Of a stretch of DNA of 33,537 nucleotides, positions 1-33,537 are shown piece after piece (position 1 is the stretch's first letter; the number at the start of each line of letters is the position of its first letter). This DNA comes from a virus. A model generated the notes under the pieces. That model saw only the letters and a list, made by a program, of their open reading frames with translations. It had not been told where the DNA came from and made no database searches. Position numbers and translations under genes: made by a program. The stretch is taken from positions 1 to 33,537 of IMG/VR virus record IMGVR_UViG_3300025646_000008. The stretch is one strand, 5' to 3'.

Positions 1-127
1 GAAGGGAAGCTTCCTAGTTCGGATGGGATCATCAAAAGGCCCATTGAAGGACGAGAAGGGTCGCAAGACACGTTTGAAGTTATCTCTGGAAGCATGGGGT
101 CACTCTGGTGACAAAGCCTCTGCTGTT
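1..127. repeat. Left copy of 127-bp terminal direct repeat
   Basis: Bases 1-127 are identical to 33411-33537. The repeat lies inside one open reading frame that resumes in the same frame, so the two ends are the same piece of DNA. A length of exactly 127 is a common assembler k-mer size, so this is more likely an assembly overlap marking a circular or circularly permuted genome than a biological terminal repeat. Confidence 0.95.
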
Positions 128-184
128 TCTAGGGGGCGTAGTTTATTGAAGCGTTACCAGAAGACCAAAGAAAGGAAAGCCTAA
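2..184 (+). CDS. C-terminal part of junction-spanning small basic protein (DUF6321-like)
   Basis: This is the 3' part of the gene that starts at 33262. Joining the two through the 127-bp overlap gives one uninterrupted protein of about 110 aa ending at the TAA at 182-184. This part is rich in Lys, Arg, Gly and Ser (for example RKGSFLVRMGSSKGPLKDEK) and ends in a basic tail. The motif style matches a small phage family that I recall as DUF6321; its function is unknown. The stop overlaps the next start (TAATG), so the genes are translationally coupled. Confidence 0.8.
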   Translation, partial: KGSFLVRMGSSKGPLKDEKGRKTRLKLSLEAWGHSGDKASAVSRGRSLLKRYQKTKERKA

Positions 185-450
185 TGAAAGGGCCATCGCT
201 TATTAAAATTAAAAAGGATCTTGCTAAAGCAATTAAAGATAAAGATCCTAATATTAAGTCGCCAAAAATCACTAAGGTCGGGCTTTTTGATTTAATGCCA
301 GAGGATGCGCAAGATGATTTAAGAATGGATTTACATGAACAAGGTCCAATGTCTTCCCCTCAAAGTCCGTTTTTTGGCACTAAGAATGCCTATCAAAAAG
401 AAATCAAAAGATTAGCTATTGAATGGTTTAAGCAACAAAGAAGGAGATAA
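184..450 (+). CDS. Hypothetical protein, 88 aa
   Basis: The ATG overlaps the stop of the preceding gene. The product is a small, mostly hydrophilic, Lys-rich protein with a basic N-terminus (about residues 6-32), an acidic middle (MPEDAQDDLRMDLHE) and a basic C-terminus ending QQRRR. There is no membrane segment or recognisable domain. It sits in a string of tiny genes between the small and large terminase genes, which suggests a late or packaging-associated role, but no function can be assigned. An AAGGAGATAA sequence at its 3' end supplies the ribosome binding site of the next gene. Confidence 0.75.
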   Translation: MKGPSLIKIKKDLAKAIKDKDPNIKSPKITKVGLFDLMPEDAQDDLRMDLHEQGPMSSPQSPFFGTKNAYQKEIKRLAIEWFKQQRRR

Positions 451-453
451 ATA

Positions 454-582
454 ATGCCTATGGGAAAAGGAACTTATGGTTCAAAGGTGGGTCGCCCACC
501 AAAGAAGAAGACTCTTTTAACTGGAAAGCAGAAGACATTGCCTGATGCTTTGAAGAAAAAGATTATGAAGGCAAAGGCATGA
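454..582 (+). CDS. 42-aa basic protein with AT-hook-like GRPPKKK motif
   Basis: This tiny gene has a strong ribosome binding site (AAGGAG) ending a few bases before its ATG. Its 42 residues begin MPMGKGTYGSKVGRPPKKK; about a quarter are Lys and there are few acidic residues. The GRPPKKK stretch at residues 13-19 resembles the core of an AT-hook, which binds the minor groove of AT-rich DNA. Very similar tiny proteins are common in marine phage genomes next to terminase genes. Its stop overlaps the next start (ATGATG). DNA binding is inferred from the motif and charge only. Confidence 0.7.
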   Translation: MPMGKGTYGSKVGRPPKKKTLLTGKQKTLPDALKKKIMKAKA

Positions 583-803
583 TGTACCATACACGCGATG
601 GCAAGGTGTACCAAGGCCCAGTTGTCAAGCTTCCTGATGGTCGGTTGATGACTGGTGCAACATTTACGCCTGACTCCGTTAGAGTGCTAAAGGTTGCTGA
701 AGAGCCAGCACCTGTTGTTGAGAAGAAACATGATTATCCAGCGACACGCCGTTCTACGAAGGGCAAGAAGAAGTTGACTCCGAGGATTCAAGATGGCGGT
801 TAA
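579..803 (+). CDS. Hypothetical protein, 74 aa
   Basis: The start overlaps the stop of the 42-aa gene. The N-terminal half (MMYHTRDGKVYQGPVVKLPD, then GRLMTGATFTPDS) looks like a compact beta-rich fold with turn-forming Gly and Asp; the C-terminal half is a charged, Lys-rich tail (RRSTKGKKKLTPR). No signal peptide or membrane segment is visible. Its 3' end overlaps the next gene by 11 bp in another frame. The family is unknown; a minor virion or DNA-associated protein is possible from position and basic tail. Confidence 0.72.
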   Translation: MMYHTRDGKVYQGPVVKLPDGRLMTGATFTPDSVRVLKVAEEPAPVVEKKHDYPATRRSTKGKKKLTPRIQDGG

Positions 804-960
804 TGCGGCTGGAAACTATACCAAACCTGTTATGCGCAAGCGTTTGTTTGAAAAGGTCAAGGCTGAAGCCAAGGGTGGCAAGGCTGGGCAATGGTCAGCA
901 AGGAAAGCACAACGCCTTGCTATGTTGTACAAGAAAGCTGGTGGCGGCTATACTTCGTAA
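793..960 (+). CDS. 55-aa small basic phage protein (AGQWSARKAQ family)
   Basis: The reading frame starts at ATG 793 inside the end of the previous gene and ends at TAA 958-960. The protein has the conserved pattern MAVNAAGNYTKP, then KGGKAGQWSARKAQ, then YKKAGGGYTS. This pattern occurs in short proteins of many phages and some large DNA viruses, in a family that I recall, without certainty, as DUF5872. The function is unknown. The conserved pattern makes this the real gene at this locus; a longer frame at 803-1003 reads the same DNA in another frame and lacks family features. A 6-bp palindrome (954-959/964-969) spans the stop codon. Confidence 0.82.
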   Translation: MAVNAAGNYTKPVMRKRLFEKVKAEAKGGKAGQWSARKAQRLAMLYKKAGGGYTS

Positions 961-1002
961 ATATACGAATATACATCCCCTTAGTAATGGTATAAATGTA
1001 TA

Positions 1003-1239
1003 ATGAAACAGCCTAAGAAATTTAAAAGCAAAACACTTATTAAAAAAACCAGTAGTAACAACCTTGATATGGGTTCTTTTTTGTTGGGTAAGGATTTGAT
1101 TAGTAGCCTATCAGGTTCTGAGGCTCAATCTTTTATTGACTATCTAAGTAGTAAAGGTTTGAGTGAAAGTAAGGCGGGTCAAATGGATTTTAATTCTATT
1201 AATAGTTATTACAAAAGATTTAAGGGCAGTATGAATTAA
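1003..1239 (+). CDS. Hypothetical protein, 78 aa
   Basis: The gene encodes a small Lys/Ser-rich protein with a basic N-terminus (residues 1-17) followed by a probable helical segment around DMGSFLLGKDLISSLSG and a C-terminal region rich in Ser, Tyr and Asn. No clear Shine-Dalgarno sequence precedes the ATG; the 42-bp leader is AT-rich. Its stop overlaps the next ATG (TAATG), so it is coupled to the following gene. The family is not recognised. Confidence 0.62.
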   Translation: MKQPKKFKSKTLIKKTSSNNLDMGSFLLGKDLISSLSGSEAQSFIDYLSSKGLSESKAGQMDFNSINSYYKRFKGSMN

Positions 1240-1490
1240 TGGCACTCGCACCTTCACAGAAATCTCTTCGCGCTTGGACAAAACAGAAGTGGCGCACAAA
1301 GTCTGGCAAACCTAGCACCCAAGGCCCTAAGGCAACAGGTGAGCGTTACCTTCCTGAGAAAGCTATTAAAGGTTTGTCTTCTGAAGAATATACAAGAAGC
1401 ACTCGCGCTAAACGCGCCGCCTTGCGCAAGGGTAAACAATTTGCTAAACAGCCAGAAGATGTGGCTAAAAAGACAAAGCAATACCGATGA
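1239..1490 (+). CDS. 83-aa basic protein (WTKQKWRTKSGKPS family)
   Basis: The start overlaps the previous stop. The protein is strongly basic with the conserved pattern SLRAWTKQKWRTKSGKPS near the N-terminus, GERYLPEKAI in the middle and TRAKRAALRKGKQFAKQP near the C-terminus. Short proteins with this pattern recur in phages and some algal-virus genomes without an assigned function. The aromatic and basic residues suggest nucleic-acid contact, but this is inference. It overlaps the following gene by 4 bp (ATGA). Confidence 0.78.
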   Translation: MALAPSQKSLRAWTKQKWRTKSGKPSTQGPKATGERYLPEKAIKGLSSEEYTRSTRAKRAALRKGKQFAKQPEDVAKKTKQYR

Positions 1491-1681
1491 GTTTCTTACA
1501 CACACTTAATAGCAAAGAGCGAGATATGCTTCGCACAATAGTAAAGAAGGTACACCTTGCTCACCATCCAGAAGAGTTTTGCACAGACCGAGAGGCTGAC
1601 AAAGTTATTTCCGTTATTGGCCCTGAGGTTGTTGAACGTATGATTAAGTTCGGAACGGATCACAGGGTTGACCAACTTTAA
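1487..1681 (+). CDS. Hypothetical protein, 64 aa, preceding terL
   Basis: Coupled to its neighbours by an ATGA start and a 14-bp overlap into the large terminase gene. The protein has an N-terminal helix-like part (LNSKERDMLRTIVKKVHLAHHP) and a C-terminal part containing READKVISVIGPEVVERMI. Short proteins with this arrangement often lie directly upstream of the large terminase gene in marine podoviruses, so it may be a packaging or virion accessory. No catalytic motif is visible. Confidence 0.72.
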   Translation: MSFLHTLNSKERDMLRTIVKKVHLAHHPEEFCTDREADKVISVIGPEVVERMIKFGTDHRVDQL

Positions 1682-3188
1682 GTATAAACCAGATGGCGAA
1701 GTTCTTAAATCGTTTCTTAAAGATGATTCGTTCTTTCGGGGTATTCGTGGCCCAGTTGGTTCTGGAAAGTCAGTAGGTTGTTGCATCGAGGTCTTTCGCC
1801 GCGCTTTGCAACAACAAAAGAATGCTGATGGTATTCGCCGTAGTCGATGGGCTATCATAAGAAATACCAACCCACAGCTTAGAACAACCACCATTAAGAC
1901 TTGGCTTGACTGGTTTCCTGAGAACGACTGGGGTAAGTTTCACTGGTCTGTTCCTTATACTCACCACATTAAAAAAGCTGACATTGATCTTGAGGTTATC
2001 TTCCTTGCCCTTGATAGACCAGAAGATGTCAAGAAACTTTTGTCTCTTGAATTAACTGGCATTTGGATTAACGAGGCAAGGGAAGTCCCCAAGTCAATTA
2101 TTGATGCGTGTACTATGCGTGTTGGTCGTTTCCCCTCTATGAGAGAGGGCGGCCCTAGTTGGTCTGGTGTTATTGCAGATACCAACGCACCAGAAGAAGA
2201 TCACTGGTGGCCTATTATGTCTGGCGAAGTTCCTATTCCCGATCACATTCCTATTGAGCAAGCAAGAATGCTTGTTAAGCCTGACAACTGGAACTTCTAT
2301 GTTCAACCAGCAGGGATGATAGAGGAGACTGATGAGGATGGTGGCATTTTAGATTATGTGCCAAACAAGTCTGCTGAAAACAAAAAACATATGCTTCAAA
2401 CCTATTATCCAAATCTTATTCGTGGTAAGACAAAGAGTTGGATTGATGTCTATGTAATGAATAGACTCGGCACTATTCAAGAGGGTAAGCCTGTGTATCC
2501 TAGTTTTGTTGCTGACACTCACATTGCAAAAGAAGAAATACCAATTGCTGATGGCGTTCCATTGTATATTGGTATTGACTTTGGATTAACTCCTGCGGCT
2601 GTCTTTGGGCAAAAGGTTCGAGGGCGTTGGCTTATTCAATCTGAAATTGTTGCGATTGATATGGGCATTGTTAGATTTGCTGAGATGCTTAGACAAGAGA
2701 TTGCAACACGCTTTGCTAATCTTGATGTGCATATTTATGGCGACCCTGCTGGTGACTTCCGCGCACAAACAGATGAGTCAACGCCGTTTCAGATATTAAG
2801 AGGGGCTGGGTTAAGAGCAACGCCAGCACCTAGTAACTCTGTTGATCTTAGATTAGAATCTGTTAGCTCTTGCCTCAATAAAATGGTAGAAGGTAAACCA
2901 GCATTCTTGATTGATAGGCGTTGCCCAACTTTGATTAAAGGATTTGAGGGTGGGTACTCTTACAAGAGGTTACAGGTATCTGGTGAAAGGTTTGATGACA
3001 AACCAGAAAAAAATATGTATTCTCATGTTCATGATGCTTTGCAGTATCTTATGCTAGGTGCTGGAGAAGGAAGACAATTGATGAGTAATCAAAAGCCACT
3101 CTCTGCTTTTAACGCAAAGAAAGGCTTTGATGTTTTTGATCGTAGCCCTAAAAGGTCAAGACGGCAGGGCTTGTGGGCTAGAATGTGA
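1668..3188 (+). CDS. terL: Terminase large subunit
   Basis: This is the DNA-packaging motor: an N-terminal ATPase drives DNA into the prohead and a C-terminal RNase H-like nuclease cuts the concatemer. The Walker A motif is GPVGSGKS (residues 28-35). WINEARE (133-139) fits the Walker B/catalytic glutamate position. Nuclease acidic residues are visible in GIDFG (D304), YGDPAG (D359) and HVHDALQYL (D456). The length of 506 aa is normal. The start is TTG at 1668: the frame is closed by a stop at 1641 and has no ATG between that stop and the Walker A motif. It overlaps the previous gene by 14 bp, which suggests translational coupling. Confidence 0.95.
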   Translation: MTNFKYKPDGEVLKSFLKDDSFFRGIRGPVGSGKSVGCCIEVFRRALQQQKNADGIRRSRWAIIRNTNPQLRTTTIKTWLDWFPENDWGKFHWSVPYTHHIKKADIDLEVIFLALDRPEDVKKLLSLELTGIWINEAREVPKSIIDACTMRVGRFPSMREGGPSWSGVIADTNAPEEDHWWPIMSGEVPIPDHIPIEQARMLVKPDNWNFYVQPAGMIEETDEDGGILDYVPNKSAENKKHMLQTYYPNLIRGKTKSWIDVYVMNRLGTIQEGKPVYPSFVADTHIAKEEIPIADGVPLYIGIDFGLTPAAVFGQKVRGRWLIQSEIVAIDMGIVRFAEMLRQEIATRFANLDVHIYGDPAGDFRAQTDESTPFQILRGAGLRATPAPSNSVDLRLESVSSCLNKMVEGKPAFLIDRRCPTLIKGFEGGYSYKRLQVSGERFDDKPEKNMYSHVHDALQYLMLGAGEGRQLMSNQKPLSAFNAKKGFDVFDRSPKRSRRQGLWARM

Positions 3189-3195
3189 GGTAATT

Positions 3196-3411
3196 ATGTG
3201 TATTTTTGGCGGCTCAAAACCACCAGCAGAAGATCCTGCTGTTAAAGCACAAAGAGAAGAAGATACTGCAAAAGCTGAAGCAGAGCGTAAGGCTATAAGA
3301 CAAGAGGCTCTTGAGCGTAGAGTATCTGGAATTAGAGGCGGCACTGGTAGGCGTTCCTTAATTACAAGCAGTGGCGGCGGCATGGGCTTTTACAACGAGT
3401 ATAAAAAATGA
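3196..3411 (+). CDS. 71-aa virion-associated small protein (MCIFGG type)
   Basis: The ATG at 3196 follows an AGGT ribosome binding site. The protein begins MCIFGGSKPPAEDP, continues with a highly charged predicted helix (about residues 18-45, rich in Glu, Ala, Arg and Lys) and ends with a Gly/Ser-rich tail. Small proteins beginning with Met-Cys and a Gly/Pro-rich segment lie between terL and portal in many marine podoviruses. Their role is unproven; a minor head component is likely from position. Its stop overlaps the portal start (ATGA). A second protein with a similar N-terminus is encoded at 33029. Confidence 0.75.
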   Translation: MCIFGGSKPPAEDPAVKAQREEDTAKAEAERKAIRQEALERRVSGIRGGTGRRSLITSSGGGMGFYNEYKK

Positions 3412-4988
3412 TTGTATCTAATGATTTACCTCTTCCGCAAAATACATCTAACATTGCTAAGATGTATATTGCAAAGTATCAAGCCGCCAAAACATTAAGG
3501 GAAAACTTTATTCCTTTGTTTGAAGAGTGTTATGAATACGCTCTGCCGCAAAGAGAATCTTTTTATGCTGAGGCTATTGGTCAGAGGCGTGACGATAAGA
3601 TCTTTGATGAGACTGCTGTTGTTGGTGTTCAAGAGTTTGCTTCACGCTTGCAACAAGGTCTTGTTCCTAACTTTGCACGATGGGCTGACTTTACTTCTGG
3701 AAGTGAAGTACCACCAGAACAAAGAGATGCTGTTGACAATGACCTTGATGAAGTAACTGACTATGTGTTTGAGGTAATTCAAAACTCTAACTTCGGTCAG
3801 GAAATACATGAATCCTTTTTAGATTTAGCTGTTGGCACAGGTGTTCTTCATATATCAGAAGGCAATGCTATTAATCCTGTCAACTTCTCAGCTATTCCTT
3901 TGCCGCACGTTGTGCTGGATGTTGGCCCTGATGACCGCATCGACCACGTTTATCGTGAGCGTAAGGTTAGGGCAAATGAAATTAATATTCTTTATCCAAA
4001 AGCTATTATCTCAGACAAACTAAAAACAATGGCGCAAACCTCACCAAATAGCAAGTGTACTGTGTTGGAAGTTGTTTGCCGTGATTATTCAAAAAAGAAT
4101 GAAGAAGCGCATTTATTTTATGCTATTGAAATGCAGACTGGCGATGTGCTGGTACAAGAACAATACAGGGGCGTTGGTTCTAATCCTTATGTTCCTTTCC
4201 GTTGGTCTAAGTGTGCTGGTGAGATCTATGGGCGTGGCCCACTTATCAATGCTCTATCAGCAATTAAAACAACTAATCTTACCATTGAACTTATTCTTGA
4301 GAATGCACAGATGGCTATCTCTGGCATCTACCAAATGGAAGATGACGGCGTAGTTAATCCCGATACTATTAACTTAGTCCCTGGAACTGTCATTCCAAAA
4401 GCCCCTAATAGCCGTGGCCTAGAGCCAATTCGTGCGGCTGGTTCTTTTGATGTTGCAAATCTGGTGCTATCAGATATGCGCCTTAACATTAAAAGGGCTT
4501 TGTATAATGATATGCTTGGTAATCCTGACAGAACTCCAGCAACTGCAACAGAGGTTGCAGAACGTATGGCCGACTTGTCACGAAGGATTGGTAGTGCTTT
4601 TGGAAGACTCCAAGCTGAGTTGGTACAGCCTGTTCTTCAACGTGTAGTTTATATTCTCAAGAAGCAAGGGCGTATTGAATTGCCAACAATTAATGGCAGA
4701 GAAGTTAAAGTTAGATCAGTTTCCCCTCTTGCACAGGCTCAGGCGAATGAAGATATTACTTCGGTTGCGCGATTCCTTGAGCTTGTGCAAGGTAGATTTG
4801 GGCCAGAGATTACCAATCTTTTGATTAACTCTGAGGAAACTGCGGCTTACTTAGCTAAGAAGTTTGGTGTTCCAGACAAACTTATTCGTGATCTTGAAGA
4901 GCGACAGCAGATTGTTGCCGCCGCACAGCAATATGCTCAACAACAACAAATGATGCAACAGGGGATGATGCCTGATGAGCAAGCCTAA
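3408..4988 (+). CDS. Portal (head-tail connector) protein, T7 gp8-like
   Basis: This forms the dodecameric portal ring through which DNA enters and leaves the capsid and on which the tail assembles. The 526-aa length and the pattern near the N-terminus (LRENFIPLFEECYEYALPQR, then FDETAVVGVQEFASRLQQGL) match the podovirus head-to-tail connecting protein family. The region TPATATEVAERMADLSRRIG (about residues 368-387) is the typical portal core helix area. The C-terminus is Gln/Met-rich, common for portal tails. It is coupled to the preceding small gene by ATGA and lies directly before scaffold and capsid genes. Confidence 0.93.
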   Translation: MIVSNDLPLPQNTSNIAKMYIAKYQAAKTLRENFIPLFEECYEYALPQRESFYAEAIGQRRDDKIFDETAVVGVQEFASRLQQGLVPNFARWADFTSGSEVPPEQRDAVDNDLDEVTDYVFEVIQNSNFGQEIHESFLDLAVGTGVLHISEGNAINPVNFSAIPLPHVVLDVGPDDRIDHVYRERKVRANEINILYPKAIISDKLKTMAQTSPNSKCTVLEVVCRDYSKKNEEAHLFYAIEMQTGDVLVQEQYRGVGSNPYVPFRWSKCAGEIYGRGPLINALSAIKTTNLTIELILENAQMAISGIYQMEDDGVVNPDTINLVPGTVIPKAPNSRGLEPIRAAGSFDVANLVLSDMRLNIKRALYNDMLGNPDRTPATATEVAERMADLSRRIGSAFGRLQAELVQPVLQRVVYILKKQGRIELPTINGREVKVRSVSPLAQAQANEDITSVARFLELVQGRFGPEITNLLINSEETAAYLAKKFGVPDKLIRDLEERQQIVAAAQQYAQQQQMMQQGMMPDEQA

Positions 4989-5238
4989 TTTTATTAGCAT
5001 TGATGGCTTTACCAGAAATAAACAAGAAGACGACAAAATAAATCAAAACTTTGCAAGCTTGTTCTCTACACCAACAGGACAAGAGATCTTGCGTTATTTG
5101 CGTTCAGTAACTATAGAGGCAGTAAGTGGGGCTAACATTAGTGATGCAGAGTTGCGCCACTTAGAGGGGATGAGGTTTCTTGTTGCCCTTATTGAAAAAC
5201 GAATTGCATCAGGACATAAGGTAAAATCAAATGGATAA
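4975..5238 (+). CDS. Small head-region protein, 87 aa (Bbp19-like)
   Basis: It starts inside the last codons of the portal gene (14-bp overlap). The protein contains NQNFASLFSTPTGQEILRYL at about residues 23-42 and LRHLEGMRFLVALIEKRI near the C-terminus. This matches the pattern of a small phage family between portal and scaffold genes that I recall as Bbp19-like. It is predicted helical, with no membrane segment. The function is unknown; a head assembly accessory is inferred from location. Confidence 0.72.
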   Translation: MSKPNFISIDGFTRNKQEDDKINQNFASLFSTPTGQEILRYLRSVTIEAVSGANISDAELRHLEGMRFLVALIEKRIASGHKVKSNG

Positions 5239-5947
5239 TCAGGAATCAAATGCCGAAGTAATGCAAGAAGAAGTTGCTCAAGAGTCATCAGCATCAGTTG
5301 AAAGACCAGAGTGGCTACCAGAAAAATTTACAACAGCAGAGGATTTAGCAAGTGCTTACTCATCTTTGGAATCTAAATTGGGTCAGAAGGAAGAGGATTT
5401 CCGTAAATCTTTTATGGAAGAAATTGAAAAGGAAGCTTACGCAAATCGTCCAGCAGATAAAGGGGATTATATCCTCCCTGAAGGAATTGATGAAGCGTTA
5501 GCACCAGAGAATCCCCTTCTTAACTGGTGGGCTGATCATGCTTTTGAAAACGGCATGAGCCAAGACGAATTTGCTGAAGGCATTAAGATTTACATGGATG
5601 CTGTAAATTCAGACGTACCAGACTATGATGCTGAAGTTGGAAAGCTTGGTGATAATGCAAACGCTAGGATTGAATCTGTTAGCTTATTTGCAAATCAATT
5701 CTTTCCACAAGAACATATGACTGCCGTTGAGCGGATGTGTGAAACAGCAGAAGGTGTTCAAGCATTAGAGTTTATTATGGAAAACTTACAACAACAATCT
5801 CCAAATTCAATAAGTCAACCTGTTGCTCAAATTAATGAAACAGAGTTGCAACAAATGATGCTTGACGACAGATATCACAACCCAGTAAAGCGCGATGCGA
5901 ACTTTGTGCGCCAAGTCGAAGAAGGCTTCCGTAAGATTTATGGCTAG
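5231..5947 (+). CDS. Capsid assembly scaffolding protein
   Basis: This protein guides major capsid subunits into the prohead and is then removed. The 238-aa sequence is very acidic, begins with a Glu/Ser/Val-rich disordered stretch, then has the typical segment RPEWLPEKFTTAEDLASAYS (residues 25-44), seen in many T7-like scaffolding proteins, followed by helical segments. The C-terminal part (VKRDANFVRQVEEGFRKIYG) is basic and likely contacts the capsid protein. Position between portal and capsid agrees. It overlaps its neighbours at both ends. Confidence 0.9.
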   Translation: MDNQESNAEVMQEEVAQESSASVERPEWLPEKFTTAEDLASAYSSLESKLGQKEEDFRKSFMEEIEKEAYANRPADKGDYILPEGIDEALAPENPLLNWWADHAFENGMSQDEFAEGIKIYMDAVNSDVPDYDAEVGKLGDNANARIESVSLFANQFFPQEHMTAVERMCETAEGVQALEFIMENLQQQSPNSISQPVAQINETELQQMMLDDRYHNPVKRDANFVRQVEEGFRKIYG

Positions 5948-6464
5948 TCTTAATTATGTCGAGGTGGGGCGGTTATCTCTTAGAGATGCCGCCATCACTG
6001 ATGTACAAAAAATAAAAGACAAGCTTAGGTTTAACGATGCTAGAGAATGTTTTATCTTTGGTGTTACTCCAGAAGAAGCATTGTCTGAGCCATTTGAAGA
6101 TCCCTTTGCAAAAACTTACAGCATCTGCTTGGATGATGAACCGATTGCAATGTGTGGGACAGTGCCTACCGAACACAACAATGGGAGTGTTTGGATGCTT
6201 GGTACTCAAGACATAAACAACAATAAGATTTCTTTTCTAAGGGGTTGTAAAGAAGTTGTTAATCTTCTTCAAGGCAACTTTGAGGTTATTGGGAATATTG
6301 TACCACTAGATCATGCGGAAACAATTAACTGGTTAGGCTGGTGTGGCTTTCAGTTTCATGAAGGGTTTCACAGTTTTAACGGTCATTTAATGCTTGCATT
6401 TAGTCGCTATGCAAAACAAAAAAATAATGTTATTAATCTATATACACGGCCTGTAACCCATTGA
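5940..6464 (+). CDS. T7 gp13-like protein (GNAT-like fold, DUF2833 type)
   Basis: ATG 5940 overlaps the end of the scaffold gene and fits better than an in-frame upstream ATG at 5895 buried within it. The 174-aa protein resembles the T7 gp13 'internal virion protein A' family, which has an acetyltransferase-like fold: FGVTPEEALSEPFE, then IAMCGTVPTEHNNGSVWMLG, then INWLGWCGFQFHEGF near the C-terminus. In T7, gp13 is needed for virion morphogenesis although it is not clearly retained in particles. Whether this copy binds acetyl-CoA cannot be told. Here it lies before the capsid gene rather than after the tail genes as in T7. Confidence 0.8.
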   Translation: MASLNYVEVGRLSLRDAAITDVQKIKDKLRFNDARECFIFGVTPEEALSEPFEDPFAKTYSICLDDEPIAMCGTVPTEHNNGSVWMLGTQDINNNKISFLRGCKEVVNLLQGNFEVIGNIVPLDHAETINWLGWCGFQFHEGFHSFNGHLMLAFSRYAKQKNNVINLYTRPVTH

Positions 6465-6546
6465 GTGACCCGAAAGGATAATCACTGTGAGATGACGAGC
6501 AGACAACCGAGGACAACGTAACCTTAACTACTGAAAGGACTGGATA

Positions 6547-7359
6547 ATGGCGAATACTATTGATACCGCTTTTATCAAGCAGTTTGAGTCAGAAGTGCAT
6601 ATGGCTTATCAGCGTATGGGTTCCAAGCTTCGGAACACTGTTCGTACTGTAAGCAACGTGCGCGGAAACACTGTTCGTTTTCAAAAGATCGGAACAGGAA
6701 CTGCATCTACTAAATCACGCAATGGCATGGTCACTCCTATGGAATTGGCACATACCAATGTCGAAGCTACTATGGCTGACTACTATGCGGCTGAGTACAT
6801 CGACAAGCTAGATGAACTGAAGACCAACATTGATGAGCGTCAAGCTGTAGCTAAATCTTCAGCCGCCGCTCTTGGTCGTAAAACCGATGAGATCCTCATT
6901 ACTGCAATGGACGCTGGCGCAAACGCCACTCAAATTGCAGATACAGGTGGCGCATTGGTTAAAGCTGATCTTCTTACTCTGTTCGAAACCTTTGGTGCGG
7001 CAGACATTCCAGAAGACGGTGGACGCTATCTAGCTATGCACCCTGCTGGCTATGCAGATCTTTTTGCTATTACTGAGTTTGCTTCAAGCGACTTTGTAGG
7101 CGATCAGAATCTTCCTTATGCTGGCGGCATGACCATGAAGGAATTTCTTGGATTCAAGATCTTCTCAACTTCAGCAGTAACGGCTGGTAAGAACATTGCT
7201 TACCACACAAGCTCTGTTGGTCTTGGAATTGGTGCAGACGTTTCAACGGAACTTAACTATGTTCCAGAGCGTGTATCTCATCTTGCAACCTCGATGATGT
7301 CCATGGGTGCTGTTGTTATTGACAACAACGGTATCTATGAAGTCCTCGACAATAACTAG
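6547..7359 (+). CDS. Major capsid protein
   Basis: This forms the icosahedral shell. The 270-aa sequence begins MANTIDTAFIKQFESEVHMA and contains GNTVRFQKIGTGTA, a Tyr-rich AADYYAAEYIDKLDELKTNI-like helix (MADYYAAEYIDKLDE), then RQAVAKSSAAALGRKTDEI. These match the short HK97-fold capsid proteins of marine podoviruses (a family often listed as Phage_capsid_2). A GAAAGGA ribosome binding site precedes the ATG after an 82-bp leader, the longest gap among the structural genes before the tail fibre. The leader contains a small hairpin (6464-6468/6482-6486) overlapping the upstream stop. Confidence 0.93.
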   Translation: MANTIDTAFIKQFESEVHMAYQRMGSKLRNTVRTVSNVRGNTVRFQKIGTGTASTKSRNGMVTPMELAHTNVEATMADYYAAEYIDKLDELKTNIDERQAVAKSSAAALGRKTDEILITAMDAGANATQIADTGGALVKADLLTLFETFGAADIPEDGGRYLAMHPAGYADLFAITEFASSDFVGDQNLPYAGGMTMKEFLGFKIFSTSAVTAGKNIAYHTSSVGLGIGADVSTELNYVPERVSHLATSMMSMGAVVIDNNGIYEVLDNN

Positions 7360-7371
7360 GAGGGATAAACT

Positions 7372-7635
7372 ATGGCTTATGGTTCATCTGGACTAACTCG
7401 TATGAGTGGCGGTGGGGGCTACAATGTGTGGTTCTACTCCTCTGTTGATGCTTTGTCTGTTGTTCGTGCATCAGGTTATTTTAACGAAGCGGCTGGCATG
7501 ATGAATGTTGGCGATGTTGTTTTTGTTTACGATAACAATGCACCTACTCTTGGCATTTCTGTTGTGCTTTCCAATGATGGTAGCACAGTGGATATTGCTG
7601 ACGGCACTGCAATTACAGTCACTGATACTGACTAA
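7372..7635 (+). CDS. Hypothetical head protein, 87 aa
   Basis: An excellent AGGAGG ribosome binding site lies 12 bp after the capsid gene, indicating high expression. The protein has a Gly-rich N-terminus (GSSGLTRMSGGGGYN), then a beta-rich region (FYSSVDALSVVRASGYF, VGDVVFVYDNNAP) and an acidic C-terminus (TAITVTDTD). It is small, beta-rich, directly behind the capsid gene, and likely as abundant as capsid, so a decoration or minor head protein is a fair inference. It carries no known catalytic motif. A strong hairpin follows its stop codon. Confidence 0.8.
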   Translation: MAYGSSGLTRMSGGGGYNVWFYSSVDALSVVRASGYFNEAAGMMNVGDVVFVYDNNAPTLGISVVLSNDGSTVDIADGTAITVTDTD

Positions 7636-7643
7636 ATTAGGGA

Positions 7644-7663
7644 GAGGGGGCGAAAGCCCCCTC
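7644..7663 (+). terminator. Terminator-like hairpin after capsid operon
   Basis: A perfect 8-bp stem (GAGGGGGC/GCCCCCTC) is closed by a GAAA tetraloop, giving a very stable hairpin. It is followed by GACTTTC, a weak U-tract, and then directly by the ATG of the tail tubular A gene at 7671. T7 has its terminator in the equivalent position after capsid gene 10, so partial termination after the head genes is plausible. The short distance to the next start codon also allows a role in translation control or RNA processing. Confidence 0.65.
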
Positions 7664-7670
7664 GACTTTC

Positions 7671-8264
7671 ATGGCATTAACTAGCACTACTGCTAATTCA
7701 CCCATTGATATTTGTAGCCGAGCATTAATTCTTGTCGGCGCAGAACCTATTACTTCTTTTGAGGACGGCAACACAGAGGCTCTGGTTGCTGTTAATATGT
7801 ATGAAGATGTTGCAAGGGCGGCACTTGTTAATACTCGTTGGCGTTTTGCAACTAATCAAGCTGTATTAAACAGATTAAGTGACGCACCAACTGGGCGTTT
7901 TAATAAAGCTTATCAACTTCCAAATGATATATTAATGCTTCATGCCGTAACTGTTAATGATAATTTGATTGAGTATCAAACTTATGGCAATAAAGTTTAC
8001 GCCGATACCTCTGACAATGATACATTAGTTGCTGACTATACATACAGATCTGGTGAGGAAGACTGGCCTTCTTATTTTACAATTGCAGTAGTTTATTCCC
8101 TTGCTATTGTATTCGCTACTTCTATTGCTAGGAACTCAGCACTAGCTGATATTATGGCTGGTCAAGCACAAGTTACTATGGCTAAAGCAAGGAACTTGGA
8201 TAGCCAGCAACAAACCACACGCAAACTCGTTACTTCAAGGTTCATTACTGAAAGGCGTAGTTAA
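7671..8264 (+). CDS. Tail tubular protein A (T7 gp11-like adaptor)
   Basis: This forms the ring that joins portal to tail nozzle. The 197-aa length and the N-terminal pattern (SPIDICSRALILVGAEPITS, then YEDVARAALVNTRWRFATNQ) are typical of the T7 gp11/P22 gp4-like adaptor family, as is YQLPNDILMLHAV. The next gene encodes the partner nozzle protein. There is no Shine-Dalgarno sequence in the 7 bases between the upstream hairpin and the ATG, so initiation may depend on the hairpin region. Its stop overlaps the next start (TAATG). Confidence 0.93.
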   Translation: MALTSTTANSPIDICSRALILVGAEPITSFEDGNTEALVAVNMYEDVARAALVNTRWRFATNQAVLNRLSDAPTGRFNKAYQLPNDILMLHAVTVNDNLIEYQTYGNKVYADTSDNDTLVADYTYRSGEEDWPSYFTIAVVYSLAIVFATSIARNSALADIMAGQAQVTMAKARNLDSQQQTTRKLVTSRFITERRS

Positions 8265-10528
8265 TGGCAAGGGTTAGCGTTCCTCTCAGTAACTTTCAGT
8301 TTGGAGAGATCAGCCCTTCGCTTCTATCAAGGACTGATACGAATATCTATCGTGCGGCGGCTAAGAGAGTAGAAAACTTCTTTCTTAGGAATGAAGGCGG
8401 CTTGCTAAAACGTTATGGTACTCGGCGCATTTATGAGTTTGACACAACAGTAGATTCATCTAAATTATTTCAGCACAAGCTTGTTCCGTATATTTTTTCT
8501 GATGATGAAAGATATATTGTTTCTCTTGAAAATGAAAAGATTAGGGTTTTTATTATTGATCCTAGCACTGGTGCTGTTTCTTTAACCTCGACCATTACTC
8601 AAGATGTGGATTCTAATTCACTTCCGTTTACTGATAGTATTTTAAAAGAATTGAATTATGCTCAGTCTGGTGATGTAATGTTTATTGCGCACCAAACTTT
8701 TATGGTCAGAAAACTTGTAAGAACAAGTCTTACAGACTTTCAAGTGGAAACAATGACCTTTGATGAATCAGTTGATGGGTACGGCATTCTTCAGCCTTAT
8801 TATAGTTTTCATCCTACAGCAATGACCCTTGACCCATCAGCTTCTACTGGTACTGGGATTACTATTACAACAAGCGGAAATTACTTTGATACTACTGGAA
8901 CGCAAACTGGTGGAAATTATTTAGATTCTTTGCACGTTGGTGTTACACTTAGATACCACAAGAATGAAATTGAAATTACTTCTGTGCAGTCTGCTACTCA
9001 AGCAACAGGCAATATTAGAGATGAGTTGTTAGTGCATCTTGATACTGATGCAATTGAAACAACAGATTCATCTGCAACTATTAAAATTACTTTTGCGTTG
9101 CATGGATTATCTGTTGGTGATTCAATTACTATAAGTGATGCTGGTGGTGTAGGTGGTATTACCGCAAATCAAATCAACGGAACAAGAACAGTTACTGGCA
9201 TTATTGATAAAAATGTATTTGAAGTAAGTGCTGGATCTACCGCTAATAGTTCTACTGTTGGCGGTGGCAGTCCAAAGATTATTACTCATGCCCCAACTAG
9301 TCAATGGGAAGAACAGTCTTATTCGGCTCTCAGAGGCTACCCAGCCGCCATTACGTTCCATGAGAATAGATTGTGGCTTGGCGGCACTATAGCCCAGCCT
9401 GACGGCATCTGGGCAAGCCAGACAGCAGATTATTTTAACTTTGATATTGGTGATGCTGAAGACAGTGATGCTATAGATATTACTGCTAGCATTGGTGAGA
9501 TTAATACTGTTAGACATTTGGTGTCTAATCGTGACTTACAGATCTTTACTAGCACCTCAGAAATGTATGTGCCAGCTTTTGCTGACAAACCAGTAACCCC
9601 AACTAATGCACAGATTAGAAGGCAGACACCATTTGGCAGTGATTATGTTCGTCCTCAAGTGTTGGATGGTGCGACAATATTCGTGCAGAAAACTGGGTCA
9701 GTAATTAGAGAATATATTTACTCAGATGCTGAAGCCGCCTATATTGCAACTGGCATCAGTAATTTGTCAGCGCATTTGATTAAGAATCCAAAGCAAATGA
9801 CAATTCTTCGGGGTGCTATTAACCGTCCTGAGTCATATGCTTTTGTGGTAAATGATGATGGAACAATTGCGACATTCATTACAAATAGAATAGAACAAAG
9901 GGCTGGCTGGTCTGAGTTTACTACTGAAGGTAAGTTTCATTCTATTTGCACAATTGATGATCGCGTCTTTGTTGTTGGGCAATATGACACTGGTGCTGGA
10001 ACAGATAAGTTTATTCTTATGGAATTTGATTCCAACCTTAATATGGACTTCTCAGATACTTTTACTGGTGTTGCTGGGGTGTTTGATGTTTCTTCTCATT
10101 TTGAAGATGGAGCAGTAGTTAAGGTTGTAGATGATACCGACTATCTTGGTGAGTTTACAGTCGCGTCTGGTGAAGTAGATGTATCTGCCGTAGAGTCTAT
10201 AACTTCTGCTGAGATTGGGTATGACTTTAATGTCCAAGCAGAAACACTTCCTATTGATGCACAGATAGCATCAGGCCCATTAACAGGTGAGCCACGCTCA
10301 GTTACTAGAGTAATATTAGATCTCTATAATACATTGTCAATTTCTGTTAATAACAAAAGATTAGTTATTAGACAGGTTGGTGATGATCTTAGCCAAGACA
10401 GAACCCCTGTTACTGGCAAGAAAGAGTTTAGGTTATTGGGCTATTCTAAAGATCCAACGGTTGTTATTACACAAACTGCGCCATTAAAGATGCAAGTTAA
10501 TGGCCTTATAGCGGAGGTTTCATTCTAA
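8264..10528 (+). CDS. Tail tubular protein B (T7 gp12-like nozzle)
   Basis: A large beta-rich protein of 754 aa forming the distal tail tube. The N-terminus is diagnostic: FQFGEISPSLLSRTDTNIYR, then GGLLKRYGTRRIYEF. The middle contains a typical nozzle segment (YPAAITFHENRLWLGGTIAQ, then PDGIWASQTADYFNFDIG) and further beta-propeller-like repeats. An inserted Thr/Ser/Gly-rich stretch (about residues 185-340) may form an extra surface domain. It follows tail tubular A and precedes the internal virion proteins, as in T7. Starts and stops overlap on both sides. Confidence 0.92.
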   Translation: MARVSVPLSNFQFGEISPSLLSRTDTNIYRAAAKRVENFFLRNEGGLLKRYGTRRIYEFDTTVDSSKLFQHKLVPYIFSDDERYIVSLENEKIRVFIIDPSTGAVSLTSTITQDVDSNSLPFTDSILKELNYAQSGDVMFIAHQTFMVRKLVRTSLTDFQVETMTFDESVDGYGILQPYYSFHPTAMTLDPSASTGTGITITTSGNYFDTTGTQTGGNYLDSLHVGVTLRYHKNEIEITSVQSATQATGNIRDELLVHLDTDAIETTDSSATIKITFALHGLSVGDSITISDAGGVGGITANQINGTRTVTGIIDKNVFEVSAGSTANSSTVGGGSPKIITHAPTSQWEEQSYSALRGYPAAITFHENRLWLGGTIAQPDGIWASQTADYFNFDIGDAEDSDAIDITASIGEINTVRHLVSNRDLQIFTSTSEMYVPAFADKPVTPTNAQIRRQTPFGSDYVRPQVLDGATIFVQKTGSVIREYIYSDAEAAYIATGISNLSAHLIKNPKQMTILRGAINRPESYAFVVNDDGTIATFITNRIEQRAGWSEFTTEGKFHSICTIDDRVFVVGQYDTGAGTDKFILMEFDSNLNMDFSDTFTGVAGVFDVSSHFEDGAVVKVVDDTDYLGEFTVASGEVDVSAVESITSAEIGYDFNVQAETLPIDAQIASGPLTGEPRSVTRVILDLYNTLSISVNNKRLVIRQVGDDLSQDRTPVTGKKEFRLLGYSKDPTVVITQTAPLKMQVNGLIAEVSF

Positions 10529-10986
10529 TGATTCCTATTGCACTACAAGTTATTGGTACTGGTTTGTCCGTTATGTCTTCTCTGCAACAGGGTCAGGCGG
10601 CAAAGAGACAAGCAAGATATCAGGAACAGCAGTATCGCATTCAAATGGAGCAAGAAAAACTTGCTACACTTCAGCGCACTAATGACAGAAACGAAGAGTT
10701 ACTTGCTAATGAAAAAATTAACAGAGCCTTTTTGTTTAGTAAACTTGGGCGTGATCCAAACGATAGATCTGTTAAAGCTTTTCTTGAAAAGCAAAGGACG
10801 CTTGCTAGTCAAGATGTAGATCGTTTACAAAGCCAACATATGCAAACTATGGGCAACCTTCAAATGTCTATTGGTTTAGCTAGAAGCACCGCTAAGAACG
10901 CTATGACTGGGGCATTGCTTGGTGCGTCTGGTGCTGTTGCTAGCGGCTTGTTTAGATATTACGAATATAAAGCAGATGAGGAATAA
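10528..10986 (+). CDS. Internal virion protein (T7 gp14-like)
   Basis: A 152-aa predicted helical protein. The N-terminus is a hydrophobic/Gly segment (IPIALQVIGTGLSVMSSLQQ), followed by a long Gln/Glu/Arg-rich helix (GQAAKRQARYQEQQYRIQME), then GRDPNDRSVKAFLEKQRTL and a C-terminal Gly/Ala-rich hydrophobic segment (MTGALLGASGAVASGLFRY). This architecture matches gp14-like core proteins that are ejected into the host and form an outer-membrane channel for DNA entry. Location between nozzle and two very large internal proteins supports this. Confidence 0.82.
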   Translation: MIPIALQVIGTGLSVMSSLQQGQAAKRQARYQEQQYRIQMEQEKLATLQRTNDRNEELLANEKINRAFLFSKLGRDPNDRSVKAFLEKQRTLASQDVDRLQSQHMQTMGNLQMSIGLARSTAKNAMTGALLGASGAVASGLFRYYEYKADEE

Positions 10987-10988
10987 TA

Positions 10989-13900
10989 ATGCCAGTTATT
11001 AGAGAAAGAAGGCAGTATGTTACTCAACCTACTGGAGTTGTAAGAGCAGGGGCTGATGCCTTTGGCGTAACAACTGGTATTGGTGAACTTGCTGATAGCT
11101 TAATTCAATCTTCTTACAAGCAATTAATTGATGAAGCTCAAAAGAAAGGGACTAATCTTGCTCGAACTGTTTCGGAAACAAAATTCAAAACATTAAATCC
11201 AGCAACAGGTGAAGTAGAAATTTTAAAGGCCCCTAGTTCATTTGGCACTGCGGCGGCTAACGCATATCAAGAAGCAATAGAAGCTCGTTATGTTGCTAGC
11301 CTTGAAACAGATATTAAAAATTATGCCGCTCAAAACTTTGCACGTTATGAAAATGATAGAGATGGATACGCTAAGTTTGAATTAGGTTTAACAGAACAAA
11401 TACAAACTCTGATTGATGAAACAGATCCTAGATTTAAAGAACTTACTCAAGCTATGGGTGCTTCACTTCTTGGATCTTATAAAGCTAATTTTTTACAAAA
11501 GGATGTTGCAAGAAAACAGCAAGATACAATTAACTCTAATATTTCAATTGTTGATAATAATCTTAGAGTAATTACAGATGGGATTACACAAAATGTATTT
11601 GATACTGATTCATTAAGCACTGAAGCTGGTCAAGCTATAATCAATGAATCATTTGAGGAAGCTCAAGGAATAATAGACGGGAATATGCACATTGCTCATA
11701 ATATTTTATTAATGGGCGATGCTGAAGCATTCAATCTTATAAGAGAAAAAAATATAAAAGCATTGTCTGGTGCTATTCAAAATGCACTTGCCACAATTAC
11801 AAATGAATCTGGAACAGAAGAGGATTTGTATGCGGCTAAAATAGTGTTGATGTCTAATGGTGATGGTGTTGAAAATTTGCCATTGCCTTACAGAACATTA
11901 ATTGAACAGGCTATGAGCCTTAAAATTAGTGGTAATGATACATATCTTGACGAAGAAACTGGCGAGTTAGTTTATGATGAGGGAAGTAGCAAACGTCTTT
12001 TACTACCTTTTATAGCCGAAGATTTACGCCAAACTATTAATCAAGCAATTCCAGCAATTAGGGATAGAGAAGCAAGGGAACTACAGGTTAAAAATGAATT
12101 AGAAAGAAAACAAGAAGAACTTGATATTATTCAATTTGATGAAAAAACTGGCCCAGACTTTCAACAGCAAAGCATAGAGTCCGTTCGAGAAGCAGTTGTT
12201 TCTGGCAATATAGTACAGGCTTTTGATGTTGCTTCAAATTTATATACAGATTACAGCAATCAAGTTAATGACCTTAAAGAAACTGCTGATAAAAAGGCGA
12301 GAAGAAAATCTGCTTATAAGGGCGTTTTAATTAATAATTTGTTAAATGGAATTGCTCAAGCAGGAGAGCCAGCAACATTAACGACATCAGAAGGTAAACA
12401 AATAAGTTCAAGAACAATTACATTTAGTCCATCAGAAGTTGATTCAATAAATCAATGGCTAACTACTGGTGGGGAAAACTATGATTTGTTGCCTGAGAAT
12501 TTAAAACAGCCAATAAAACAATATATGGAATTTGCTGGTGAAGACAGAACATATGCAATTAATCAATTGCAAGAAAAAGTTAATGTGTCTTCACAATTGT
12601 ATTCTGATTCTATAACAGAAGTTAAAAGCGTTTTACAAACACAATCTATTATGCAAGGAACAGCAAACCCATCTGATACAGATACTCACGCTCAGTTTGA
12701 TCAAATGTTTGTTATGCCAAACATTAGCGATTCAAATCCTGATGATGTATATACAGACGCAAAAAATAATAAAGCAATACTAAGTGGCAATGTATATTTA
12801 AATCCAGAATATATAGAGAACACTGCTCAAATTAATTCTGATATGGTCAGAACTGGTTTGATGAGTAAACAGTTAATTGACGCATTTCGTTTAAGCACAC
12901 AAACACAATTAGATCCACGAATTCAAGCAAACATATTTAATACTATGCGCCAGCTTGATACTACGATTGATGGCACTGGAAGGTCTAGGAATATTCTTAA
13001 AAGAAGTTTATCTCCTGATGATTACAATTTGTATAAAGCTATTGAAGCTGGTGTTAATATAAGAGGAACATCTAATCTTCCACAAGTTTTATCTGATGTA
13101 AGGGAGTTATCTGCCGATCCAGAGGCTCTTTTGGTTAAGAAAAAAAGCAGATATGGCAATATAATTAATGCAGAATTAAAGCCAATATTAAAAAAACCGT
13201 TAACTTTTGCAAACACAAATAACGATCAAATGAACTCTATAATTATGAAAGCGGCATTTTTGCGTTACGGTATTAAAGACAATAGGGTGCAATCAGATTT
13301 GTTGAATCGTTTTGCACCTTATATTGATTTGCACGTTTCTGCTGGCGGTGATAGCGAAACATTGTTTGACGCTATTGGAGTTTATTATGAAAGTTATTAT
13401 AAACCGACTGATGGTTTAATTGTTGATCCTTATAATCCAGCATCTGATGTGTCTACATTTTCTTTTGGCAACAAAAGAATAGGTCAAGATAAAAAATCAA
13501 AAACTCAATTTGTTTCTAACTTTAATAAATACTTAGATGATCAAGGAATTAATGCGCACATTGGTTCTGTGTCTAGTCATTTTGTTGATGGTAATAAACA
13601 TAATCTTGCTTTTTCTGTTGGTGGAATGCCAGCTGTGCCAGCAACAAAAGATGTTCAAAAATCTTTACAGGGAAAGGAAAGAATTTATTTAATGCCTATT
13701 GCTGGAGAGCCTTTTGGGTATTCACAGTATCTTGATCCAGATTCTCAAGTTAAAGGAATGACTGAGAACACTGTTTATATTGGGGTTGTTAAAAATGAAG
13801 TTGGTGAATTTTCACCATACATTTATGAGTCAGCAGATGGATTAACTGCCGAAGATAAGAAGGCTGGCTTAACCGCTCCAAAGATGATGATATTTCAATA

Positions 13901-14078
13901 TTCTGATTTAGAACAAATTGGTTTTGCGGAAGAAGATCGTATTGCAAAAGTATTAGAGAAAAAGCAAATTGATTTTGCTAATTACTTGCGTCAGGCTGTT
14001 AATGCTTCTAATGAAGATTGGTTAACTCCATACACCGCAAAGATTCTTCTTGATGCTTATGAGCCGAGTGTTGATTAA
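10989..14078 (+). CDS. Internal virion protein, 1029 aa (T7 gp15-like position)
   Basis: The ATG follows a GAGGA site. The protein is long, mostly helical and hydrophilic with no obvious enzyme motif: the N-terminus reads MPVIRERRQYVTQPTGVVRA, with an Asn/Gln/Ile-rich middle. By order (after gp14-like, before gp16-like) and by size it should be the gp15 equivalent, one of the core proteins that forms the periplasmic tunnel during genome ejection. Sequence similarity to T7 gp15 is not evident by eye. The gene looks more A+T-rich than the capsid and nozzle genes. TAATG overlap couples it to the next gene. Confidence 0.75.
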   Translation: MPVIRERRQYVTQPTGVVRAGADAFGVTTGIGELADSLIQSSYKQLIDEAQKKGTNLARTVSETKFKTLNPATGEVEILKAPSSFGTAAANAYQEAIEARYVASLETDIKNYAAQNFARYENDRDGYAKFELGLTEQIQTLIDETDPRFKELTQAMGASLLGSYKANFLQKDVARKQQDTINSNISIVDNNLRVITDGITQNVFDTDSLSTEAGQAIINESFEEAQGIIDGNMHIAHNILLMGDAEAFNLIREKNIKALSGAIQNALATITNESGTEEDLYAAKIVLMSNGDGVENLPLPYRTLIEQAMSLKISGNDTYLDEETGELVYDEGSSKRLLLPFIAEDLRQTINQAIPAIRDREARELQVKNELERKQEELDIIQFDEKTGPDFQQQSIESVREAVVSGNIVQAFDVASNLYTDYSNQVNDLKETADKKARRKSAYKGVLINNLLNGIAQAGEPATLTTSEGKQISSRTITFSPSEVDSINQWLTTGGENYDLLPENLKQPIKQYMEFAGEDRTYAINQLQEKVNVSSQLYSDSITEVKSVLQTQSIMQGTANPSDTDTHAQFDQMFVMPNISDSNPDDVYTDAKNNKAILSGNVYLNPEYIENTAQINSDMVRTGLMSKQLIDAFRLSTQTQLDPRIQANIFNTMRQLDTTIDGTGRSRNILKRSLSPDDYNLYKAIEAGVNIRGTSNLPQVLSDVRELSADPEALLVKKKSRYGNIINAELKPILKKPLTFANTNNDQMNSIIMKAAFLRYGIKDNRVQSDLLNRFAPYIDLHVSAGGDSETLFDAIGVYYESYYKPTDGLIVDPYNPASDVSTFSFGNKRIGQDKKSKTQFVSNFNKYLDDQGINAHIGSVSSHFVDGNKHNLAFSVGGMPAVPATKDVQKSLQGKERIYLMPIAGEPFGYSQYLDPDSQVKGMTENTVYIGVVKNEVGEFSPYIYESADGLTAEDKKAGLTAPKMMIFQYSDLEQIGFAEEDRIAKVLEKKQIDFANYLRQAVNASNEDWLTPYTAKILLDAYEPSVD

Positions 14079-17000
14079 TGAGTATTGATCTTTATAGCAG
14101 AAGAGAAGTTTTCTACACTCCTAAGAAGCTTGTAGATGATACTCCTACATTTGCAGAAACTGTATCTGCAAATATTGGCTATCAATATGCTCCTGTAATG
14201 GATTTTCTAAATAGGCAATTTACTGTTGATCAAACAGTTGATAAAGATTTTAATCCAGTTGATTACATTGAAGGTTATGAACAGTTTCCAGAATTAATTC
14301 TTGCGCCAAACAAGGAAGATTTTGACGCAAGAGTAGCGGCTATTGATGCAAATATAGAACGCAGATCTGTTATGTATAACTCATCTATGCTTGCAAACTT
14401 TGGTGCTGGTTTATTTGATCCTATTAATATTGTTGCCCTGCCATTTGGCGGCCCTACTGTTGGCATAGGAAAATCAATGCTTCGCACTGGCATATCTGTT
14501 GGTGCGCTTCAAGCTGGTCAGGAAGCTCTTAGGCAACCTTTTGATCCACTGGCATCTCCTTATGAACCAATTATGAACATTGGCTCTGCAATGGCTGGAG
14601 GGGCTATTATAGGAGGTTTAATATCTATACCAGCCGCAAGACGAGCATCTGCTTTTGTTAAGACTAAAGAAGCACTTGGGAATTCAGAGTTAAGCTTTGC
14701 TCCTATTATTAATAGGTATCGTCCAGATCCAACAACAGGCAGACCACTTAGTCAAATAGATCAAATTAGTCTTGATGCTTCAATCGAGGGTTTGCCCAGA
14801 ACTATTAAGGGATTGAAAGAAGTACAGAAAGGTTTGCAAAATAGTTTAGATAGTTTACCTGACGCACCTCAATACGCAAAAGAACGAGAGCAATTAAAGC
14901 GCGGTATAGATAATACAAAAAATAAAATTTCTGAAAAAGAAGAAGAGCTAAAGCTTTTTGAAAATGAAAAAACAATGCGCTTTAGACAAGATGAAGTTGC
15001 TAAAAAAATTGATGATGCGTATGGATTGCCAAAAAATCTTTGGACTGATTCTTGGTTTTATGAATTTGTTACAACGCCAATGAAGCGTCAGTTAATGAAT
15101 AAAAGAATTACTGATTCAGCTAAAAGAACGATATTAGATATAGCTGGTGACAATGGACTTGTCCTTAATATGCACAAGTTTGGTTTGTCTATGAGTCCGT
15201 CTGTATATTCTATGGCACAAACTAGACACGGTGAATGGGTATCTGTTCACGATGGTCTTAAAAATTTGTATCAAAAAGAATACAAGATGGGGAAAGAAAC
15301 ATTTCCAGATCTTAATCTTCGTTCTCGCGCACAAAAAGTTCAAAGATATTTTGATGGTAGTGAGGTGCGTACTTACGAAGAATGGGTTGAATCTGTAAAT
15401 ATTAAAAGAATAAAGGGTGAGAAAGCTTCTAGCGAAGCAGAGGCAGAAGCTATGGCTTTGATTGACAGGTACTATGAAACTTGGTCAACAAGATTAGAAG
15501 AAGTTGGATTGCTTGGTAGTACAAAAAGTCTGCAAAAAAGAATTGAATATTATAATAAACAAATTAGTGAAGTATCTAAACAAATAGATGATGCCCTTAA
15601 AAATAAAAAAGGGCAAATGTTTATTGAGTATAAGCAACAGCGTTTAGCTAAACTCCAAGAAAAACTTGATGATGTACAAAATGAATTGGCTTTTGTTAAA
15701 GACACAAATTTTATGCCAAAGTTTGAAGAAGTCTTTAATCCTAGATACTGGAACTTAGAAAAAATTGAAGCTGAAAAATCTAAGTTTTCTAAAATATTAT
15801 TTGATTGGTACAAAGAAAACCCGACTATTGTTAGGTTTAATCCTAAAACAAACAAGCATGAAACTATAACATTAGACACTAGCCCAGTAGCTATTAACAA
15901 AAGAGTTAATGAAACCATTGACACGATAACTGGGAAAAAAGATCCAAGCGATGAAGCTTTAGTTTATTATGGTTCTGGCAGATCAAAACATTTGAGACAC
16001 AGAGAACTTGATATTCCAAATAAACTTGTTGTGGATTTTATTCAAACAAATCCAATAGCAGTTATGAGAAACTATACAAATAGAACTGCCCCTATTTATG
16101 AGTTTCACAATAAGTTTGGAAGAAATGTTAATGACGTTCTTGAAGATGTTGATGATGATTTGTTTAGTGCTGGATTGTCTTTAAGAGAACGTAATGCTTA
16201 TCTTAGAGATGCTCGTCATTTATATGATAGAGTTGCTGGTACTGTTTTGCGCGATCCTCACAGTTGGGATCAAAATACAGCAACTCTATTAAAAAACGCC
16301 GCTCAATTAAATTATCTTGGTTCTGCTGGTTTTGCTACATTGCCAGATATGGCAAAGATTTTAATGGAACATGAAATGGGTACAATCTTTAAGGGATTGT
16401 TTGGCGTTATGAGTGATAGCAAAGTAAGGTTATCTGCTAAAGAAGGTCGTCTTGCTGGTGAAATTCTTGAGATATTAAATGGCGATGCGCATATGCGTCA
16501 CACAGAATATCTTCAGAATAATATATTTAACCAAGGATTTATTTCTGGCGCAGTAAGCAAGTTTCATATTGCTAACTTGCTAGCACCAGCTACCAATGTG
16601 TTTAAAAAATTTGATGCCATTGTTCGTGGTCATACATTAATTGATTACGCAATGAGACTTACTAAGGGCGAGGCTTCTGATATGGAAGTAACTTATCTTG
16701 CAAGATATGGCATTGATGCAAAACAAGCTATTGAACTTAAAAAGTTAGTTGATAACGGTGTTATTGAGCAAACACCTAACGGCTTATATTTACCTAATAG
16801 CACTAAATGGCTTGAGAACGGAGCAAAGCAAAGTACATTAGATACATATCGTGCCGCTATGAATACTGGAATTATGAATACTATTCTAATGGGAACGCCA
16901 GCAGATAAACCTATTGCTGTTGATGGTGTGTTTTATATTCCAATACACATTGCTAGACGCTTTGGTATGCAAGAAGATGTTAAAGTTAAAGGGTACGCTA

Positions 17001-17542
17001 GAATAGAAAACGGTTTGCTTGGATTGCCGTTTCAATTTATGTCTTATAGTTTTGCCGCCGCAAACAAAGTTACTGCCGCATTTGCACAAGGTCAAGTTAA
17101 GAATAGACTTGCTGTAGTTATGGCTTCTATGGGTCTAGGTTATATGACTATGGAATTAAAATATAAAGATTGGCAACTTGAAAAAATGACTATTGGAGAT
17201 AAGATTGCTAGATCTTTTGATGCTTCTGGTATTGCTTCTTTGTACTCTGATTTGTTCTATACAGCAATGACCACATCATTAGCGTTGGGTGGTCCTAATA
17301 TTGGTCTTGGAATTGTAAACCCAAAATTTCCACAGGAACAAAATTATCTTGATGCTGTTACTGGTATAGGTGGTGCTGGGCCTAGCTGGGCTGTTGATAC
17401 AGGACGAGCAGTAAAAGAATTTGTTACAGGAAACTATGGAGAGGGTGCGGCAGATTTTCTAAGGCAAATGCCTTATATGCGTTTGTGGTTTTTGAAAGAC
17501 GAAATTAATGGATTAGGCAATGCCCTAAAGGGCAGGTATTAA
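14078..17542 (+). CDS. Internal virion protein, 1154 aa (T7 gp16-like position)
   Basis: A very large virion core protein. The N-terminal region (about residues 100-180) holds Gly/Ala-rich hydrophobic stretches (MLANFGAGLFDPINIVALPF, IMNIGSAMAGGAIIGGLISI) that could insert in membranes; a charged coiled-coil region follows (about 245-300, and again near 470-530). A C-terminal hydrophobic region is present around residues 990-1090. T7 gp16 carries an N-terminal lytic transglycosylase domain; I see no convincing one here. Its role in forming the inner-membrane part of the ejection channel is inferred from order and size. Confidence 0.75.
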   Translation: MSIDLYSRREVFYTPKKLVDDTPTFAETVSANIGYQYAPVMDFLNRQFTVDQTVDKDFNPVDYIEGYEQFPELILAPNKEDFDARVAAIDANIERRSVMYNSSMLANFGAGLFDPINIVALPFGGPTVGIGKSMLRTGISVGALQAGQEALRQPFDPLASPYEPIMNIGSAMAGGAIIGGLISIPAARRASAFVKTKEALGNSELSFAPIINRYRPDPTTGRPLSQIDQISLDASIEGLPRTIKGLKEVQKGLQNSLDSLPDAPQYAKEREQLKRGIDNTKNKISEKEEELKLFENEKTMRFRQDEVAKKIDDAYGLPKNLWTDSWFYEFVTTPMKRQLMNKRITDSAKRTILDIAGDNGLVLNMHKFGLSMSPSVYSMAQTRHGEWVSVHDGLKNLYQKEYKMGKETFPDLNLRSRAQKVQRYFDGSEVRTYEEWVESVNIKRIKGEKASSEAEAEAMALIDRYYETWSTRLEEVGLLGSTKSLQKRIEYYNKQISEVSKQIDDALKNKKGQMFIEYKQQRLAKLQEKLDDVQNELAFVKDTNFMPKFEEVFNPRYWNLEKIEAEKSKFSKILFDWYKENPTIVRFNPKTNKHETITLDTSPVAINKRVNETIDTITGKKDPSDEALVYYGSGRSKHLRHRELDIPNKLVVDFIQTNPIAVMRNYTNRTAPIYEFHNKFGRNVNDVLEDVDDDLFSAGLSLRERNAYLRDARHLYDRVAGTVLRDPHSWDQNTATLLKNAAQLNYLGSAGFATLPDMAKILMEHEMGTIFKGLFGVMSDSKVRLSAKEGRLAGEILEILNGDAHMRHTEYLQNNIFNQGFISGAVSKFHIANLLAPATNVFKKFDAIVRGHTLIDYAMRLTKGEASDMEVTYLARYGIDAKQAIELKKLVDNGVIEQTPNGLYLPNSTKWLENGAKQSTLDTYRAAMNTGIMNTILMGTPADKPIAVDGVFYIPIHIARRFGMQEDVKVKGYARIENGLLGLPFQFMSYSFAAANKVTAAFAQGQVKNRLAVVMASMGLGYMTMELKYKDWQLEKMTIGDKIARSFDASGIASLYSDLFYTAMTTSLALGGPNIGLGIVNPKFPQEQNYLDAVTGIGGAGPSWAVDTGRAVKEFVTGNYGEGAADFLRQMPYMRLWFLKDEINGLGNALKGRY

Positions 17543-17576
17543 TTGAAAATTATCTTATATTGAGGTATGTATAGTT

Positions 17577-19199
17577 ATGACTATTAACATTGCAGATAAT
17601 GACCCAAGAGTTTCTTACGCTGTCGCAGAGGGCGTAACACAAACTTCTTTTACTGTAACCTTTGAGTTTTTTGATGATGCTGATCTTAACGTATATGTTG
17701 ACGGAACACTTAAAACACTCACAACAGATTACACTGTATCGGGTGGGAGTGGATCTACTGGTTCTGTTAGCATTAGTGTTACTGGTGCAAGTGGTGGTTC
17801 AACTGTTGTAATTACAAGGGACATTGCTCTTGAAAGAACAACTGACTTTCCTGCTTCTGGGGCATTTCAAATTAATGCACTAAATACTGAACTTGATCGC
17901 TTGACTGCTATTGCGGCAGATTTATCTGATAAAGCAGATCGTTCATTGCAACTTACAGATTATGACTCTGCTGTTTCCCTTGTTCTTCCAGATGTTAATA
18001 CACGCAAGGGTAAGACTCTAGCGTTCAACGCAACTACTGGTGCTGTTGAAGCTGGCCCATCTATTACAGATGTTCAAACCGTATCTGCGGCATCTGCCGA
18101 TATTGCTACACTTGCTGATATTGAAGATGGTACTGACGCAACAGACGCTATTCAGACTGTTGCTGGTATTGCGGCAAACGTCACAACTGTTGCTGGTGTT
18201 TCAGCCAATGTAACGACTGTAGCTGGTCAAACGACCAATATGCAAAATGTTACAGATAATCTTGTCGCAATACAAAATGCGGCTAGCAATGCTACTGCGG
18301 CTGAATCTGCTAAGACTGCGGCAGAAAGCGCAAGAGACTCAGCGTTGGCGGCATATGATAACTTTGACGACCGCTATCTAGGCGTTAAGGCAAGTGACCC
18401 AACTTTGGACAATGATGGCAATGCTCTTGTAGCTGGTGCGTTATATTTCAATAGCAGTACGCAAGCAATGAAAGTTTATGATGGCTCTGCTTGGTATGAG
18501 GCTTATGCCAATGGTGCGTCATTTTTGTTGAAGACAAATAATTTATCTGATGTTGCTAGTGCGTCAACAGCTTTGTCTAACCTTGGTGGCTTGGCTACTA
18601 CTGGTGGCAGTGTTACAGGCAACATCAACTTCGGCGATGACGACAAGGCCATCTTCGGTGCTGGCTCTGACTTGCAGATTTATCATGATGCTTCTAACAG
18701 TTATATCAAAGATGCTGGAACTGGAGATTTGCTTGTTCAAGGAACTCAAATCAAACTACAAGATGCGTCTGGTAATGATTACCTAAGAGGTTTTACAGGT
18801 GGTGCTGTTTATTTACACCACGCTGGAAATACTAAGTTTGAAACCACCAGCACAGGCGTGACAATCACTGGCACTGCCGTTGCAACAACCGACACTGATG
18901 CAACTAACACTGGTAACATCACGCTAGACTTCGGGGCTAATCAAAACTTTGTTCTGACGCTTACAGGCAATGTCACGCTAGACAATCCCACAACAGAACA
19001 GGTTGGTCAGTCAGGCTTCATCGTATTTATACAGGATGGCACTGGCGGCAGAACAGTTAGCCTAGGCACTGACTATGAAACGGCTGGCGGTGCTGGCTTA
19101 ACACTTTCATCAACGGCATCCGCTACTGACATTGTGCCATATGTGGTTGCGGCATCAGGCAGAATCTTACTGGGTGCGCCACAACTGGCGTTTGCATAA
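17577..19199 (+). CDS. Tail fibre protein (T7 gp17-like N-terminus)
   Basis: The N-terminal ~130 residues match the T7 tail-fibre attachment domain (DPRVSYAVAEGVTQTSFTVT, then FDDADLNVYVDGTLKTL, then PASGAFQINALNTELDRLTA), which docks to the tail nozzle. Next come repeated VAGVSANVTT-type units and an Ala-rich coiled segment (residues ~195-265), then YLGVKASDPTLDNDGNALVA, common in marine phage fibres, and a beta-rich C-terminal shaft (FGAGSDLQIYHDASNSYIKD). No peptidase/chaperone motif is visible at the end. TAATG overlap leads to the receptor-binding protein, so the two may form one fibre complex. A GAGGT site precedes the start in a 34-bp gap. Confidence 0.9.
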   Translation: MTINIADNDPRVSYAVAEGVTQTSFTVTFEFFDDADLNVYVDGTLKTLTTDYTVSGGSGSTGSVSISVTGASGGSTVVITRDIALERTTDFPASGAFQINALNTELDRLTAIAADLSDKADRSLQLTDYDSAVSLVLPDVNTRKGKTLAFNATTGAVEAGPSITDVQTVSAASADIATLADIEDGTDATDAIQTVAGIAANVTTVAGVSANVTTVAGQTTNMQNVTDNLVAIQNAASNATAAESAKTAAESARDSALAAYDNFDDRYLGVKASDPTLDNDGNALVAGALYFNSSTQAMKVYDGSAWYEAYANGASFLLKTNNLSDVASASTALSNLGGLATTGGSVTGNINFGDDDKAIFGAGSDLQIYHDASNSYIKDAGTGDLLVQGTQIKLQDASGNDYLRGFTGGAVYLHHAGNTKFETTSTGVTITGTAVATTDTDATNTGNITLDFGANQNFVLTLTGNVTLDNPTTEQVGQSGFIVFIQDGTGGRTVSLGTDYETAGGAGLTLSSTASATDIVPYVVAASGRILLGAPQLAFA

Positions 19200-21709
19200 T
19201 GAGTATCGTTGGTTCAGAACAATGGATGTATTCATCTGGTCGTGAGTTCTACGACTTCCCCATCGAGCAGTCCCTACGCTTCAACAGGGCTGATTCTGCT
19301 TATTTAAATAGAACGGCTTCTTCTCCAACTCTAGGCACAAAAGCAACGTGGTCGTTTTGGATTAAAAAGTGCGATGTCGTTTCTGACACTAGCGGTTCTT
19401 ACAGAACAGTTTTCTTTTGTGGCACTCCAAATGTTGATGGTTTTAGAATTGGTTTTGCACGTTACTCTGGCAACGATCACGTTCTGCATATTAGTCAAGA
19501 CAATGGTTCAAGTGCGGCTCATATATTTATGCGTACCGAAGCGGCTTTGAGAGATACATCTAGTTTTTATAATATAGTTATTCGTTACGACAGCACAGAT
19601 GCAACTGCGGCTGACAGAATTAAAGTCTATATCAATGGAGAACTTGCATCTATTCAATCTTCTCCTCGCACTAACCCGTCATTAAATTTTATCCCGAAAT
19701 GGCAGGTAAGTGGCACTACTCTTAAAATAGGTAAGGGTAGGGACGATGTTAATGAACATTATGATATGTACTTAGCCGATGTAAATTTTGTAGACGGAAC
19801 AGCATATACAGCAGATTCATTCGGCGAGCTAAAGTCTGGCATCTGGATACCAAAGGACACGGCTGACCTAACCTTTGGCACGAATGGTTTTAGATTGCAG
19901 TTTGGCGACAGCGCGGCGATTGGCGATGACACTAGTGGCAATACAAATGACTGGACGGTGAACAACTTAGTCGCATCGGATGTTGTGCTGGATAGCCCAA
20001 CTAATAATTTTGCTACCCATAATCCTTTAGCATCATTAGGTGGTATGACATTCACCGAAGGTAATTTAGAAGTACGTCACGCTGATATTGCCGCCTACAA
20101 TCACGCTAGAAGCACTATGGGGATGACATCTGGCAAGTGGTACTGGGAGTGGTATAACTCTGGTTCAAGTGGTGATGCCCCAGCACTTCTGTCGGGCATT
20201 GTAAATGACAATGTACCTGTCAGCACCAGCAATGGTTATGTAGGCCAAAACACTAATAGCTATGGTTACGATGTAACTGGTGGCGCAAGGTATTATAACG
20301 GCTCAAACATAGGAACTATCTCTGTGCCTACTGGCGACAGTAGTGGCGTTTATATGGTTGCCTATGACGCAGACAATGGGAATTTATACTTTGGTGCTAA
20401 TGGTACTTGGGCAAACTCTGGCAATCCTGCAACTGGCACTGGTGCATTATTTACAGGCATTGATACAGATAGAACGTGGTTTCCGGCAGGCTATACAATC
20501 AACAATGACGCTGGTCGATGGCGTGAAGTTGTGGTCAATCACGGTCAGGATAGCACCTTCGCTGGTAATAAGACTGCTGGCGGCAACCAAGATGAGAACG
20601 GTGTAGCCGACTTTTTTTATAGCCCACCGTCTGGTTTCTTATCCTTGTGTTCAGCCAATCTGCCAACAGGTGCTATCGACACGCTGAACGATGAAACGCC
20701 AGAGGATTATTTTAATACGGTTCTGTGGACTGGTGATAACACGAATAACCGTCAAATCACTGGCGTGGGATTCCAGCCGTCACTTGTTGTTGCAAAATCA
20801 AGGCCAGCAATCTCTGGCTTTAACTGGGCTGATGCTGTTCGTGGCGGCACTAAATACTTACAATCAAATACCACTAATGCTGAAGGAACAGCCAACATTA
20901 TTATGTCTTTTGACAGCGATGGTTTTTCTGTTGGTGACGGTAATGGTTATGATGTCAATAAAAGCGGTGAGGCTGTTGTAGGGTGGTCTTGGAAAGCCAA
21001 CGGCTCTGGCGTATCCAACACTGATGGCAGTATTGCCAGCACAGTGAGCGTGGGTGCTACTAGCCAACAGAACTGGTTTAGCATTGTAGATTTTACTGGT
21101 GCTGGGGCGGCTGGTACAGTGGGACACGGTTTGGGAGTCGTGCCTTCATTTATTGTGTACAAACGCCGTAGTTCTGGTGGGGATAACTGGGTTGTTTATC
21201 ACGATGGAATTAGTAGTTCAGAAAATGGTGGAATCTACTTAAACTTAACGAATGTTTGGAACTCTGATAGCAGTCTTTGGAATAACACTGCTCCAACGTC
21301 ATCAGTGTTTAGTGTAGGTACTTATGGCGGTGCTAGTGGTGAAAATCGTATAGCCTACTGTTTCGCAAACGCCGAAAATCTGTGTCGCGTGGGGTCATAC
21401 ACGGGCAATGGTTCGACAGATGGCACTTTTGTCTTCACCGGACACAAACCTTCATTTCTGCTGATTAAGGAAACAGGTAATACAAATAGCTGGGAGTTGT
21501 TTGACACAGCCCGTGACCCAGACAATGTTGCATCACAAAGATTGTTTCCAAATTCTAATCAAGCCGAAGGAACCACCAATCCATCGCTGGACATTCTTAG
21601 TAATGGATTTAAGGCTAGAGCTGGAAACACTGGAATAAATCGTTCAGGCGGTTCATATATATTCCTATCTATCAGTGAACAGCCATTCAAATTTGCAAAT
21701 GCGAGGTGA
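19199..21709 (+). CDS. Receptor-binding/tail protein with LamG-like and SPRY-like modules
   Basis: An 836-aa protein built from recognisable beta-sandwich modules. Residues ~25-215 are LamG/concanavalin-like (TKATWSFWIKKCDVV, then IKVYINGELASIQS, then YDMYLADVNFVDGTAYT). Residues ~285-420 look SPRY-like (SGKWYWEWYNSGSSG, then VAYDADNGNLYFGANG). The C-terminal ~330 residues consist of ITGVGFQPSLVVAKSR, VVGWSWKANGSGV and HGLGVVPSFIVYKRRSSGGD units typical of marine phage tail proteins (a family that I recall as DUF7483). Such carbohydrate-binding modules suggest recognition of a host surface glycan. The start overlaps the fibre gene stop. Confidence 0.82.
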   Translation: MSIVGSEQWMYSSGREFYDFPIEQSLRFNRADSAYLNRTASSPTLGTKATWSFWIKKCDVVSDTSGSYRTVFFCGTPNVDGFRIGFARYSGNDHVLHISQDNGSSAAHIFMRTEAALRDTSSFYNIVIRYDSTDATAADRIKVYINGELASIQSSPRTNPSLNFIPKWQVSGTTLKIGKGRDDVNEHYDMYLADVNFVDGTAYTADSFGELKSGIWIPKDTADLTFGTNGFRLQFGDSAAIGDDTSGNTNDWTVNNLVASDVVLDSPTNNFATHNPLASLGGMTFTEGNLEVRHADIAAYNHARSTMGMTSGKWYWEWYNSGSSGDAPALLSGIVNDNVPVSTSNGYVGQNTNSYGYDVTGGARYYNGSNIGTISVPTGDSSGVYMVAYDADNGNLYFGANGTWANSGNPATGTGALFTGIDTDRTWFPAGYTINNDAGRWREVVVNHGQDSTFAGNKTAGGNQDENGVADFFYSPPSGFLSLCSANLPTGAIDTLNDETPEDYFNTVLWTGDNTNNRQITGVGFQPSLVVAKSRPAISGFNWADAVRGGTKYLQSNTTNAEGTANIIMSFDSDGFSVGDGNGYDVNKSGEAVVGWSWKANGSGVSNTDGSIASTVSVGATSQQNWFSIVDFTGAGAAGTVGHGLGVVPSFIVYKRRSSGGDNWVVYHDGISSSENGGIYLNLTNVWNSDSSLWNNTAPTSSVFSVGTYGGASGENRIAYCFANAENLCRVGSYTGNGSTDGTFVFTGHKPSFLLIKETGNTNSWELFDTARDPDNVASQRLFPNSNQAEGTTNPSLDILSNGFKARAGNTGINRSGGSYIFLSISEQPFKFANAR

Positions 21710-21714
21710 CGAAA

Positions 21715-22239
21715 ATGTGGACATATAACGGAAAACGAATCAGAGAAGGCCGTGCTTGGCGGAACGCTGACGGCATCCAGCACCCGACATCGTGGGGCAG
21801 ATGGTCTGATGCAGAGAAGGTTGCGGCTGGCCTCGTATGGGTTGACCCACCAGCGTCATTCGACAATCGTTTTTACTGGGATGCCAACACGCCGAAGGCA
21901 TTGGATGATGTCAACGCTGTTGATACTGATGGCAATCCTATTATGGAAAACGGCGTACAGGTTGTCACGCTGGGGCTAAAGTCACAGTGGAAAGCCACCA
22001 TCAAAGCACAGGCTGGTGGATTGCTTGCGCCTACTGACTGGATGGTCATTAAGGCTAGTGAGGTTGACTCATATTCTGTTGACCAAGCGACACTCAATTA
22101 TAGAGCAAGCGTGCGTACTGCCTCAAACACCATCGAAGCGGCGATAGATGGCGCGGCTGACCATACTGCGTTTATGGCATTGTTTGATGCGCCTGAAAAT
22201 GGTGTCGCCCCAATAGCTAATTGGCCTGAAGGAATCTAA
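21715..22239 (+). CDS. Tail-fibre-associated protein, 174 aa (assembly-like)
   Basis: ATG 21715 is preferred because GAGG lies 8 bases upstream; an in-frame GTG at 21706 overlapping the previous stop is the alternative (177 aa). The N-terminus (MWTYNGKRIREGRAWRNADG) is rich in aromatic and basic residues, with HPTSWGRWSD soon after. The C-terminal part has LLAPTDWMVIKASEVD and LNYRASVRTASNTIEAAI, reminiscent of tail-fibre assembly or tail-tip accessory proteins. Location directly after the receptor-binding gene supports an assembly or adhesin accessory role; this is inference. Confidence 0.7.
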   Translation: MWTYNGKRIREGRAWRNADGIQHPTSWGRWSDAEKVAAGLVWVDPPASFDNRFYWDANTPKALDDVNAVDTDGNPIMENGVQVVTLGLKSQWKATIKAQAGGLLAPTDWMVIKASEVDSYSVDQATLNYRASVRTASNTIEAAIDGAADHTAFMALFDAPENGVAPIANWPEGI

Positions 22240-22241
22240 CA

Positions 22242-22463
22242 ATGGAAATGGGTTTCTTAGCTGATGTTCTAATAGGTGTTATAATCGGTGGTGGTGCTTG
22301 GTACATCAATCATCTTACCGCTAGGATTGGTCGGCTTGAGGAACGCATTAATTCCACTAGAGAAACCTTCATTCACAAGGATGAGATGTCAGTAATGATG
22401 GGGCGTATCGAGGATAGGTTTGCTCGGCTAGAAGACTTGCTTCACAGGCTTATGGAAAAATGA
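22242..22463 (+). CDS. Small membrane-anchored coiled-coil protein, 73 aa
   Basis: An N-terminal hydrophobic segment (residues ~4-22, GFLADVLIGVIIGGGAWYI) is followed by heptad-like charged helices (ARIGRLEERINSTRETFIHK, then MGRIEDRFARLEDLLHRLME). This one-helix anchor plus coiled coil is common among small proteins in phage lysis regions, where they may act as holin partners or inner-membrane spanin-like proteins, but no family is certain. It overlaps the next gene by 4 bp (ATGA) and opens the group of lysis/accessory genes. Confidence 0.72.
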   Translation: MEMGFLADVLIGVIIGGGAWYINHLTARIGRLEERINSTRETFIHKDEMSVMMGRIEDRFARLEDLLHRLMEK

Positions 22464-22642
22464 GTCAGGTTCTTGTCATCTTTGTTATCCTAACGCAACA
22501 GATGACATTTGTTATAAAGCCTTACGAATTAGATTACTGCCCCAGCTATGAAGAGGCTAAAGCAAATATGTCCCACTTATATCAAGAATACGATGTGGGC
22601 TATTGGTCGTATCAGTGTTTTAATCGAGGCAGTAATGTGTAA
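22460..22642 (+). CDS. Small exported protein with two cysteines, 60 aa
   Basis: Residues 1-18 are hydrophobic and look like a signal peptide (MSQVLVIFVILTQQMTFV); the rest has two Cys (in DYCPSYEEA and SYQCFNRG) and several Tyr. In a periplasmic location these cysteines could form a disulfide. The following gene encodes a protein of the same plan. It is coupled by ATGA upstream and TAATG downstream. Location suggests lysis or envelope-related action, but no function is recognised. Confidence 0.68.
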   Translation: MSQVLVIFVILTQQMTFVIKPYELDYCPSYEEAKANMSHLYQEYDVGYWSYQCFNRGSNV

Positions 22643-22878
22643 TGTCAAAGTTTGTAGTGGCATTTTCTTTAGTGATGTATTTGGGGACAGGTGATGACAG
22701 AAGACCTGTTGATACAAATCTCAGATTTTATAATGTGGATGATTGTCTTTATTTTGCATCTCGTTTGGCTGAACGACACGGTAACTATAGCCATATAGAT
22801 TTTATTGACCCAAGGGACAGGGTTACGACATACTGTATTCCTAAAGCATACGACCCTAGCTTAGTGGAGATATTCTAA
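22642..22878 (+). CDS. Small exported protein with two cysteines, 78 aa
   Basis: The N-terminus (MSKFVVAFSLVMYLGTGD) is a likely signal peptide or membrane anchor. The mature part holds two Cys (VDDCLYFASRLAE and TTYCIPKAY) about 30 residues apart, as in the gene immediately upstream, and the two may be diverged duplicates. The sequence NLRFYNVDDCLYFA resembles small secreted proteins seen in lysis regions of marine phages. Starts and stops overlap with both neighbours, so this is a tightly coupled operon. Confidence 0.7.
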   Translation: MSKFVVAFSLVMYLGTGDDRRPVDTNLRFYNVDDCLYFASRLAERHGNYSHIDFIDPRDRVTTYCIPKAYDPSLVEIF

Positions 22879-23306
22879 TGCTTGCTGAATTGAGTGTTGC
22901 CAATGCCGCCTTTGCTGTTATTAAGCAAGCTGTTCAGAACTCTGGTGACATTGCTAGGGCTGGCTCTGCTGTTGCTAAATTTGTTGGCGCAAAGGAAGAC
23001 ATAGAAAAGAAACTAAAGGGCAAGCACAAAGCATCTGCTGGTGGCTCTGACCTTGAAAGGTTCATGGCTCTTGAAGCTATCAAGCAACAAGAAAAAGAAC
23101 TTAAAGAGATTATGATATATATGGGTAGGCCAAAGCTTTGGTCTGACTGGCAAACCTTTCAAGCTGAATGCAGAAAAGAAAGGCGTGAAGCAGATCTAAA
23201 AGCTTACAGAAAAAAACAGTTTATTATTGAAGTATTTGTAATTATAGTTGCGATAATTTTAATGATAGGAATAGCAGGAACAGTAGCTTATTTTTTAAGG
23301 ACTTGA
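22878..23306 (+). CDS. C-terminally anchored membrane protein, 142 aa
   Basis: The N-terminal part is an Ala-rich helix (LAELSVANAAFAVIKQAVQN, then AGSAVAKFVGAKEDIEKKLK), the middle is highly charged with RPKLWSDWQTFQAECRKERR, and residues ~114-139 form one clear hydrophobic helix (FIIEVFVIIVAIILMIGIAG) near the C-terminus. Similar proteins occur near lysis genes in marine podoviruses without known function. The topology suggests a cytoplasmic domain anchored in the inner membrane. It may modulate holin function or interact with the neighbouring small exported proteins. Confidence 0.78.
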   Translation: MLAELSVANAAFAVIKQAVQNSGDIARAGSAVAKFVGAKEDIEKKLKGKHKASAGGSDLERFMALEAIKQQEKELKEIMIYMGRPKLWSDWQTFQAECRKERREADLKAYRKKQFIIEVFVIIVAIILMIGIAGTVAYFLRT

Positions 23307-23309
23307 TCT

Positions 23310-24347
23310 ATGGATGATAAAAAACTTCAAGAACTTCAGGATATTGTTGATACTTATAATTCAAATAAATCAATAAGAGCAACATCATTTGAGTTTAATA
23401 CAACAAGATCTACCATACGAAATAAATTAAAATTAGCAAATGAACTTGGTATTGGTTTGACTGATACTTATTCTGTTGCAGAAAAAATAGATGATGACAT
23501 TCCAGTTGATGAGATTGTTGATCATCTGCAAAAAAGATTTCAACAAAGGAAAAAGAATAAAGAAAGTAAAAAGTGGCAGAATATTAATATGAAAACAAAT
23601 GAGCCTATTGCTCTTGTTTGGATGGGTGATCCACATATTGATGACAACTATTGTGATTGGGATGCTTTGAAAAGAGATCTATCAATCATTCAATCTAGCC
23701 CAAACATATACGGATGCAACCTCGGCGACCTTCAGAATAACTGGATTGGTCGCCTTTCTCGTTTGTATGGTGAGCAAGATACATCTCATAAAACTGCTTG
23801 GAAGTTGGTCGAGTGGTTGATTGATGAGATGAATCCATTAATTCTTATTGGCGGCAATCATGATATGTGGACAGGTGCTGGCGATCCTATTAATTGGATG
23901 ACAATGCCGCACACAATTAATGAGGCTTGGGAGGCTAGGATTAGTATTAACTTTCCTAATGGAAAGAAGTGTAAGATCCACACAGCGCACGATATGAGTG
24001 GACATTCTCAATGGAACAATCTTCATGCTCAAGGTAAGAGGGCAAAGATGGGTGGTCAAGCTGACTTATATATTAGTGGTCACAAACACAATTGGGGTCT
24101 TGCTCAGATAGAACAAGTTGAATTAGAAAAGACAGCTTGGCTAGCTAGGGCAAGAGGTTATAAGTATTATGATACCTTTGCTATGGTTAAAGGATTTGAG
24201 CAACAGAAGTTTGGTCAATCTATTATTCAAGTAATAGATCCCAATAGTTCTTCTGAACCGTCTTGGACATATTGTTTTGCTGACGCACAAGAAGGTGCTG
24301 ATTATTTGAATTACAGACTGGAGAAGTACAATGCTGAACGTAATTAA
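23310..24347 (+). CDS. HTH-metallophosphoesterase (calcineurin-like)
   Basis: An AAGGA site precedes the ATG. All hallmarks of a calcineurin-like metallophosphoesterase are present: GDPH (residues 106-109), NLGD (137-140), GGNHD (181-185), a histidine-containing HTAHDMSGH (224-232) and GHKH (257-260), so it is probably active with two metal ions. The first ~50 residues resemble a helix-turn-helix (KSIRATSFEFNTTRSTIRNK), and a charged linker (75-95) joins the parts. This points to a nucleic-acid substrate, though protein phosphatase or nucleotidase activity is possible. Its placement among lysis genes is unusual. Its end overlaps the holin gene by 17 bp. Confidence 0.88.
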   Translation: MDDKKLQELQDIVDTYNSNKSIRATSFEFNTTRSTIRNKLKLANELGIGLTDTYSVAEKIDDDIPVDEIVDHLQKRFQQRKKNKESKKWQNINMKTNEPIALVWMGDPHIDDNYCDWDALKRDLSIIQSSPNIYGCNLGDLQNNWIGRLSRLYGEQDTSHKTAWKLVEWLIDEMNPLILIGGNHDMWTGAGDPINWMTMPHTINEAWEARISINFPNGKKCKIHTAHDMSGHSQWNNLHAQGKRAKMGGQADLYISGHKHNWGLAQIEQVELEKTAWLARARGYKYYDTFAMVKGFEQQKFGQSIIQVIDPNSSSEPSWTYCFADAQEGADYLNYRLEKYNAERN

Positions 24348-24690
24348 TAATATTCTTGGCGGCGGTGATGTTATCAAAAAAGGAATACAACTTATTGATG
24401 ATATGCACACTTCAACAGAAGAAGAGATCAAGGCTAAAAGCGATGCAAAAATAGCCCTCATGAACTCTTATGCACCATTTAAGATTGCGCAGAGATACCT
24501 TGCTCTTATGTTTGGCGGCACATTCCTTGGTAGTTATCTGATTGTATTAGGCATGACAATATCTGGGTTTGGTGATCCAGATTCTGTTACTAAGGTAATG
24601 GAACAGTTCAGTATTAATTATGCGATGTTAATTATTTTAGGTTTCTATTTTGGCGGCGGTGTTGTAGATAGTTTCAAAGCTAAGAAATAG
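24331..24690 (+). CDS. Holin-like membrane protein
   Basis: A GGAGAAG site lies before the ATG, inside the end of the previous gene. The 119-aa protein has an N-terminal amphipathic/charged part (GGDVIKKGIQLIDDMHTSTE), the segment MNSYAPFKIAQRYLALMFGG, and two clear membrane helices (about 60-80, LALMFGGTFLGSYLIVLGMTI, written here as overlapping parts; and 97-113, AMLIILGFYFGGGVVDS), ending in a basic tail. The arrangement resembles the holin family found in gene transfer agents. It lies 9 bp before the endolysin gene, so it likely times lysis by permeabilising the inner membrane. Confidence 0.8.
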   Translation: MLNVINNILGGGDVIKKGIQLIDDMHTSTEEEIKAKSDAKIALMNSYAPFKIAQRYLALMFGGTFLGSYLIVLGMTISGFGDPDSVTKVMEQFSINYAMLIILGFYFGGGVVDSFKAKK

Positions 24691-24699
24691 GAGCAACAT

Positions 24700-25155
24700 A
24701 TGAATCTATCACCACACTTTACACTGCGTGAATTAACACGCAGTCAGACTGCTGAACGGCATGGTATCTCTAATAAGCCCTCAGAGACTCATATACAGGC
24801 GTTGAGAACAACGTGTACCATGATACTAGAGCCTATCAGAGAACGCTTTGGCGTGCCGTTTACGCCCTCTAGCGGCTATCGTACCAAAACATTGTGCAAA
24901 TTAATTGGTAGTAATGAGAATAGTCAGCATACAAAGGGGCAAGCAGTAGACTTTGAAGTCCCTGGAATTGATAACTTGACTGTTGTTAAATGGATTGACA
25001 AGAATTTAGATTTTGATCAGTTGATCCTTGAGTGTTATCGAGGCGGCAATACTGGCTGGATACATTGCAGTTACAGACCTGATGGAAATCGCAGGGATAT
25101 CTTTACTTACAATATCCACGATGGGTATACATTATTTAATCCCGATCTTGTGTAA
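24700..25155 (+). CDS. Endolysin, peptidase M15-type
   Basis: A peptidoglycan peptidase that would cleave cell-wall cross-bridges at lysis. Zinc-binding and catalytic motifs of the M15 family are clear: SGYR (residues 58-61), SQHTKGQAVDF (75-85, with H77 and D84) and WIHCSY (120-125, with H122). No signal peptide is present, fitting release through the holin encoded just upstream. An AGGAGC ribosome binding site precedes the ATG. The length of 151 aa is usual for single-domain phage M15 lysins. The last 20 bp overlap the end of the convergent minus-strand gene. Confidence 0.92.
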   Translation: MNLSPHFTLRELTRSQTAERHGISNKPSETHIQALRTTCTMILEPIRERFGVPFTPSSGYRTKTLCKLIGSNENSQHTKGQAVDFEVPGIDNLTVVKWIDKNLDFDQLILECYRGGNTGWIHCSYRPDGNRRDIFTYNIHDGYTLFNPDLV

Positions 25156-25354
25156 TCCATATTACCCATTCATGTTTATACTTTCTTGTTTGCGTTTGGA
25201 ATCCTTTGTGCCTTAAAGTTCTTCTTGCATTTTCAAATTCAGTATGATCATCAAAGTGAATACTGTTGCCAACAGTTATGTTGTCCATCCAAGGGTATTT
25301 ATTTTTCCTTAATGGTGGCGGCATTGGTATATCTTTTTTAATTTGAAATCCCAT
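25136..25354 (-). CDS. Hypothetical protein, 72 aa
   Basis: ATG 25354 is favoured over one two codons upstream because GGAG lies 7 bases before it. The protein has a Pro-rich N-terminus (KKDIPMPPPLRKNKYPW) and later RRTLRHKGFQTQTRKYKHEW and a WVIW end. Small phage proteins with IPMP and KYPW motifs occur widely without known function. It is the last gene of the minus-strand arm, behind a strong terminator-like hairpin, so its expression may depend on read-through. Its 3' end converges with the endolysin gene with a 20-bp overlap. Confidence 0.75.
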   Translation of the reverse strand: MGFQIKKDIPMPPPLRKNKYPWMDNITVGNSIHFDDHTEFENARRTLRHKGFQTQTRKYKHEWVIWITQDRD

Positions 25355-25374
25355 TGTCATCTCCGTGAAAAAGA

Positions 25375-25406
25375 AGCCAGCTTCATTGGGAGATATGAAG
25401 CTGGCT
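25375..25406 (-). terminator. Rho-independent terminator of the early operon
   Basis: A perfect 12-bp stem (25375-25386 with 25395-25406, AGCCAGCTTCAT/ATGAAGCTGGCT) with an 8-nt loop. On the minus strand it is followed by TTCTTTTTC, the U-rich tract of an intrinsic terminator. It lies between the SSB-like gene and the last minus-strand gene. On the plus strand no U-tract follows, so it acts on the early transcript. Confidence 0.82.
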
Positions 25407-25441
25407 AGGTTGGAGGTTAAGAACCAATCGTCAGGAGATAC

Positions 25442-25840
25442 CTAGAAAGGTACGCTATCTTCGACTGGCTGTCCAGAAACCTGTTGTTGACTTTGCGGCA
25501 CATTGCTTTCTGCTTGTGGTGCATCTTGCTTTACCGACACTTGATAAGATAGGTATGGTTTACCTTCGTTATCGCCACGCCAAGCTGACATTCTTAGATC
25601 TGAATTGTCAATCATGCCAGTATAGTCTGGCTGGGCTGGCTTATCTTTGCGATCATTCTCAAACAAGATGCCAACTTTCTGATACATTTCTATCTTTTTT
25701 TTGCCATCTTTTGTTGAGCCAGAAACAAGAACAACATTGCGGTCTGTTCCATGATAGTTAATTTTGCCTGACAAGATTAACTTCTGGTCATCGAATGGGG
25801 GGAAAGCCGCCCCCCTGTTTGTGTTATCGTATTCGCTCAT
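25442..25840 (-). CDS. Single-stranded DNA-binding-like protein
   Basis: ATG 25840 overlaps the stop of the upstream gene (TAATG) with AGGTGG six bases upstream; another ATG two codons earlier has poor spacing. The 132-aa protein contains beta-rich segments (KLILSGKINYHGTDRNVVLV, IEMYQKVGILFEND, LRMSAWRGDNEGKPYLSYQV), a Gln/Pro/Ser-rich linker and an acidic tail ending DSVPF. That tail closely resembles the C-terminal tip of bacterial SSB (DDDIPF), which recruits partner proteins. Adjacent exonuclease and annealing genes support an ssDNA role. The OB-fold itself is inferred. Confidence 0.72.
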   Translation of the reverse strand: MSEYDNTNRGAAFPPFDDQKLILSGKINYHGTDRNVVLVSGSTKDGKKKIEMYQKVGILFENDRKDKPAQPDYTGMIDNSDLRMSAWRGDNEGKPYLSYQVSVKQDAPQAESNVPQSQQQVSGQPVEDSVPF

Positions 25841-26292
25841 TACCATCCACCTTTCTGATTTGGGTTAGAGTCTGCGGCATATTTGTTGCCATCCATTTCA
25901 CCAAGGAATACATCGGCATTGAATCCAAGGTGAGATAGTGCTTTGGTTAGGCCATCAGTGATAGCCATCTTTGGTGCGTCTTCTGCCATGCGTCCTTTGG
26001 CTGAGTCAAAGAACTTACGACAACCTGAGAATGGGCCGAATATATTTTCTGGTTTGCCAGTCCAGATAGATACATCAGCAACAACAGCAGTATCGCCGTT
26101 AGATAGATTGATGAATCTTGTATCGTTAATCCAGCCCCAGCCCTGACCAACAGGTCCGAACTGTTCTGTGGCGCAACGCACCTGATACTGTGGATCAATA
26201 GCTGTAAAGCTACGCTGTCCAAAGGATACTTTCTTGAGGAACTTAGGATCTGATTTGGATACTGTATTCCATAGTTTAAGATTGTCTGACAT
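25840..26292 (-). CDS. Single-strand annealing protein (Rad52/Sak-like)
   Basis: A 150-aa protein with FTAIDPQYQVRCATEQFGPV and GQGWGW in the N-terminal half and EDAPKMAITDGLTKALSHLG (residues 104-123) near the C-terminus. The last motif resembles the conserved helix of Rad52-type annealing proteins (TDALKxALxxLG). Such proteins coat ssDNA and anneal complementary strands during phage recombination. It lies 3 bp after the exonuclease gene and directly before the SSB-like gene. An AGGAG site precedes the start. The ERF or another annealing family is an alternative. Confidence 0.68.
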   Translation of the reverse strand: MSDNLKLWNTVSKSDPKFLKKVSFGQRSFTAIDPQYQVRCATEQFGPVGQGWGWINDTRFINLSNGDTAVVADVSIWTGKPENIFGPFSGCRKFFDSAKGRMAEDAPKMAITDGLTKALSHLGFNADVFLGEMDGNKYAADSNPNQKGGW

Positions 26293-26295
26293 ATC

Positions 26296-27075
26296 TTACT
26301 CCTGATTGATATTGATACGAAGTGATCCACGCTTGTCGCGTTTGATCGTGAGTATTGGTGAGTAAACCTCACGCTCGTTATCAGCAACCAATTCTTTCAG
26401 TTGCTTCTTTATGTTCTCGAAGTTGTGTGATGAGGTGATGCCCTCAATATATTGATGCGCAAGATCATTGAAGTAGTTATCACCTGACGCATCACGCTTT
26501 ATCATTTTGTCAACACTGATCTTGTCAATGTTGTAAGACTGGTGTGTTAGATCTTCCATTGGTGGAATGTCTTCTTTAACATGAACCCAAAATTCTTTTG
26601 CTTTTGCTAGCATATTCTTAACAAACTCTGGGTCATACTCAACACAAACAGATTCCCATTTGCTGTTGCCAAAGATAACGCTGAGATAGCAACGATTGAT
26701 TTCAGATAAGAACATATAGAACTGTACCTGTGGCATATACCTGTATAGAGTTTGTTCCATGTTGGTCATGCCATTGGTGTGCTTGGCTTCAACGATTGCG
26801 GTTTCAGCGTAGGCAAGAGCATCGACCTGACCTTTCAGTAGGAGGTCGTCAATGCTCTTGCTGTATGTGGCTTGCATTGAGGTGAGTTGTGTTTGATGTT
26901 GTTTGGCAAACCATTCGAGGTTGAATGATTCAGTATGTGATCCAAGTTGTACAGCGATATTGTCTGATAGATCTGGTGATGGGGTGCGTTCAGTTTTTTC
27001 TTCCCACAAAGATTGCCAGTCATCTACCATGATGCGGTACATATCAGAACCGCCAAGAAATCCTATTCTATTCAT
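26296..27075 (-). CDS. YqaJ-type recombination exonuclease
   Basis: A lambda-exonuclease-like PDDEXK nuclease that resects DNA ends to make ssDNA for annealing. Visible motifs are GGSD (residues 8-11), GSHTE (45-49, E49), GQVDALAY (82-89, D85) and VEAK (95-98, E96/K98), the order expected for YqaJ. A conserved Gln/Tyr region (YRYMPQVQFYMFLSEINRCY, 111-130) also fits. The length of 259 aa is usual. GGGAGA lies upstream of the ATG. Together with the next two genes it forms a complete Red-like recombination cassette. Confidence 0.86.
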   Translation of the reverse strand: MNRIGFLGGSDMYRIMVDDWQSLWEEKTERTPSPDLSDNIAVQLGSHTESFNLEWFAKQHQTQLTSMQATYSKSIDDLLLKGQVDALAYAETAIVEAKHTNGMTNMEQTLYRYMPQVQFYMFLSEINRCYLSVIFGNSKWESVCVEYDPEFVKNMLAKAKEFWVHVKEDIPPMEDLTHQSYNIDKISVDKMIKRDASGDNYFNDLAHQYIEGITSSHNFENIKKQLKELVADNEREVYSPILTIKRDKRGSLRININQE

Positions 27076-27111
27076 GTTTATCTCCCATTGTTGGTGATTA
27101 GTTTACTGCAT

Positions 27112-27609
27112 CTAAGCAGTGTTAGCAAGTTGATTTCTTTGAATAATAACGGAATCATACAACCTTTCTCTCCGCTTCATACGCCAGCTTATGTGTTTGT
27201 AAAACTCAGAATAAGAAGGCCAGAATGTTGCTGTGTTTTTTACTTCATCAATAGCCTTGCTTACTATGTCTGCTGGATAATCACCAAGCTGTAACGCTAG
27301 TGATTCCATTCTTAACGCAAGATCCTTTGCTGTTTCTCCTGCTGGCTTCACAACAAGAGTAGCTAAAACAGCTAATTTTTTTTGAAGATCTGCTTTTGGC
27401 ATAGGCACAAAAGAACAAGCCACAATCTCGACAGCTTTCTCTGCTATCTCAAGTGAGTCAAACTTTAATTGAAATTCTTTGGTAAGAATATCAACGCCGC
27501 GATTGTCATTGTACTTGCAGGAAGTAATCTCATTAACTGGATAACCTGTCAAAGACTCCAGCGAAGAAAGAAGACTCTGATCCACTTTGTGAGGATTTGA
27601 AATATCCAT
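27112..27609 (-). CDS. Hypothetical replication-associated protein, 165 aa (start uncertain)
   Basis: The C-terminal half has an Ala/Leu-rich helical region (KKLAVLATLVVKPAG, then LALRMESLALQLGDYPADIV, then FWPSYSEFYKHISWRMKRR). This pattern of 'YPADIV...FWPSYSEF' is common in phage proteins near replication genes, some proposed as helicase loaders. ATG 27609 gives 165 aa but has a weak ribosome binding site and overlaps the upstream gene by 77 bp. The same frame stays open to ATG 27747, which has a perfect GGAGGT site and would give 211 aa with a 215-bp overlap. GTG 27585 and TTG 27552 are other options. Confidence 0.68.
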   Translation of the reverse strand: MDISNPHKVDQSLLSSLESLTGYPVNEITSCKYNDNRGVDILTKEFQLKFDSLEIAEKAVEIVACSFVPMPKADLQKKLAVLATLVVKPAGETAKDLALRMESLALQLGDYPADIVSKAIDEVKNTATFWPSYSEFYKHISWRMKRRERLYDSVIIQRNQLANTA

Positions 27610-27832
27610 TAAACGCACGGCGGCTTTCTCTCGCTTTTGCGTACTCAATAGATTTCCGACACCAGTTGCGATAAGCTCTTTCGATGTCGGCAAACTTGTT
27701 GCCTTTGCTGATATGGTAGTTGACAAATTGATCTGTTTCAGACTCATGGTTTACCTCCAAACCTAATTTAGTATTGATGCTTTCGATAAGTTCTGGCGTT
27801 GGTTGCCAGTCATCAGGTACTTTTCTTTTCAT
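27533..27832 (-). CDS. DnaT-like / replication initiator C-terminal domain protein
   Basis: A 99-aa protein starting KRKVPDDWQPTPELIESINT and containing QFVNYHISKGNKFADIERAY and RNWCRKSIEYAK. The combination DWxP...FxxYHxxKG...W..A.RNW matches the small DNA-binding domain found in DnaT and at the C-terminus of phage replication proteins, which helps load the host replicative helicase. Here it stands alone, without an N-terminal origin-binding domain. An AGGAGA site precedes the ATG. The gene overlaps the resolvase gene by 20 bp and the following gene extensively in another frame. Confidence 0.72.
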   Translation of the reverse strand: MKRKVPDDWQPTPELIESINTKLGLEVNHESETDQFVNYHISKGNKFADIERAYRNWCRKSIEYAKARESRRAFNGYFKSSQSGSESSFFAGVFDRLSS

Positions 27833-28163
27833 TAACTTCTCCTGTTAATATGGGTGCAATATCTGATGCAAATAAATCTGCCTCAAACATCACAATCATT
27901 TTGGGTGAGCCGTTTCTTCTTTTAAATATTACTACATCTCTCTCATCGAACAAAGTAAAAGGATTAGGGAAGTTGGATTTATCCCTGTACTTTACTTCTG
28001 CCACCAGTTCTCTTTCTCCGATTGTCCAGAGGATGTCGCCTCGATACTCTCCTCCCAAGCTTCCTGAGAGAGGTTGCTTTTTCGCCTTGAAGTTGAGCGA
28101 GGTGAGCCATTTGACGATTTCTTTTTCATGATAGATTCCTTTGTTGCGATTCTTATTTGCCAT
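27813..28163 (-). CDS. Holliday junction resolvase-like PDDEXK nuclease
   Basis: A 116-aa protein with the pattern of Hjc-type resolvases: NKGIYHEKEIVKWL with E13/E15, PLSGSLGGEYRGDILW with D43, and VAEVKYRDKS with E56 and K58. These give the E...D...ExK active site of small archaeal and phage resolvases. It would cut branched replication or recombination intermediates before packaging. A GAGGG site lies just upstream of the ATG. It sits with other recombination genes. A plain PDDEXK endonuclease of the VRR or holin-unrelated type cannot be excluded. Confidence 0.8.
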   Translation of the reverse strand: MANKNRNKGIYHEKEIVKWLTSLNFKAKKQPLSGSLGGEYRGDILWTIGERELVAEVKYRDKSNFPNPFTLFDERDVVIFKRRNGSPKMIVMFEADLFASDIAPILTGEVNEKKST

Positions 28164-28309
28164 ATGTCCCTCTCGTAGCAGTTAAGGCAGATGTTGTAGT
28201 ACATATTTTTTTTAAGGTCTTTGCCAATGCAGACAAACCAGTGAACTTCTGTGTCACATGACTCACATTTCACTCTTACTGCATTGCTTAGTTTTGATGG
28301 ATATTTCAA
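27992..28309 (-). CDS. Zinc-ribbon-like protein overlapping resolvase gene
   Basis: The frame starts at TTG 28309 with GGAGG nine bases upstream. The first ~45 residues hold two CxxC pairs (C15/C18 in KCESCDTEV and C41/C44 in NICLNCYER), a likely zinc ribbon. The frame stays open for 105 codons, but its last 172 bp run out of frame over the resolvase gene, and that part (SSNGSPRSTSRRKSN) is low complexity. Either this is a real long overlap, or the functional product is mainly the zinc ribbon. DNA or protein binding is inferred. Confidence 0.62.
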   Translation of the reverse strand: MKYPSKLSNAVRVKCESCDTEVHWFVCIGKDLKKNMYYNICLNCYERDIWQIRIATKESIMKKKSSNGSPRSTSRRKSNLSQEAWEESIEATSSGQSEKENWWQK

Positions 28310-28508
28310 GGTTCAGTGCCTCCAGCCAACATTCAAACATAAATCCAGATGGTCTGCGTTTCATTCTTTCCCATCTGTAGATCAAAGATCTATCGCAACC
28401 TATCTTGTGTGCAAGTTGTTCTTGAGTCCAATCAAGTTCTTGTCTTCGATCAATTAAAACTTGCACTATTTTTTCATAGGTTGTTTCTGGTAATGGATTG
28501 GTACTCAT
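28263..28508 (-). CDS. XRE-family helix-turn-helix regulator
   Basis: An 81-aa protein that is almost entirely a Cro/C1-type HTH domain: LDWTQEQLAHKIGCDRSLIY followed by RWERMKRRPSGFMFECWLEA, with the typical Q-x3-A-x3-G spacing. A GGAGA site precedes the ATG. It probably controls phage or host promoters as a dimer. It lies within the early operon rather than divergently from another regulator, and no integrase is present, so it is more likely an early-transcription regulator than a lysogeny repressor. It overlaps both neighbours. Confidence 0.88.
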   Translation of the reverse strand: MSTNPLPETTYEKIVQVLIDRRQELDWTQEQLAHKIGCDRSLIYRWERMKRRPSGFMFECWLEALNLEISIKTKQCSKSEM

Positions 28509-28719
28509 TCATATCTCCAAAGCTTTGACCAGTTACAAAGTTTAATAGGTCTTGTTTGTTATCAAACCGATATGTTTTTATTGGTGCAGTGTAAGCTGGA
28601 TTGCCCATCATTCTCCATTTTAATTTAGCCAACCATTTACTTGCAAAGTAATATTTTTTTTCTTCGCTTACTTTCAAAACAAATATTACTGGTGAGATTC
28701 TTGGGTATTCACTAGGCAT
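28474..28719 (-). CDS. Hypothetical protein, 81 aa
   Basis: A good GGGAGG ribosome binding site precedes the ATG. The protein is basic and aromatic (SEEKKYYFASKWLAKLKWRM, then NPAYTAPIKTYRFDNKQDLL, ending FVTGQSFGDMNEYQ), with no signal peptide and no Cys motif. The family is unknown. It overlaps the wHTH gene by 8 bp upstream and the XRE gene by 35 bp downstream, so it is part of the compact early operon. Confidence 0.7.
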   Translation of the reverse strand: MPSEYPRISPVIFVLKVSEEKKYYFASKWLAKLKWRMMGNPAYTAPIKTYRFDNKQDLLNFVTGQSFGDMNEYQSITRNNL

Positions 28720-29050
28720 TTGTTTCCTCCCTGTAATAATTCTTAGACCACATTATTAATTGATTGCGACCAGACTTAAACGATCTGCGTTTACGATCAT
28801 CAACAATAACAAGTCCTTTTTCTTTGAGTTGTTTGTATCGTGCAGTTACTGTGCTGTAACCATAATCATGAAGCATACCCAATACATCATCAGAAATGCA
28901 ACCATTACTGCCGAAAGCATCAATGCACTCGTAAACAATTTTCTCCATACGATTTACATTAAGACTCTCTGCCGCCTCATGGCTAGTGCTTGGGTCTTCG
29001 TTGCGTACCAGCTTGTATGCTGGGGTGTCAAAGATATCTGGTTGTTCCAT
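28712..29050 (-). CDS. Winged-helix DNA-binding protein, 112 aa
   Basis: The region RNEDPSTSHEAAESLNVNRM (residues ~16-35), then KIVYECIDAFGSNGCISDDV and YSTVTARYKQLKEKGLVIVD, is the pattern of small phage winged-helix proteins with DPxTSxEAA, a recognition helix followed by a Leu/Val wing, and a basic end (RKRRSFKSGRNQLIMW). Such proteins are common in phage early regions; they probably regulate transcription or replication. GGGAG lies upstream of the ATG. Confidence 0.82.
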   Translation of the reverse strand: MEQPDIFDTPAYKLVRNEDPSTSHEAAESLNVNRMEKIVYECIDAFGSNGCISDDVLGMLHDYGYSTVTARYKQLKEKGLVIVDDRKRRSFKSGRNQLIMWSKNYYREETNA

Positions 29051-29268
29051 TAATATAACTCCCTGTGAATGGATTTGGTTTCATAGATATCGTCTACCAT
29101 TAGGTCAGCTAATGCTTTGATCTGAGCATGATAGTATAGACCATAGTGTGTTCTGGCCTGTCGGTAGTCTGCGTCTGGGTTGTATTTCTTGCCTTCAACA
29201 TTGGCAAATTTATGTTCAAGCTTTTCAATTCTTCGCTCGACTTTTTCCCAGAGATCTTTTATTTGCAT
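29050..29268 (-). CDS. Hypothetical protein, 72 aa
   Basis: ATG 29268 is chosen because AAGGAGA lies just upstream; the open frame reaches back to 29370 but the extra part overlaps the zinc-ribbon gene. The protein is predicted mostly helical (LWEKVERRIEKLEHKFANVE, then YNPDADYRQARTHYGLYYHA, then LADLMVDDIYETKS). There is no membrane segment or catalytic motif. Family unknown; an early-gene product by position. Confidence 0.7.
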   Translation of the reverse strand: MQIKDLWEKVERRIEKLEHKFANVEGKKYNPDADYRQARTHYGLYYHAQIKALADLMVDDIYETKSIHRELY

Positions 29269-29392
29269 CTTGTTTCTCCTTTTGCAAAAAGATGCCGCAA
29301 TCACATAGGTCTTTGGATATGCACCCAAGTCCATCGGGTACATGAATCCAGCCTGTGTCTTTGCATTCATTACATTTAATATGGGTAGTCAT
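29225..29392 (-). CDS. Small zinc-ribbon-like protein, 55 aa
   Basis: ATG 29392 has GAGGAGA six bases upstream; ATG 29395, directly before it, is equivalent. The product begins MTTHIKCNECKDTGWIHVPD and continues LGCISKDLCDCGIF, giving a CxxC pair, then two further Cys groups (GC, CDC), a probable zinc ribbon reminiscent of the DnaJ-like CxxCxGxG type. The C-terminus is basic (KQDANKRSLGKSRAKN). It overlaps neighbours at both ends. The role is unknown; such proteins may bind nucleic acid or act as adaptors. Confidence 0.7.
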   Translation of the reverse strand: MTTHIKCNECKDTGWIHVPDGLGCISKDLCDCGIFLQKEKQDANKRSLGKSRAKN

Positions 29393-29579
29393 CATCAATC
29401 TCCTCGATGGGATTGTTATCAAACCAAGCTTTCTCAGCACGATTAATAAACTTCATCGTATCAAATTTTGGATTTGTTTTTGCAAGTTCATCTGCAATGT
29501 ATTGAATATGAGAAGGCCATGAAAGTTTAGGCGCAATTCTATCTGCGATAAACTCAAAGTGTTGTCGGGTCATCTTCAT
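29376..29579 (-). CDS. Small phage protein MKMTRQHFEFIA family, 67 aa
   Basis: The frame is open far upstream, but the real start is ATG 29579: the sequence MKMTRQHFEFIADRIAPKLS is the conserved N-terminus of a very common small phage and prophage protein, and TAGGAG lies upstream. Next comes IADELAKTNPKFDTMKFINR, also typical, and an acidic C-terminus (NPIEEIDDDYPY). The family has no proven role; it is usually found near replication or early regulatory genes. Confidence 0.85.
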   Translation of the reverse strand: MKMTRQHFEFIADRIAPKLSWPSHIQYIADELAKTNPKFDTMKFINRAEKAWFDNNPIEEIDDDYPY

Positions 29580-29790
29580 ACTGTATACTCCTAAGCTTGG
29601 GTGGTGTTGGTTCATCTTGTGTGTTGTCTCGTTGCAACACTTCATAATAAATGTCATACACTTGATCGATAAATTGTTTTGCACAAAGAATCTTATTGGT
29701 GAAGTGTGACTCTTCTTTTTTTGCTCGATGGTAAAGATCATCAAGCTGACCTTTGACCATTTCGATATTGCGGATAAAAGATATTGCCAT
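29554..29790 (-). CDS. Hypothetical protein, 78 aa
   Basis: AGGAGA precedes the ATG. The product is predicted helical (FIRNIEMVKGQLDDLYHRAK, then IDQVYDIYYEVLQRDN) with an acidic C-terminal tail (RSIQYEDDPTTL). No known motif is visible. Its end overlaps the next gene by 26 bp. A strong GC-rich hairpin lies just upstream, separating it from the DUF932 gene. Confidence 0.7.
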   Translation of the reverse strand: MAISFIRNIEMVKGQLDDLYHRAKKEESHFTNKILCAKQFIDQVYDIYYEVLQRDNTQDEPTPPKLRSIQYEDDPTTL

Positions 29791-29810
29791 TTGTTTTCTC
29801 CTGTTAATGG

Positions 29811-29853
29811 CGTGGGCGTACGCCGCTCACCCAAAGCGGCGGCGTACACCACG
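29811..29853 (-). other. GC-rich hairpin between DUF932 gene and next gene
   Basis: Two nested stems: CGTGG/CCACG (29811-29815 with 29849-29853) and GTACGCCGC/GCGGCGTAC (29818-29826 with 29839-29847), with a short GCG/CGC alternative inside. On the minus strand no U-tract follows it; the next gene's ribosome binding site lies 10-20 bases on. It may stabilise or process mRNA, or act as a weak terminator or protein-binding site. Confidence 0.6.
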
Positions 29854-29856
29854 ACA

Positions 29857-30717
29857 TTAGGCATAGTACCATTCGGGATTGCGGAATAAATTAGCCAGTT
29901 GGTTTTCACGATTGCGTGTTGTTGTTGCTGGCTGTTTGTAATCACTGGTGTGTGTAGCCCAGTGAGTTAGGGTATTGTACAAAGCCCAAGCATTACTGCC
30001 AAGTTCATCTTTCTCATACTTCCATTGACTGCGCAAATTAGTTAGTTGCTTTTCATTGAATTTATTTCTGTTGTATATATCAACAGTTGGCAGTTTGGTT
30101 AGCTTGCGAAATACATTTCCTGCTAGTGTGCCGCTAATATTAATCTCTTTGTAAGAGCGATACATATCTTCAGACTGCAAGAACAATTCAAATCCTTTTT
30201 TAATTTTTGCAGTTGAAGATGAGATACTAGCTGATGCTGTATGCTTTGATACAGATTTAGTTATGGTGTCAGGTGTTGTGCATCCATTGAGACACCACAA
30301 TCTTATGCCGTCACAGGTCACAGAGAATGACCAAGATCCGTCATAAGAATTATAAAAAGGAATTCTAAATTTAATATAGTCATCCTTTTGTGGCTGGATT
30401 GTGATGTCATTAAACAATATCTGGCCTTTGAGTTTACGCCCATCGTCCAGCACTTGCACATCTACTGTATAATCAGAAGATAAATTTGCACTAGTGATTG
30501 AGTCCATCACTGAATTAACCACATCATCGTGTTGCAATACTTTGTACTTATCTGTATGCACACCAAGCACTTGATTGGTATCTGTCCTTACCAATGCACG
30601 CGCCATACTCTGCGGCACTTCAATTTCATTAGCACCTGTGACTGTGGGTGAAGCCCATAGATCATAGGTTTCTACTGGAAAGTTCCAGTCTTTAATTATT
30701 GGTAGTGTTCCGTCCAT
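29857..30717 (-). CDS. DUF932-family phage protein
   Basis: A 286-aa protein with the DUF932 pattern: ALVRTDTNQVLGVHTDKYKV near residue 45, YTVDVQVLDDGRKLKGQILF, FRIPFYNSYDGSWSFSVTCD, and IRLWCLNGC with TKSVSKHTASA. Proteins of this family are frequent on phages and plasmids; their role is unknown, often proposed in replication or recombination. AGGAGA precedes the ATG. It is the largest gene of the early arm upstream of the recombination genes, and it ends right before a strong hairpin, so it may be expressed at a different level from the downstream genes. Confidence 0.85.
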   Translation of the reverse strand: MDGTLPIIKDWNFPVETYDLWASPTVTGANEIEVPQSMARALVRTDTNQVLGVHTDKYKVLQHDDVVNSVMDSITSANLSSDYTVDVQVLDDGRKLKGQILFNDITIQPQKDDYIKFRIPFYNSYDGSWSFSVTCDGIRLWCLNGCTTPDTITKSVSKHTASASISSSTAKIKKGFELFLQSEDMYRSYKEINISGTLAGNVFRKLTKLPTVDIYNRNKFNEKQLTNLRSQWKYEKDELGSNAWALYNTLTHWATHTSDYKQPATTTRNRENQLANLFRNPEWYYA

Positions 30718-30880
30718 TGCTTTCTCCTGTTTGCAAAAGATTCAACATTAATTCAATAGATTCTAATCTTCCATTGATTAGACCTATATCTTTCTCAGTT
30801 TGCTGTGGTTTGTCCAACAGTCTTTGATTATTATCTAATAAACTTCTGATTGCTTTGCGCATATTATTTTCAAGAGTCAT
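30692..30880 (-). CDS. Hypothetical coiled-coil protein, 62 aa
   Basis: ATG 30880 has GGAGG six bases upstream and overlaps the stop of the 44-aa gene (ATGA). The product is a small helical protein (MRKAIRSLLDNNQRLLDKPQ, then INGRLESIELMLNLLQTG) with heptad-like Leu/Ile spacing. There is no membrane segment. Its end overlaps the DUF932 gene by 26 bp. The function is unknown. Confidence 0.68.
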   Translation of the reverse strand: MTLENNMRKAIRSLLDNNQRLLDKPQQTEKDIGLINGRLESIELMLNLLQTGESNGRNTTNN

Positions 30881-31011
30881 ATCGCGCCTCCAAAGTGAGC
30901 AATCCAATACCAAAAATTTAATTTTTGATTTTCAAATATTAATGTGAGGGCGTTTGTCCACGCCAGCACATACAATATTCCGAGTGTGTATATAAATGGT
31001 TTAAGCAACAT
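30877..31011 (-). CDS. 44-aa single-helix membrane protein
   Basis: This short frame begins MLLKPFIYTLGILYVLAWTN and ends WYWIAHFGGAI. Residues ~6-28 form a hydrophobic helix, and the C-terminal part is aromatic. GGGAG lies six bases before the ATG, and its TGA overlaps the next start (ATGA), both signs of a real gene. A near-consensus promoter lies about 30 bases upstream, so it may be among the first phage proteins made. Small early membrane proteins of phages often target host envelope or exclude superinfection, but no function is shown here. Confidence 0.66.
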   Translation of the reverse strand: MLLKPFIYTLGILYVLAWTNALTLIFENQKLNFWYWIAHFGGAI

Positions 31012-31037
31012 AACAATCTCCCAAGTTGCGTGTACTT

Positions 31038-31065
31038 ATTATACATATGCGTACATATTGTGCAA
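31038..31065 (-). promoter_or_regulatory. Sigma70-like promoter on minus strand, with dyad
   Basis: Read on the minus strand: TTGCAC (31065-31060), a 16-base spacer, then a perfect TATAAT (31043-31038). It lies just upstream of the ribosome binding site of the 44-aa gene. An inverted repeat TGTAC/GTACA (31031-31035 with 31051-31055) brackets the -10 box and could be an operator. It probably drives the main early operon from 31011 downwards. Confidence 0.7.
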
Positions 31066-31079
31066 TAAGAAACTTATTT

Positions 31080-31283
31080 CTACCATCTGTAAGGAACAGT
31101 ATTTTGAATTAGTTTATCCATCTCATCGAGCATCTTCCGCATTCTTTGCGGAAGATTTCTCTTTGATCCTGCTGTTGGATCATCAACCATATCTTCAAGC
31201 ATCTCTCTGAACGCTGTATCTTTTCCTATGTATAGTTGAGCAATCTTAATTGCTTTTATGTATTTTTCACTTGAATTCTGCAT
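31080..31283 (-). CDS. Hypothetical protein, 67 aa
   Basis: ATG 31283 is chosen because GGAGGT lies four bases upstream; an in-frame ATG six codons earlier lacks spacing. The product is charged and helical (MQNSSEKYIKAIKIAQLYIG, then FREMLEDMVDDPTAG, then LPQRMRKMLDEMDKLIQ). No domain is recognised. It lies between a GC-rich hairpin (upstream) and the promoter of the 44-aa gene (downstream), so it may be a separate early unit. Confidence 0.68.
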   Translation of the reverse strand: MQNSSEKYIKAIKIAQLYIGKDTAFREMLEDMVDDPTAGSKRNLPQRMRKMLDEMDKLIQNTVPYRW

Positions 31284-31308
31284 TGTTACCTCCATTGGCA
31301 AAAGCTTT

Positions 31309-31328
31309 GAGGCGGCTTGCGCCGCCTC
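31309..31328 (-). terminator. Terminator-like GC hairpin
   Basis: A perfect 8-bp stem GAGGCGGC/GCCGCCTC (31309-31316 with 31321-31328) with a 4-nt loop lies just after the stop of the 139-aa gene (minus strand). The downstream minus-strand sequence CAAAGCTTTTG is only weakly U-rich, so termination may be partial. Confidence 0.55.
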
Positions 31329-31339
31329 TTCGCTTGTGG

Positions 31340-31759
31340 TTAAGACGCTAGGATTGCACTGGCGGCTTCGAGGACGCCTTGTGCTTGCTTGGATCGGAAG
31401 GACTTAGGGGTCGCTTTCCAATCTTCTCCAGTGATCTGCTTGTGGACTTCCAGATCTGACTGATGCCGAATCTCTAATTCTTCCAACTCATCTTGCATTG
31501 AGTGGTAGATGTCGACTCGCTTTGCAAGCTTGGTGTCGACAATCTCAGTGCCAGAAGCTTCATGCAATTCAGCAATCTCAGCCTTTAGATTAGACATCTG
31601 CTCAAGCTTCCAGTTCAGTGAGTTCTGGCTGGTGTAGCAAGCATCACGAGCAATCTGATTACGAAGATAGCTCATGTTATCACCTTTATGAAAGTTAACT
31701 GCGGTGATCTTGATTTTGGCGAGTTCAGTTACTCTAGACGTAGTTAAGTTCTTAGACAT
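31340..31759 (-). CDS. Coiled-coil-like early protein, 139 aa
   Basis: ATG 31759 is chosen because AAAGGAA lies just upstream; the frame is open further upstream into the structured intergenic region, but that extension (rich in Pro, Arg and Trp) is not convincing. The protein is helical and charged: WKLEQMSNLKAEIAELHEAS, then YHSMQDELEELEIRHQSDLE, then GEDWKATPKSFRSKQAQGVL. No enzyme motif is visible. It is the first gene of the minus arm, next to the structured intergenic region, and has its own terminator-like hairpin, so it is probably transcribed separately and early. Confidence 0.75.
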   Translation of the reverse strand: MSKNLTTSRVTELAKIKITAVNFHKGDNMSYLRNQIARDACYTSQNSLNWKLEQMSNLKAEIAELHEASGTEIVDTKLAKRVDIYHSMQDELEELEIRHQSDLEVHKQITGEDWKATPKSFRSKQAQGVLEAASAILAS

Positions 31760-31784
31760 TTTAGGTTCCTTTTCTAGGTTAAGA

Positions 31785-31798
31785 CGGGACCATTCCCG
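31785..31798. other. Small hairpin beside structured region
   Basis: CGGGA/TCCCG (31785-31789 with 31794-31798) with loop CCAT lies between the 139-aa gene start and the structured region. On the minus strand it is followed by TCTTAA, so it could end a minus-strand RNA or structure the 5' leader of the early gene. Confidence 0.4.
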
Positions 31799-31819
31799 AC
31801 AGCCTCGGCAGGACACAAA

Positions 31820-32445
31820 GATTTGGTTAGTGGGGCGGGCTTCGGTGGGCTTTGGCTTCTCGCCCCAGTCGCCTCGGCGGAGCCGTGGATATGCGACTGG
31901 ACTTGGCGAGGTCCAAAGGGCCTGCCCCACTAAGCGAAATCTAGGTCAACTCGCAAGGCGGTTGACGGTTGTGTCAAGCCAAAGGATGGCGAGGAATGTC
32001 CTGTATTAACCGCCAAGAAAAGGGTTCTGAAATGTTTAAGGACTTTACGCAGTCTTGAGTAACTGATCTCGACAAAATCTAGATTGCCGCCCTTTTAGTT
32101 GGTCTTTTAGAAAGGTGATAGCATGAGATAGCTTCGACAGATCAGATTGTGAGGTGCTTGATGCACCAGACTGAATGAGATGGACTCAGCTTGTGCAATG
32201 TCGAAGCTAAAGGATTAGTTGCCATTGCATGACGCTTATGGTGCTGAACATTGGCGATGCCAATCTTCAAACGATCGGCCTTCTGCCGTTCAAGGTAAGT
32301 GATTGGAAGCTTTAGAATGCAGGGATCAGGCCGATCTGTAAGGACGCAAGCTGGCACTTGCGAAGTTGGAAACGACCACTAAGTCGTTTCGCTTCAAGCC
32401 ACAAGGTGGCCTTGAAGTCGCAAGTGTAAGGCTTGCGCCTTTACC
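31820..32445. ncRNA. Putative large structured noncoding RNA
   Basis: About 630 bases without a convincing gene, in the divergent gap between early and late arms, are densely packed with nested inverted repeats. 31827-31840 pairs with 31920-31933 (14 bp), enclosing helices 31850-31855/31913-31918, 31859-31864/31905-31910, 31866-31872/31893-31899 and 31875-31878/31882-31885. Further stems are 31945-31950/31961-31966, 31957-31965/32006-32014 (alternative), 32129-32139/32199-32209 (11 bp), 32153-32157/32163-32167, 32250-32255/32259-32264 and 32273-32280/32329-32336. Last is a three-way-junction-like fold at 32338-32444. Size and ornate folding recall GOLLD/ROOL phage RNAs; no class was matched. 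Strand and exact ends are unknown. An origin or packaging site is the main alternative. Confidence 0.55.
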
Positions 32446-32467
32446 ATAAGCTAAGAGGTGGTGCAAG

Positions 32468-32911
32468 TTGCCGCAAAGTGAGTTGACAAAGGTTTTCAAT
32501 CGTGCCAAGAAAGGGGGGAATCACAAGGGGGGTTCAAAAGTGTCTAGAGAATTAGTCCTTACAGATAAACAAACAAAGCTAGTGGATACGCTTGTATCAA
32601 CTGGATGTAGTATCAGAGAAGCGGCTGAGTCGGCTGGTTATGCGGCTGGCGAATCAGGAAGAGTAAGTGCTTGCAAGGCTTTACGTCAGCCTCATGTTCA
32701 GCAGTATATGATGCAGAGTGTGAATGAGGCGTTAGGACTTAACGCTACCGTTGCTGCAAGCAAACTGCTTAGCTTAGCCCGAGGGGCTAAGTCAGAGTAT
32801 GTCCAGCTGGAAGCCAGCAAGGACATACTCGATCGGGCTGGCTTTAAGCCGCCCGACAAGCAGTTGCACCTACACGCTGGCGAAATCAAGGTGAGTATAG
32901 ACCTGTCGTAG
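32468..32911 (+). CDS. terS: Terminase small subunit
   Basis: This recognises phage DNA and regulates the packaging motor. The 147-aa protein has a basic N-terminus (FNRAKKGGNHKGGSKVSREL), an HTH region (LVSTGCSIREAAESAGYAAG) and a helical oligomerisation part (YMMQSVNEALGLNATVAASK, then YVQLEASKDILDRAGFKPPD), as in many small terminases. The start is TTG 32468 with AGAGGTGG six bases upstream; there is no closer ATG in frame. It opens the late plus-strand arm, just beyond the structured region. It is separated from the large subunit by about nine tiny genes when the circle is closed. Confidence 0.82.
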   Translation: MPQSELTKVFNRAKKGGNHKGGSKVSRELVLTDKQTKLVDTLVSTGCSIREAAESAGYAAGESGRVSACKALRQPHVQQYMMQSVNEALGLNATVAASKLLSLARGAKSEYVQLEASKDILDRAGFKPPDKQLHLHAGEIKVSIDLS

Positions 32912-32963
32912 AGGGGGTAGGGGGGAAAAACTGCGGTGTGTATATGTGACAGGGACTACCACA

Positions 32964-32999
32964 AACATTTTTAGCTTCTAAGGTTCGCAAAAAAATGTT
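32964..32999. other. AT-rich hairpin in gap before 33029 gene
   Basis: AACATTTTT (32964-32972) pairs with AAAAATGTT (32991-32999) around an 18-nt loop. It lies in the 117-bp gap after the small terminase gene. U-runs flank it in both directions, but the stem is weak; it could be a weak terminator or part of a promoter leader for the next genes. Confidence 0.4.
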
Positions 33000-33028
33000 A
33001 CAAATATTTTTTACTCATGAGGTTTGGT

Positions 33029-33262
33029 ATGTGTATTAGCGGTAAGATGTTTGGCGGCAGTAGTAAAAAATCATCTGCGCCAGCAAAGCCAAAGACGGAA
33101 GAGGTCAAGAAGAAAGCCACCACCACTTTGCTTAATGGTGGCGGCGACAAAGGCCCTCCAACACCTAGCCCTAGGACTTCTGTTGGATATGCTGGTAGAG
33201 GTGGGTTTGATGCTTTTGGGAACACTCCCTCGAAAGCGTATGATCCTAGAGGTAGGATGTAA
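33029..33262 (+). CDS. 77-aa small Gly/Pro/Lys-rich protein (MCI type)
   Basis: ATG 33029 is chosen because TGAGG lies about seven bases upstream; an in-frame ATG at 33017 overlaps that site. The product begins MCISGKMFGGSSKKSSAPAK and continues with KKKATTTLLNGGGDKGPPTP and a Gly/Arg-rich end (YAGRGGFDAFG). The N-terminal Met-Cys-Ile and Gly-rich region resemble the 71-aa protein encoded at 3196, so these may be diverged relatives. It lacks a predicted fold. Its stop overlaps the next ATG (TAATG). Confidence 0.75.
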   Translation: MCISGKMFGGSSKKSSAPAKPKTEEVKKKATTTLLNGGGDKGPPTPSPRTSVGYAGRGGFDAFGNTPSKAYDPRGRM

Positions 33263-33537
33263 TGTCTAGCCCAGCATGGCAACGCAAGGCAGGAAAAAAC
33301 CCCAAGGGTGGGCTGAACGCCGCAGGACGAGCATCGTACAACCGCGAGACAGGCGGCAACTTAAAAGCCCCAGTCAAGAAAGCCGCAACAACTCCAGAAC
33401 AGAAGAGACGGAAGGGAAGCTTCCTAGTTCGGATGGGATCATCAAAAGGCCCATTGAAGGACGAGAAGGGTCGCAAGACACGTTTGAAGTTATCTCTGGA
33501 AGCATGGGGTCACTCTGGTGACAAAGCCTCTGCTGTT
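33262..33537 (+). CDS. N-terminal part of junction-spanning small basic protein (DUF6321-like)
   Basis: The gene starts at ATG 33262 and runs off the right edge; position 33537 corresponds to 127, and the frame continues at 128-184. The N-terminus SSPAWQRKAGKNPKGGLNAA followed by GRASYNRETGGNLKAPVKK is highly conserved in phages and in a family that I recall as DUF6321. The complete protein would be about 110 aa and strongly basic. The function is unknown; its position between the terminase genes suggests a DNA-packaging or head-associated role. Confidence 0.85.
   Translation, partial: MSSPAWQRKAGKNPKGGLNAAGRASYNRETGGNLKAPVKKAATTPEQKRRKGSFLVRMGSSKGPLKDEKGRKTRLKLSLEAWGHSGDKASAV
33411..33537. 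repeat. Right copy of 127-bp terminal direct repeat
   Basis: Identical to bases 1-127 and lying within the same junction-spanning gene. It supports a complete circular assembly of about 33,410 unique bases. Confidence 0.95.

Follow-up and report, generated by a model that had tools for sequence, protein, structure and literature searches.

What lies at the divergent junction of this marine phage genome, where some 700 bp appear to carry no gene? The window, the whole 33,537-nt IMG/VR virus record analyzed here, is a complete phage genome with a 127-bp end repeat, and its portal, capsid, and terminase genes are related to those of podovirus-type phages. The nearest cultured relative is the Pelagibacter phage EXVC031P Hodr, with identities of 64% for TerL, 61% for the portal protein, and 55% for TerS. 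Leftward genes begin at position 31759 and rightward genes at the terminase small subunit gene (terS, 32540..32911 on the + strand, with a probable GTG start at 32540 and a listed TTG start at 32468), whereas the two gene blocks meet tail to tail with an overlap at 25136-25155. An earlier note had described positions 31760-32467 as a gene-free, G+C-rich region that resembles a large ornate noncoding RNA such as GOLLD or ROOL. The absence of genes was confirmed, as we found no credible gene between the ATG at 31759 and terS (31760-32539), and a tRNA/tmRNA search found neither, as the note had also claimed. The G+C content is raised compared with the left side (0.46-0.50 against 0.36-0.42) but not with the right side, where it is 0.49-0.50 as well.

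The gap is only the right half of a larger palindrome. Positions 31293-32480 match their own reverse complement (nhmmer E = 3e-66; blastn 69% over 1236 columns), indicating complementarity of the two arms beyond chance. The imperfect palindrome of about 1.19 kb sits at the junction of the leftward and rightward gene blocks and extends beyond 31760-32467; structure had been correctly suspected there, but within too narrow bounds. A genome-wide check revealed it as the sole long inverted repeat of the phage, and none was found in phage T7 or in the examined part of phage MEP301. In the palindrome register of the window, the 547 aligned column pairs consist of 434 Watson-Crick, 40 G.T, 5 A.C, and 68 other pairs. 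The minimum free energy fold of the + strand RNA is a single rod with 475 pairs at -653 kcal/mol, whereas the - strand reaches only -506 kcal/mol. RNAalifold recovers the same single rod with no register supplied. The whole fold-back element (31293..32490 on the + strand, 1174-1200 nt depending on the foot placement) comprises a left arm (31293..31780), which would be the 5' arm of a + strand RNA and antisense to the leftward gene, a G+C-rich tip (31780..32025), and a right arm (31970..32480). Next to the right foot resides a conserved element (32483..32532, + strand) composed of TTGACA, a spacing of about 18 nt, a -10-like sequence, and GGGGGG-ATCACAA-GGGGGG, which probably represents the rightward promoter and leader. 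Hodr carries a near-consensus TTGACA-17-TATACT promoter ahead of terS.

The two arms differ in their coding capacity. The left arm contains a leftward early gene of 139 codons (31340..31759, - strand, ATG at 31759), which is under purifying selection with dN/dS values of 0.18 and 0.17 and is, therefore, coding. The predicted protein is all-helical (AF2 pLDDT 84) and has no Pfam or PHROG family. In fold searches, the PDB hits were all generic helical hairpins, one of them an elongated ROP variant (E 0.84), and the BFVD hits were all unnamed phage proteins. Neither blastn of the region against cultured phages nor a search of phages with the relative of the left protein from locus L066 gave a match. 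Just past the end of this gene, the left foot contains a - strand hairpin, GAGGCGGC-TTGC-GCCGCCTC (31309..31328), which is terminator-like with a following T run in several relatives but is without a good T run here. The right arm repeats the leftward gene in inverted, noncoding form, with stops in all frames and a longest open stretch of 37 codons.

The right half also folds locally. Its strong structure was borne out in comparison with dinucleotide shuffles, with z = -9.8 on the + strand (761-nt fold) and z = -7.7 on the - strand, and the right arm alone gives z = -6.1 on the + strand and z = -7.4 on the - strand. The hairpins noticed previously belong to a local multi-branched fold (32224..32440, + strand) that is above chance on both strands but shows little covariation. 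Among the local right-arm hairpins, the 11 double changes, of which only 4 are canonical, hardly exceed the expected 8.7, and a 3' domain based on the related locus L001 gave 13 double changes against 5.6 expected, 10 of them canonical. The nested hairpins are stronger than chance, but the + strand RNA folds as one rod and not as separate ornate domains. The Rfam covariance models, including those of GOLLD, ROOL, OLE, and phi29 pRNA, produced no match at the gathering threshold over the whole window, and only chance-level hits at the relaxed threshold (E up to 5) within 31200-32600.

The arms have changed together during evolution. Within each of the five genomes first compared, the arm identity is 67-72%; between distant genomes, the right arms cannot be aligned with each other, although every right arm matches the left arm of its own genome. 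Between the window and L001, 68 pairs, defined from the window alone, have changed on both sides against 24.6 expected if the arms were independent, and 59 of them are canonical. When the tip is left out, 40 double changes remain, and the 33 canonical ones are scattered along the arm; 16 of these 33 fall on third positions of codons in the left gene. Over 16 locus pairs, some of which come from the same lineage and are not independent, there are 217 double changes against 75 expected, of which 161 still pair. The RNAalifold rod contains 65 pairs that changed on both sides and were kept. The compensatory changes in related genomes that a structured RNA under selection should display, and which the earlier note had proposed to look for, are thus present beyond expectation. 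The same excess of double changes led us to reject the right arm as a plain decaying pseudogene. Arm-to-arm conversion could add to this signal. By a runs test (45 seen, 51.6 expected, sd 4.8), most of the double changes lie scattered, and non-Watson-Crick sites are unclustered in most large cases. L094 and L098 contain a 45-bp perfect run, and the rod tip of L001 has been exchanged as a cassette, on both sides together, relative to the window and L084 (A2 columns 515-700). The tip of L098 differs from that of its close relatives. We also considered avoidance of long helices as an escape from RNase III, as hinted by short Watson-Crick runs; this idea was abandoned, since counting G.U pairs extends the helices of several genomes to 20-40 pairs.

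How widespread is this arrangement? We compared 84 loci, consisting of the window and relatives in which the conserved element precedes terS and sufficient flanking sequence is available; a hand-written terS-like probe was used only to fetch more loci. The terS search returned more than 600 stretches among the matches listed, indicating a large marine phage clade. A palindrome is found at the same site in 72 of the 84 loci (44 non-redundant), with its foot usually 4-85 nt from the TTGACA. A large class of about 1.05-1.3 kb spans a whole gene of the window's family, and a small class of mostly about 230-650 bp covers, in most loci, some 60-135 nt from the beginning of the gene and 100-150 nt of leader. 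Of the 44 non-redundant palindromes, 10 measure about 1.1-1.3 kb and most of the others 230-520 bp. The right arm always copies whichever gene adjoins, and the left genes across the relatives belong to several families, three of which are distantly related according to profile comparison, while the others have no detectable relation. In L068 (2131-3314) and L070 (1509-2692), the palindrome enters the terS coding region, so that the mirror includes the start of this gene.

The cultured SAR11 phage Hodr (L083, OQ414635.1, whose locus tags are named after another phage, Baldr) has a young-looking 694-bp palindrome at the same place (4372-5065), in which 266 of 298 pairs (89%) are Watson-Crick. 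The 12 other loci have no blastn-detectable palindrome. Several of them still fold into large hairpins, better on the + strand and with more G.U pairs, which is a weak point because the + strand of this genome region folds better generally. In eight loci (L002, L038, L062, L033, L034, L036, L043, and L007), the contig ends less than about 220 nt upstream of terS, in or beside the palindrome, which may reflect an interruption of assembly at the hairpin or the end of a genome. HTVC010P (L106) has a weak AT-rich palindrome at the end of its record (34595-34892), beside the outermost leftward gene and in a comparable place; we did not count it due to its AT-richness and its better folding on the other strand.

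The mismatches distinguish between the two strands. With the strand assigned by synteny and not by the mismatches themselves, the + strand contains 732 G.T against 165 A.C in the 44 non-redundant loci, and G.T prevails in 40 of the 43 informative loci, with 3 showing the opposite. Twelve further loci gave 120 G.T against 41 A.C (9 loci to 1). A part of the G.T excess follows base composition: the G.T:A.C ratio of the large class is 7.3, compared with 3.8 predicted from the GG:CC and TT:AA mismatches, and permutation within mismatch columns left the excess significant in most, but not all, large cases. We therefore do not use the ratio as stand-alone evidence but together with a context test, which is independent of overall composition. 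The G.T:A.C count is 214:17 for mismatches isolated between Watson-Crick pairs and 410:122 for all others (p = 7e-8); the twelve further loci by themselves show the same trend without reaching significance. The mutation spectrum of the flanks would favor A.C, opposite to the observation. Little or no clear asymmetry is seen in Hodr, L086, L087, and L090, which may carry younger copies. Taken together, the asymmetry supports selection acting on the pairing of the + strand, most simply as an RNA.

Our best reading, which we hold tentatively, is that the locus encodes a fold-back RNA selected for its pairing, which would neutralize antisense RNA over the early gene. An inverted duplication would have copied the first leftward gene, together with its leader, to the right side of the original, and this copy would have lost its coding ability while staying complementary to the gene. 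Transcription of the + strand, which we infer, would run through the antisense left arm, the tip, and the right arm, and the transcript would snap into one rod, in which the antisense left arm is sequestered intramolecularly by the right arm. Antisense RNA originating from rightward transcription could then not silence the early gene, leaving the early mRNA protected. Late rightward read-through past the overlap at 25136-25155 could supply such antisense RNA; the tail-to-tail arrangement makes this plausible. A few terminator-like sites are present on the + strand between the overlap and the rod, at chance frequency overall. Antisense neutralization would predict that the sequence follows whatever gene is present, that short forms cover just the gene start and leader, that the mirror lies downstream in the + direction, and that + strand pairing is kept while + strand G.U is tolerated. 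Late mRNA might begin at the promoter-like element of the right foot and thus exclude the rod. We count against an RNA reading that no + strand promoter was recognized left of the palindrome foot, nor any conserved there, together with the palindrome-less relatives and the loci without asymmetry.

The rather unlikely rival that deserves the most attention is a DNA-level palindrome without RNA function, created by fold-back (template-switch) replication at the junction, possibly a genome end or replication start, with the arms homogenized by recombination. It would readily explain why the right arm always mirrors the adjoining gene, why the Hodr copy looks young and has no G.T excess, and why a perfect 45-bp run in L094 and L098 or a tip swapped on both sides in L001 can arise; the local inverted repeats of the right arm are equally strong on the - strand, and the phage encodes YqaJ/RecE-like exonuclease and annealing-type genes. 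However, it predicts neither the one-stranded G.T excess nor the enrichment of this excess within helices, and the mostly scattered double changes, with non-Watson-Crick sites unclustered in most large cases, argue against homogenization. Repeated fold-back duplication with conversion accounts for how the mirror arose and perhaps for the Hodr copy, but not for the asymmetry. The strand bias, the preservation of structure while sequence is not kept, and the vicinity of terS would also suit a + strand rod acting in trans through its double-strandedness, either as a decoy for RNase III or a dsRNA-binding protein or as a structural or packaging RNA. We regard such a function as unlikely: lengths from about 230 to 1,300 nt are unlike a machine part, a trans-acting rod has no need to copy the neighboring gene, and phi29 pRNA and the other Rfam families gave no match.

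G.T wobbles are tolerated in DNA, too, and a + strand single-stranded DNA hairpin might serve as a replication start or protected end, with the two equal G runs beside the foot as a packaging or cutting site. This appears improbable, as neither function needs a 1.2-kb rod containing a gene; to our knowledge, there is no such case in tailed phages. We consider least credible of all an ornate multi-domain RNA, GOLLD- or ROOL-like, formed by the right half alone. That half folds well by itself (z = -9.8 for the 761-nt + strand fold, z = -6.1 for the right arm), but it has no Rfam match, its local pairs lack overall covariation, for which we rejected it as an independent RNA, and distant right arms do not align. 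The proposed likeness to GOLLD and ROOL finds no support, as the element is an unbranched rod, half of which lies outside the region first described and is antisense to a real gene. The idea of a large structured RNA nevertheless survives in the paired sites that change together among relatives and in the G.U pairing of the + strand.

That the two halves have continued to match each other over evolution suggests a large structured RNA of a kind not described before. Cis-encoded antisense RNAs such as ColE1 RNA I/II and lambda OOP are complementary to a neighboring transcript. The rod would share this property, but its complement, an inverted gene copy, sits in the same + strand molecule. As a helical hairpin, the 139-residue protein bears a loose resemblance to ROP, but this match is weak and generic. 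GOLLD, ROOL, and OLE are likewise large and highly structured, occur in phages or bacteria, and have a noncoding structured strand, but they possess conserved multi-domain folds recognized by sequence models (PMC12286853). Here, the minimum free energy and RNAalifold structures are one rod, whose sequence follows the neighboring gene and has no Rfam match. Obelisks are viroid-like rods of about 1-1.7 kb, mostly self-paired and with a small protein gene in one arm (PMC11922315; PMC13096302). Our element resembles obelisks and hepatitis delta virus in this shape only, as it is a linear rod, favored by just one strand and encoded at a fixed locus of DNA phage genomes, not a circular RNA without a DNA copy, and has short forms without the whole gene. 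No ribozyme family was detected in Rfam at the relaxed threshold. Some obelisks also have no known ribozymes. Judged by Pfam alone, the 139-residue protein belongs to no Oblin-type family. Inverted duplications centered on palindromes, known as unstable rearrangements (PMC3315005), are the likely mechanism of birth of the mirror; unlike them, the phage mirror has been kept across a clade with compensatory change.

No published report was found in the literature searched, which covers few subscription journals. We see an evenly balanced chance that these elements, which may be called mirror-gene rods, represent a new RNA class, consisting of noncoding inverted early-gene copies kept complementary across a large marine phage clade by selection on RNA pairing, whatever the gene sequence. 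If true, the noncoding element would be conserved only in its complementarity to a neighboring gene and would rank with the longest RNA fold-backs maintained in any bacterium or phage. It has probably been missed, being invisible to sequence-based RNA searches and resembling an empty gap. It would also offer a direct test of how phages stop antisense transcription from silencing early genes. Even if it acted only as DNA, the locus would be a site where inverted gene copies repeatedly arise and persist.

Most relatives keep the two G runs of the right-foot element, and 66 of 70 distinct examples have runs of equal length (6/6, 7/7, or 8/8). The equal lengths suggest that the two runs work together, for instance as a packaging site or as paired signals in the leader. 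In the window, GGGGGG also faces CCCCCC at 25797-25815, inside the open reading frame at 25442-25846; apart from the terS element and an isolated run at 32920, the genome has no other facing G/C runs of at least six.
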